From Spizellomyces punctatus DAOM BR117 (taxonomy: Eukaryota > Chytridiomycota > Chytridiomycetes > Spizellomycetales > Spizellomycetaceae), in contig NW_015971545.1 of NCBI RefSeq assembly GCF_000182565.1, positions 683,092 through 747,091 of the forward strand: 64,000 bases of DNA, written 5' to 3'. The position numbers and the translations under genes were made by a program. Shown in pieces: positions 1-64,000 of this stretch. How positions within the stretch are numbered: position 1 is the first letter of the stretch; each line of letters begins with the position of its first letter. The notes beneath the pieces were generated by a model. That model was not told where the DNA came from. It made no database searches and was given only the letters and a program-made list of their open reading frames with translations.

Positions 1-1060
1 CCTTCTTCATCACCTGGTGGGGAAGAGGCAGCGCGGTCCACGGACAATACGCGACCGTCACAAGAACGACAGACCCACCAAGGAGAAGGACAAAGACGTT
101 CATCCGTCGCACAACAAGTTCAAGCATCGATGAGCAGACTGCAGGACGAAGATGTGCGGCAACTTCTTTTACTTAGCTCGTTGGTACATGCCGATGTGAG
201 AGACTCGGTCATAATGGCTGCACACCATGCCAATGAGAAGGCCTCTGGTGTTCGTGGTAAAGCAAATGCTTATGAAGGCGCGGCAGTTACCGACCGAGGT
301 GGAGTTGGATTGGTGACATCTATTGGAGGGTATGCGGCTTCGGCAGCGGAAGCGTCTGTAGAGAGGCTATCGTCTCATGACACGTTTCGGGAAGTAAATG
401 TCAGGTCACCACATCCACTTACGTTACCTGTCCGAACAATGCCCTCGTCTCCAATACCGTATTCTTCCGCCTCGGATGATTCGTACCTTCGGCCGATACA
501 GGCCACTCAGCAATATCCTGCCACAGCACCTTCCCAAACACCTTCGCCGCTATCGTATTCACCACCTTTATACTCTCCCCCTCATCCTGCCGTTCCCGAT
601 CTAAGAAGTGGGTCTCGCCCAGAGGCAAGAGGTCAAACGAGACAGACAAGCGTGCCTTCACAGGTGCTATCTCGGGAGGGAGCAGCACCAGTCTCACCGA
701 CCGCAAGTACACGCACACAATCTCGAGATCAGTCGAGACCATTCCGGTGTAGCCAATGGTAGATGACTTTGCCTAGATCTGTTGTTCTTTCTAGCCTCTC
801 ATCACAGTTCTTGCTAAATCCGCGTCTCACCCAGCTCTGCAGCATTTAACCGCCGACACGATCTTTCCCGCCACGTTCGAATTCACGAGGGTATTCGCCC
901 GTACTTTTGCACCCAATGTGGCCGTGGGTTTTCGCGTCAAGACGCTCTAGCACGACATCACGCTAATGCGCGAGGTACCTGCCGACCCCACACCCCAATG
1001 GACCAGCGACGAGCGTCTGGGTCTATGGGAGAAGGAGAAGAACGTAGATATGGAATGTAG
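1..1060 (+). CDS. C2H2 zinc-finger transcription factor (5'-truncated by window edge)
   Basis: The reading frame is open from base 1, so the true N-terminus lies outside the window. Exons are 1-758 and 835-1060; the 76-bp intron (759-834) splits the first zinc-finger codon pair. Joining them gives two adjacent C2H2 fingers: RPFRCSQCSAAFNRRHDLSRH and RPYFCTQCGRGFSRQDALARH, the second ending in an HxC-like tail. The region before the fingers is low-complexity, rich in Ser, Pro and Gln (SPPLYSPPH), as in fungal activators and repressors. A short basic-acidic tail ends at the TAG at 1058. The most likely role is a nuclear sequence-specific DNA-binding regulator; its targets cannot be inferred. 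The next gene is convergent, with about 390 bp of AT-rich sequence between them in which I see no gene. Confidence 0.85.
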
Positions 1061-1453
1061 AGTTTACCTTTCTTTTTTTTAGTTGCATTTTTTTCAGTAG
1101 TACCGTAATACCCTTATACATGACTTAGTATTAGCATTGATTGCATTATATAGCGACACGATATACTCTAATACGGCCAATAAGTAACTAATAGATATAA
1201 TATATAATAACCTAGTGATTGTGCCCGCAGGCTGATTTGTTCATGGAAGTGGAAAACTGTAACTGTAGGGGGCTCTATAAGGATATTGGCCACAAGGAAA
1301 TAACAATGGTTCTCGCAATACCAGCGTTACCATTATATTTCTCGATAATATATTTTTACCCAACTTTCCAGCAAAATATATCACAGTAATTTGAACTGTC
1401 TCGCATCACCAATCCCTATTGACAGTCTCTGCAAAGCACATTCACAATCACGC

Positions 1454-3068
1454 CTACCCCTTCTTCACTTTCTTAACTCCATCACCTTGAACATTACCCC
1501 CATCCAATCCGTCGAGTCCCTCAAGCTGGACCGAACTTCCCACCCTTTCCAGCTCTTTCTTCAATCCCTTCAATTCCTCGACATATCTTCGACTAAACAC
1601 TTCAAAATAATAATTTGCCCCATTATATGTCGCGACGCACAAGCTCCCCATCAATGCAGCCGCATTAAGCCATTTGAATCGGTAAAATAGATACGTGGGG
1701 GCGATTGTAATGAGGGTATAGACAAGCTGAATAGCCATAAATACTGCAGGTTGATATGCAGGACGAAATCGCTTGGCCGCCCTGTAGATGAGGGACTGTT
1801 GATTGGCCAGCATCCATGTCGTACTCGTAGCATAGCCTGCTTTGATCTTGTCTGCGCGCATGGTCCAAACAAAGACCCAGTACGCGGCTTGCCAAAACAC
1901 GTAGGTCGCGACCGAAGTGAGCATCATTTGAGAGAAGGATATATCTGGGGGATTCGTAGAGAGGGACAAAAGGTGGTCGGGAAGAATGCGAAGGGCGTGT
2001 TGGTGATGAGGCTTTACGACCCAACGACAGATAAAGAGCGTCAAAGGAGGGTCAAAGTGAATGAGGAGCGACGTAACCTTGTCCAGCGAGTGGAAGACGA
2101 GAGAGTTTCGCCAAGCAGTTATAGCAATGAGTACCGGCCCGTTGGCGAGACCCCAGGTAGCCGCAAACAAATTAGCGTGCGAGCCCGGGAATGCGAGGTA
2201 TAAGATCAACAGCGCATTCACAAAGTAGCACATATCAAACATGAAATAATGCCATCGCTTCCTCCTATACACTATCAGTCTCATCATCAGCAAGACAAAA
2301 GTCTTTACGACATAAAACCAGGGAATAACTTCTGGCCAAACCCCGACTAGTAACGCGGTAACCCACATATTGGTAACCCCGACCACAAACGCTAGCTTGT
2401 CCCTTTTTTTAACAGCTTCTGGGCTCTGCTGCATTTTCAACAACCGCAATTGGTTGTTGACAATCCGTTTTTGGGTATCTACCAGCTTTCGGAACTTGCG
2501 ACCAAACGGCGTTTGCTCGAGTCGATCTCGCTGCGCTGAGAATGTGGATGAGAGGACACGGATCCAGTCTGAGCCGACCAAGTCAAATGAAGAGAGATCA
2601 TCATCAAAATCTAGTAGGTCAAAGTCCAGCGCTTGTATGAGGGTATCGCTAGTGGCGGAAAGTGTTGGCGAAGAGGCGGGAGAGTCGTCGACGTCGCCAT
2701 CCTGAGCTGCCGGTACGCCATTGATGTCGTCTCTGGACGGAGAGTCCGCGGTTGAGGAAGAGGTAGCACTAATGGGTGTATCAATACGTTCTGGCGGTTT
2801 TGGTTCCGAGGGTTCCGGCATCAGAGAATTGGAGCGTCTCAAAAAACTTGGGAAATCGTCTCCGGCTTGCAATATGAGGTGGTGGTCGTTGACGCTTCTG
2901 GCAAAAACTTGTCGTAGCTCGTCTGCAACACCTTGTGCGTTTTCCTTTGGAGGCTTACTTGCGTTCTAAATATGTTATGTATTCACGATGAGGATCAAAC
3001 CAAATCACAAATTGTAGATTGACAGGAACAAGCCGAGACAGACGACACGGAGCTGGTAGTGAAGTCAT
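1454..3068 (-). CDS. GPC1: Glycerophosphocholine acyltransferase (GPC1 family)
   Basis: Two exons (3068-2959 and 2897-1454) separated by a 61-bp intron encode 517 residues. The start is the ATG at 3068; exon 1 ends at a strong GTAAGC donor and joins in frame. The N-terminal ~150 residues are polar and acidic. The C-terminal ~330 residues hold about eight membrane segments with the family landmarks RRKRWHYFMFDMCYFVN and HFDPPLTLFICRW. This family (formerly DUF2838) acylates glycerophosphocholine with acyl-CoA to lysophosphatidylcholine in the endoplasmic reticulum and recycles deacylated phosphatidylcholine. Length and topology match fungal members. Assignment is by motif recognition; the ER location is known for the family and not shown here. 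The gene is convergent with the zinc-finger gene and divergent from the RING gene. Confidence 0.82.
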
Positions 3069-3989
3069 TTGCATGTCCCAATTTGGAAATAATTACGTAC
3101 GTAATCCAAAGTACGTCAATAATCAGTTTTTTGGACCAAGAAACTGTTGAAGAGACATAGAACGAACAAGGGAGAATCTGTAGGCCATCTGTAAAAGGCG
3201 ACTAGTGCATTGCTTGCACCAGAATCGTAACTTATTCTCTAGTTATCCGTTCTTGAGTTATTGCAAATGCTTCAATTACCAGACGTCAAAACCCCGACAG
3301 ATGAATGATGCTATCACAAGTAGTCAGGAAACGTTTGAGTAGGAAAACATTTCTCTGCGACACGAGAACAGCCCAAAGAGGCATATGCATTCTTCTATCG
3401 AGTTTGTTCTCGAGTGTAATCAAAGTAAAATTGTAAAATCTGTCAACGTCATTCAATGTCAGCCTTCCACCTTATCAACAATCTTTGCGGAATGTTGTAT
3501 GGATGCCTTTCAATCTCAAGTGGGGCGAGGAGCACCTATCTTACTGATATAGTCAGCCATGTAACATTATGAACACTTGTTCAGTGGTCCGATGTCCGTC
3601 TACACACTACTACATCAACAAGGTAATGCGGAACATTTAGCCGGAAAGGAGAGAACACTGGATTATAGATCAGATTAGGATGTCAATACGGGGGGGATAT
3701 ATCGAAAGCCTAAATGCATGTATGCCAAAAATAGCTACGGTCGCCCCATGATGAGGATCACCCCAAAAAGTAATGCTCTTATGAATCACTACGAAACGGT
3801 CCGATACTATGCGCGGCATCACAGGGTAATAATATCCCAATTGTATGGAAATTCCGGGGATGCTCATGCCATAACTTTTTAAAAATGACATTTGAGATGA
3901 GTTTATGCTGTCAGGGCCCCTTTTGACAAAAGCTGAATTCATCTGGTCGATTGGACAACGTACAGAAAGTGCAGATCGCCCCCCAAAGG
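3069..3989. other. Intergenic region between divergent genes
   Basis: About 0.9 kb between the divergent GPC1-like and PA-RING genes. I find no convincing coding segment or RNA gene; it presumably carries both promoters. Confidence 0.5.
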
Positions 3990-5441
3990 ATGGATTCATC
4001 ATCACCACCAGCCACTGAACCTCCACTGCAGCAACAAACAAGAGCAACCCGTTTCCTAATATTCCTTACGACAACGACAACTACGATGGCCCGCATCTGG
4101 TTGGCGTTTGTCGTGGCTTTCTTGATTTTCATGGCGATTCACCCCAAGCCCGGCATACTTCCCAAAAAATCTGATTCAGTCGCATTATCTTCCGACGACG
4201 AGGCAGTCAACATTCATATATTGAGCGCTGGGGATCGAGGTGCGGTCGTGGGTATCCCAGCATTGTTTGGTGCACCGATACAAAAGCCAGCAAAAGTGCG
4301 AATCCTGATTCTCGAAAACGAAACTGGATGTAGACCGTTCAAAAAGCCGCTTCTTCTTGCGAATCAGCAAACCGACGATGCGTACATTCTTCTTCCACGC
4401 GGACACTGTCCGTTTGATGTCAAAATACTCAACGCCCAGCGCGCTGGATTCAAAGGTGGCATCATCTACAATATCGCAACGTCGCCTTACTATGATCACC
4501 CTGTGCGTATGTCAGCTGTCGATGCAACGGACGCTGAAGTGCAGATTGCCGCGCTCTTTGTTACAGATTTCGATGGACAGATTTTGAAAGAGAGCGCTCA
4601 ATGGGGGCAAGGTGTAGGCGTAGTTAGAGCCTTGATCAAGTCTGCAAATGAGAAGCTAGATTCAGATCAGTTACCATCAGGACAACGGAAATATCCTCAC
4701 GTTATTGACCCGGATCAAGCGTGGGACGGCGTCTTCACGGGCATTTGGGGTGACGCCTTGGTGTCCGCCTTGTGTTTTTTCCTCGGTGCACTAGGAGCGA
4801 TGGCCGTAGGAGCGGCGTTGGTTCTGCTTCACAACAGAATATTTGGTCCCATTCCTTTGCAGTCACCACGACCAGGGACATCAGCAATGATCAAGATCAT
4901 AGTAGGTGAGGATGGTGAAATGCAGGTTGAGAGGGTCAGATTGCGACTGCGAACGGTAACGCAGGAAGATTTGGATGGATTGGAATTGAAATTCGGAAAG
5001 ACTGAGGAGAAGGATGGAAAAGGATTCTCGACGGATTGTTGTGCTATCTGCATTGATGAGTTCAAGATTGGATGTAAAGTGAGGGAACTGCCTTGCCGAC
5101 ATGTGTTTCATCAAAGCTGGTAAGAAAAGGACGTAAATTGATTGATTGATTCCCCATATATCTAACTGAAATCACCACACAGCATTGACCCGTGGCTCCT
5201 TAATCATGCTCTCGTCTGTCCCACCTGCAAACGTGAGATAATTCCTCAGCTTTCAATAGCCAGCCCATCAGCCGTCTCCATCAATGTGAACGACCATAGT
5301 CCGTTGCTGGACGCGCATTCAGGGTCTTCACTGCCGGCTGCTGCCGTGCAAAACGTCATTGCCTATTTTGGGTCCTTTTTTGGAACTCGAAACAGCTCAG
5401 AGCCTGTTGAGGAGGTTCTTGGTATGGACGGGTTATTTTAG
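3990..5441 (+). CDS. PA-TM-RING E3 ubiquitin ligase (RNF13/RMR-like)
   Basis: Exons 3990-5119 and 5183-5441 (63-bp intron with a GTAAGA donor and CACAG acceptor) encode 462 residues. Order: a short cytosolic N-terminus, a signal-anchor (WLAFVVAFLIFMAIH), a protease-associated lumenal domain with the typical LLPRGHCPFDVKILNAQRAG stretch, a second membrane segment (ALVSALCFFLGALGAMAVGAALVLL), and a C-terminal RING-H2 finger. The intron interrupts the RING; after splicing it reads CCAICIDEF, then CRHVFHQSCIDPWL, then CPTCK, a complete C3H2C3 set. Family members sit in endosomes, vacuole or Golgi and ubiquitinate membrane cargo or act as sorting receptors. The upstream in-frame TTG at 3951 was not used because ATG 3990 precedes a plausible N-terminus. 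Confidence 0.88.
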
Positions 5442-5726
5442 GTGATAGCAGTTTGCTGTGTCTGCGTTCGAGATTCTTGTCAGTTATAGTGGGAAACTGG
5501 GAGCTAAATGTGTGCTCGCAAATTCACATCGCTACTAAGGGTGTGACTTAGAGTCATATAGTTCGTAGTAGATGGAGGATGGAAGTTTCGTAGACAGAAA
5601 ACTGTATTCATAAATACGTTGGGTTCCTATTCAGAATCGCTGATGCTTAAGAGGAGATTTTCTTTCTGCTTTGGAGCTCAAAAGTCTACCGAAATGGAGG
5701 ATACATGTATCTAAAAACAAATCTCT

Positions 5727-7012
5727 TCAAGTCCATCTGCTCTCCAAATTCAAATGAAAGCTCCTCATCCGTCCTGCATCAATAGGCTTATAGAACCCAG
5801 GACCAGGCCTACTCCGTCCGTCTGGATCAGTCCCAAATCTCGGTGACGAACTCACAAAAGCAGCCTTTAAGGACGGTGCTTTGCGGAGGATAATATCAGC
5901 TGCCGCAGCTAGGTCGTAGCGACCGGGACCTGGATTGGCGATTGGTGGGACGTTGGAGCCTGGGATGGAGACGTGGTTTGAAAGGGGTGTTGCGGGCCGT
6001 GGTGGTGGAGGGGCTATAGAGAGGGGTGGTCCAGGTCGTCGGCTGTGCGGAGCCAAGGATGAGTGGTCAACGGACACAGATAGACAGTTTTGCGGGCTTA
6101 CCGGATATGTGAACCTTGATCTGGTGAAGGTTGGAGGTTGTACGCTCCCGGACCGGGATTATTCACCGTTTGTCTTTGGAATGTTGGTGCAAGTGTCAGC
6201 AAGGAAGAGAAGGATGCAAGGCCCACATTGCCACCCTTACTTTGATGTTAAATTGGGCCTTGCAGTTGCTTTAAAAGCCGCGACAGCCGCAGGTACATGC
6301 TTTGCAATTGTTTCCTCCTGGACAATGTAGGCACCTAATACCATCGAACAAGTTCCATAAAAGGCAACGAATAAAAAATTCAACTAGATCAAGATATTCC
6401 CCAGCAATAAGCCGACGTACCAGGTGGAGGCGCATCCTTGCCAGGCATTGACGCAGCATCATTAATCGCACTCCTCTTACTCCGACTCACGAAAGCGCTC
6501 CTTGCTCCCGCCTCTTCCGCACCACCACCATCTCCCGCTCCCGGTCCTGCTTGTGCTCGTCTGGGTGTTCGTTCGGGAGCATAATATCCAGGCCCAGGGG
6601 TTGGTCGATCGAACCGTGCACCCCAAGACGGTATAATTGCTGATGACGGTGGTGGGGGAACGAGGGGTGCGCGGAAGGCTGGGGACGGATTGTGGGTTAT
6701 GGAGTGACTGTAGGTGGGTTCACGCGGATTGTATTTGGTTGGGTTGCCGTGGATAGGTAGATTGGTTTCGAGATCGGTTGGTGGTTTGTGGAATCGTTTC
6801 GACTAGGGAGTGGAATGAAACCTAAGCAGTTGCTTTGACGCAGTGAAGTATGCATCTCGTAGTGATACCTTTGATACAAATCCGACCCCATAACCCTTTT
6901 GCGAAAAGGATCCCCCATCTCCAAGTTCCTCATTCGGTTTGGATCGGTAGTAACCCGGTCCCGGTAATTCATCCTGTAACTCAAAGCGAGTTAAAACTTG
7001 TAATCGATCCAT
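5727..7012 (-). CDS. SHIPPO / sperm-tail PG-rich repeat protein (flagellar)
   Basis: Five exons (7012-6869, 6802-6421, 6334-6241, 6173-6102, 6042-5727) with four introns of 59-86 bp encode 335 residues. At least five SHIPPO-type repeats are visible: LPGPGYYRS, PTPGPGYYAPE, PPPGAYIVQEE (completed across an intron), NNPGPGAYNL and NPGPGRYDL, plus RPGPGFYKP at the C-terminus. The SFSQKGYGVGFVSK stretch near the N-terminus resembles the GS.S.rGfG segment of STPG/ODF3 proteins. These are microtubule-inner or axoneme-associated proteins of cilia and flagella, so the gene argues that this fungus makes flagellated zoospores. Exon 1 may not be the true first exon: the frame upstream of ATG 7012 is open for only a few codons. 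Confidence 0.85.
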
Positions 7013-7680
7013 GTTCGGGAGGACTGCATATTGTTCGCAAATACCAATCTCTTATTGAATCTTGGTGCGGTTGAATTGAAGCCTTTTTCTTCACGATCAT
7101 CAAAATGGAAAGTTTGAAACTTGGTAGGAATGCTTGGGGGATGTATGAAAAGCTTGAGGTGCCTTTTTTTGCCTGCAGGTCCGGTTGCTGTTTATTAGAT
7201 ACTTTATTATGACCAAGATGAACCCAAATTTACCTCTGCGTTGCCCTTTCCCCACATCATGACTGATGGTAGTCCGCAATGTGTCGACCGCAGTCGGCGC
7301 TGCTGTAGCAACCGCCATGACGCTGCTTGATACGATATATGCTACAAAGTCTGGTCGTAGTCGATCCAAGATCTACACGTATGCATTTTAAAATGCTCCG
7401 AAGAGACATGCCCGCGATTACGCGGGTCACTATATTTAGATGCTCACATGGGTAATGAGTTGCTACACGAAATCTCTTGCAGGATACCGTTCGAACATGT
7501 GAATGGCATAATCTTTAAAAGATTCCAACAGCAAGAGGATTTTAAATAAAAAAATAAAAAAGATAACCATGTAAAGTAATCCGATCAAATCGGGAAAGGA
7601 GGCATACACATCTTGTACAGTCATTTGTATTCATCAGCCCACTGGACCGAGTTACAAAATCTCTAAAACTACATGTTTAT
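7013..7680. other. Intergenic; possible fragment of a small secreted protein gene
   Basis: No clear gene. On the minus strand near 7317-7225 the translation MAVATAAPTAVDTLRTTISH appears, ending near a GTAAAT donor-like site. It resembles the leader and pro-region of the small secreted peptide at 8604-8804. It lacks a clear stop-to-stop gene structure. Confidence 0.3.
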
Positions 7681-8157
7681 TCAGGCGTTTCCTCGGTGCT
7701 TTTTCGTCAGCTTTTCCACAGACTGTTCCTGAAGTGATTTCAGATCATCGTGTTTGTGATGATGACCGCGATCGGCCTTGACCTTTGATCCGAACAAGAT
7801 TCAATGAGCCTCAAAGAACGACTGCATCGCAATACTCAAAATAACTTACCGCAGCTTCTGATGTTGATGCCATCTCTTCAGCCCATCCTCCATCTTGGTT
7901 GAAATGAGAAGAGGTATCCTTCTTTCCAGCTACATGGGCAACAAAGCCTTAGTGGTTGGCTGACATGTCTACTGTGCCTGATGGATATGCAACGACATAC
8001 GTTTTGCTTTTGGGGCATCCCGTTGAATCTTCTTTGGGTCATTATCGTTCATGTGTGCGCCAAGGCCCTGAGACATGCAGCGAATTTGCGGTGTGCAAAG
8101 GCCCCTGACTGGGGATGTGCGGAGGAATGCAACACGGAAGGAGGACAGAGCGTTCAT
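7681..8157 (-). CDS. Small conserved-type protein, probably mitochondrial
   Basis: Three exons (8157-8001, 7929-7850, 7782-7681) with introns of 71 and 67 bp encode 112 residues. The N-terminus (MNALSSFRVAFLRTSPVRGL) is rich in Ser and Arg without acidic residues, like a mitochondrial targeting sequence. The core reads GGWAEEMASTSEAAVKADRG and is followed by HHHKHDDLKSLQEQSVEKLT, a charged helix. I recognise a similar acidic-helix pattern in small fungal mitochondrial proteins but cannot name a family or function. The exon structure is well supported: all junctions are GT-AG and keep frame, and the ORF ends in TGA at 7681. Targeting is inferred from composition. Confidence 0.65.
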
Positions 8158-8603
8158 GATGATCGGATGTAAGGTATTTTGGTTGGGAGAATATATAGAG
8201 AGTTTGAGCTTTAGAGTTGGTATATAAATGTGTGGATGGGCGAATGCGATCCTTTTTATATGTGCGGATGGGGTCAAAACAAAATGAAAGCAGGATGACG
8301 AACGATGGGCGGAAGGTTGCGTTTGGGGGCGACGCGGAGGATGTGGCTTTTGCTAATGACATAATAGCCTCATTTTACTCACATTTAAATGTATAAAATG
8401 TCCTTTGTCACGGGACTTGGCTTTGGTCATTGAACTGGGAGCGAACTTGCGCACAGTGGCCATAAACTGGGCAGCTTGCAACGAAGGGAAGCAAAACAAA
8501 GCTTGGTTTTCAGACTGTATGTATTATAAAAAGAGAAATACTAGCAATAGCAAAACTATGGTCCATGGTCCAACAAACAGGACTAAAATTTCCTCCGATA
8601 TCC
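8158..8603. other. Short intergenic stretch
   Basis: Promoter side of the 8157 gene. Short ORFs here are not convincing. Confidence 0.4.
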
Positions 8604-8804
8604 CTACTGCATCATCTGACCCCTCCGCGCCTGTGATCGGATATTTGTTGCAAACATGGGTGCTGACGCTTGCATTGGTGAGCCTCTAATTGCCCGGGTA
8701 TGAGGAGTTGTGGTGCGGATGGTGTTTGTGCTTGGAATGGGGGCGGCGGTTGCAAGAGCGATGATTACGGCAAAGGTTAGGAGGAGAATGGTTTGGATGT
8801 GCAT
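8604..8804 (-). CDS. Putative small secreted peptide (66 aa)
   Basis: A single ATG-initiated ORF of 66 residues begins with a textbook signal peptide (MHIQTILLLTFAVIIALATA, then AP) followed by a short Thr/Arg-rich mature part without cysteines (NTIRTTTPHTRAIRGSPM). Dibasic ARR near the C-terminus could be a processing site. No family is recognised. A related stretch (ATAAPTAVDTLRTTISH) lies 1.4 kb away near 7.3 kb, suggesting a local duplicate. A short ORF can arise by chance, but the signal peptide makes chance less likely. Confidence 0.4.
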   Translation of the reverse strand: MHIQTILLLTFAVIIALATAAPIPSTNTIRTTTPHTRAIRGSPMQASAPMFATNIRSQARRGQMMQ

Positions 8805-10192
8805 GATGATACAGTAGAGGCTGTTTAAAGCGTGATGAGGTTTGACGCGAGTGACTGGATAACAAAAGACGAAAGTGCGTGAAGGGGAAAACAGTTCTTG
8901 TTACCTCCTTTTATGCTGTTAGTCTGCTATCTCAAAGGAAGCTACGGCTTGACAAGTTTGTCATCAAAGCAAAAAACTCATGGGGAAGGGGGGAGGCGGA
9001 ACACACAACACAGATAGTCAAATGACAAGTATTTTACTGAAGAATGCAGACAAATTGGCAGAACTGTCCCCAATTGTCGCTTTTACCGAGCGAATTTCTC
9101 TTGTGTGCTTTCTGTTGGAACACACGCGTCGTCACACTTTTTTTTTTTTTTTTTGTTAAGTGTTCGAACACCCCGCCCGCCTTCGCCCCAACTTAAAGTT
9201 TCAGGATTTCATGCGCGGACTTGTAAGTTGAAACTGTTAAAGAATGTTCCTTCTTTAAAGCCGTAAGCATGCGGATGGATCGGGTTCTGATTACCTACGT
9301 AGTCAGTCGAAAAAAGAAGGGTTCGACCGTCCAAAGAAGACGTCGAAACCAACAGATATATGAACCAAGTATTAGGTGAAGGATCAGGGAGAAACGCCAT
9401 CAAATACGCTCAAGAGTTTGGAGGAGATGGACTGACGTCCCAAATGTCCAGGACACGATCCTTTGCATAAACTCAAGCGTCATGATGGTCCTTTTGTTCC
9501 TTTAACAGGGAATTTGTCCAGTTCTTTATTGTTTACATTGTGGTGAAAACGTCTAGGAAAGTAATCCCGCACTAGCCAAAAGAGCAACCCTTTGCAGCAG
9601 TGTCAACAACCAAAGGACTTGTGGCTACCCTGTATTCTCATATTTTTTTATTCTTTTGTTTTCTTTTTTTATGATTCTTTTCATTGTAACTCCAACCTAA
9701 GAGAGTCTACTCGCTTGGATTACTGAATTACCGGAATGTAGCTCTTTCATTGTAACTCTATTTATTTTTTGTCTCCATTAAGAAACTTTGGAGCAGATGC
9801 TGCAAAAAATGGGGTTTAAAGCGACATTGTTTGCGCTTTTGTACGCTTTCATTAGACCTATCGCAAAAGATTCTCCACAATCATATCTTCGAACTTTGCG
9901 TTTGGGCAATAGCTCTTGGTTGGAAAAAGAGTTGATGGAAATTTGTTTTTGCCTTACAAAGTTGAAAACTTTTTGTGAGCGATCAAGCATGTACTGGTTA
10001 TACTTGTCACCCAAAAAAGTGCGCAGTACTTGAAGAACCCTTTTGAGGCAATCTCTTTCAAGATTAATGGTCTGGAAAGCTGGCCCATGCAATGTCGGAC
10101 ATTTGACCAATATAGTACAGTTCATAGTTATTATGTAGAGGAGAGCACCTAAGTGTATGAGAACATCTCTTTCATCTATCAACGCTATTCCA
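8805..10192. other. Intergenic region, 1.4 kb
   Basis: Downstream of the ATPase and upstream of the small peptide gene. It contains a pure poly-T run near 9139-9155, a 12-bp palindrome GTGTTCGAACAC just after it, and AT-rich stretches. Short ORFs at 9209-9403 and 9778-10182 lack recognisable features, and the latter begins at a non-ATG codon. Confidence 0.45.
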
Positions 10193-13100
10193 TCATACCC
10201 CCATCTCTATCACATCCCCCTCTCTTGGCTCCCGCTTAACACTCTTATACACCTCGCCAGCAAGTACAAAAAATAGTACACTTGCCCACACAAGTCCCCA
10301 TTCCCACGATATGGGTGCCATGCCCATAACACGGGCAATCGACTCGACCATCGTAACAACAACAAGAGTCGTCACAACCACAACAAAACTCGACATCCAA
10401 ACTCTATCATCCCAAGTAGCTTTTAATCCACGTTTATTCATCCATTGCAATCCTTTCGATCGGACATGAATGGCTTGAACCATCAACACCAATGAAAAAA
10501 CACATAAAAGTGTTGCGCGAGCTCGATACAATCCACGACACCCTTCGTCAAAGTTCTCATCACATTTCACACTCTGTACACCCCCCTCGACAAACAATGC
10601 AGTATAAAAGGATCCCAAGAGCAGGCATGTCATGACAAAAGTGTAAAACCCGAAATCCATGACAATGTCCTTATTGAAAAGAGATTCCGTTGCGGGGCGT
10701 GGTGGTTCAGACATGAGTGTTCTTGCGGCGGGTTGAGTCGATAGGGACGCAGCAGGGGGTGACATGATGATATACAAATATACCATTTCAAGTGTCGAAA
10801 TGGGTGATACTGGACTCCCCTGGGGATCCTTTATCCATAGATTCCCCATGACAACAAGCGCACACGCACCAAGTCCAATCCAGTAATAAAGCAAGAACCG
10901 TTGAATGTTGCGATAAATTCTTCGTCCCTCCGCAATAGCTTTTATAATCGTGTCAAAATTGTCGTCGGTGAGAATCATGTCTGAGGATTGTTTGGCAACA
11001 TCGGAGCCACTTTGACCCATTGCGATGCCTACGTGGGCGATTTGGAGGGACGGAGAGTCGTTGATTCCGTCACCCGTCATGGCGGAGATGTAGCCCCGAC
11101 GTTTAGACGCACGAATCATGCGGACTTTAGTTTCGGGTGTGCAGCGTGCGACAATGAGGGGGAGAGAAGGAAGAGCGTCGATCTCTTCGTCAGTGAGGGC
11201 GTCAAAGAGTGGGCCGGTGGTCGTCATGTGTGTTGTATTAGAGTTGCCTGCGGTCGGATTGTAGGACGGCGGGAGGAGCGCGATTTCCTTGGCAATAGTG
11301 ATGGCTGTGCTGAGGTGGTCCCCTGTTAGCATATGCACTGAGATCCCAGCTTGGTGCGCTTGTTGGATTGCGTATTTCGTTTCTGGACGGGGACTATAAC
11401 GAAATTGTCAAGAAACCACCCGATGAACAACAACAAGCAAATAAAGCAAAAAAAACTCACGGATCATAAATCCCACAGCATCCCACCACTTGCAACCCAC
11501 TCTCTACCTCTTCTCTGACCTCCTCATCATTTCCTTTCCATACCTTCCAGCCCATGACCATCACCCTCAAGCCCCGCGCAGCACACCCCTCCACCTCATC
11601 CAAAACACGATTTTCATCCATACGCCCGTCTCCTGTACAAAGCGGCAAGACGCTCTCAGCAGCCCCTTTGGTAAAGACATGCAAACACCCCGCCGGATCT
11701 CTCACTAATACCGACATCCTCTTTAGGGTGGAATCAAAATGGTGTTCGTGTACGATTGTCCAGCCCATGGATTCCAGTGTTGGTTTGGAAGAGTTAAACG
11801 TGCTTGCAAGGCTTGCAAGCGCGGTTTCGGTGGGTGAGCCTGTAGGCAGCGGTTTCAATATCGTTGGGTCAGCCAAGGCCTTCTTGTCGGGTATGGTGTT
11901 CTTGTCCGATGGAGAAAGCATCTCGGTCACATTAGTCGTATTGCATAGTGCGCAACACTGGATAAAGCGTTCCAAACTTGGCTCCAGCGGCATATGAGGA
12001 TTCACCTCCTCCTCTTCCGTCCCTCCATTTTTGATGACTCCAATGCGCCCGGATGATATGGTATACACTCCTATCTCTGGTACCCATACCCTAACCACCG
12101 TCATACGAGCCTGCGTCAATGTCCCCGTCTTGTCCGAAAAGATAATATTGACTGCCCCCAAAGTTTCCAAACACTTTAACCTCCTCACGACTGCGCGCTG
12201 TCGAGTCATTTCTTTGCCACCCAGGACCAACGTCACAGTCAAGACTGTTGTTAATCCAGCGGGGAGAACAGACAAGGCGGCCGTGAGAGCATATAGACCC
12301 ACATCATACGGAACGCGAAACTTGTTGACGGCCAGAACCGTCAGTCCAAACACGATAGAAGTCGCAAGGAGACCCAAATACATTTTCCATAACGATTTCT
12401 GAATCTGTGTGGACTCTTCTTGTTTGGTTGATTCGTTGAGAGTTTTGGCAATCTTTCCTACCTCTGTCTTCATTCCCGTCGCCACCACCACCCCCTTCCC
12501 ACGACCCTTGACCACCGTCGTCGAAGCATACGCCATATTCACTCGATCTCCCAACGCCTCGTCCTCTTTCACCATTCCAACCTTTTTCTTGACTGAAACT
12601 GCCTCACCCGTCAATAACGCTTCATCCACAAGCAACCCACTCACTTCCATCAACCTTACATCCGCCGCAACTTTATCACCTGCCTTCAACACCAAAACAT
12701 CCCCTGGGACCACTTCCTCGGTGCCCACCACGACAGGTATCATCCCATCTCGAAGTACCGTACAAGTGGGAGACGATAAAGCCTTGAGAGCCGCCAAAGT
12801 CCGCTCCGCAGCAGCCTCCTGCGAAAACGACAAATAAACATTCAAAACAGATAATCCACATAAAAGTCCACCCGTGACGGGATCTCCCAAGGCAAACCCC
12901 GCAGCACCCAACCCAAAAAAAATCCAATTCATGGTATCCCGGAGTTGACGGAGGAGGATGTGATACCATCTTATAGGGGGTGTAGGTGTCAGGGTATTTG
13001 GGCCGTACTCGGCGAGTCGGGCGGGTAGATCATGATTGGAGAGGCCCGTAGGAGATGTAGACAAGTGAGTATAGACGGCGTCGAGGGGAAGGGTATGCCA

Positions 13101-13211
13101 ACTCTGTAGATCGCTTGTGGGTCGTTCGTCTTCTAAAACCAATCCATCTGACGCTTCTTTTGACGTAATGTCACTAGAGTGTGACATTTCTTCCGACATG
13201 TGCCTACCCAT
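10193..13211 (-). CDS. ENA1: P-type cation ATPase, type IID (ENA-like Na+/K+ exporter)
   Basis: Exons 13211-11461 and 11393-10193 with a 67-bp intron encode 983 residues. Landmarks in order: an N-terminal cation-ATPase domain ending QEAAAERTLAALKALSSP, the pattern of type IID pumps; an actuator loop with LTGEAV (Ala replaces the usual Ser); the phosphorylation motif SDKTGTLTQ; the nucleotide-domain FTKGAAESVL; the hinge MTGDGINDSPSLQIAHVGIAMG; then six C-terminal membrane segments. Type IID ENA pumps export Na+ or K+ at the plasma membrane of fungi and protists at high pH or salt. TLTQ and the QE.xAExT pattern separate it from SERCA and PMR1 pumps. The ion specificity is inferred from the subclass. 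Its upstream region carries three copies of an 11-bp motif (13415-13496). Confidence 0.83.
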
Positions 13212-13414
13212 CTACGAGATGCCGCTTAAGCCGAGTAACAAATCGACCTCCCACTCCCTTTTAAATACTGACTTGCAAACGCCGTGTCTCTCCCCAACAA
13301 AAAAAACATCCCCAATAAAACGCTCGAAAAAAACTAGAACACCTTTAAGCGGAACTTGAACACTCTCATTTGCCCCAATATAGTATTATTTCCACCACGT
13401 GGTATAAGGTTACA

Positions 13415-13496
13415 TGACTGTGCCGATGACGTGGAAACGGGGAAGATGGCTTGTGACTGTGCCGTCATGACTAACTCAATTATTGTGACTGTGCCG
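13415..13496. promoter_or_regulatory. Three direct copies of TGACTGTGCCG upstream of the ENA-like gene
   Basis: Identical 11-bp copies start at 13415, 13454 and 13486, about 200-285 bp before the ATPase start codon on the other strand and about 480-560 bp before the hypothetical gene at 13979. The spacing (39 and 32 bp) and exact identity suggest binding sites for one regulator. No binding factor is identified. Confidence 0.45.
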
Positions 13497-13978
13497 CACA
13501 AGCGGGGAAGGAAGTGGGATTGTCCGCGGGCGCCGGGCGGGTTTTACTACGGCGGGGAAATGCGAGCGACGGGAAGTTGACGGGAGATTGACGGCGGGAC
13601 GACGGGCGGATGACAAACTGTCCGGTTTGGAGAAAAACGGACTGATGAGAAACGTACGTTGGGACATGCTTTGAGCTGGTTACTCGTACGATCTTTTAGA
13701 GCACTCTGTTTGCCAAGGTCTACTCAACTCAACATGAAAAATCACACACTTAAAAAAAAAAATCTCTGGTTTTTTGTCTATTTACCGTTTTGGGATCATC
13801 CAAAAAGGTAACTCTTTGTTCGGCGTAGACTTGCCTCCGCAACGAGAGGGGGACCCGAACTTGAACGCACATGCCAAAAAAACATTGTGAAGTCGCTTAT
13901 TTGACAGCCAAACGCATATCTCCCGTCCCCATTCATCTTATCCTCATCACCTTTATTCCCAACAAACACAACCCAAAA

Positions 13979-14620
13979 ATGCCTCTTACACACCCCACCA
14001 CACTCGAAACCATGGCCCAAGCAATAGACCAAGAAATGGACCAAGAAATAGACCAAGAAGACCAACCCCCCTCCTACGACTCCCTCGACCCCTCCCCCCT
14101 CCTCGACACCCTAATGGCCCAAGCCCGATCCCAAACCCCTCCAAAAAAACCCCCACACAAAGACGACGAGGATGTCCTAGATAGACTATGTGAGCGCCTC
14201 GTCGGGCTTGTCAAGGAAGCTACGGAAGCTGTTGAGGATGGGGAGGTGGTCATTTATGATAGTGATGAGTTTGAAGAGGATGAGGGTTGGAATATGGAGA
14301 GACGACAATTTGTACGAAGTGTTGAGTATCCGAAAGTGGGTCCGAAATTGGATTCGCAATATGACATGCATACGGTGCCCCATGTGGATTTGGGTCTACA
14401 TTGCCATCACACCCATATCCCACCGATAACGCCACCAACACTCTATACATCCCTAACAACGTATTTAACTACCCGGATCCCAATGTTGAAACCAGCTGTG
14501 GAAGCCTTTCATCGGCACGTCTATGCAGCATACACTGGAGCAATAGGCTACGTCCTACCCAAACCCTATTGCAACTGTCATCAAACGACAAAAGCCAAGA
14601 CGAGACGAGTCACGTTTTAA
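13979..14620 (+). CDS. Hypothetical protein
   Basis: An uninterrupted ORF; ATG 13979 is chosen, and an upstream in-frame ATG at 13871 would add 36 less typical residues. It encodes 213 residues: an MDQEIDQEDQ-type acidic Gln/Asp repeat, PPPPPSYDS-like PY-rich motif (PPSYDSL), an acidic stretch YDSDEFEEDEG, and a C-terminal part with CHHTH and CNCH clusters that could bind metal but match no zinc-finger spacing I know. No family is recognised. The last ~37 codons and the 3' UTR are duplicated in tandem immediately downstream. Confidence 0.55.
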   Translation: MPLTHPTTLETMAQAIDQEMDQEIDQEDQPPSYDSLDPSPLLDTLMAQARSQTPPKKPPHKDDEDVLDRLCERLVGLVKEATEAVEDGEVVIYDSDEFEEDEGWNMERRQFVRSVEYPKVGPKLDSQYDMHTVPHVDLGLHCHHTHIPPITPPTLYTSLTTYLTTRIPMLKPAVEAFHRHVYAAYTGAIGYVLPKPYCNCHQTTKAKTRRVTF

Positions 14621-15047
14621 TTGGATATCTATGCCTGGGTGGGTATACATGAATATATGTTTTTATAAAAAGAAAACCAAGTGTTGGTTTGCATTGTAGA
14701 ATAGTTTTGTTTTTTTAGATAATGTGTAATATAGAGTATATTAGGAAACTATGTTATGTAACTGTATGATATAGTGGTATAATACAAGAATTCAACACGG
14801 CATCGGCACGTCTATGCAGCATACACTGGAGCAATAGGCTACGTCCTTCCCAAACCCTATTGCAACTGTCATCAAACGGCAAAAGCCAAGACAAGACGAG
14901 TCACGTTTTAATAGATATCTATGCATTGGGGGGAATGAAATATTTGCATTGTAGAATAGTTTTTTATTTTGGATAATGTGTAATATAGAGAGTATTAGAA
15001 AGTATGTTTTATAACTGTATGATATAATATGAAATACAAGGATTGAG
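14510..15047 (+). repeat. Tandem duplication of a gene 3' end and UTR (period 291 bp)
   Basis: The segment starting at 14510 (CATCGGCACGTCTATGCAGC) recurs at 14801, including the last ~37 codons with the stop of the hypothetical gene, followed by the AT-rich 3' flank (GATAATGTGTAATATAGAG in both). Copies differ by scattered substitutions and a few indels in the UTR part, while the coding part is nearly identical. The second copy has no upstream coding sequence and is a 3'-end relic. Confidence 0.85.
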
Positions 15048-15294
15048 AAATGTTGCATTTGTTCAAAAGTCTAATGGGAAGGGTATACATCACACACACA
15101 TGTCACATCATAAAAAACAAAAACATACACAAAAAAAGCGCTCACTTATTGCATACTCTCAATATTACCCTTTACCAAAAGTAAATATATATATAAAAAA
15201 AAATACATTAAAAAAAAGCGACGAAAAAATCTGTACAATAAACAAAAAGCCCCAACAAAAATCCCCACTATTACCAATTCAAAAACAACACAAT

Positions 15295-18200
15295 CTACAC
15301 ATTCCCTTGCCCCTTTTGATCATCATCATCATCATCATCAGCAACCCGTCGTAACTCCTCCGCAAAATCCCTCCAATCCAAAACACCTTCCAACCCCATT
15401 CTAAAAATCTGGAACCGGAATAGGTATTCATCGAGTGATCCAACCGGTTGAGTATCCTCGATTTTTCCTTGTTCTTTTTGATCTTTTTGATGGTCGGGTG
15501 GATGGGGTAATAACTCTGATTTGGATGATTCCTGTTCACCAAATTCCGCAACATTGCGTTCAAGTTCAACAGCCGCTTTCCGAGCCGCAACAACATCCGT
15601 TTCATCTTCAGCTTGCATCATAGCCGATTCCCAATTTTGTTGTGAAGAATCAGAATCTAACCAGTCCCGCCAATTACTTGTTGATTGGGATTTATTGATC
15701 CACTCTGTGGTGAAATCACCATCTTGGATAACAATTTGGTCAAGCCGGCGTTTTTGGTTGGCTTTTCGGAGCATGTTTTCTTCAATCGTGTGTTCGCTTA
15801 CGAAACGGTAAATGTGGACTTCGCGGGTTTGGCCGATACGGTGGGCTCGATCTTGGGCTTGAGCTTTTTCACATACAAAAAACACAATAAAAAAGACTTT
15901 TTTCGAAATGATTTACAAATAATGAACACGGTACTCACCATCCATGGCAGGATTCCAATCACTATCATAAAAAATAACCGTATCCGCACCCGTTAAATTC
16001 ATACCAAGCCCTCCACTCCTCGTCGAAAGAATAAACACCAAGATACGTTTATCATTATTAAAGCGCTCCATTAAAAGTTGTCGGTGTTCGACTTTGGTGG
16101 TACCGTCAAGACGAAGGTATAAATGTCCATGTAAATTCAAGAATACTTCAAGAATATCCAACATGCGTGTCATTTGGGTGAAGACGAGAGCCCGATGTCC
16201 ACCCGCGATAAGGTCCCGCAATAATCGATCGAGGGTTTGTAATTTTCCGCAATCGAATTGAACGAGGCGTTTATCGGGAAACGACATTTCCAATCGGGTT
16301 TTTGAGTAACTTAGGGGGTCTTGTGTGCATTTTTGGGTTAATTCGTCGGCAAGGTGGGCGAGATCTACTGTTCGAGGGTACATGTATCCAGAGGGGGGGA
16401 GAATAGATCGAAAAGGATGTAAACGTGCACGAGGTGTAGTGCACGCAAACCGGGAAACAAGATCAGACATGGACAGCGACCGTTCAAAAGGGGTTTGAAT
16501 CATGGAACGAAGGGTAGAGCTATAATCGCCAAATCGTCTTGGATCTTGACTGGCTTGGACAATATTATCCACGTCTCGGTATCCAAGTTTTCGGCATGTC
16601 GCACGAAGAAGACGTCCATAGATGGGACCAACCGTTGCGCACCGTAAATGATTGACCCTCTCAACACCCATCCACCAATCCAATTCCTCTTTTGCATGTC
16701 GCCATCCAAGAACATGTCGCCACTCTTGTAATGTTCGATACTTGTACGAAACCAATGTCCTCGCTTGCACTTGATTCACATCAGCTTGGCGAACACGCGC
16801 CCGAATAGCATCCAAAGCCTCCAATTCACGTATCCGATCCCCTTCGAACCCAACCCACTCCTCAACACCAAGATCAACAACCCGTAATCCAAAATGCCCC
16901 AAATCAATCGTATCAATTGACAACAACAATTTTTTCCAAATCAAGATTTCCTCTGTTTCCAATAACCGACCAACAATTCCGCCCTCGGGTATCGCAAATC
17001 CAGTCACAACCGGCCGCTCCTCAAATAAATCAGGGTGATTACACACTTTACGTAATTGCATTAAAACGTTCACGATGGAAAGGTAATTCCCAGACGCTAA
17101 ATCCTCTTTTGTTTTCGCTCGGGACATAAAGTCATCGTATAGAAATCTTTGGCGTTTACTTAGACGGCATTTTAGGACATGTTCGAATTTTCCGGGCATT
17201 TGTTTCTCAACGTCGGCTTTGAGGCGGCGGAGGATGTAGGGTCGTAGAACGGCATGGAGACGTGAGACGGAGGCACGTGTTTCATTGTCAGCCATGTCAG
17301 AAGACAAGACCAAAGAAGACGATGACGAAGAAGAAAGATGCCCATCACCCACAATCTGAGACACTGAAGTCTCAAACCACTCTTTGAATTCCTGCCGTCC
17401 AGCAAATCCCCCCTCGTCATAATCACCCGGCATCAAAAAGTACAATAAACTCCACAACTCCATTAAATTATTTTGGAGGGGTGTCCCAGTCAAGAGGAGA
17501 CGTCGCTCCGTATTGAATCCCAATAAAGTCTGCCATCGCTGACTACGAAAGTTTTTGATATTATGCGCTTCGTCAAGAACAAGATAACACCACCGCTTCC
17601 GTCGAAAAATATGATGATCCCGAAGCACGATTTGGTAACTCGTAATACAGACGTGAAATGCGTTGGGTTTGGACCATCCTACGCGTTTCGCTGCACGCTC
17701 CGGGATGGATCCATAGTATGTCAAAAGCTTGAACCCGGGTAACCATTTCTTGAATTCGCATTCCCAATTGAGCATAACGGATGTAGGAACAATCACCAGA
17801 TGTTGGCCCCATACGCCTTTTGAACATGCCAAATGAGCAAAGAGGGCAATCGTTTGAATTGTTTTACCCAATCCCATTTCATCGGCTAGGATACCATTCA
17901 GGCCGCGCTCGTATAACCCTGCAAGCCAATCCAGTCCGACATGCTGATATTCTCGTAGTGAATGTTTTAAAAGAAAGGGGAAGGGGGTGGCTACGTGTGT
18001 GGTTGCCAGCGTTGTGCCCGTTGGTGCGTGCAGGGTATCGGAGGACGATTTAGTGGGGTTTGGAGCAGGTTCTGTTGGCGATGGTTCTTTATCATGCAGG
18101 GTATGACTCGCAGGAGAAGACGCAGGTTCATCAATGTCCATGGACACGGGTCCACCCCCCTCCTCTTTTGATACGTCCTTATCAGACCTATCACGGACGT

Positions 18201-21200
18201 CTGATCCGTTCTCGTTGGGTTCCTCATCACTTGCAACGTGTCCTTTACTCTCAATTCCCATCTTGGCCTCTAGGTTTCCATCGATACCGTGTACCCCCTT
18301 GGAATACCCCAACGAAAAAGATCCAAACGATAGTCCACTAGAACCTCTTGAAGCACTCGACCCATTTTGTCGCCATCGAGGTTCCCGAACTTGCACAATA
18401 ACGACCTCATCTTCTTCTTCTTCATCTTCCTCATCATCATCATCACCATCTTCTTCGTCATCATTCTTCCAAGCAGGTCTCCACGTCGTGCGATATCTAG
18501 ACGCGCGTGCACCATCCACATTCAAAATTTCACTCTGGACCTCCATTCCTCCACTACGCACATCACCACGGGTATCACCCTCTTTCAAACGCCCCCTCCA
18601 CTCCCTCACCGACTGAACATCCCCATCCAAATCCGAACGCAACCCGCAAACTTGACTATCATCCGATTCAAGCTCCCGTTCGACTCGCAAATCGTCATGT
18701 CCTTTGGTGGGTATATACTCCAAATCATCATTGTGAGGTATTCTCCCGTTGGATGCCACGTATCGGACATCCGTGTCATTCGAATCATCCACTGAATCAC
18801 AAGTTGTATCGGAATCGGGTTCATCCATTTGATAAGCAAAATAATCATTCCCAACCAAGTGTTCAATAGGGACGTCCAAATCATTTACTAATTCCCTCAT
18901 CTCGTCATCATCCGATTCGTCATCCACAACCAATTCAACATCCTCATCTTGAGTATCCACCGGTAAAAACTCATCATCATTATCGTGATCAGGAGAGACC
19001 GATACAGTAGGGGACGATACAACAGTATCAGCCCCATCACCATTTTCAAGATGATACGTAAAGTATTCATGGCCAACTAATGTTTCAACAGGGACATCCA
19101 AATCATTTACTAATTCCCTCATCTCGTCGTCATCCGATTCGTCATCCACATCCAATTCAACGTCGTCATCTTGAGTATCCACCGGTAAAACCTCATCATC
19201 ATTATCGTGATCAGGAGAGACCGATACAGTAGGGGACGATACAACAGTATCAGACCCACCACCGTTTTCAAGTTGATACGTAAAGTACTCTTGGCCAACC
19301 AATCTTTCAACAGGGACGTCCAAATCATTTACTAATTCCCTCATCTCGTCGTCATCCGAATATTCTTCCCCATCCAATTCAACATCCTCATCCTGCATAT
19401 CCACAGGTAAAAACTCGTCATCATTGTCGTCATGAAAAGGTCCCACAGAATCTCCCCGATCATCCCCACTTTTACTTTTCTCAAAATACCCCATCCCCTC
19501 ATCATCCAACTCATCCCTCGACAGTCCAACAGAACTATTACTAACAACATCCATATCGTCGTCTTGGGGAATGGACGATTGACGTCGTCGGAGGAATTGG
19601 GAGGAATGTTCAATCATGCGGGTTAAGTGGCGTTTACCGGCTTCGCGTTGTTCTTCAGCTAAGAGTTTTGAATGTTGGATACGAATAATCTGCACAAGAA
19701 AAAAAAGGAAGGGCGTTTAGCGTAAAAATACCCAAGGTTGTTATGATGGGAGCACAACATACCGCTTCAACCAATTTCCACCGCTTCGTCAACTCAACAC
19801 GAACCTCCTTGAAACACTTTTTCCATTTCCGTTCCTGAGCCATCGCAGTCCGTTCACCAAGGGTATACCGTAACTCCCAATACTTTTGTACAGCCCGACT
19901 GGCAGCCCGCGTGACACGCAGGCGTTCCCGACCAGCATGCATAAACCCCCCACTAACAACTTTCATTTCCTCCAATAAACACGTCCAGTGCGTTTTGGGT
20001 GGCGGGTCCGGTTTTCGTTCCAATTGGGAGATGGTGAGGCCTTTAAGGAGGCCGAGACGTTTGAAGGCGGTGATACGGAGATCAATGGTCGCTTCTTTTT
20101 CGGCCCGGGATTGGAGGTCGGCGGGTGTGAGTTCTTCGTCGTCGATAAGACAAAAGGAGGAGAGGTATTCAGAGAGGTTTGCGAAACGGGCTATACCGAG
20201 GTTTAGGAGGGTTGAGCGCGGGATGAGGGAGTCGATGGTTGAGGATGTGGATTCGACTAGAGAGGTTAGGGAGGTGCGGTGCCGGTTGGATGCGCCGCGC
20301 GTGCCCATGCGGTCTGTAGACTGCTGGTGATGAGCGGCAGAAGCGAGTTCGCTAGCAACAATGGCACGAATATCGCAATTTTGCAAATACTTTTAAAAAA
20401 AAATATATATATGTATATATAAATGAATCTTTTATGCTCGTCCACCTTGATAAAACCAATTTATAAAACTCACCTTTACAATCTTTTCCCCTTTATCCGC
20501 CTTGATCCGCCCAGGATCAAACTCCAACAATGGAAAGTTATGTTCAAGATAATAGAGTTCTCGAGCACGGGTATCATACCGATCCAGTACATGGCGTAAT
20601 CGGTTTTTTCGTCGTTCCATGGCATGTCGTTTTTGGATTTGGAGGGCCGAGAGGAGGGTTTGGCGTGTTGCGAGGTCTTGATCGGATTCACTTGTTGGTT
20701 CTTTAGGTTTTTTGATTCGTTTTTTTGGAGGCGTTGATTGGGGTTCTTGAAGGGTTCGTCGACGACGACCACGGGGATGGGTATGGGGTGGTTCTTGTCC
20801 AGTTTTCTGTTCAGTTGGAGGTTGTCGTCCAGATGTCATACCTTCCACATTCTTTCCCCGTAGTCGTCGTCCCCTGCCAACCCCATCATGTCCAATCTCA
20901 TCTTGCACCGGCACCTCCTCCTGACTCTGTCTTTGTACTCGTCTTGTACCATTCCCTACTCGCTGCCCACGTCCCCCTCCATTAGCACCACCATTAGTCC
21001 TACTACTACTACTACCATGACTATTCAAACTCCCTCCACTCTCCTCCAACTTTAGTTTCGCAGATAACCGCGTCGACCGCTTCGCACATACAGCCCCTTC
21101 ATCAGACGGTTGTCCAGAATTCGGTATTTGCGCAGTCGAGTCTTTTCGAGGTCGTCCTGGGCGTCGTTTGGATGGTAATGGCACGGGGGTCACTGCCAAT

Positions 21201-21241
21201 GCAAATGCCGATGCATTGTCGGGTGAATGGGATGGTGACAT
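15295..21241 (-). CDS. SWR1: SWR1 chromatin-remodelling ATPase (H2A.Z exchange)
   Basis: Four exons (21241-20474, 20389-19763, 19689-15939, 15863-15295) encode 1904 residues. The N-terminus has an AT-hook ([11 protein letters not shown]); the middle has an HSA-type domain ([12 protein letters not shown] to [12 protein letters not shown]), which docks actin and Arp4 in this family. A long acidic region follows with three 74-residue repeats. The SNF2 core shows [44 protein letters not shown], then a long insertion, then [28 protein letters not shown] and [17 protein letters not shown]. The last motif is completed across the third intron. The HSA domain, long insertion and [16 protein letters not shown] identify the SWR1/SRCAP/Domino branch rather than INO80 or ISWI. 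It is the catalytic subunit that swaps H2A-H2B for H2A.Z-H2B in nucleosomes. Confidence 0.93.
18850..19445 (-). repeat. Three 222-bp (74-residue) acidic repeats inside SWR1
   Basis: Equivalent positions recur at about 18850, 19072 and 19294 on the plus strand, giving a 222-bp period that keeps frame. Each unit reads approximately [19 protein letters not shown], then [18 protein letters not shown], then LVGxEYFxYQLE, then [11 protein letters not shown]. The units are very similar at the DNA level, implying recent amplification. The [14 protein letters not shown] segment resembles the H2A.Z-H2B-binding element of SWR1/SRCAP proteins. Confidence 0.85.
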
Positions 21242-21624
21242 GACCAGAGATATTCATTGGTGCATGATCAAAACAGAAAGGAGGGTGTCGAAAAGATTGA
21301 TATGTTGGCTTGAATGTCACAAAAGTCAAGTCAAACCGTGACCAGAATGTGTGAAAACTGCAAAACGACAAGGCGAACGCTTGTGTGATATCCAACATGC
21401 GTGTATCTGTGCGCGGTGTCATGGCAACAGGGATAGTCGCCTCCACGACATTCGCACCATCATACAAAACTGAACATGGTCTATGCAAAGCACACACACA
21501 AGTCTCACGTTGCATAAAATACCACTTATTGAAACAAACAAACGAGATATACCATATTAAAAAAAAAAAAAAAGAAAAGAGTTCACTTGCTAAAAGAGCA
21601 AACACTTGAATCTACCCAAACCAT
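21242..21624. other. Short intergenic stretch
   Basis: Lies between the SWR1 start and the glyoxal oxidase stop. It holds a poly-A run near 21559-21575 and no gene that I can support. Confidence 0.4.
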
Positions 21625-24027
21625 CTACCAAAATGCGACAACACCACCCACAACAGCACTCACAACAGCCCACAACACCCCCTTGACACCCATCGCTCCA
21701 CTGTTGGCATCCTTGCTACCACTGGGTTTGGGCTCGGGGGTAACGGTATCCGCCTCATTCCACGTTGCATCCGCAGCAGCATTCGCAGCTCGCAAATTAA
21801 TGGTCGCGGCTTGAACAACGGGTGCACCGCGGTTGTCCACGGCAAACAACATCCAGTTGCCGGGAGGGGCAATGTTGGCGTTCGCGGGCGTCTTGACCAA
21901 TACCTTGTCTTTACCCCATTTGAGAATCTCGAGCTCTACGAGGCGTTGGTCAATGTTGAGAGTATGCGTGGAGGTGCCGTAGCGGATAAAGTGGACCGCG
22001 GCGATTTTGGCACCCGCGGGTGTCGTGAGGGGGACCAGGATGGATTGACCGTATCCGGCCTTGGGCACGACAGAGGCAAGGTCGAGGGAGAGACGGTTCG
22101 GGATGGCAAAGTACGGGGGCCTGTAGACTTCGGCGCGCAATTCATAGGGATCGGTGCGGCGTTGGTTTTCGCCCGAATAGTTTTGTTCGTCACTGCCAGC
22201 AAACACGACAGAGCCGTCTGTCCGAAGGACAGAGGTGCCGTGGTAGAGGCGGGGAACAGTGGCTTCGGCGCCAACGACCCAGCGTTTGGGGTTCCCGACG
22301 GGCAGGGTTGGGTCAAAAATGACGGCCTTGTTGGTGGGTTCGCGGGCCATGTAGCCGACACCAGCGTCCCCTCCTTGGTGGCCGATACCCGATCCGCCAA
22401 AGATGCCCACTTTACCATCTGAAAAATCATACCGAGTCAGTTATAAATTTGACATACAAACGAGTCTCAAGTGGATCATACATACCGGCAAGATTGATGG
22501 CTTGAGGCTGGGACCTTGCTATAGGCATGTCCTCGGGCACCCACGTGGCACCAGTATCCTCGGGGTTCGTGTGGTAACACCTCGCCGTGGCTGCACAGTT
22601 TGAGCAATTGTCCCACCAGTGACGGGTAAAGTTTGCATTGTCCCATCCATCTGGAGTTGCCGTCCGATTGGTGCCTCCACAGACCCAGACGGTGGCCTTG
22701 TACCCATTCGCCTTTGTGAGCGGGTTCATCCAGTTTGTACCCGCGAACGGGAACGAGCGCGGGTAGACATTGTCTTCGGGGAGGGAAGGGCCAGGGGTCT
22801 CACCACCGTTTGCATAGTTGATGGTGGCGGAGCGGTTACCGGCGAGGGTAAAGACTTGGCCAGACTGGGGAAGAACGTAGGAGATGGGGTACATGTTGAT
22901 GGGGAAAGTTTCCGCGAGGACATTAACGTTGACGGGTGCCGTGAGGTTCTTTGGTGTGGGCGCGGGGAAGATTTCGTACGTGGGATTGTTGACCAAGGGG
23001 TCTGTGGGCTTGAAGTACACCTTGTGCCCTCCAAGAATCATGGCACTATATCAAACAAGGAAAGGGATGAGCATGTGGTGTGTGTGAGAGAGGTGAGCAA
23101 TTTTTAAAGGAAACGCACCGCTCGTCGGGCAAGGTAATGACGGTAGGGTACCAACGACCGCTATAGTCTCCACCCGTCTTGTTGGCACGCGTGTCGAGGG
23201 GCATCTCGCCAACCTTTGTCAAGACGCCATTGTTGTAGATACGAACATCCCGACGTCCATCACTGGGAGAATATATGTGGTGAGCTAGAGCGAGCTGCAA
23301 GCGAGCGATGCGTAGGCACATCCAACAAGAAAGAAAAAACTCTATCCGGTGATGCGTAGCACACTACCCATGGCAGCAAGAGACTCTAGAAACACAATGA
23401 CATGTGCCTGTTCCCTGGCCATACAGATTTAAGCCCCCACTTTTCTACTCACCTAGTGTAATTCTTTCCCTTGAAAGGCATGTTCCACTTTTGATCACCG
23501 CCAGCAATCAAAATCGTGCCATCCGCCAACTGGGAAGCACCATTACAAAACGAATAGCCCTGCTGGGTATCGAATGCATAATTCTTCATTTCAAATTTGT
23601 CATTTGTGATGTCGAATTCGCAAGCGTCTGTAAAGAAATCGCCGAGGTTCTTGTTGGGTTGGTAAATGGGCGAGGATTCGGCCCAGAGTGCTTGAGCGAG
23701 GTCACCGTTCCAAGCGAGGTTGGGGGTTCCGTCCGCGTTGAATCTGCGCCAGTCTGAGGGAATTTCGTGAAAGCGTTCCGAGAGGAGCAGCTTGTCATTT
23801 GGGAGCAGTGCCATGTGGACTGCCGAGAGAGAGTGAGTACAAGTCCTAAATCCACTAATGCAAGAACAAACACTAGTAAACTCACCAGCAGCAACACCCG
23901 TGTTTTGAGAAATAACCTGAAAAGCTCCCCCAACTGCAGGATCCACTGCCTGTTGTGCCAATGCCATAGGAGAAAGAGTAGAAAAGGCAGCAACGGCCGA
24001 AGCCATGAGAAACGTCCGACGGGTCAT
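21625..24027 (-). CDS. Glyoxal oxidase-type copper radical oxidase, GPI-anchored
   Basis: Five exons (24027-23886, 23819-23453, 23262-23119, 23045-22486, 22418-21625), introns 66-190 bp, encode 668 residues. A secretory signal (MTRRTFLMASAVAAFSTLSP, then MALAQQ) precedes a beta-propeller of the galactose/glyoxal oxidase family. Copper-site signatures are visible: the Tyr-His pair in RLYHGTSVLRTDGSVVFAGSD, and TH in FIRYGTSTHTLNIDQR of the C-terminal Ig-like (DUF1929) domain. The C-terminus is hydrophobic after a small-residue spacer (LWAVVSAVVGGVVAFW), typical of a GPI signal. These extracellular enzymes oxidise aldehydes and produce H2O2 for peroxidases or wall chemistry. The promoter side is packed with dinucleotide repeats. 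Confidence 0.9.
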
Positions 24028-24069
24028 ATCCTCCTATCCTACTAGCACTACTACTACTACTACTGTGAA

Positions 24070-24104
<35 letters not shown>

Positions 24105-24409
24105 AGAGAGAAAGCGGAGAGAGAGGAGAGAAAGATGAATAAAAAGAATAAAATCCCCCCCTATCTCCCAACAACACACAATTGATACTAAATAAAGAAA
24201 TGTGGATGAATAAGAAGAAGAGAGAAGAAGAGAGTTATTTATAGCAAGTGTGAAAGTGGGAGAAATTCCGCTCTTTTTTTTTCTTTCCTAGAGTGTGTGT
24301 GTGTGTGTGACTCTCTGCGAGTAGTAGAGAGAGAGAGAGAGAGAGAGAGTAAAAAAGAAAGGAAATGCACAGCAAACAAAAACTCTCTCTCTCCATGAAC
24401 TAAACACAC

Positions 24410-24447
<38 letters not shown>

Positions 24448-25398
24448 CTAGTAGTAATCCCCCTTTGTATTCACTCTCTCTGTTGTAAAATTGCAAAGGA
24501 GAGAAAGGAGAGAGAGTTGTTGATAAATGTGCAAATTTTTACAATCAGCGGCCATGCTTGTATTACTCTCTCTTTCTCTTTTTACTCACACTCTCTCACC
24601 TACTCCTACAAGATTCATTCTCTCTCACTCTTTTTCCACGCCCAACCATGCAGCCTATGCTTCATTCATTTCCCTCTTGAATTCAGTCATGTCCATATGG
24701 ATTCCATGTCATTTTCATGCATGTCTCCTTATTATTATGTCATTGTCCCATACGATTGCTAGGCGGGTTCACTATGGCATTGCCCGTGGCAGGCCGTGGC
24801 AGGCCGTGGCAGCCTGTGGCAGCCAGTGGCAGTGCTCATCCCCATTGTTGCAAATTGGGAAAGAGAGGACACAGACCGTTATAGAATATTCTCATTTCCA
24901 TTTGTGGCTTAGAACATGCACATGAGGTGGTGGCACAGTTACAGCCGTAGGGGGTTACAACTCTTTTTGCAAGTGATACGCGTTTGGCACCCAACCATGT
25001 ACGTGGGAACAAATGCGCAGTACACGCGCAAAGGGAGGCCTAGCAACAAGGGGGACCTAGCAACGCGGATGATGCCGCACTCATTGTGACTGTGCAATTT
25101 AATTACGAAATGGCTCCTAGATCTTTCATGGTCATATTGCAATATGATCGAGAGCCTGGGATGAATGGATAATGTTTGCAAATAGTATCGCTGTTAAAGT
25201 GAAACCAAAAGTGCGCTGCCTGTGCTATAGAGCTATTTCACCTCCCGCTTGTCTTGAAATACTGACAAGTGTGGTGTACTAGTAAGCGCCGACTGGGCGT
25301 GGATGGAAAAGCCAATGCTCTTGATTACCCTCTCAAAGATTTCACCTGTTGAATGGCGACTAGGGCAAGGTCATGGTTTATAATGATACGACACTTTC
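24028..25398. repeat. Intergenic region with TG, GA and CT microsatellites and a GTGGCAG tandem repeat
   Basis: Upstream of the glyoxal oxidase: a (TG)n/(GA)n tract at about 24066-24105, another near 24293-24348, and a (CT)n tract at about 24412-24443. At about 24786-24835 five copies of an imperfect GCCGTGGCAG-like unit occur. No gene is supported. Confidence 0.75.
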
Positions 25399-26853
25399 TT
25401 ATGGGATGACAATGGCAGCACCACTCCCTGGCTTGCTCGCAAAAACCACATCCCCCAGATTCTCGTCCGCATCCGGATCTCCTCTCCACTCGGGCCATCT
25501 TTTATAGTAATACTCTTGCTTCAACACATTTATAAATTCACTCACACCCGTCTCGGGAACCAGCGACACCGTGCACCCACCCCATCCCGCTCCCGTTAGT
25601 CTCGACCCGTACGCACCCGCTCGGAGCGCCAAAGCCGTTAATTCATCCAATTCAGGGCAACTGCAGTCATACAGATCCCGACATGACGCTTGAGAGGCAT
25701 TCATGAGGGCACCCAACTTTTGAAGCGAGGGTGGAGATTGGGTACAAGTATCGCGAAATTGGAACACACGCAGCGCTTCGCTATACACATGTTTGGCGCG
25801 TTTGTAAAGCTCAAATGTCGCTGCATGGATCACAATCGAGCCTATATACTTTTTCTCCAAATCTTGTACGGACATGTCCAATGCCTTTGCAACGTCCTCT
25901 CGCGTCCATGGTTCCTTTTTCAATGCCTTGTCCACCATCTCGATCATCTCCGTAAGTCCCACGTCTTCTCGCCCTTGTAGATCACCAAACACCAGTTCCT
26001 GCACCTCTCGCAACGTCATGCCCTCTCGTTTTGCACCCACAAACCGACTCAACACGGCTGCAGCCAACCGCGTCTCCACCACCCGGAGATTATAATGCGT
26101 CGGCGCTGTCAGAGCCTTATCAGACACCACCAACGTATTCGCAATCACAAATACAGGCGGATCCTGAACAAGACCAAATACAACTGCTTCAACCCGCAAC
26201 GTAGGATAAAAATGAATCAAACAAGGCCCATGCTCTGCCATCACTGAAATCGCTTGATCCATTCCCCCACATTGGACACCCGCATACCGTTCCCCCTCTA
26301 TCGCCGCCATTGTTACATCCTTTTTACTCAATTCCACCCCATGTGCATATAGTGTTGTCAATACCGCGGAAACGACAAGGGCCGATGAGGACGACACACC
26401 TGCACTCGGTGGCACATTTCCGGTCACCATGATATTCAATCCAATAGGATTCTTTAAACCCGCTTTTTGATATGCGCCCTTGTACCCGCACACAAAATAC
26501 GTACTCCAGTCATGTCCATTTTTCTCTACAATCGCTCCTGAATCCGTCATGTTGTATTCAACATGTGGGTACCGCGGATCCGTATTCGAACATGTCAATG
26601 CAAGATTTTGGACGCCCTTTTTGGGTACACGCCCAACAGCAACAATAACATCCCGTTCAATCGCCATGGGTAATACCCCAAACCCCGCGTAATCCACATG
26701 CTCACCAATGAGATTCACTCGACCCGGTGCTCGTACGTAGAATTCGGGTGGGGAGCCATATTGGGATGTAAATGCTGATGTGAGATGTGTATAGCGGGGT
26801 TGGTTTGGGAGGGTGTTGAGTGCGTATGTCGGTGGTGAGGTGTTTGAAGGCAT
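25399..26853 (-). CDS. GAL1: Galactokinase (GHMP kinase family)
   Basis: An intronless 484-residue ORF starting with ATG at 26853. Galactokinase signature: APGRVNLIGEHVDYAGFGVL near residue 44; the GHMP ATP-binding motif [19 protein letters not shown] near residue 147; GGMDQAI with the catalytic Asp; and the C-terminal motif SRLTGAGWGGCTVSL. The enzyme phosphorylates galactose to galactose-1-phosphate in the Leloir pathway. The length and internal spacing resemble the eukaryotic GAL1/GALK2 branch, so N-acetylgalactosamine kinase activity is also possible. No other GAL genes lie nearby, so there is no visible GAL cluster. It is likely cytosolic. Confidence 0.92.
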   Translation of the reverse strand: MPSNTSPPTYALNTLPNQPRYTHLTSAFTSQYGSPPEFYVRAPGRVNLIGEHVDYAGFGVLPMAIERDVIVAVGRVPKKGVQNLALTCSNTDPRYPHVEYNMTDSGAIVEKNGHDWSTYFVCGYKGAYQKAGLKNPIGLNIMVTGNVPPSAGVSSSSALVVSAVLTTLYAHGVELSKKDVTMAAIEGERYAGVQCGGMDQAISVMAEHGPCLIHFYPTLRVEAVVFGLVQDPPVFVIANTLVVSDKALTAPTHYNLRVVETRLAAAVLSRFVGAKREGMTLREVQELVFGDLQGREDVGLTEMIEMVDKALKKEPWTREDVAKALDMSVQDLEKKYIGSIVIHAATFELYKRAKHVYSEALRVFQFRDTCTQSPPSLQKLGALMNASQASCRDLYDCSCPELDELTALALRAGAYGSRLTGAGWGGCTVSLVPETGVSEFINVLKQEYYYKRWPEWRGDPDADENLGDVVFASKPGSGAAIVIP

Positions 26854-29724
26854 GTGTGTGTGTGGATGCGATCCGGTTTTTTGTGGAATTGTCTACGACG
26901 AGGACGCGAGAGGACGCGCACTCGTTGCTTGCACTCGACAGCTAAGCGCAGCACCCCCAACGCAACTATACCTGCATGGGATGATGCAAAACCAAACGAA
27001 ACCAGCCGAATTACATGACGGAGCACTCACCAAACGAACTGGTTAACAATTCCAAGTAGACAAATTATCCTATCCAGATATGTGCAACACCCGCTCTTCT
27101 TTTTTTTTTTTGCCATATGACACTGTACAGCTTTACTGCTATCAGACATTCCCTCATCTATTTCATATCAAAAACAAATAAACTGTTTAAAATACACTTG
27201 CCAAATGACCATCACACGCTTTTTGCAGAAACAAACAGCAACCCCCCATCTACCCATGTTTACGATCCCAAACGGAAAGATGCATCATAAGAGGGACGCC
27301 TATTATGAAAACGATGGAAACTTTCCTGCACGCTTTTTATTGTGATCAAAATGATATTGGACAAACATTTCATTCTAGTCTCCCACATTTCTATTCTCCA
27401 AAGTCTAACAACAATCTAGGAATCAAAACTCTAACTTGAACAAACGAGATACGAACCTTGTGTTGCATTGCTTATACTAAAGCAAGTGTATATTTAAAGG
27501 GGCTTTCACATACACTATACGTAAACTCGCATCGGAACGATGGAAACGATCCGCTTTCAGAAACTGCATCCATTAACAACAGCCAAGTTCTACGGTACTT
27601 TATGGAAGGTTTGTAAGCATCCCATGTTTAGGATGCATCTTGGATGCATCTTGTGGTCATTTTTCGTGCATGAAAGCTTTAGTGTCACGCAGATCAATGA
27701 ATGAAGCAACTGATTATTGGTGACCTGCCAAGCTAAACAAAAGAGAAACACTCTTGATGCTTGTTGTGTGTATTGTTGGGTTAGATTCTCAGTGTCACGC
27801 ATGGTTTTACCACACTACAAGTGCCTTTTATCGCTAGTGTGAAGCAACAGGGCACGATGCGGAACTTGTACATTAGAAACGGGACGTCATTTACAAACGT
27901 GTCTTTTTTTTTAAGGGAGAGGTGATATACAATAATGAGTGTGCGTTTCGTATACCGCATTTGGTCTGGTATCTAGGCAAGCCAAAAAGGTTCTTCCTTT
28001 TCGGGAGGCATACTTGTTGAGTAGAACTGTGGATACTTGCAAGAATGGACTTTGATCTGTCCCATGAGCAACCACGAAGATACCTTTGCGGTGGATCGTG
28101 CACACGCAAGCAAGTGCCCAATATATTTATACGATTCCAAAGGTTTGGTGTACCGAGTATTTTAAAATGTTTTTGCGTACCTACTCTGGCTTAGTGATTT
28201 TGCTGAACCTTTAGAGGACCTTTTAGCGGCGACGATGGAGCAAGGACACTGGATTACCTGTAACCCTTCAAAACCAAAACACTCCAAAATCACGAATATG
28301 CAAAAAAAAACATACTTGCATCCAATAATAGTTTCAACAAATTACTGCCTCTCATCGCATTTCCACGACCCGAAAACCCAATTCAACAAAAAACCCCATG
28401 CACATGATCCATGGGGCGAGCTCATTGCGTATACACATACATATCCCAGTGTTTGCTCTCTACATTATCGCACATGTTTCCTTCTCGCGTAAATAGAGAT
28501 CCCCTAGGCAAGGTTTTCACGTTATCAAGTCAACGCGGTTTGGACACATGGTATTCTTTCATGCCGTTTTCCCGCAGTTGAATGCCAGAGCCAAACGACG
28601 CCAATTGCCACTTTTTACTCCCATTGCACATGGAATAAAAAACAGCAACATATATGGTGTGTCATATCCATATCAATTTGAGGTCCCCGTCCATTTAGGA
28701 GAGATCTGATACCGATATGAAAGTGCCTATCATTCAAAAAAATGCGAAATTATACGAGATGGCTTTGGTAAAACACACATCTCGGCAAACTTTCAAAAAC
28801 ATACCGCCGCGGGGTTCTCGCCAAAGGAGTATTTCCGATGGAGAAGTATTGGAAATTGAGCTTTTTTTTTTGATCCCCGCGGCACCTTTTTGCAAAGGTC
28901 ATCAGATGAAATAAACTTTTACACAAACTTACGAGTCCACATCGCGTCCATCCTAACGTGTATTGGAATGCAGTATATCCATCCCCTCCTTCCTATAATC
29001 AATATGGAATGTCACTGGACTCACATTCAATTCATAGACAATGTAATGCTTAGTCGCGTGTTCTTGTCAGCGATTTTGTAGTTTTGTGGGGTGTTTGTGT
29101 TGAGCCGATTGCAGGAGACGTTGGGAGCCTAGATTTGGATTTTGGTTGCGAGTTTTTTTGCGTGGTATGAATGAAATAGCTGTTTGTAAGCGTTAGGTAT
29201 TGGAATGATGATACAGTTGAAATGAGAGATTCATGTAAAGAAATGAATGAAATAAACAGTGAATGCGGGAATTTATCATCATTGCCTTGTCGCAGAAAAT
29301 GACCATGGCAAGATATTAAGAAACCCCGTAACTCAAATACTCAAAAACCCAAGAGAGCCATGAACTTTGACGTCGGTTGTACCTCTCATCGGTTAATAAC
29401 AAACGTAAACAAGTCTCTGTAGAAAACCGCGCGATGAAGAAGAGATTTGACTGAAAAAAACAAGGATTGTGGTTTCTTTGACCTTGTGGCGTTCGGAGTT
29501 CTGGGTTGTTAAGGGGGGTTAAAATGATCAGAGAAGGCCCCGAGCAGGTGGTGCATGTTCGGGAGAACCAAAAGCTTGCTTTTGTTCAAGATAACAATGG
29601 GTATTTTTCTGAAAAACAGATGGTTAAAAGCAGATGGGGTCTGTGGTGACCACCTTTCTCATACCCTCTTAGTCGTTCCTTTGACATTGTGTGGACAGCG
29701 AGATCCCCTCTCCTCTGTTCAGTC
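26854..29724. other. Long intergenic region, 2.9 kb
   Basis: The largest apparently gene-free stretch on the left half, between the divergent galactokinase and PAP2 genes. Only short ORFs without recognisable domains or signal peptides occur, and no tRNA could be identified. It has an extended poly-T tract near 27099-27112. Unspliced ncRNA cannot be excluded. Confidence 0.5.
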
Positions 29725-30777
29725 ATGTCCGTCGCGGAATCGTCCCCACTGGGCCTCATCCTTGAACCCACCATTGTATTTACAATCTTGGGTGCCGGAG
29801 TCTACTTTAACCGAATTCATTCCCCAGTCTACCCACCCAAAGATCCTCATCCCCCTCTCCCATACCGTGAACGCACCTTTTTCGGATGCAAGGTATCAAC
29901 ACGGGATACCAGCGTCTGGCGAACAACAACTCTATCCCGCCTCCTCTTTCGATACCCTTTTATTATCGAAGTATGTTATTGGGTCCTTACGTACTTGGTT
30001 TACCAAGGAGCGAGAGGGGTAACGGCATTGACGTTTACGGAATCCACGACGGATCTCGCACGAGAAAATGGCATGTGGATTCTTGAAGTTGAGAATATAC
30101 TCGGAATAGACACGGAAAGAGAATTTCAACGCTTTTTTTTGGATCGACCGTTTTGGATGGGGGTTTTGAACCGTGTGTATAGTTTTGTTCATATCCCTGC
30201 CACTGTTGGATTTTTCGGCTACATGTACTACCAAACCTCTTCTGCAACTTTTACTCGAATCCGTCGTACCATGGCCTTATGCAACCTCTATGCGTTCATC
30301 GTCTTTACGACATGGCCCGCCATGCCTCCGAGACTCTTACCCAAAGAATACGGGTTTATTGACACAGTCCACTCTACACGCATCGCAAGCGTGTGGACCA
30401 CCAACGCCTTTTGCAACCAACTCGCCGCCATGCCTTCCCTCCATTTCGGATACGCATTCATAGTCGGTACATCCATACTCGTACATGCACATTGGAAACC
30501 CCTTCGTATCCTTGGAGCCCTCTACGCACCCCTCATCCTCGTCGCGATCGTCGCTACAGCCAATCACTACTTTCTGGACGCCATTGCAGGCTTTTTTGTG
30601 GCTATCCTCGCGTATTTTACTAATAATGTCCTATTGAATTTATTGGTGATTGAGGATCTTGTTTTGTGGGTTTTACGAATTGAGAAACCGCCTACCAAGG
30701 AACAAGTCCAGTTTATGACTCGGGGAACTGATTATGAGAGTGAGGAGTCTATGAAAGTTTGGTATGAGAGAGTTTAA
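29725..30777 (+). CDS. PAP2-superfamily membrane enzyme (Aur1/Ipt1-like domain)
   Basis: An intronless ORF from ATG 29725 encodes 350 residues with six or more membrane segments. The PAP2 catalytic motifs are recognisable: AAMPSLHFGYAFIVG (motif C2 with the catalytic His) and ANHYFLDAIAGFFVA (motif C3 with His and Asp). MPPRLLPKEYGFIDTV before C2 is typical of the inositolphosphotransferase-type subgroup (PAP2_3). Members hydrolyse or transfer phospho-headgroups on lipids at ER or Golgi membranes. Whether this one makes inositol phosphorylceramide or is a simple lipid phosphatase cannot be decided from sequence. Confidence 0.82.
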   Translation: MSVAESSPLGLILEPTIVFTILGAGVYFNRIHSPVYPPKDPHPPLPYRERTFFGCKVSTRDTSVWRTTTLSRLLFRYPFIIEVCYWVLTYLVYQGARGVTALTFTESTTDLARENGMWILEVENILGIDTEREFQRFFLDRPFWMGVLNRVYSFVHIPATVGFFGYMYYQTSSATFTRIRRTMALCNLYAFIVFTTWPAMPPRLLPKEYGFIDTVHSTRIASVWTTNAFCNQLAAMPSLHFGYAFIVGTSILVHAHWKPLRILGALYAPLILVAIVATANHYFLDAIAGFFVAILAYFTNNVLLNLLVIEDLVLWVLRIEKPPTKEQVQFMTRGTDYESEESMKVWYERV

Positions 30778-32079
30778 ATGATATTTTGGGGGTTTTTATC
30801 TATGTTATATGGGGGAACTTTTGATTTTATAGATTTGGGGGCAATTGATGGGTTGTCGTATATATATTTATATATCCCGAGCAACAAACGTTGTTTTTTC
30901 GTACTTTTATTTTTATAGACTGGGTCTTGATGAACATGATCTGATCATAAGGTTACATTGCAATCAGTAGATACTTTTCGCACTCGATGTACACGAGTTG
31001 TCACAAACCCTTTTGTATTCGTACAATGTTTTGCATTCTCTGAATATCAAATGAACATTACTGTCGCATTCGTTGTTGCGAACAACTAAAGTACTTGTAA
31101 GTGCTTTCAAGACACGTCAATCAAGTTAACAGCTCTCTTGGAAACGAGGACTGTCGTTCAAATGTTTCTTGCCGAAACCCACGAGGAACACTATGCAAGA
31201 AATTGAAAAGATGTGAAGCAACAGAACGATAACAAAAATGCTACAGCGTCGTGTGAAGACAGGCTCCAAAGAGCGGTCATAGCAGACTACCCCCTTTTCA
31301 TTCATCTTAATGTGAGCTTCCCGCACTTGAAGCTAGACCTTGATTCTATACCTACGATTACTACCCTACTTGACTACTCATTGCAAAACACAGTAAGAGC
31401 TGAACTTTGAATGATGCTTTTCAAGAGTCATGCCCTGTGAAACTTGAATATCCAAAGCAATACGTATGCAAATGCGTGTGCTTCGGAACACGCTCTGGAG
31501 AGTGTTCCTTTTACGCTGCACGCGACACCAGAATCCAAATAAAGGCATCTCGAGCAAGTGTTCATTTTACATGTTTGGAAAGCATCTCCGAAAATGTCGG
31601 AGAGGAGTTTGATTTCAAATCCACCCATTCTGTTTGTCTTGGAGTTTTTTGGGGGACAATCGAAATCAAGACCTTTCTTTACCCCACCACCACACATGAT
31701 GACTACCCCACAACCTAAAAAACACTAAAAAACAACTCGTGAGGGGCATTTCAAATCTCAAGAGTCCGTGCTGCTCATTTCAAATACCCAAATTATTTTT
31801 TTCTATTGTTTTTCTTGGGGGGAGCTCGGAGGTGTCGGACATGTTCACCTACTTGAAGGTATCTCCGCGTCCGCGAAACTGTTTCGTCATGGACGATCCC
31901 CTTTGGGGGGTTTTCCTGCGATCGGACACGGGGGACGCGGTGCCCTCCCTTGTAGGCTATATAAACCCTCGTGTTAGACGCACTCCCGTTCTCTCGCAAA
32001 AAGTCGCACCTGCAAAGTCTCACACATTGCCGCTGACCCTGGAAACATACACAAACAAACAAATCTACGAGAGAAAACC
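30778..32079. other. Intergenic region with the GST promoter
   Basis: About 1.3 kb without a recognisable gene. ORFs at 31407-31718 and 31739-32101 have no recognised features. The right end contains the likely core promoter of the GST gene. Confidence 0.5.
31958..31965 (+). promoter_or_regulatory. TATA box of the GST gene
   Basis: TATATAAA lies 115 bp before the GST start codon in a GC-richer context (GTAGGCTATATAAACCCTCG), followed by an A/C-rich leader of the kind that precedes highly expressed genes. Confidence 0.5.
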
Positions 32080-33042
32080 ATGTCCGAATTCGATAAAGTA
32101 ACACTCACATATTTTGGACTTCAAGGCCGTGCAGAAGCCATTCGACTCTTGCTTGAGGACGCTGGTACTTTTCATCATTTCTTTATACGTTTTGCGATGG
32201 GTGTTTAACATTTACTTTTTTTTTGAAGGAATTCCTTACGATGACGTCCGTATCGTGGACAGGGACCAATGGTTAGAACTCAAAAAGGATACAGATCGGT
32301 TCCGGTTTGGACAGATGCCCATGGTGGATTTTAATGGGTTTTGCGTTGTGCAGAGGTAACAAAGCACCATACTTTGACATTGTAGATCTAGTCTTTTTAA
32401 TCTTTTTTTCTGATGGTAGTGCGACGATTATGAGGTTCATTGCGTCTCGAAAAGGGTATTACGGCGATACACCTCAAGAACATGTCCTTGTCGACATGCT
32501 TGCGGATGGTACTGAAGATCTTCAGAGATTGTACTTGAAGGCCGTTTATAGTGATGATGCGGTATGTGATTGTTCACTTTTTACGCATTTCCCCGTTTTT
32601 TTTATGGCTGATGGTGTCGTATACTTTTTGCATTGGGTATAAAGGAAAGCACGACAGTGGCATTCTTGAAAAACGAAGCACCAGCCAAACTCGAATATTT
32701 TGAAAAAATCCTCAGTAAAGCTAATGGTGGAGCCGCTTATTTCACTGGTCCCAAGGTGAACATTCTCATCAAACAAATCCCAACACTCTACTCTCAACCA
32801 CACTCTAAAACACTTCCCAATTTATATAGGCAACATTTGCCGATATTTTCTTTTTTGACCTCCTCGACCGCCTCACGACTCTCCACCCCACCATCCTCGA
32901 CCCCTTCCCCCTTTTGAAAGCGTTCAAAACTCGTGTTGCTGAGCGGCCTAATATCAAGAAATATCATGAAGCGAACAAGAGGCCTCAGTTTGTGAATAAC
33001 CCTTTTTCGACTAAACTAGGCTCCGAGAGGATTGTTTTTTAA
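32080..33042 (+). CDS. Glutathione S-transferase (sigma/alpha-like)
   Basis: Five exons (32080-32164, 32229-32355, 32420-32561, 32645-32755, 32830-33042) encode 225 residues. The N-terminal thioredoxin-like domain begins KVTLTYFGLQGRAEAIRLLLE, with the active-site Tyr of sigma/alpha/pi classes, then GQMPMVDF (cis-Pro loop) and VVQSATIMRFIA, where the Q-S pair binds the glutathione glutamate and is restored by splicing. The C-terminal helical domain ends in FADIFFFDLLDRL and VAERPNIKKYHEANKRP. Glutathione conjugation or peroxide reduction in the cytosol is expected. Introns are 64-83 bp. Confidence 0.9.
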
Positions 33043-33828
33043 AGATGTTGAGATAGATTTTGTAAGGAGGTGTTAAATAGAAAATAGGTGGCTTTCCTGT
33101 ATTCGAGATTGTTTTTATAAAGTAGAAACACTGTTTATTTCACAAGTGTGCTCAATATGATGTTGGATGTTACTGTAGTGCACTTTTTGCCAAGTAACTC
33201 GATTGAATGTCACCGTAGGGTACACATCAATAAGATCTCGATTAACCGCCTCGATTGAAATGCGGTACCATAGCACACCTGTAGATCTGATTGTCGAGAA
33301 TCTGATCTCGGTTCCCCCGCACATGCCTCACGTGGGGTCCGCGATGCGTGAAAGAGTGCTCAGTGAGACCTGATTTTCTGCAACTCCCTTCATTCCTTTC
33401 AGCAAAAAACTGACCTGTCCCCCCTCCTTTTCATCATTGACCCTTGGACAAACGACGACGACGGCAAAGACAAAAAGATGGGCTGGTTTGTGTGAACGAC
33501 CACAGCCGGACTTCCGAACGGGTTGACATAATCAATTTTTTTGGGAACTCTATTTTAGACTCGTGTTTTTTTGACCACGGGGGTGTTCAAGTGTTCAAAA
33601 AGTTGGTAACTTGGGTTTTGCCGTTTGGGATCATTTTGTGGAATTTTCAAAAAACCATCCGTTGGGTGAATGGCCTTTCATCGTTGTGGTTTGATTAGAA
33701 CTTTCTTTATTGTTTAACGACTCAACAAGGCAACCTATTCCAAGTTTCTTTTCCGTCCCCCCACCTCCTGTTGTTGAGCGTGCTTTTTGTTGTTTTTTCA
33801 TCCCCACACACGTGTCTATATCATCATC
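33043..33828. other. Intergenic region, 0.8 kb
   Basis: Only a short ORF (33444-33698) without recognisable features. It is presumably the 3' UTR of GST plus the promoter of the next gene. Confidence 0.4.
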
Positions 33829-34946
33829 ATGTCTAAGAAACCCACCATCATGGTGTTGGGGGCCGGGTTCATAGGCTCGTATCTAGGCGCTCACCTAGCC
33901 AACAAACCAGATCTATGCAGCGTACACCTCATCGGACGCCAGTCCTACTTTACAACACTCCAATCAGCCGGCTCACTATCCGCCACAAGCCAATCCGGAA
34001 CGACCGTCACAATCCCATATGAGAAACTCAACCTATACGACTCGGTCGATGCGTTTTGTACCGCTCATCCCAATGTCCATCCTACCTACATTATCGTCAC
34101 CGTGAAACGCATCACTGCCCATCGTGCCTATGCCGATCTCAAGCGATGGGGCGAGAACCCAAACGTGACGGTCGTGACGATGATGAATGGCGTACGAGCA
34201 GCAGATGAGGCGAGAGACGTCTTGAAAGGGTGTGATGTAAACGAAGGGATGTGGCCATTCAATGTCATTGAAACCGATACAGGACACTTTGAGCAGGCAT
34301 CCGGTGGGGATGTGTTTGTAGAGGATTCAGAAAAGGGGCGGGTACTCGCTGGTATTTTTCGCGAGTCGGGGATTCCGACTCAGGTTTCTGCTGATATGCA
34401 TGGAATACTCTATGGTATGTTTTTTTGTTTCTATTCGTATATTGTTTTCCATGTACAAGTTTGACACTTTCAAACACAGGAAAACTCTTGATCAACCTCC
34501 ACAACGCCATCTCCGCTCTCACAGGACTCCCCATTCAACAAGAACTCTCCACCCGATCCGCCCGACAAGTCTGGGCCCACTGCATGTCCGAAGCACTCGA
34601 CATTTACCGCGCAAACGGCATCAACCCCGTCTCCTTCCTCCCCCACGTTCCCCTCTCAATCATACCCTATCTCCTCTCCCTCCCAAACTTTCTCTTTCTC
34701 CGTCTCGCAACTCGCATGTTGTCGATTGACCCCCGCGCTACGAGCTCCATGTACGAGGACCTGCGAAAGGGCCGGCCAACAGAGATTGAGTATCTCCAAG
34801 GAGAGATTGTGCGTATGGGCCGTGAGTGTGGGATTGCTGCTCCTGTGTGTGAGAGGGTGGTGGGATTGGTCAAGGATGTGGAAGGAAAGGGTGGATTGGG
34901 AAACTTGACGGGGGAAATGATTTTGGATGCATTGGAATTGATTTAA
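33829..34946 (+). CDS. Ketopantoate reductase-like (PanE/ApbA family)
   Basis: Exons 33829-34414 and 34480-34946 (65-bp intron) encode 350 residues. A Rossmann NADPH site opens the protein (IMVLGAGFIGSYLGAHLA), followed by the family segments YIIVTVKR and VVTMMNGV and a C-terminal helical ApbA domain with KLLINLHNAISALTGLP (catalytic Lys region, restored across the intron) and SMYEDLRKGRPTEIEYLQGE, a strong PanE signature. The classical reaction is NADPH-dependent reduction of 2-ketopantoate to pantoate for CoA synthesis. Fungal genomes carry several paralogues of unknown substrate, so the role in pantothenate synthesis is probable but not certain. Confidence 0.87.
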
Positions 34947-35135
34947 TGGTGGTGTATTTTGGGGAATTTAAAAACTATACTTATTCAGTGTTTTTAATTA
35001 TGAATCCACCATGATATTTTCGCTGAGGAAGAGTTTTTTGTTCTTTTGTAATTTCTTTTTTTTTATATATTTTGAGTGCTCATGGTGGGTATTCCATCAG
35101 CATGGGTATACACTAATAGGGTATAATGCCCACCC

Positions 35136-35168
35136 CATCATCCTTCGGGAATTTCCCGAAGGATGATG
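35136..35168. repeat. Perfect 15-bp inverted repeat spanning a stop codon
   Basis: CATCATCCTTCGGGA, a 3-nt spacer, then TCCCGAAGGATGATG. It covers the last codons and TGA (35138-35140) of the minus-strand gene and the start of its 3' UTR. The RNA would fold into a strong hairpin with the stop codon in its 3' arm. Confidence 0.85.
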
Positions 35169-36118
35169 GCGAGCATGAACCACGTCCCCCCCAACAACAT
35201 AAACACCTTATCCTCCATCAACTTCCACCCCAGTTCTATCAACTTTATAACCTCCTCAGCGATTAGTTCCCTCCCGTCCGTTGCTGCCCACTCCCCCCAT
35301 TCACATGCCAGCTCCTTTGCCCCCATCCACCAAATCTCCGCATCCGCTACATACAGCGTCCCCACTCGCCACACCTCATCCATTACCCCTCTTCCCCACT
35401 CCTTCCCAACTGCCATCGCACACCCCCACCACCTCCCGATCGCCTCCATTGCCAGCGCGACGTGCATTGACACCGCCGTCCCGGTCACCGCCTCGATGGC
35501 CTTGCTGCTCAATGCAAGGACCAATAACATCATAACGGCCATGATGGCCCAGGACGGTAAACTGAATGTGGAAGGTGTAGGGACATTATCGGTTTGTGTG
35601 CATACCGAGATGACCGTGGTCTCGGTTTCGGTCGAGACAGATGTAAAAGAGATTTGCTTTACGGACGGGACTTTTGGTGTGAGTTTGAGTGGAATATCGG
35701 TGACTTCGACTGCTGAATCTACTCGTTCGGTTTCGGGTTTTTGTTCGGGTTCGGCGCTAGGTGCCGTTGAGCTCGTCGCTGGGGTATTCTCTGTAGTGTT
35801 TTCTGAAATGTCCGTTGAGGTATTCTTGGTAATCGTCATCTTTTTGGGGGTAGAGGTAGGTACAATCTCGAGATGGACTTTGTTGATAGAATGAAGAGTA
35901 GGCACCGGACGTTTTTTAGCTACTGCTGGTCTTTTCGATTTCGGCTCAGCTTTGGGAGACCATACCAGTCGAGTTGCAGTGATGGTCGTCATCTCCCGAG
36001 TTTCGATCATGCTTGCCATCCGTGCACGGGCGTGTGCACGGGCTTCATACCGAGTGAGAAGCGGAGCAGCCCAAAAGGATTCTGTCCAAGTGGATTCTGG
36101 TGTATAGGTATCGGCCAT
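35138..36118 (-). CDS. Hypothetical membrane protein
   Basis: An intronless 326-residue ORF from ATG 36118. The first ~190 residues are polar, Thr/Ser/Pro/Lys-rich and probably disordered (TSTPKKMTITKNTSTDISEN). One clear membrane segment follows (SWAIMAVMMLLVLALSSKAIE), then a Trp-rich amphipathic part (RWWGCAMAVGKEWGRG, ACEWGEWAATD) and a second hydrophobic segment near the C-terminus (MLLGGTWFMLAIILREI). No family is recognised. The plus-strand ORF over 35163-35894 is Ser/Thr-rich and looks like a shadow. The gene ends inside the 15-bp inverted repeat. Confidence 0.6.
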   Translation of the reverse strand: MADTYTPESTWTESFWAAPLLTRYEARAHARARMASMIETREMTTITATRLVWSPKAEPKSKRPAVAKKRPVPTLHSINKVHLEIVPTSTPKKMTITKNTSTDISENTTENTPATSSTAPSAEPEQKPETERVDSAVEVTDIPLKLTPKVPSVKQISFTSVSTETETTVISVCTQTDNVPTPSTFSLPSWAIMAVMMLLVLALSSKAIEAVTGTAVSMHVALAMEAIGRWWGCAMAVGKEWGRGVMDEVWRVGTLYVADAEIWWMGAKELACEWGEWAATDGRELIAEEVIKLIELGWKLMEDKVFMLLGGTWFMLAIILREIPEG

Positions 36119-37905
36119 ATTGAAGTTTATACAAGGACGGCAAAATGGATTTGATCACAATGCTGGGGTAGTGGGTAAGGAAGAAGGGGGAATGACTCGC
36201 TCACCCATCTTTTTATGCTGCGTAAAGTTCCTCCCCCGGGACAAATGGTACGCAAGAATCTTCCGAATGATACATCCCCCCCCCCATGCCCAAGGATCCC
36301 TCAATCCCCCAAAAGTGCGCTACACATCATTCCCTCCCTTAACCCTCAAAAAACGTTACCGCGTGCTCTTTTTTTTTTTTTACCATAGTAAGATGCTGAC
36401 GAAGGTTGTTTTGGATGATCGTAAATCGACCGGGCCAGTATTCAACATTCCAGACACACATATTCCGTGCATCAAGTATCCTTAATCCGCGACATCCACG
36501 TACGCAACTCGTTTGATTCATCTCGACCCTCACGAACCCCTCTTTTAATACATGTCGCGCAACTTGCGTTTACCATAGGAGGCAAGCTGACGAGATCTTT
36601 TGGGGGATTATGGGAGACTTTCAAGGTTTTGTTTTTGGTGTCTCTTTTTGTTTTGTTTTCTTTGTTCTATCAACGTTATGTGTCGCGGTCGCGGTCTGGT
36701 GAACAGATGGCGTAGATGTGCGTGTAGGGATGAACGAATATTATTGGATATGTTTCTTTTACAGTGTCTTTTTTGTTTGGACGAGATATCATGATGCAAT
36801 AAACTGGCGTAAAAAAGTGGTCATGGAAAGAAGCGACAGATCTACGTGTGGCTGGGTGATCTACATGTAGGCAAACTGTCAGATCTGAACCTTGCAAAAC
36901 ATTAGATCCCGCCACATTGGGAAGGTGCATAGTGATTCAAGATAATCCAATTAATCGTACTCAATGTGTCGAGTCGCTGGGTAATACCTTTCAATGCAGG
37001 AAAATGTACATAGGTCCAATTACCCGTCGACAATGCACTCTGATGCAGATGGGTGCATGATCGCCAATGTGACTTGCCATGCCATGCATGAAATATTAGT
37101 TCAGGTAAGGAGGCCACACTGAAGGTCCCTTTAATCATTAAGTCAGGTTCCTCCAATATATGTCAAATGTCACTGACGACTGAGATGGCTGTCAAGTTTT
37201 GCGTACATTGCCATGGTAGCATAAACACATATTGTAATAGTTGTTTGCTAGGAGTGGGATTTGGAGATGTGAGCGGGCGTGTGTAATCTAGTTAATTTGA
37301 ATAACGCTTCGGTTGAGTATGGCAGCTGTCTGGCGTACTGTCACCATTTGGCATTTTTGATGCATGTCCTTTTTCGTTACCAGACTGGTAAGTCTTTTCG
37401 TTCCATTTGTTTTTTTAAAATTTGTTTCCATTTACCTGATTATTGCTTTGAGCGGCACTCAACTCCTCGCAACATGCCTCTTTCTTTTGGAGTTATGTTT
37501 TCTTTGGTAAGGATGAAGATCGGCCTGACCAGCGCAGCAAGACAAAGGAGTTGAAAGGGTTGTATTTTGTTCTTGGCATGCCAATGCTACATTTTCTCTG
37601 TGAATTCCGTCAGCAGTATGCCGAAAGGTACCTACCCAATACTCTAAACGTCAGGCTATCATGATGCTCTCAACTCCCACCCGGCAGACACTTTACCTCA
37701 ACGCAAGAGAAAGGAGCAAACGATGTGCACGGCAGGGTTAAAATCCCATGTGGACAAACAGCAGACAAAACATCGAATTCCCAACACTGTCAACAAAAAA
37801 AAGCAAAATGTCAAGTATCACGATTATAAAAACCCTCGCTCTCATCTCCTCCCTGTCCACACCAACATCCGCAACTTTTCTCTCGATCAAACGCCCAGCC
37901 CGAAA
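36119..37905. other. Intergenic region, 1.8 kb
   Basis: Between divergent genes. It contains a C10 run near 36280 and a T11 run near 36370. ORFs at 36120-36485 and 36467-36715 have no recognised features. No RNA gene is seen. Confidence 0.45.
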
Positions 37906-39218
37906 ATGCGCACCATCATTCTTTTTCTCCTCACTCTCTTTGCGACGGTCTCCAAAGCTCAAAACTGCGGGAACACGCAACATGAATTCGAGCTCTGCGC
38001 TAATGCGACTGTTCCATTGGGACATGGCGATCCAGTCGATCAGTGTAGTGGGTTGATTACGGGACAGCCGTATTATTCAAGGTGTTTGTGTGGTGCTTAC
38101 AAGGTCCTTGTTTCGGTAAGTTTTCTGAACCGAATTTGCTTGTTTGTTACATGTTAAGGAACTTTCAATTGAGCTTTTGTCACTTGGTTAATCTCACTCT
38201 TGTTTTCTGATAGTGCTATGCGGCGTTCTGTGCCCATGATGCTGGATACGGTTCGACCATGCAATCTCGCGATGTTCATTGTGCGGCCGCTCAGCTCTTT
38301 GAAAGCCCTGCTCCGTCTCCTTCGCCCATTGTTTTGCCGACTCCGACTCCGTCTCCGTCTCCATCTCCGTCTCCTTCCCCGTCTCCTTCCCCGTCGCCTT
38401 CCGCTGATCCTTCCCCCTCTCCTTCTCCTGCCGCTGACCCTTCCCCTTCGCCTTCGCCTTCAGCTGCCGCTGATCCTTCCCCCTCTCCTTCTCCTGCCGC
38501 TGACCCTTCCGCTTCCCCTTCACCTGCCGCTGACCCTTCCCCTTCCCCTTCACCTGCCGCTGACCCTTCTCCTTCCCCTTCTCCAGCTGCTGTCCCTTCC
38601 CCTTCCCCTTCACCTGCCGCTGATCCTGCACTCGCAGCGGATGTCGGGTTTGCAAATCTCATCGCACGAGCCGAGCCTGAAGACGTGGCAGCCGCGCCTG
38701 AAGATTTGGTGACAACTACGGAGATTCCGACCAAAACTGTAACGGTCACGGCTACAAAGTCCACTGTAACTGTCACGGTTCCCAAAACCACCAGCACAGT
38801 AACGAAATCTACGGTAACTGTCACGGTCCCCAAAACTACCTCCACGCCGACAAAGACTGTAACCGCCACACATGGCGCCGCTGAACCCACCCCAATCGTT
38901 GATCCCCTCCCCAATCCCAGCGTCCCCAGCATCCCCGAGATCCCCAGCCCCGGCTCTGAAGAACCGGTCGAAGAACCCAGCCCAAGCTTTGATCCCGTCC
39001 CCATTCCCATTATCCCCAGCCCCGGCAGCTTCCCCGGCTCCGGCAACATCCCCGACCTCCCGAACATTCCCGGCGTCCCCCACATTCCCCAACCTCCAGC
39101 TCCAAGCAGCCGTGTCCCCGGTTCCAACCTCTCCCTCTCGGCCGGAACGAAGGAAAAGGTTTTGTGGGGTGTCGTCCTAGGCTTGGTAGGCGTTGTAGTG
39201 ATGGGCGTGGTAGCTTAG
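37906..39218 (+). CDS. GPI-anchored Ser/Pro/Thr-rich cell-wall protein with 8-Cys-type domain
   Basis: Exons 37906-38115 and 38214-39218 (98-bp intron) encode 404 residues. A signal peptide (MRTIILFLLTLFATVSKA) precedes a cysteine-rich domain of about 90 residues (NCGNTQHEFELC to SRCLCGAYKVLVSCYAAFC and DVHCAAAQ), reminiscent of CFEM or other fungal 8-Cys surface domains, though spacing does not let me assign CFEM. About 130 residues of SPSPSPAAD repeats follow, then a TVTVT-rich block repeated twice (KSTVTVTVPKTTST), then Pro-rich IPSPG repeats, and a hydrophobic tail (VLWGVVLGLVGVVVMGVVA) expected to be a GPI signal. It is probably a heavily O-glycosylated wall or plasma-membrane protein. 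Long minus-strand ORFs across it are by-products of the repeats. Confidence 0.8.
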
Positions 39219-41682
39219 GTATATACGATAGTATCTGATTGGAGATGTGAATATGTGGTATATGTGGACATTTAAAAATGTGTACATCTATTGTGTTTTT
39301 AGTGTTCGGTTGATCCGAATTGAAAATATAGGTTTTTTTACCCGTTTGAGCCCAATGTCTCTCTCTAGTCTGTATCATTCCATTTTAAATGGTGGGTTGA
39401 GGAAATAGGATGAATTGCGCGAAGAGGATTACATTGGCAGAGGACTCCTGTGTGAGCGTAATAGGCCACTCTCTCCAAAATCACATCTTGATACAGTCAC
39501 CATTAATTGTTATCAGGGAACGTTGTTCAGAGATAATGAATGGCGTGCAGAAATGGCTTGCGATTTCTTTTCCACTTTGATTCGCTTGGGCTTGATCTTT
39601 CAATGGGATCGTTCTTGTGGGGGAAACCGAGTTTGGATCTTCCGCACTTTGCAAGATTTCACTTATGATGCCGGATGTTTGGGAGACTACGAAGAACAAC
39701 CAAAGGAAAAAGCAAGACGTATAGGCAGAGAGGCATGCTAACTTCCCTCAGAAACTGGAACGTTTTCTCCGGTAGATACCGGAACGACTATAAGCATCGA
39801 GCGTTTGCCCCTCAACGACTCTTCACTAGGTCCGCAAAGCCTCTATTGGCATTTTTTGTTCTTTTGAAATCCTTTGTGACCCTCGATCATCTTCTTTCCT
39901 TTAAAAATCATACTCCCCAATCGTCTGCGTTGGAACAGGATGAAGCGAACAGTCGAATCACCTACGGTGGAGAATAATCGGAACCCGATATTACGGGCCA
40001 CTCGGCTTTTAATAGGTTATGTAAAGGAGAAGAGATATTGCTGTAGTAAGTACAAAGACGGACTCAGGCGCCAAGCGAATCGGACACACATATTCCAATA
40101 TTTGTTGGATGGACTGTTTCTGCTTGCCATCGTTCATGATTATGGCGACATCGCTAATGATGCAGTCCGTAAGGAGTCGATCCAATGAAACATCGCCATC
40201 AAAAAATTCAAACCTGAGAAAAGACGCATGGGGCAATAACGATGCTGCCGTATTTAGTAGTTGCATGGATGACGTCCCTTGTCCTTATAGGTTATTGATA
40301 CTGGAGACATATTGAGCTACACTCAGAAGTTTTTTCAAAATTAGTGCACAGGAGAGAGTACGTGGAGTAGTGAGACGTCCATCCTTGGCAGGGCCACAAT
40401 ACCTACAGAGGAATAGCCCAAACATCCGTCCATAGAAGGGTCATCGAGCAATATTCTGGCAGATGTGGTAGGTGTACCCCTCGGGAAGCAGTTAATCGCA
40501 CCAATTTGGCAGCACTGGTCCGCATATCACGTTTATTTCAGGAAAACGAACTCCTGCTTGCATTTACATTTCCGATGATAGCTTTGCAAAATCTACGATT
40601 GGGAGATTACTTACGAATGAAGACGGCACATGCATACTGAATCAGCGTCGGAACGGTCTTGTTTTTGAAATCAGAAGGAGGTCATCGCGGAGCATGTACT
40701 GACCACCTCCCAGCAGGGAAAGAAATTGAGGTGGGATGATTGCTCGTAGTGTCAACGTTGATCAAATCCCGTTGTCAACAGCGCCCATATATACCGAGGA
40801 TGGAAAGCACAGATAATTCCGCAGCCAAAGTGATACCCATTCTTTGGTTATTTAGCCGAAAATGTTTTAATTAATCTGTAGGGATAAGTAAACAAATGGG
40901 GGGAGACAAATTAATTAACCCCCAAGAATGCGAGACACATATGCAGGTGCATAGACGTGCCACGATACAGTAGTTGCGATCCAAGGCGAGAAAAGGAGAC
41001 CACTCCATTAACGAAGAGATCAGTGAGACATTTCAAAAGAGACCGTCTACAGCTTGACGGCTTCGCTCACGCTTCCTACCGAAGGGTTGGACTGTACGCT
41101 TGATAGGCTTTGATAATCTGTAAAAACACACACATTGCATCATTACGCTCTAGGTTAAATCTTGAGTAGAGTTTCGCGGGGCTATTCTTCGTGGCTTCGG
41201 GAGCCGCCATAAGCTGGTCGTCCGGAATCATCAGCATGCACTGTAACTTTGAAATACATGGCTTGGCGGTTGGTCTATAACTATCTTGGCAATTTCGTTC
41301 AATAAGCTCTGGGCAAGGCTTTAGTAGGATAACAACATCGAAGCGACCTGCAGCACTTTGCTAAACTCGCCGAAACCTGCTAAGCGCGGTGCAAGGCTTC
41401 CACTGTCTTTAAATAATTTGACGATAGTAGTTACGTACATTTACGGTCATCTAATTCCTTAAGCACTCCATGCATAATTAATTGCCCTGGAGTACCGACT
41501 GACATCTAGTCTCTGAACTGCACTCCTATCATTATGCCCTGCAAACAGACCAGAATGACTTTGAGCTTGGCTGCTGATTGCCCATTTCAAGGTACCTGAA
41601 AGGCACCTATCATACGCTGACAAGTCTTTAATCTCTGTTCGATAATAGGTGCACATACAGGCTAATTCGACCGAGCCTGGAA
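39219..41682. other. Intergenic region, 2.5 kb
   Basis: Several ORFs of 60-108 codons occur (e.g. 39415-39741), but none shows domains, signal peptides or consistent splice-site structure, so I do not call a gene. Confidence 0.45.
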
Positions 41683-42291
41683 TCACTGTTTCGCAACCGG
41701 TGATAGACCAACCTCATCCTTCTCATCGCTGGCGCACTGATCCGCACGTACACATGATTTGGCCTGTACATATCCCTGGCAACAGTCATCCCACAGCTGC
41801 TTGCAAAGCTCCTTGTACTTGAACCAATTAGCCATTGCACCAACAATCGTAAATGAGCCAGACCACAAATTGAGTGTCCGTGATACTTGATCGTCATCGA
41901 GTTCCATGTCTTTTTGCAAATACAGCAACGGTATGGCCGCACTTGCACCCAATACAAAAGCTGTCAACCATTTTGAACCCAACCGCTGATCGACATCCAA
42001 TTTCGCGCTCCGCATAAAGAAACATTTGAGGAGGATGATCCAGCCCAACAGGCCGAAAGCGAATTCAAAGAGAAGGGGAATGCGTTTCGTCCAGTAGGAA
42101 TCGGGGAAGCACCAGAACACTAGATGGCATAGGCCGCGAAATATCACAGCGTGTGTAAACCAAAGGTCTGCGTAGAGGGGCCAAGTCGATTGTTCCGTTG
42201 GATCACTTGCGGCCCGCACTGCGGCGGGGGACGCCGTAGGCTTTGAAGGAGAGAGTGCTTCCGGTGAGGGTTTCTGAGACATCGAGGACAT
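41683..42291 (-). CDS. Hypothetical four-helix membrane protein
   Basis: A 202-residue ORF from ATG 42291. A Ser/Pro/Ala-rich cytosolic N-terminus of ~40 residues is followed by hydrophobic segments at HAVIFRGLCHLVFWCF, LFEFAFGLLGWIILLKCFF, WLTAFVLGASAAIPLLYLQ and LNLWSGSFTIVGAMANWF, then a charged, Cys-containing tail. I recognise no family. An in-frame second Met three codons in is an alternative start. Confidence 0.6.
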   Translation of the reverse strand: MSSMSQKPSPEALSPSKPTASPAAVRAASDPTEQSTWPLYADLWFTHAVIFRGLCHLVFWCFPDSYWTKRIPLLFEFAFGLLGWIILLKCFFMRSAKLDVDQRLGSKWLTAFVLGASAAIPLLYLQKDMELDDDQVSRTLNLWSGSFTIVGAMANWFKYKELCKQLWDDCCQGYVQAKSCVRADQCASDEKDEVGLSPVAKQ

Positions 42292-43759
42292 TTTCTATGC
42301 GGACTACAAGTGAGCTGTTCATATGAACGCTTGTAATTTAAGGGACGATGCGCTGCTTTCAACAACTTACCGAGGTAAACCTGACAATAGATTTAATTTA
42401 AAATGGGAGACTTTTGGCGCCAAGGGATCGCTTTTTTTCTATGAGGCTGTGCATATCCCGTGACTTTGCTTATAAAGAGTTGCTCACGTAAGCCGTGGCT
42501 GTAACCCATTATTATATTTTCATTTTAAGAATGTGAAAAGGTTTGGACAGCAGCGTTGGAGGAAAGATGACAATGGGCGAGGACAAGCAGAGAGTTGAAT
42601 TAGGGGGAATATAGCCAAAAAAATGAGGTTTTCGACAATAAATATTGGGAAAAGATCACAGCCTCCTCTTTTGCGCTGCCCACAGCGATTCTTTGACCTC
42701 TGAGCTTCTTTACTTTTTATTGGTTATGGATACTAGTGGCAATTTCACCGTTTTTCTTTCTTATCATCCTCGGCCCCTTTCACCGTCTTCCTCCTCATCA
42801 CCTCCCACATATCCAAGAATCCCAACCACTCTCCCCGCAACACACCCAGAGCCCACCCAAGAGGAACGAGAGCCGTTGCAGCCAACCCCATGCGAAACAA
42901 GAAAATTGCAAACATTGTTTCTATTATGGAGGAAATAATTGGTTTGATGTGAGAAAAAAGAAAAAGGCCAGGAAACTGACAAGAAATGAGGAAGAATGAA
43001 CGAAAGCACCAGAGATAGAGAGAGCGAGAGAAGCAGTGAGAGAAGAAAAATGGAGTGAGAGAAAAAGAACGAAATATGTGTGTTTTTGTAAGAGTGTGTG
43101 CGCCAAAAATAGTGCGTTCATCTTATATCTTACAAAAGAATAGAATAACTTGGCGTGACCTGAAAAACACATGACCGTGATGCATGTCAGCGTTCGGCAA
43201 CCGAGCTTCCATGGTAATAATGACTCTTAATGTTTAGAGAATGTATAATAGTCCCAATAATCTTATGGTGATCTCCTTCACATCTCATCCGTTTCATGAC
43301 ATTGCACCCTCTACGTCCTTCCATCCTGTGCGTCACTTTTGCATGCCGTGCTGAATATCTTCAAAGCTTCTAAAGGCCTGGTGCGGTGCCGATAATCATT
43401 TGAGTGATGGAAATCTAAAGGTTGTTCCCCAACATGTCTTGTCAAATCGTTGTCAGGAATGTCTGATGTGATCGGTATTATTTGCTGTCAAATTAAAAAA
43501 TTAAGTTCCCGCCTGCTGCAGTTCCCTAGAGACCTGGGTTCGACTCTCGGCCAAAGCACACATCATTCTGCTTTTTGTCAATGGGGTGAATGAGTATTGC
43601 CTTTTCTGGACAGCCACAACGTGATTTACATCCAGATCTCTTGGCAGATTTCCTTTTCGCTATCGGTTTGCTCTTCAACCTTTGGTGTGGAAGAGTAGTT
43701 GGCTGTATCCCGTCTTTCGCTCATCCACACCCAGGTTGAGATAGACGCTCGAGCCCAAC
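42292..43759. other. Intergenic region, 1.5 kb
   Basis: Purine-rich stretch around 42940-43080 (GAGAGAGCGAGAGAAG), otherwise featureless. A tRNA-like T-arm string near 43533-43553 does not fold into a full tRNA. Confidence 0.4.
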
Positions 43760-44554
43760 ATGGCGGGTGCAAACCAAGCTATCGTTCAGCGCCGCCTAGT
43801 CGTACTGGGTATAGGTATCCTCTTTCTTATTCTTGGTCGCAAGATATACACTCGCCCTCGTCTCCTCGCTTTCGCTCTCCTACTCTTCAACATTCGCTCC
43901 TTGCCCTTTGCACACCATCTCCGCCTCTCCAAGCATATCGTTCAAGCCGGTCTCCGTCGTCGATGGAGACCTGCAGCCACTATCTGGGCACCGCAATATT
44001 TGACTTACCGTGTCTGGCCTGACGATATGGACTGGAACTTGCACATGAATAATAGCACTTATAACAAGCATTTAGATTATGCGCGAACAGATTGGGCCAT
44101 TGCAATTTTGGGATTGGATTTCAATAGAAAAGTCATGATCATGGTAGGGGGCGTTCAGTCGTTCTTTATGCGGGAATTGGGGCCATTACAGAAGTATGCT
44201 ATTGAGTCTACATTACTGGGCTATGATGAGTATGTTGTTGTCCCTGCTATACCACTTGATCTGAAAACAAATATTCAGACTGCTTTTGATCTCTTTAGGA
44301 AATGGATATACGTTCAACATCGCTTCATTAGCACCACGCCTCACAAGCCATCAACCGTACACTGCATTGCCATATCCAAATTGGTTCTGAAGGAACCCAA
44401 CGGCAAGACCCTCCCTTTCGGGCAAGCCCTCCACATAATCGGCTGTGCAGAGGCGATGTCGCCCCACAACGAAGAAAGAAGACTGAGGGGGATGGCAATA
44501 ATGAGAGGCTTTGTTGATGGTGAACAGATGCTGTTGTTAGAAGGACGTTTGTGA
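43760..44554 (+). CDS. THEM6-like hot-dog thioesterase, membrane-anchored
   Basis: An intronless 264-residue ORF. An N-terminal membrane anchor (RRLVVLGIGILFLILG) precedes the hot-dog domain, recognised by YRVWPDDMDWNLHMNNSTYNKHLDYARTD in segments typical of THEM6/Mesenchymal stem cell protein DSCD75 and acyl-ACP-thioesterase-like 4HBT proteins (W..D.D...H.NN..Y...LD.AR.D). The family acts on acyl-CoA or related thioesters at the ER; substrates are poorly known. The start at 43760 gives the anchor directly and is preferred over an overlapping frame starting at 43699. Confidence 0.8.
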   Translation: MAGANQAIVQRRLVVLGIGILFLILGRKIYTRPRLLAFALLLFNIRSLPFAHHLRLSKHIVQAGLRRRWRPAATIWAPQYLTYRVWPDDMDWNLHMNNSTYNKHLDYARTDWAIAILGLDFNRKVMIMVGGVQSFFMRELGPLQKYAIESTLLGYDEYVVVPAIPLDLKTNIQTAFDLFRKWIYVQHRFISTTPHKPSTVHCIAISKLVLKEPNGKTLPFGQALHIIGCAEAMSPHNEERRLRGMAIMRGFVDGEQMLLLEGRL

Positions 44555-44798
44555 CCCGATGGTAGTATAGAAGGTCAGTATAGAATGTCTATGAGGGCAT
44601 TGGCTGGCTATTAGGAGAATAGAGAACGTATTTAGATCCGATAGGTAGAATCTGGACGATATGGCTTCTGGTGGACTCGACATGGAAGATTCATCTTTAA
44701 CACAAGGCCTCACTAATATCGAGGTAGATATTTGACGACAGATACATGTAACTAATGCCAAAATAACCCCATATCCACTGTAAGTCGCTAATGAACGC

Positions 44799-46823
44799 TC
44801 AAATCTCTATTTTCTCAGATTTCTGAATCAATGACGTGTTCTCTCCATATGGATCTTCTTCTTTCTCCTTGCCCTTACTTTTACGTGCCGTTTTCTCCTC
44901 CTTTACCTGCCCCATCTCATGAGACTCCCCGGTAGGGGCACCACCCTGTCTTGCAGCTTCAACCACTGACGCTGCAGACGCCCGTAACTCTGACTGGAGG
45001 TCCAACCGCTGCTTCCGTCGGTAAAGGAAGACAACCAAGGCAGTTACACCGACGACCAAGAATAACCCCGCAAGTTGTGTTCCAACCTTTTGAGGAATGA
45101 TTTTGCCTGGTCGACCAATGACGCCAGGGTCCAGTATAATGCTGTAATCTCTAGGTGGGAGATCCAGCTGTGTCCGGAGTGACTTGTCGAGGTTTTCCAG
45201 TCCAGTGATGATATATGTGTTGCCATCCAAAAGATTCAATAGGAATTTTTGGAAAGTAAGAGAGATGTTGGGGTATTTGGCCCCAGTTTGGGGAATCGGA
45301 CGACGGGCCAAGTTGACTTGCGAATAAATAAGACAAAGAGACACATCGCGAACAGAGCCATACGCTTGGCAAATCTGACGGTCAAGGAGGAATTGAGGGA
45401 ACGTCCCCACCATCCTTGTACCGACTTTCAAAATCTTTTGCTTCTGGTATTCTGCGCTTGTTAACCATTCGACGGTTCGTAGCGCGGCGGCAGGATTTTT
45501 GGAATGGCGATAAACACCCGTAAACCATCCGTCAATGGTCCCAACCCCTAACCCGTTCTCAAGCTGAGAAGGCACAGGTGCCACACCCCATCCGAACCAT
45601 GCAGATTCCAACGTGTTCATAATTTGAGGTAGCATCGAGGTCGTGGTGCGGAGAAAAATGGCATTCCCGTTGGTAAACCGCGCAATGGCTGCGTCCATAT
45701 CAGCTGTGCCTACATCAGCTTGGTCAAGGATACCGCTTTGGAGCCAATTGATAACACTTGCGAAAAGGCCAGCAACAGGTGTAGTCGCGATAGTGACATC
45801 TCCTGTGTCGTTGACAAGTGCGGCACCGATGCCAGCTAACCATTCTGTAGCCATAGACGCCAGTGGTTCGCCTATGTATGACGGGCATAGCCTTATGAGT
45901 ACCAAATGAACAGATTATATGTGACAACGTCGAAGCTTACCAAACATGGCTCCAGTCAAACCGCACAGTGCTTGATGTTCCATCACCTTCTCTCCAATGA
46001 GGATCTGTGCGGCCATTTCCTCCATTTCTGCGACAGAAGCAGGTGGGGAGTAATAGTTATAGCGAGTAAGCAGGTCCATGTTGTAGAGAAGTATTCCAAA
46101 AGAAAGCTCAGCAGGAAGGGCGACTGTGGTCATAACATTTCCAAGAATTCGTTAACAGGTGTTAACGCTTAATACGGAAGTTAACACCTACCCAGACGAT
46201 CCTTGATGACTCCACCCCTTGCAACCGCCCCAATATGATCCGATCCAAGAGTATCACTCCATGCCCACACATCAATCAAACAATCCGCCAACACTCCCAC
46301 ATAACTTGCTTCAACCCAAATTACATCAAAATCATCCTCCCCACTCGCACAAGCCTGGATAACACGCTGCACATACGCATCATAGTCAACATCCGGACCA
46401 AAATCCTTCCAATGAACGGAAACATTATTGGCTTCCCCCCATGCCTGCTGGGCTAGTTTCAAATCTGGTGCATATGAATTATGGGCACGGTCATACGGCA
46501 TAAGCACTGTCACATTTCCCTGAGCAACCGCGGCATAGTTTGGGTTAGCAGAACTGCTGTCGTTGCGTGGGAGCCCCGATGGATAGTTGGTTCGATTACC
46601 GGGATAAGGGCGAAGGGGTCTCGTCGTGGTTGTGAGAGACGAACGGGGACTGATGGGAGCGGGGGTAGCTAGTGACAACGACATTAGCTTCTTTGCTTTC
46701 TCAAGATGAGCATGCTATGATGGTAAGACTATTTGTACCTTGACTCGCTCCACCAAAGAGAGCATGAACGCTGAATGCCACCGCGGCAACTGCTTTCGCA
46801 GCTGCCCAGATTCTTCCCGGCAT
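44799..46823 (-). CDS. Extracellular solute-binding protein with C-terminal membrane anchor
   Basis: Four exons (46823-46739, 46668-46192, 46123-45941, 45871-44799) encode 605 residues. After a signal peptide (MPGRIWAAAKAVAAVAFSVH) and a Thr/Pro linker comes a periplasmic-binding-protein type II fold of the sugar-binding family: VTVLMPYDRAHNSYAPDLKL, DFDVIWVEASYVGVLADCL, LPAELSFGILLYNMDLL, FTNGNAIFLRTT, WGVAPVPSQLENGLGVGTIDGW and RTVEWLTSAEYQK. A single membrane helix (LAGLFLVVGVTALVVFLY) and an ~85-residue charged cytosolic tail (EEKTARKSKGKEKEED) follow. In bacteria this fold feeds an ABC importer; here there is no permease and the protein is a membrane-bound ectodomain. In eukaryotes such domains occur in receptors, so a nutrient-sensing receptor is plausible. 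The link to signalling is inference. Confidence 0.78.
46157..46189. repeat. Inverted repeat at a 5' splice site
   Basis: AGGTGTTAAC at 46157-46166 and GTTAACACCT at 46180-46189 form a 10-bp perfect stem with a 13-nt loop. In the minus-strand pre-mRNA of the solute-binding protein it lies at the start of intron 2, pairing the bases right after the GT donor. Confidence 0.75.
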
Positions 46824-47472
46824 TTCTCAAATACGTTTAAACTCTACCCTGGTCAATAAAGGTATACGAAATGGACCCTGTTGTTTTGGAACGTCCTCTT
46901 AAGAACTCTGTAGAGAAAAAAGAACCAGATAGGTAAACAGATAATCTCCGATCCAGTACGAAGGATTACGTGATCTCGCGAGAACCACGTGACTCTCTTC
47001 ACTTTCGACCATTAACGTTATCTGCAGTGCCAAGCATATTCCCATATTATGAATTTCGGCAGAGAAGACGAGGGTCAATAAAAGCTGTTTCTCAGCAGTC
47101 GTTTCCTCTCAGCGTGAGTAGGGTGAGAGACCAGGTCATGCCCTTTGCCCTTTCATGCTTTTGCTTCGTGTGCCTCTCGATTCATGTGTCCATCTTAAAA
47201 TAAAACACATGAGCTCAGCATGTAATTCCCAAAAACTTTTCTTCCATTAATTAATGTCCGGAAAACAGCGCTGGCAGCGTCGACTTCAACGGTGCATATT
47301 CCACGGCTCGTACATCCAACATGTTCTCGTCATCGGAGCCAAGCCACAGTGACCGCGTCTGAACTGACCCCATCGTCAATCTATGGCTTTTCGTTACGGC
47401 AGCTGAAAACAAGCCCCAAGACGTCTTGAAGATCAGCACTTGCCAATTCCATTACACGCCCAAGCGCTAAAG
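46824..47472. other. Intergenic region, 0.65 kb
   Basis: Shared upstream region of the divergent solute-binding and ComA-like genes. No gene seen. Confidence 0.4.
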
Positions 47473-48880
47473 ATGCCCTTTAAGCCTGTACCTACCAGAG
47501 TTTCATTGCCTTCTGTCAAGAAACCGCGCTTTTATCTGGGTACCACCGTTAGCACTAGACCCATTGCAGCGACAAGCGCCCAGAAACACAAGGATAAGAA
47601 CACAGCCATGAGTCAGCAAGATGTAGAAATTCCTAAGCGGGCATTTGAGTTTCTTGGGTTTGGTGAAGAACGAGGCACCAAACCTAGGAGGTGAGGACGA
47701 ACTGCTATATTACAAAGTGATGATTTACTCTGGACGGGTCGTTGTATTTCCAGTCGAGGCATAACGGAGATTCGAGGACCCTACTATTCTGTAGTAGGCA
47801 AACGGTATCTCTCTGACGTACTGGAAACCTCTGGTCAATGGATCGACAGCCTCAAGGTGTACATCACTCCCCTATGATAATCTCCGTTCAACTAATATCA
47901 AACATGTAGTTCGCTGGCGGTTCATTTACTCTTCTTCCTGAGCGTGCCCTACGCGAACTTATCGACCTCGCCCATAGCCACAATGTCACGGTGTCGACTG
48001 GAGGATTCATCGAACGGGTTTTGGTTCAAGGCACCGGTGTACAGGGTCGCAGAGAAATTGTTGATAAATACTTGGAGAAGTGTAAAGATGTTGGGTAAGC
48101 TCCAAGTTAAAGGGCTGGTCCAGGTTATCTGGCTTTTAACTGTTTGCTAGGTTCGATATTGTGGAACTGTCGAGTGGATTTATCACCTTACCTTTGGACG
48201 ATTGGGCACGGTTAGTCGAACGTTGCCATGCCTTTGGAGTGAAACCTAAACCAGAGGTTGGAATACAATTTGGCGCCGGAGGGACTACGGAAGGTTTGTT
48301 CATAGTTCACGCATTCTGGAAAGATTAGTGAGTAACCGTTGGTCTATGTCATTAGCAAGTGTGCTTGAAGCTGAAGGAACAAAGGACGTGGATATCTTGA
48401 TTTCCCAGGCAAGGCGCTTCTTGGATATGGGTAAGTCTTTCAACATTAGTTCAACAGGAGGACCAGCGTGTGAAATTGGGCCACGATGACAGGATGCGAT
48501 ATGATTATGATCGAAAGCGAAGGTGAGGGTCACAAACCTTTGACTTTATTCAACAAGACATTCATCCTATCAGTACGCAGGTATAACTGAAAGTGTTAAA
48601 ACCTGGCGAACAGATGTTATATCCAAAATCGTCAGCGAGCTAGGTATCAAATGAAGGTGCATTACTTCATCTATCGTGACTGCTCACCTACAACCAAATA
48701 GGCTATCAAAAACTAATGTTCGAAGCCTCTGACCCTGAAGTCTTCACCCATTACATCAAGACCTATGGGCCAGACGTTAATCTCTTTGTAGATCATAGCC
48801 AGATATTGCAGCTAGAGGGTGTACGACAGGGTATTTGGGGCGTAAAGGATGTTTGGGGGCGGGTTGCTTCATTCAAATGA
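47473..48880 (+). CDS. ComA/HSA32-like TIM-barrel protein (phosphosulfolactate synthase family)
   Basis: Eight exons (47473-47690, 47754-47856, 47910-48094, 48151-48293, 48356-48430, 48493-48522, 48581-48643, 48702-48880) encode 331 residues; all seven introns are short and in phase. The barrel reads RGITEIRGPYYSVVG, FAGGSFTLLPE, VSTGGFIERVL, VELSSGFITLP, PEVGIQFGAGGTT, DMIMIESEGI, EASDPEVFTHYIK and DVNLFVDHSQILQLEG. Archaeal ComA adds sulfite to phosphoenolpyruvate for coenzyme M synthesis, while plant HSA32 of the same family protects heat-shock memory. Fungi make no coenzyme M, so an HSA32-like or unknown role is more likely. An N-terminal extension of ~65 basic residues is absent from archaeal enzymes. 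The 30-bp sixth exon is unusually small but needed for the frame. Confidence 0.88.
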
Positions 48881-49989
48881 GGAGGATGGCGCGGCTGGCA
48901 TGGGATTATGGTAGAACATCCTAGCAAGCAGAAGAATTTCTGATCTGCAAGAAAAAGCCCCAGATACGGATCCTTTAAAAATATTCTTGATGAGAGAGAG
49001 ATGCACAATCTTTCTCAACCTCCGCTTCTAGTTGTTTTTTTTTTTTTGTTTTTTTTCGACAGCAACTCAGATCGAAAAATCCCAAGGAAAAGTGGACCGT
49101 TCATGGAGGAATAACTTTGTCGAACAAAAAGTGACCACGGATGTCAAGCAACGAGCCTGCCACCGATGCTGGGCATCCAGGCTTTGCTGTCCGACGTTGG
49201 AGAATCGTCTGTGCAGGAACACTCTTTTGACCAATGGATCCAACCGCTTGAGGTCCATCCAGGCTCCATTCAATACCCCAATGTCAAATGAGGCTTGCCC
49301 CTCAAAGTCCTCAGCAAACTTTGAAATTTTTTGTGTCCTGACTTGAATGTCACGATCATGCATTCCAATGCACATTTTAATGGTGAGTGCGAAAAGTCCC
49401 GACAGACTGTAAAGTGAAAGCGCAAAAATGGACCAGGAAAGACCAAAGGGCAAAGGATCAAAAATGAAAAACTAGGAAAAAGGTGAAATTATCTTATGGT
49501 TTATCATGGCCAGCGAGCAAGAAAACATCAAGTTTGGGAAGCAAAAAAAAGAGGAAACGGCAGGAATTTTTAAGGCAAAGGAAGGTAGGTTGCGGGCAAT
49601 CGGACCACTGTTACTCCCGCACAATGAACGGCTGAACCATGGAGGTTGTTTCTTGTCGTGGGGTCGTTGCTGACTTTTTTTGATTACGATTTTCAAAGTT
49701 TGCTAGCATTTTGCTTTTATCCCCATGTGGAGTTTGTTCATCGCCTTGTCCTACCCTGTCCGTTTTCCTGGTACACTCATCGAGAAATGGATGGCAGTTT
49801 TTTTTGTAAGACGGCAGCCGTCAAGGCAAGAAGGCAAGCATTCCTGCAAGGGTTTGGTCTTGTTTACTGTTCAACTGGCGTATTACTCGATCCAAAAAAC
49901 AAAAAAAATATGGCTTTTAGTGGGTGTTGACCAGCTGCTTTACAATCACTGATTGTACAGAGTGGACAATAGAGCGAGCTGAAGCGTCA
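48881..49989. other. Intergenic region, 1.1 kb
   Basis: Contains a near-homopolymeric T tract at 49033-49058. A 128-codon minus-strand ORF at 49067-49453 starts at a non-ATG codon and has no recognisable domain, so it is not called. Confidence 0.4.
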
Positions 49990-52119
49990 ATGATGGCCCT
50001 TCGACGTTTGCTTTCACATAATGGTACCCATGTCGGTATCCACAGGCGGCTCGAGATTGGCCCTCCACCGGATTACAGCGTGGTCGACTTTGGATTGATC
50101 GAGCGCATATACGGAACCTTTCTTGCTGTCTTGGCTGTGTGGTGGCTGGCCAGGTGCGTGGTTCTGAGCCGCTGCGGTGATTGCTTCTTTAAGCTCATTT
50201 CTCGTTTTGTAGTTTGGGACTGTACATTCGTCGAAGACATACACCATGCATTGCAGAGGGAGGAGTGTATTTGACTGTCGTAGGAGCGATCAGTGGCTTT
50301 TTGGTTTGCGCTGATATGGGACTCCATGTGGTTTTAAAGAGATGGCCATGCAGTGCGACGATGTGGACAATCAATCTCGGTGTGGTAGGTTTTCAACGTT
50401 CTTGTATAGGATGTTGAAGTGCTGTTAATAATATTGGTATCTACTTTAGTCCACTACTATCTTGACTATCTTCTTTCGGGGTGTCCTTGTATTTCGAAAA
50501 TATAACCTCTGCCATTGGAAAGCATCCTTTTTTACGACCCTGTTCACCGACCCAATACCACGAGATCGGCCTCCAGTATCCTCAGCATCCTCCATCTCCG
50601 CCACTTCAGTAGCAACCTCGACAGAGGGCCTCGTTAGACCTAGAACCAGCCTAGGTCAACAGGACCAACAGCCAGCAGCAGTTACCTCCATGCGCCGTCG
50701 CCAGACCGAAGCCTCAGAACCCCATCTCACCAGCCACCTCGCGGTTTGGGTGACCCTCTTTGCAATATGGACGATCATCGCGCAAGTCCTGACAAGGCAA
50801 AACAGGCTGTGGCCTGCTGTCGATTACAGCGACACAAGTAACATGCGCTGCGCACTGGGATGGGAATATGCTCCCGTGACAGCCTTGTTGGCGCTGTACC
50901 TTTTCGTCGGATGTCCCCTCGCATCTATGAAACTGAGAGATGTGAATGATGCGTATGGCATTCGGACGGCGGTATGGACGGGAATTGCGGCGGGAATTCC
51001 TGGTTTTCTATTTTACATTTTATGGGTCTTTTATGTTGAGCGGAAGTGGCCTGCAGTACTGGTTGTGTTCCCAGATCAACTCTGGGTAAGTTTTTACATG
51101 CAAAGCTTCAACGTCATCAACGTTACAGCATCTCACTGTTTCTCCGTTTCCCAGACGATACTGGCTCAGGTAGCCAATCATGCAACAGCAGTCTTCGTTC
51201 CAGCTGTCAGATCTTTTACCGAGGAGAACCGGCGACGGAGCGTAACGCTCTGTCTCAACATGGAAAGCTTTCAGAAAGTTTTGAACAACCCAGTCTTGTT
51301 TGCAGAGTTCAAACAAGTTGCGATCGCTGGTGAGTATGCCCCTCAAATATGCCTACGTCCCAGGCATTGCGTGTCTTACGGTTTCTATCTGCAGATTTTA
51401 ACGTCGACAATGCACTCTTCTACGAGGAATATACATCCCTTCAAGATGCCGTTCTGGCCGCCTACACAAATTCTCCCAACACTACCGCACCAGCAACAGC
51501 AACGCCATCTCCACGATCATGCTCAATATCCGAGACCCCGAACGGCATAGAATTAGAACCCATATCATACAACAAGCCCTCCGACATTGCACCATGGGTG
51601 GAGGAATCTCGGGATCCAAATTTCACATTACCTAGCCGCCCCAGCACAGTAGCCATTTTCGGACCCAGACGACGAAGTGTGGCTGATGCATGGTCAAAAC
51701 GGAAAGAGCCGGTTATTGGATCATCTTCCAATTCTCCTTCCACAACCATCCAGGAACCTCCATCAACAATATGCAACCATACATCTCAGGTCCCACGGGA
51801 CTGGATCGTCCCACCACATCTCCTCGCTCGATTCCAGTCCTTCCATGATACTTTTACGAGTCGGAACGCGCCGCTAGAAGTTAACCTCCCGTCGTCAGTC
51901 GCAGACGTAATCCGCCAGGCGTTCATGAAGAGAGGATCCATTCATGTAGGAATCTTTGATGAAGCAGCAAAAGAAGTTGTTTGGAGCATGTTTGGAAATA
52001 CTTTTCCGGCTTACTTGAAAGCCAGGGAAGAGGGGCCAAAGTGCACGGACCCAGATCGGTGGTGGAAAAGGTTTTGGGGTTGGAGACCAGGGAGAAGAAG
52101 AGCCGGTGTTGATGTGTGA
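49990..52119 (+). CDS. Seven-transmembrane protein with C-terminal RGS domain
   Basis: Five exons (49990-50153, 50213-50384, 50450-51085, 51155-51329, 51395-52119), introns 59-69 bp, encode 623 residues. Seven membrane segments can be read, among them IYGTFLAVLAVWWLASLGLY (first, restored across intron 1), YLTVVGAISGFLVCADMG, INLGVSTTILTIFF, AVWVTLFAIWTIIAQVL, VTALLALYLFVGCPLAS and WTGIAAGIPGFLFYILW. The RGS domain begins near LNMESFQKVLNNPVLFAEFK, with DNALFYEEYTSLQD, is interrupted by a ~120-residue Ser/Thr/Pro-rich insertion, and resumes at VNLPSSVADVIRQAFMKRG with VWSMFGNTFPAYLKA. RGS domains accelerate GTP hydrolysis on Galpha. The 7TM-RGS fusion resembles fungal GprK and plant RGS1. The ligand is unknown. 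Confidence 0.85.
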
Positions 52120-52320
52120 CGGGACGAGGTACCCGGGAAGGAGGAAGGGTCTTTGTAAGAGTAGTGCGACTTGCTTTAATTTATTTATACGATTAGTTAC
52201 AATAGAATAACTTAAGTTCCTCACCAATTAGTGTATTAGCAAAAACAAATGTCAGTGCCTCCACACCAGGGAATAAACCGGCGACAACCGGTTCGGAAAA
52301 GCTAATCTAACCAATCTATG
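52120..52320. other. Gap between RGS gene and Fanzor relic, with small hairpin
   Basis: Tail-to-tail junction of 200 bp. AACCGG at 52276-52281 and CCGGTT at 52288-52293 form a short stem close to the 3' end of the Fanzor frame, the location where guide RNA is expected in Fanzor loci. RNA identity is speculative. Confidence 0.3.
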
Positions 52321-53719
52321 CTACGCTACGGCTGGAACACTCCTCCTGCTGAACACCTCTGGTCTACAGTGCCCATCCAACATTGATTGCACGATCGTTA
52401 GCATATTGCAGGTTGACAGCATATCTCGATTCCAGTAGCGCATCATCCAGGCTTGCTGCAAACAGTTAGGGTTGGCACAACCCAGCAATCCATGGACTTT
52501 TTCAATCTTGCCTTTGTGACGGCGCCAAGGTCTTGAATGAGGTCATTGTTTGAAGCCTTTTTCAATGCCAGAGGAACAGTGAGGGCAGACAGATGAGGTC
52601 TTGTACTCATCAAGGAGGAAGCAGTTGATTCTGTTCCACTTAAAGAGGGTGTGCCAACCTTTCATCTTTGATGAGGTATGAAATCTTGCAGTTCGACCGG
52701 CATCACTCCAATCACCCATCACAATGGTAAAGTTCCCAAACTTGTCACACAAGTTGGATATGAGGTTCGATTCACTCTTCTGATGGTTTATAAATGCATG
52801 CCACTTCCACCACATGTGGGCAGGATGCGAATAGAATTCCTTGCGACAATCCCAATCAGCGTGGCAAACAAGAAGGTAGCGAGTGAAGTCCATGAGGTTC
52901 ATTGTTTTGTGGGATGGTATTCGTGATTCTATGAGATCAACTCCAGCTTCTTCCTTCATTGCTTCTAGTCTCTTTGCAAATCGACAGCTTCCAGTCTCCA
53001 TGGCTCACTGGTTGGTGGTGTAGCGAAATGTCATACCATTGCTGTCTTGGCAGTAGAGAATGTCATGCTTGTTTGGGTCAATAATGATGACATTCTCTGC
53101 TGCTTGACAAGCAGGTAAGTTGTTCTCCACATAAAGCACTTTGGCCTCTGCCACCACCATGTTTGCTGACTTTCTTGCTCCATGCTTTCCATACTTGTCT
53201 GCTTCTGGGTGCTTTAGGTATACAGATACCGAGGTTCCATCTGTCATGATCGAGCCTTCAAACTGCATACTGCAGCGAGACCGAAAAGCTTTGGTACATA
53301 GATTGCAGATGTGCAACCATAAATCAACCTTCTCTATGGCTTCTGCTTCTCGTCGTGTGATGCAAAGAACATGAGAGTAGAGGATGATGGTGTCGATCCG
53401 CACATGGCTTTGGATGAGGGAGCAGTGAAGTGGGATGGCACTGAACTGTCGAAATCCATGCTTTTCATATAGGCTTGACACCCAACAGTATGCAGGAAAG
53501 AACATGAGAGGGTCTACAGCAATGGAATAGTGGCTGGTCATCAGAAAGGGGAATGTTAAGGGACCAAATCTCTTCTAGAAGTTCACTCTCTTCAGCAGTC
53601 AAGTCATCCAGCGATTCTGGCATGGTTTCGAAAAGGAAAACTGACTTTAAATAGCGTAGCTGAGTAAAGAAAGCTTTCTGTGCATCGCTTTTCAGTGGCA
53701 GCTGCCCTTTCCATCCCTT
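52321..53719 (-). pseudogene. Fanzor (eukaryotic TnpB-like RNA-guided nuclease) relic
   Basis: Reading the minus strand from 53719: QLPLKSDAQKAFFTQLRYLK and LDDLTAEESELLEEIWSLN, then after a frame change near 53.5 kb FRQFSAIPLHCSLIQSHVRI, EGSIMTDGTSVSVYLKHP, the RuvC-I motif NVIIIDPNKHDILY, RFAKRLEAMKEE, FGNFTIVMGDWSDAGR, RuvC-II LLDEYKTSSVCPHCSSG joined to the first half of a zinc ribbon, then HGLLGCANPNC (second half) and RYWNRDMLSTCNML (RuvC-III). This order, including catalytic D, E, D and a CPHC...CANPNC ribbon, is that of Fanzor proteins. Two in-frame TGA codons (53005-53007 and 52543-52545) and one frameshift break it. The N-terminal part (~200 residues) is missing, cut where the Ty3 LTR begins at 53720. 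It is therefore inactive as written. A functional Fanzor is known from the chytrid Spizellomyces. No terminal inverted repeats of a carrier transposon could be defined. Confidence 0.82.
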
Positions 53720-54319
53720 TGTAATGGATTTTTTATAGGTAGACTATGGTAAAGACAACTTGGGTCTCCTAGCAGGTTGTGTGGGTGTCCGTACTAGGAA
53801 TCATAGTCTCCGAATCCTTTCTTTGGGCGTTGGTAGCGACTTAAGGGTGAGAGGCAAGGAGAGTCAGTTAGTTGTGAACCGAGCAGGATTTAGAGGCTTC
53901 TGTGTGGGTGATCAGGCTGTTGAAGCACTCTGTTAGGTTCCTGTTAACCTAAGATTGGAGTTGAGAAGCTAGTTGTGGGGATTTAGTGTTGCTACGGCTT
54001 CTGCCCACGACTTATTTTATTGAATACATCCTTTTTATACAAGATTCTTGGATAAACTGTTAAACTAAACTAAACTAATGGGTGCCGCTGCATCGCAACT
54101 GATTTATTGGTGGCAGTACCGATCTCTTCCTTTTCCACACTGGCTCGGGCCTCCACAGGTTGTACGAGGCATGCTGAAATCTAATGTGCCAATTGCCATT
54201 CTCCGAACCAGTTTTTTCAGTTGCGGTAACCCAATCGGTGGAGTTGGTCACGCGATTCGTGCTTCCCGCGTCCGATTTGGGCTTACTCATGATCTCTCGA
54301 AGACATCCTCATCATTACA
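53720..54319 (-). repeat. 3' LTR of the Ty3 element (600 bp)
   Basis: On the minus strand it runs from TGTAATGATG to CCATTACA. It contains a TATA-like TTGTATAAAAAGG near 54030-54043. The 322-bp part 53720-54041 aligns end to end with 61989-62310, and the U3 part matches the inverted copy at 62780-63107. Confidence 0.88.
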
Positions 54320-54329
54320 TCCCCCCTTT
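54320..54329 (-). other. Polypurine tract
   Basis: AAAGGGGGGA immediately upstream (minus strand) of the 3' LTR, the expected plus-strand priming site; the same string precedes the inverted LTR copy at 62780. Confidence 0.8.
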
Positions 54330-54376
54330 GAAGAGCCAACGCACCGGCGCTCCGAGCGGGGGTGTTGGGATGTCAA

Positions 54377-55160
54377 TTACCAGGTCGGTACCGGATCTGT
54401 GGGGTCCGCTTCATCTGCATCTTGGTTCACGACCCAGATGATACTGGCACGGCCACTGATGTTGCAACAAAACCAGATTTGATCTGTTGCGGTATGAACG
54501 ATGGTACCTGGGGTCACGTCAGGGCCAGTTCTGGTTACATAGAGGGCCGTAAAGGTCTCCGCGGCCCTTTTCAGGTTTGTCACGCGGAAATGGTACTCTG
54601 CATGCTCGTGATGTCGGGGTCTGGTGAGCCTTGCAGAGGCTTCCGCTGCGTTTGCTGTCCTTAGGAGCACCATCCTAGCTGCTTCAATGATGGCAGACGC
54701 AAACTCGTGGGCATCATCGTTCAGCCAATCGGTGAACGGAGCCATTTTTCGGCTTCCTGCCTCGTGTTGGGGAACCCCGCGGTCAAGCCAAGCGGCGCAC
54801 GGAGCTGGGCGCCCTCTTTTTCCGGGTTTTTCACGTCAGCAACTATTCCAACCACTGCTTCACCACCATCGGTGGCCTTGCTGTAGGGGTCCGCAATGTG
54901 GTTTGTGAGGGGCTGGCCCACCGCGTAAGGTTTCGGAGCGTCAACTCCCAGCCAAAACTCATGCCCTGGAGTCTGCAGCGGCGCGTTGGGGTTGGTCCGA
55001 AGCTGATGAACCCAGGGTGAACCCAGGTAGCGATCGCAACCCCAAGGCGATCCAGCACGCCCTCGGCCTCGAAGTCACCTGAGTCTTCCTCCCAAGGGTA
55101 GCCAGACATGTACATGGAGGGTATGCTCACTCCTGCTTGTCCTCTGAGATCAGTGTTCAT
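54377..55160 (-). pseudogene. Accessory ORF of the Ty3 element, between chromodomain and 3' LTR
   Basis: After the chromodomain a distinct protein-like reading begins at MNTDLRGQAGVSIPSM (55160) and can be followed across two frame changes: HQLRTNPNAPLQTPGHEFWL, ADPYSKATDGGEAVVGIVAD, KEGAQLRAPLGLTAGFPNTR, DWLNDDAHEFASAIIEAAR and VTRTGPDVTPGTIVHTATDQ, ending PTDPVPTW just before the polypurine tract. The C-terminal ~55 residues are also conserved on the plus strand in the inverted copy (62558-62722). No family is recognised. It is too long and too protein-like for an untranslated spacer. The frame changes may reflect decay. Confidence 0.5.
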
Positions 55161-55517
55161 TGTGTTAGAAATGAAAGTTTTAGTTTCAGTGTCAATAGAA
55201 GGGGTTTGCGAAGCAGAGTGAGTGTGTAAGGGAAGTAGGTCATGGGCGGTTGAAGAGGAACAAAGAGGGGGAGCATGCAGGGGCGTCCTTTTAAGGTCGT
55301 CACCGGCTGATTTTGACAGCTCAGATGCACATAAGCGTGATCGGGAGGCTTGGTGTGGCATTCTCGACTGGTGAGGTAAGCCACACAAAACTGGTTTTCT
55401 TTCTGGTGAGAGGGCGTGATTATCACGTGAGCTATTGTCCGGATAAACCGCGAAGCATTGGTGGTCGGAAGCATAAGCCGTATCTTCCGGGGTGTCGCCT
55501 GCAAGGCTGACTACCAA

Positions 55518-58500
55518 AGAGTCCTCTACTAGCGCGCTAGTGGGAGCTCTGGATCTCCAGTACTCTTCTAAGGCTTCAGAAGCCTCTGTTAGGGCTTCCT
55601 CTGGTTCCCAGGTATCCTCATGGGGTGGGTATCCAGACCAACATATTTGAAATTGACGTTTTCCATGCCTGGTTCAATGGTCTACTATCACTTCCACTTC
55701 AAACTCGCCCTCTGAAGCGTCGGAATCCTCCGCTTGTGCTTCTGCAACCTTTTCCTCAGTTTTGGCGTTGACAGGCTTCTGGTACAGATGTAATTTTGAT
55801 ATGTGAAACCATGGATGAAGTCGTCTCATCTTGTCTGGCAGTTTTAACTCATAGTTGTCATGGAGAGGGTTACAGTCGGTCACCGTGACTGGTCCCAGCC
55901 ATTTTGGGGCAATCTTGGACTCATACCCTGCTAGGTTTTTTGTGCTCAGAAGCACCTTATCTCCTCTCCGGAACTCCAAATGTTGTCGTGATAAATCATA
56001 ATATCTTTTCTGCAAATCCTGGGCTTCGATCATCAGATCTCGGATAAGGATGTTTAGGTTGCCGAGGTGTTTACAGAGCTCTTCTGCATCTGCATTTCTG
56101 GTTTCTGATGGCCTTTCGACGATATCCACCAGTGGATTGTGGGGCTCATAGCCTAGGTCCATTCTGAATCATGTCATTTTTGTCACCTTGTGTACTGTAT
56201 CGTTGATAATGAATTCTGCAACCGGAAGAAAGGTGTCCCAGTCATCTAATCATGTGTTGACCATTGTGGTAAGGACCTGCAAGACCATTGCTTTGTCTCT
56301 CTCTGATTGTCCATCACCTTGAGGGTGGTAGGCTGTGGTGAGCTCTTGATTAATCTTTAGGTTTTTGCAGACCTCCTGCCAAAATCAACTCGTAAACTTG
56401 GGGTCATGGTCCAAGATAATAGTCTCCGGAATGCTGTGCAATGGGATGTAGCATTCTATAAAGAGTTCCGCGACCTGAATAGCTGTCGCAGTGCTCTTGA
56501 GGGGCCATACGTGGATCCTCTTTGAGCATTTACATGCTATTAGCCAAAAGGCATCGTACCCTCTGGAAGTAAGTGGGAGCTTGGTTACGAAGTCAGTCGT
56601 GATGACTGTCCAGCGTCCCGGAGCTGGTGGTATGGGTTTCAGCAACCCCGGAATCAGTTGCGGTACCCTTTTTGAGCGTTGACAGATTTCACATCCTGTG
56701 CAGTGTTTTCTGAAATCTTGTGCCATCTTTGGCCACCAGACTTGCGCTGCAGCTCTGGCATAGGTTCTTTCGAATCCGAAGTGTCCTCCCCCCTCGTGAA
56801 AAAGCTTGCACACCTTGGGGGTGCAAGCAGGGGGCACGTAGAGGTGCCAAAGGTCTTCGGAGACTGAAAAATGGTGCCACAGCAGGTTATCTGCACGTTG
56901 CCAGTCCTGAAGAAAGCGCGCGTTGGCTGTAGTGTAGGTGTCAGGGCTGGTCTCCCATAGGAGCGTGCGGGCCTGTTGGGCTATGGGGTGGAGCTGGCTG
57001 GTGAGGCCAGTGCGGATGGCAGCAATGAGTGCAGGCTGTAATGCCAGACGAAAGACGGCATCTGCCAGTGTTGAGGAAGGTGCAAGAGCCACTGGTGTGG
57101 TGCGCAGCCGTTGTCTTCCGCATTCCGCCACCCATATTTGGGTCGCGGTGGAGCAGAGGAGGGTTTCCGCTCCTAGTAGCCGTGAAAGTGTATCAGTGAC
57201 AATGTGAAAACATCCTGGTTTGTGAACGATTGTCATCCATTCAGACCAGTAACTAAGATTGAGGGCCCAGCAGAGAAGCTTATGGTTCTCACCTTTGTAT
57301 TTAGCGAGCCACAAAAGAGCTCGGTGATTGGTAATGACCATGAAAGGCAGGCCTTCGAGGTATGGGCGGAGTTTTCCGACGCCCCAAATGAGGCATCCGG
57401 CCTCGAGTTCGATGGGGGGGGCCTTTTTTTCTGAGGTGGTGGTGCCTCAGGAATGGTAGCACAGCAGGCATTTAGAAGCATCCGGCTGTAACTGTTCGAG
57501 CATGACATTAAACGCTGTGTAGGAAGCGTCACTGTGAAGGGTGTAGGGGAACCCTTTTCTGGGTGCGGCAAGCACTGGAGCTGTTGTCAGAGCCTGCTTG
57601 GCGGCTGCGAAGGCAGAGTTTCGGGAATCGGTCCATGAAACTTCACACGCAATAAATCTGCGCAGACCTTGGTCGGGGCGCTTGCGAGCAAGGCGTCCGA
57701 CACAAAAGGGGTCAATGGGCAAGTCCACCAGCGATGATTGGCATAGATTGACTGCCGGTTGGTCTGAGGAGCTAGATTTTGGATGTTGCGAAACCTCAAA
57801 TCGGGCTCCGGTGGCTGTGATTGTAGGGGCCACCACCGTGTCGAGCATGGATGGTGAATTGAGCTTTTCAGTGCCTTTCTTTGGGTCAGCGCGACCCTTT
57901 TTAAGGTCTTGGTATTCGCGAACGCCCTCTTGGATAGCATCTTGCAGGGGTCGGACGAGTTCCACGTAGCGAGGGATGAATTGGGCATAGAACCCTAGGA
58001 GACCCACAAAGGACCATAGGTCACCTATGAATTTGGGTCATGGCCAATTGACTATGGTTGCAACCTTGTCTGGATCGGTAGCGAGACCCTGGGAGGAGGC
58101 AACGAAACTGAGAGCCGTGAGCTGGTGAAAGAGCCATTGACACTTGTCGAGTCTTAGGGTGAGTTTGGCTCTGGAACAGCGGTCGAGCCAGTCCGCGATG
58201 GCGTCTAGGGCTTCCGCGGCTGTCTCCGCTCGTGTATGGATATCGTCAACGAAGTTGTTGATATTTTGCCATTTGGAGGGACCCAAGGTGTCGTCCATTA
58301 CCCGACAGAAGTGCGAAGGGGCAGTCTTGGGTCTGAAGGGCATAAAGAGTGGTTCATAGATGCCGTCATGGAGTCTGATCGTGAGCCATTTGCGTACCAA
58401 TGCATCAGTGATGGCGATTTGGTAGAATCCTTTGTTTGTGTCACCTCCCAATATGTATCGGAATGGGACTGCGATGATCCAGTTCAGGATGTCGAGCATG

Positions 58501-61500
58501 ATGGGAAAGGGATATGGGTCCCAGGCCATGCAGTCATTGGCTCGGCGATAGTCGAAGGCTACCTGCGGGGGTTTGTCTGCATAGCGAATGATAACAGGAT
58601 TGCTGGTGAAGGTTACTTCGGTGGTTCGTTTCCACCTCTGAAGCCCCATCATGGTGTCTCACTCCGTCTCGAGGGCTGTCCGCTCCAATGGAGAGTACAA
58701 CCATGGCCTCGAAAGGGGTGGCAGAGCTGAGATAAATTGAGGTGCATAAGGAATCTTGGTGTAGTTCCCTATGAGATGACCCTCATAGCTGAAGGCTTGA
58801 TGGAAGTGTCGTAGAATGTTGATTAGGGCCCAGACCACGGGTTTGGGTTGCTTGAGATCGACGTGGAAATGTTCCGCGTCTTTTAATTGGGCTTCAAAGG
58901 CCCCTGGAGCCTTCTCCGTAGAGTCGAGGTTCCATTTGTTCCAAAGTGTCTGCCATTCTTCTTTGGAAATGTTCTCTTTGGGGTCCGCAACCGAATTATG
59001 GGTTGCAGTGGACAGTTTGAGGCCTAACGGGGCCATTGAGCTAGCTGCGGTGGCCTCAAGAGGGTTTTCGATGAGAAAAGTTTGGGCTGCCACATGCATC
59101 TGTCCCGTGATTAACATGGTTAATTTAGACTTCTGAGCTTTGGCTTTGGTCAGCCGTGGCATTGACACATCCTTCATGAATTCGCCCTGCTTGGTCTTGT
59201 ATGGCGTGCCGCGCATGTGATTGGTGTCCAGCTCATCCGTTATGGAGCAAGGGATAAGGATGTCCAGATTCTTGAGCGTCACCGCAAAACTGGGTAACGG
59301 GGGTTCCTGAACCAAGGTTTGGAGTTTCAAATGTCCCAGAATGTCATTGGCTAGGATGATGAGAGGTTTCCCGTATGCAATGACTCGGAAATAGGTGTGG
59401 AAAGTCAGGTATTCTCCTCCGTGGCCTTTGAGGGAAGTTTCGAGGCATACTGTCTTGGTAGATGAGATACGTCCACCAATGCCATTGAAAGCCATCGTTT
59501 CCGCATCCTGCAAATCGGTTTCGGAGAACAGAAGGCCCTGGTATGTGTCGGAAACCAGAGACTTGCAGGCTCCTGTGTCTAGTACCACAGGTGCCCAGAG
59601 CTGAGTGATGACGGCTAGCATCCAGCAAGGCTGCGTTTGGGTCTTGGTCTGGCTTTTGAGTACATCGCCTAAATCTACCGAGTAGAAGGCGTTGATGGAA
59701 GGCACCGCGACCTCGAAATGGGGCGCGATGTCGTTACTTGTTGCTTCCGTAGCCTTGATCGCACTCTCAAAGTGCTCTCTAGATTTGTCATTTTGTGGTT
59801 TTGTTGTTTTATTCTGGCGAGCAACTTGTTCGATAGCCAGCATGACTATACACGTCCGTTCGCTCTCTTTGTGTCTTTGGAGACGTGGATGGTCTTTAAC
59901 GTGCAGAAATTTGGGGTTTCCGCGACAATAATAATAGTCTGAGCAAACGATATTGCCTGTCAGGAGAAATGCCACCAGTTGCAGGTTGGCGTAAGAATCA
60001 AAGATAACAGGATCTTCAGAGCTCCACATCAAGAATTTCTCGCGCTCATCGAGCCTTATCCAGGCAAGGAGGATCAAACGAGGGGTACCATCTTCTCGGA
60101 CTTTTCGCAGGATTCGATCCTTGTCAGCTTCAGCTGAGGCAGCAATGTAGAGGTGGTGGGAACTCCACGTGACTGTGTAGGGGTCGTTCCCGAGGTGCCC
60201 AGCGCCTCGCTTTGGTTCTTTGGCGAAGAAGCTGAGCATGCGGGGGTTGTCGCCCATCATCAGAGCCACTTGTGGGGTGCCCCAGATGATGGCTATGTTG
60301 TCCCAGACTCGGTCCCAGCCCTGCGTGGGCATGTGGGGGTCCTCTTCCTTGGTCACTGTGACCTTGGAAAGAGGTGCGGTCATCAAAATTGTTGATTCCG
60401 AGTGCTCGGGTGAATGAAATAATCCGATGGTGTGGAATCCTTGATTAGCGGCAGCTGTCCTTTCCAGTTCTGAAGCCGAAAAAAGAGTCTCGGTGGTAGC
60501 AGACGTTGAGTCCAGCTCCACTATGTATGACTTCTTGGACTCCTGTTTGGGTTTCCAACCTGCGGGCATGGGTGCTCCGTATGGTCCCTTCTTTCCATCT
60601 TCAGGATCTTTTCGGTTCGGGTTCTGCCAGCAGAAAACATTCCAATGCTTTTTCTGACAGAATTTGCAGGGTGCCGGTGGTTCCTTGTTGGGGTCCGGAA
60701 CCATCTTCTGAGGGCCGTTGCGACCCTTTTCGGGGTTTCCGGTTTTATGTTGAGCCGTCTGCTTAGAGCCTTTGTTGGTTCCGGTCTTTTGTGACTTCTT
60801 CTGAGCTTCTGCAGCACCGCTGTAGCAAGGGTCTCGCTTTCTGGTGTCATCAGAGCCAAAATAAAGGCGCAGGAAGTCTTTTAATTTGGTCAGGTTCGTG
60901 ACGTTACAGGATTTGACCATGATTTGGATGTCGCTGGGCAATTGTTCGACTATTAGGTCGAAATGCTGGTCAGCGGGACATTCTATGTTTGCCCGGTCGC
61001 CATAAGCGAGGCGCCGGAGATGAGTTTTGTGGTCGATGAACGCGAGAAAGCTGCGAAATTCTTTGGGGTTCTCATGGCAGCACACATATTCAGTTTTGCG
61101 CTTGGACTTGGTTAGGGGATCTCGGAACTCTCAAAGCAGTTCTTCTTTCCACCTTTTCCAGGTCCATGAGCGAGTTTCCTGGGCTTCCAGAGTGTAAAAC
61201 CACATGTCAGCAGGGGTTTTCTTGGCTGTCATGGCTGGTAGGAGCTGTACCATCCTGGCATCTGAAGTCACGCTAACGTTTTGAAGAAGTTGGACTTTGT
61301 TAAGCCATTCTTCAATGTCTTGGTTTCTTTTGCCCGTAAACTCGGGTACGTCCTTTGCTTTCAAGAAGTTGACCTTGGTGTTGCTGGCACTTGGATTGGA
61401 GGCACCGGACCTGGAAAACTTGGTTCGGTACGCTCCCTTGGTGTGTCCGACGTTTCCCACGGGGTTGCGGACCGTTCTCTTGTAGCTCGTGCTATGAGAG

Positions 61501-61861
61501 GTTGTTCAGGCAGTGGGTGATGTGCTAGGGCTTCTAAGGCTCGTGCGAGGCACTCATCCGCCACTGTCTGACATTCGGAAAGCCTATGAAGCTGTTCCAT
61601 AAGATTTTGAGTTGCCAACTGCATTGCAGCAGTCGAGTGGGCAATGTCTTCTTTTAAAGCTGCCACTTCAGAGGCCATTGTGGCCAAGTTAGGGGCTTCC
61701 GGTTCAATGGAAGTGGTCCCCAAACACCTCGGGCATGTTGCGGGAGGGACTTCAATGTCCTCCGCAGGACCCTGACTATGAGTCTGGATCACAGGTGAGC
61801 GGCCTCGCATTGGTGAGCATTCGACCAGCATCATTCTCAGTTTCGTGAAGTCTGTTTCCAA
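55518..61861 (-). pseudogene. gag-pol of the Ty3 chromovirus (broken by TGA stops)
   Basis: gag starts at ATG 61861 (frame 1) and continues in the next frame from about 61460, then one frame runs to 55.5 kb. Domains: a CX2CX3HX4C zinc knuckle (CKFCQKKHWNVFC); aspartic protease with VVLDTGACKSLVSD; reverse transcriptase with VAFDYRRAND, FRYILGGDTNKGFYQI and the NNFVDDIHT catalytic box; RNase H with HSDASYTAF; integrase with an H2C2 finger (HEGGGHFGFERTYA...CTGCEICQ), D residues in ITTDFVTKLP and ILDHDPKFTS, and DGQSER; a GPY/F-type module; and a chromodomain (QICWSGYPPHEDTWEPEEAL). TGA codons interrupt at 61131, 58659, 58038, 57447, 56385, 56250, 56169 and 55674. Several stand where the family usually has Arg, e.g. 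before the RNase H S-x-GTTT stretch and after FTS in integrase. Confidence 0.88.
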
Positions 61862-61970
61862 AACAAGAGAAAAGGTTTCTGAGTAGCTACCTGAGCAGAT
61901 CTCGGTTTGCGCAAGAGTTTCGGTATGACTGAATAAGGTTTTCAGCTGAATTTGAGAGGGGAAGGTGGTT

Positions 61971-61988
61971 CATCATGCTTCTCCACCA
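61971..61988 (-). other. Primer-binding site of the Ty3 element
   Basis: Immediately inside the 5' LTR end (minus strand ...CGTTACA) lies TGGTGGAGAAGCATGATG. The TGG directly after the LTR fits pairing with a tRNA CCA end; the primer tRNA is not identified. Confidence 0.45.
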
Positions 61989-62310
61989 TGTAACGGATTT
62001 TTTGTTGGTAGACTGTGGTAAAGACAACTTGGGTCTCCTAGCAGGTTATGTGGGTGTCCATACTAGGAATCGTAGTCTCCGAATCCTTTCTTTGGGCATT
62101 GGTAGCAACTTGAGGGCAAGAGGCAAGGAGAGTCGGTTAGTTGTGAACCGAGCAGGATTTAGAGGCTTCAGTGTGGGTGATCAGGCCATTGAAGCACTCT
62201 GTTAGGTTCCTGTTAACCTAAGACTGGAGTTGAGAAGCTAGTTGTGGGGATTTAGTGTCGCTACAGCTTCTGCCCGCAACTTATTTTTATTGAATTCATC
62301 TTTTTATACA
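61989..62310 (-). repeat. 5' LTR of the Ty3 element, U3-truncated (322 bp)
   Basis: Aligns without net length change to 53720-54041, including the TGTAACGG terminus. Similarity ends at TTTTTATACAAGA, just upstream of the TATA-like box, so only the R-U5 portion and TATA region remain. Most visible differences from the other LTR are at CpG sites (e.g. TAATGG/TAACGG, GTCCGT/GTCCAT, GGGCGTT/GGGCATT). Confidence 0.85.
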
Positions 62311-62554
62311 AGAATATGCTACGGTAACATCTACACTAGTTTCTGTAACCTTCATTAGGGTGGCGGTGTCCGATATTCCCATTTCCGATCATTGCCATGA
62401 TCAATTATGATTGCGCAATGTATCCTTTGTGCTGTGCTGGTGTAGCCCAGAACCAAGCTTGATCTCAGGGGTTTTGAAGCTTAGGTTGCAATTGCAGAAA
62501 CCTCAATCATGGTCACCTGATGCCTTTAAGCGAACCGGTTCATCAGAGTTGTTC
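62311..62554. other. Unassigned spacer between two opposing retroelement pieces
   Basis: About 244 bp separating the truncated 5' LTR from the inverted fragment. No gene or LTR similarity is apparent. Its right part may belong to the internal region of the inverted fragment, since a weak protein match (KR...VTRTGP) continues leftwards. Confidence 0.35.
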
Positions 62555-63107
62555 ACTACAGTAACCAGAACTGGCCCCAATGTGACCCCAGGTACCATTG
62601 TTCATACTGCAACAGATCAAATCTGGTTTTGTTGCAACGTCAGTGGCTGTGCCAGTATCATCTGGGTCGTGAACCAAGATGCAGATGAAGCAGACCCCAC
62701 AGATCCAGTACCAACCTGGTAATTGACATCCCAACACCCCCACTCAAAGTGCCAGTGCATTGGCTCTTCAAAGGGGGGATGTAATGATGAGGACATCTTT
62801 GAGAGATTGCAAGTAAGCCCAAATTGGATGCGGGAAGCACAAATTGCATGACCAACTCCACTGATTGGGTTACTGCAACTGAAAAAACCAGTTCAAGGAT
62901 GGCAATTGGTGCATTAGATTTCAGCCTGCCTTGTACAACCTGTGGAGGCCTGAGCTAGTGCAGAAAAGGAAGAGATCGGTACTGCCACCAATAAATCAGT
63001 TGCGATGCAGCGGCACCCATTAGTTTAGTTTAGTTTAACAGTTTATCCAAAAAATCTTGTATAAAAAGGATGTATTCAATAGAATAAGTTGGGGGCAGAA
63101 GCCATAG
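62555..63107 (+). mobile_element. Inverted fragment of the same Ty3 family (3' end plus partial LTR)
   Basis: Reverse-complement match to 53.99-54.55 kb: the end of the accessory ORF (TGA/TAA-ended ...PVPTW at 62722), polypurine tract AAAGGGGGGA (62770-62779), then the LTR from TGTAATGATG at 62780 to about 63107, where the match stops in GCAGAAGCC. Orientation is plus, opposite to the main element. Compared with the main copy almost every difference is CpG to TpG or CpA. The missing LTR end is displaced by the element at 63108. Confidence 0.85.
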
Positions 63108-63535
63108 TGTGACAGAATTCTTCTGTCAGTGCTATGGTTATACTGGTTAGATGTGGTTCCAAACTAGTGGTCACATGACTTTGCTGATGGTGTCAGCATT
63201 CATTTGACCAGAATTAGATAAATAAGCAGATTTAGCCATTTCTGGCTAAATTAGATGAGTATCCTGACACACTAGCATCTGCCCCTTTTAATCAAGTGGC
63301 ATAGTGTATTTAGGATGACTTGTCTCACTTGTGATTGGCTATAAATGGTGCAATAGGCTGACAAATAGTTTAGGATGACATGTACAAGATCTGATTGGGT
63401 AGTTAGGATATAGCATTTGTCAGCCCCTTTGTCTATAAAAAGAGGACCTCTCTGAGGCCCCTCAAGAGAATAACAAGTAGTAACCAAGTCTTCCCTAGTT
63501 TTCTGTTGTCTTCTTGTCCCTGCTAGCCTGTTACA
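63108..63535 (+). repeat. LTR of a second retroelement (428 bp)
   Basis: Begins TGTGACAG at the point where the Ty3 LTR match stops and ends ...CTGTTACA, directly followed by TGGTAGCACCACC, a primer-binding-site-like string. A TATA box (CTATAAAAAGAGG) sits near 63432. An 8-bp inverted repeat (TGACAGAA TTC TTCTGTCA) lies at the 5' end. No CpG was found in it. Confidence 0.6.
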
Positions 63536-64000
63536 TGGTAGCACCACCTTAGACAACAACCCCAGACTCTTAGACCTTCTGTGAGAGATCAGAAGCTAAG
63601 ATCCCCAGACCCCCAGAACCTGCCCTAGATGTTCTGAGTAATATCAGAAGACCAACAGACCCCAGACCCCAGACCCAGCCTTAGTCCTTCTGAGTAATAT
63701 CAGAAGACCCCTGCCTCTTATCCCAGACCCAACTTATGCCCAGAACCCCCCTCAAGGACTCCTACAGACCAGCCCACACCATCCCATACCACAAACCTAC
63801 CCCCAGCACAACCTCCAGAACTACCACCAGACACACCACTTGGTTAGCATCAGAAGCTCTGATAAAACAGATAGAGCTTTTCTATTGTGGGATTGTGAAG
63901 AAGCTGTAGAGTCCCCCTGTATCCTCCCCACCAGTTGTACTTGCAAGTAATATTGCATATTTTGGGCCTGTGACCCACCCTATCTTGACTGCAAGTAACA
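63536..64000 (+). mobile_element. 5' leader of the second LTR element, runs off the window
   Basis: Starts with a possible primer-binding site (TGGTAGCACC). The leader is C-rich and G-poor with repeated CCCAGACCCC and CAGAAGACC units; TTCTGAGTAATATCAGAAGA occurs near 63637 and again near 63690. No long ORF is visible before the edge, so the family cannot be assigned. Confidence 0.5.

Follow-up and report, generated by a model that had tools for sequence, protein, structure and literature searches.

What is the interrupted reading frame on the minus strand at positions 52321–53719 of this stretch of Spizellomyces punctatus DNA, and what kind of element does it belong to? The window (the whole stretch of 64,000 nucleotides that was analysed) had been read from its sequence alone as containing the relic of a Fanzor RNA-guided nuclease, tail to tail with an RGS receptor gene. 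Fanzor elements are known from this fungus. The SPu-1 family was described in S. punctatus in 2013 by Bao and Jurka, who counted 17 full-length copies and noted putative TA duplications (PMC3627910). Saito et al. in 2023 reported 42 Fanzor loci in the species and 134 ghosts, elements without the ORF (PMC10432273). For the family member SpuFz1 they describe a 75-nt omega-RNA scaffold, a guide of 14–15 nt and a CATA TAM, and cleavage was demonstrated (PMC10432273). They also report that no transposase was found between Spu-1 ends and that at 11 Fanzor loci further genes, gypsy among them, lie between the ends, which was read as incidental (PMC10432273). Is the relic one more decayed copy of this family, or is it a different kind of element? 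Why are both of its internal stop codons TGA? And where is its 5' part?

The coding features of the relic are these.

52321..53719, minus strand: remaining Fanzor1 ORF, broken, corresponding to SpuFz1 codons 166–638 with RuvC-I, RuvC-II, the zinc ribbon and RuvC-III
53005..53007, minus strand: in-frame TGA at SpuFz1 R407 (CGA in SpuFz1)
52543..52545, minus strand: in-frame TGA at SpuFz1 R564 (CGA in SpuFz1)

Translation and sequence match to SpuFz1 identify this region as the C-terminal three quarters of a Fanzor1. Every piece of it matches SpuFz1 (PDB 8gkh): 53468–53743 with an E value of 3.1e-20, 53008–53574 with 2.7e-94, 52546–53004 with 2.2e-80 and 52324–52542 with 1.6e-38. A Pfam search of the same pieces gave nothing above the cut-off, the best being the TNB domain (E 0.081). 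As Pfam by itself did not detect Fanzor, the family was placed through the PDB sequence matches, which also rule out an unrelated zinc-ribbon family. The motifs IIIDPNKHDILY, DEYKTSSVCPHC, GCANPNC and RYWNRDMLSTCN follow one another on the minus strand, all four in the order given by the sequence-only reading. The C4 zinc ribbon is kept between RuvC-II and RuvC-III (CPHC and CANPNC). The D/E/D residues, whose absence was to have counted against the assignment, are also kept: at the SpuFz1-aligned positions the catalytic codons are GAC (D383), GAG (E541) and GAT (D606; numbering from PMC10432273). In two other copies that will concern us, on C10 (L012) and C15 (L044), the codon aligned with E541 is AAG.

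The count of two TGA codons and one frame change was correct. The single frame change is a 5-nt deletion at SpuFz1 codon 231, at about 53530 in the window, and the remaining indels are multiples of three except for a 1-nt difference at the stop codon. Codons 1–165, the WED/REC N-terminal part, are absent. Identity is 83.4% to SpuFz1 (1396 aligned nt) and 90.4% to the nearest copy (1388 nt). As a dead Spu-1 Fanzor1 transposable element, the relic is an ordinary member of a published family. It shares with Spu-1 and SpuFz1 the protein family, the catalytic residues, the TA-flanked inverted repeats and the omega-RNA scaffold at the 3' end (PMC3627910; PMC10432273). It differs from them in its ghost-type right end and second omega-RNA stem, its lost N-terminus and its stops. 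One earlier claim does not stand, namely that the locus was active in the recent past: the relic, C10 and C15 ORFs, which form the subfamily discussed below, all carry stops, and with all three copies broken and identities at the levels just given, recent activity is unsupported. The truncating gypsy insertion, the ghost-type end and the CpG origin proposed for the stops lie beyond what that reading had covered.

Intact relatives had been predicted, and they exist. Fanzor queries against the 24.0-Mb genome (29 contigs) gave 52 matches for the middle part, 49 for the N-terminal part and 57 for the C-terminal part. Of the 40 loci examined, 13, SpuFz1 among them, have a Fanzor frame that starts at an ATG, spans 621 codons or more and reaches the usual C-terminus; a fourteenth long frame, L031 (625 codons), has a different C-terminal end. 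The 638-residue product of copy L014 is identical to the SpuFz1 chain over residues 2–638, and the eight bases after the L014 scaffold, TCTATAGG, fit guide residues U76, C77, U78, A81 and G83 of the SpuFz1 structure (residues from PMC10432273). The Spu-1 family has been published already, together with its intact copies, guide RNA and ghosts. S. punctatus has a second Fanzor1 lineage, L049 and L050, with 57% and 55% identity to the middle piece of the relic and with ends that differ from the relic's; the two copies are neighbours at C9:617499–624345, about 60 kb from the window. The Fanzor1 of Parasitella parasitica (PDB 9cf0), which has the TAM ATN (PMC11423790), is remote, its RuvC and zinc-ribbon parts aligning to the relic with E values of 8.7e-14 and 9.4e-9. 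A remote Fanzor-like stretch at C7:73762–74904 has 28% and 24% identity to Spu-1 pieces and a 571-codon open frame at the first match. A near-perfect palindrome of about 52 bp lies within a Fanzor ORF at L013:3564–3615 (oriented).

Are the TGA codons stops at all? In a 29-copy alignment, stops occur in 18 codon columns and TGA in 16 of these, as would be expected if TGA were read as an amino acid and the gene were functional. We give this reading next to no credence. TGA at SpuFz1's codons is confined to seven copies, six of them with 28–34% CpG transitions and the seventh the decayed L017 (15.1%); the other 22 have none. The relic, besides, is frameshifted and lacks its first 165 codons. In 15 of the 16 TGA-bearing columns SpuFz1 has an arginine CGN codon. 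Transitions in the relic affect 32.4% of consensus CpG positions versus 5.4% of other C/G, and the CpG value is 28.4–34.2% in six copies (L026, L012, L011, L024, L044 and L030) and 6.8–18.3% in the other 23. In Spizellomyces 5mC is reported to be confined to transposons in a 2025 paper (PMC12695648). Given the CGN columns, the CpG transition excess and the transposon-confined 5mC, methylation-driven CpG decay rather than recoding is the likely source of the TGA codons. The stops were also considered as possible proof that a dead copy had moved and passed them on. This was rejected: TGA at R407 and R564 recurs in copies that are not sisters in the tree, and these columns therefore look like CpG hot spots.

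Conserved DNA past 52321 had been expected to mark the guide RNA and the element end. Homology does continue there, down to the end of the element at 52229, and the following features were placed in and beside it.

52229..52303, minus strand: 75-nt omega-RNA scaffold (by position), predicted to form two stems like SpuFz1's; all 75 nt identical to the C10 copy
52229..52259, minus strand: right terminal inverted repeat of ghost type, not canonical Spu-1 (end comparison and genome scan)
52214..52228, minus strand: flanking DNA, the would-be 15-nt guide (guide length from PMC10432273)
51334..52119, plus strand: convergent ORF with an RGS-like domain, its stop about 110 bp from the right end of the element

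The tail-to-tail pairing with an RGS-domain ORF is weakly supported: the domain match (E 7.9e-5) scores 23.5 bits, just under the cut-off of 23.9. No Pfam match was obtained for the 366-aa ORF that precedes it.

In the canonical Spu-1 copies displayed, the last bases of the scaffold are GTGCTAGTGCCAATACCCATCGGCTCCGCACTA or nearly so, and L028 and L038 have a deletion there. The relic and the C10 and C15 copies instead end in AGGCACTGACATTTGTTTTTGCTAATACACTA, identical in all three, and the canonical right end was not found in them. This ghost-type end makes up nearly half of the relic's 75-nt scaffold. A genome scan with the 31-nt right end, allowing up to three mismatches, gave 12 matches: the three Fanzor loci on C9 (the relic), C10 and C15, and nine loci with no adjoining Fanzor match. 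Five of these nine were read, and all five have a ghost interior. The reversed control pattern gave no matches in the same scan. Over scaffold and right end the relic agrees with ghost L052 at 74 of 75 nt. Could it nevertheless be an ordinary canonical copy that decayed, its odd right end being the product of mutation? The ORF, at 83.4% identity to SpuFz1, fits such an origin. Against it, four canonical copies align with the relic's final 38 scaffold nt only locally, over 9–19 nt with 8–13 identities, and three Fanzor copies have one and the same 31-nt end, which recurs with 0–3 mismatches at the nine other loci. Mutation is not expected to converge in this way, and this explanation is very improbable.

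The end swap need not have cost the relic its guide RNA. When the 75-nt scaffolds are folded by themselves, that of the relic and that of SpuFz1 are predicted to share one two-stem plan, with an 8-pair hairpin first (one bulge in SpuFz1). In both predictions the terminal bases of the element close the foot of the second stem, UGGUGUG/UACACUA in the relic and UGGUGCGGG/UCCGCACUA in SpuFz1. The relic fold has −23.4 kcal/mol and a z of −2.81, with 1 of 200 shuffles as good; for SpuFz1 z is −1.88, with 8 of 200 as good. The scaffolds of ghosts L051 and L057 have a similar predicted fold. At the right end of L057 the closing stem is different again, pairing GTGTATTG with CAATACAC, which suggests that changes in the stem sequence go together with changes in the element ends. 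On paper, then, the relic's guide RNA survives the exchange, keeping the two-stem plan with other letters, and the omega-RNA of its subfamily would carry a ghost-type second stem. A Fanzor with such a stem in cis is plausible, since ghost scaffolds work with SpuFz1 in human cells (PMC10432273).

How would the intact system act? From what is published for SpuFz1 (PMC10432273), the ORF of intact relatives encodes the RNA-guided nuclease, and the element's 3' terminus serves as the omega-RNA scaffold; the guide is transcribed from host sequence adjoining the right end, and the complex cuts where CATA precedes a match to the guide. An empty site, reading CA, TA and then the right flank, would present just that sequence. 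In the occupied site ACTA stands in front of the guide, and so this site should be spared. CA precedes the left end in 24 of the 27 Spu-1 copies displayed, and CATA is found at the left end of the C10 copy; at the presumed left end of the relic the tip has decayed. A second target for the relic's guide was sought and rejected: a scan for CATA plus the 16-nt flank, allowing up to three mismatches, returned the relic's own locus only, reading ACTA.

The other end of this subfamily is also unlike that of canonical copies. The left end of the C10 copy is non-canonical and agrees at 93 of 94 aligned nt with ghost L057, a ghost chosen for reading because of its C10-type left end. The 127-nt promoter stretch before the ATG of the C10 copy points the other way, with 103–124 matching bases (with gaps) in seven of ten canonical copies compared versus 80–86 in six ghosts; the short-promoter canonical copies L018, L040 and L020 fall below the ghosts, at 50–60 bases. 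The subfamily thus resembles ghosts in its left end (C10 copy versus L057) and in its scaffold and right end (relic versus L052). Ghosts have no Fanzor ORF, while the relic keeps one at 52321–53719. The simplest reading of these alignments is that the three copies are mosaics, with a Fanzor promoter and ORF set between ghost ends and the joints falling within stretches common to both. Such elements would most likely have arisen by recombination between ghost and Fanzor within the shared promoter and scaffold stretches.

The ghosts have contents of their own. Those read (L051–L055, L057 and L018:1150–1830) have the TATATAAACC promoter and a short ORF, then an intron-like stretch before the omega-RNA. 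The short ORF starts with MR(M/I/V)(P/L)LWC(R/Q)GPRPPD in six of the seven ghosts translated; L055 departs from this and has a stop soon after. Judged by eye, a spliced ORF would end in VSETSSD in L052, in L053 and in the ghost at L018. What ghosts transcribe may be a small, spliced RNA that resembles an mRNA and carries the guide RNA.

The order of events might be the reverse: ghost-ended Fanzor elements could be ancestral, the ghosts having arisen by loss of the ORF and not the mosaics by its capture. Ghosts do keep the ends, the promoter and the omega-RNA scaffold, as this requires. The ghost interiors that were read, however, match no Fanzor loci outside the ends and a short 5' stretch, and the small ORF and intron-like segment are the ghosts' own. 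The promoter part of C9/C10 is nearest to long-promoter canonical copies. In the ORF tree (36 copies, those with less than 600 nt of the compared part being left out) the C9 and C10 ORFs are nested inside canonical copies (branch support 99/97), a placement whose root is unsure because the outgroup is remote and its branch very long. On balance an ancestral role seems unlikely. The same tree joins C9 and C10 with modest support (87/66) and places C15 elsewhere; one clade of all three is not rejected (p-AU 0.13). The mosaic subfamily may therefore reflect one capture or two. As far as the literature searched shows, it is a new variant. Among the titles of Fanzor papers listed, none concerns a ghost-ended Fanzor or gypsy targeting, and the locus tables of Saito et al. 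may already list the three ghost-ended copies.

What happened to the 5' part? At its 5' edge the relic breaks off exactly at 53719, and a Ty3/gypsy LTR begins at 53720.

53720..54319, minus strand: LTR type A, 600 bp, of a Ty3/gypsy element, truncating the Fanzor ORF
54320..61988, minus strand: Ty3/gypsy interior with RT_RNaseH, Integrase_H2C2 and SH3_Tf2-1 matches
61989..62560, minus strand: LTR type B, 572 bp, the other end of the gypsy element (LTR comparison)

The missing part was not found just beyond the gypsy within the window, and on contig C9 there is no N-terminal match nearer than about 110 kb from the relic. It is present in the C10 copy (78%). Orphan N-terminal pieces elsewhere were considered as the lost half and rejected, none of those beside an LTR ending at the right codon (from coordinates, judged by eye). 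A C10-type left end occurs, with up to three mismatches, at seven places in 24 Mb. One of them, C9:774347–774376 (L056), is on the relic's strand about 37.5 kb upstream, outside the window. It matches the C10 copy over about 247 nt and then, right after about ATGC(C), joins an LTR of the kind found at the relic; its outer tip, at C9:774376, has decayed. Type, contig and strand link it to the relic, and we infer that it is the relic's own left end, both ends belonging to one element. Codons 1–165 would then have been lost between at least two gypsy insertions, with further nesting.

That left end could instead come from a second element, the relic's own having been lost. The two gypsy junctions differ in sequence and so are not those of one insertion, and the intervening codons are absent, both of which suit two elements. 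Yet C10-type left ends are as rare as stated, and the C15 copy has a similarly exploded layout, its left end at C15:11712 and its right end at C15:69508 on the same strand. A second element is accordingly rather doubtful, and we keep to a single element with distant ends.

Is a gypsy insertion in a Fanzor gene unusual here? Among the matches listed (the best 40 of 76 candidates for type A and the best 40 of 75 for type B) there are 63 LTR copies, 39 of type A and 24 of type B, in 38 clusters at a 16-kb join. This count leaves out 2 of 41 type-A rows, which belong to type B, and 16 of the 40 rows listed for type B, which belong to type A. Within 300 bp of a Fanzor-coding block lie 26 of the 63 listed copies and 22 of the 38 listed clusters. 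The Fanzor-coding blocks, counted without the remote C7 paralogue (73762/74278), number 70 and total 83.0 kb of 24.0 Mb, and random placement would put 0.44 copies and 0.26 clusters near them. For the listed clusters the binomial P is 6.9e-38, or 2.5e-16 if only one tenth of the genome is open to insertion; the LTR query was itself chosen because it touches a Fanzor gene. The other genome lists, ghosts included, hold the best 40 of 177, 141 and 167 candidates.

The control was a repeat occupying 63108–64000 of the window, which has a constant end at 63108, contains repeated units and abuts Fanzor blocks at C17, C18 and C3. Once 28 of its 92 rows (short internal-repeat rows and fragments) are left out, 3 of its 37 clusters (1.5-kb join) or 3 of 27 (16-kb join) are near a Fanzor block, and the gypsy excess over it has a Fisher P of 5e-6 or 2e-4, respectively. 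The control too exceeds chance, and general repeat nesting thus explains part of the gypsy association. An LTR lies within 300 bp of 28 of the 70 Fanzor blocks versus none of the 80 ghosts listed (two 32-nt rows left out), which span only 33 kb and from which an LTR-cut ghost could be missing, as it would rank lower. Near the Fanzor blocks the gypsy coding strand runs along the Fanzor gene at 12 of the 26 LTRs and against it at 14, and the gypsy junctions that were read fall at different Fanzor codons. Breaks made by Fanzor itself were rejected as the cause of insertion: the LTRs run TG..CA, and the solo LTR in L017 has a 4-nt duplication, which is integrase-like. The bias may come from targeting of Fanzor genes or from selection against insertion elsewhere.

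What, then, is this locus? Very probably it is a dead Spu-1 Fanzor1 copy, in which a Fanzor ORF and promoter sat between ghost ends, later broken by gypsy and decayed at CpG. Ty3/gypsy insertions beside the ATG and before codon 166 would have killed it, the sequence between them would then have been lost, and CpG-to-TpG decay would have produced the two TGA codons.

A wider claim may be put forward tentatively, and only as a whole: Fanzor genes and ghosts would be cargo variants of one set of ends, and a Ty3/gypsy family would target Fanzor genes. We think it somewhat less probable than its negation. If it is true, a ghost chassis can acquire a Fanzor ORF, which then makes the omega-RNA end of the ghost its own, and one trans-acting mobiliser and one pool of guide RNAs serve Fanzors and ghosts alike. 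RNA-guided nuclease genes would also be a landing pad for retrotransposons, silenced and broken by gypsy in the proportion of listed clusters given above (22 of 38). The gypsy bias at Fanzor genes merits a proper test. Should targeting be the cause, the integration preference would be an unusual one; should it be selection, disruption is tolerated or favoured in Fanzor genes but not in other DNA. A Fanzor ORF in ghost ends suggests an exchange of parts and provides a natural experiment on the choice of scaffold by a Fanzor protein. It bears on how Fanzor elements move, and on why ghosts without an ORF, with working guide-RNA scaffolds, outnumber them.
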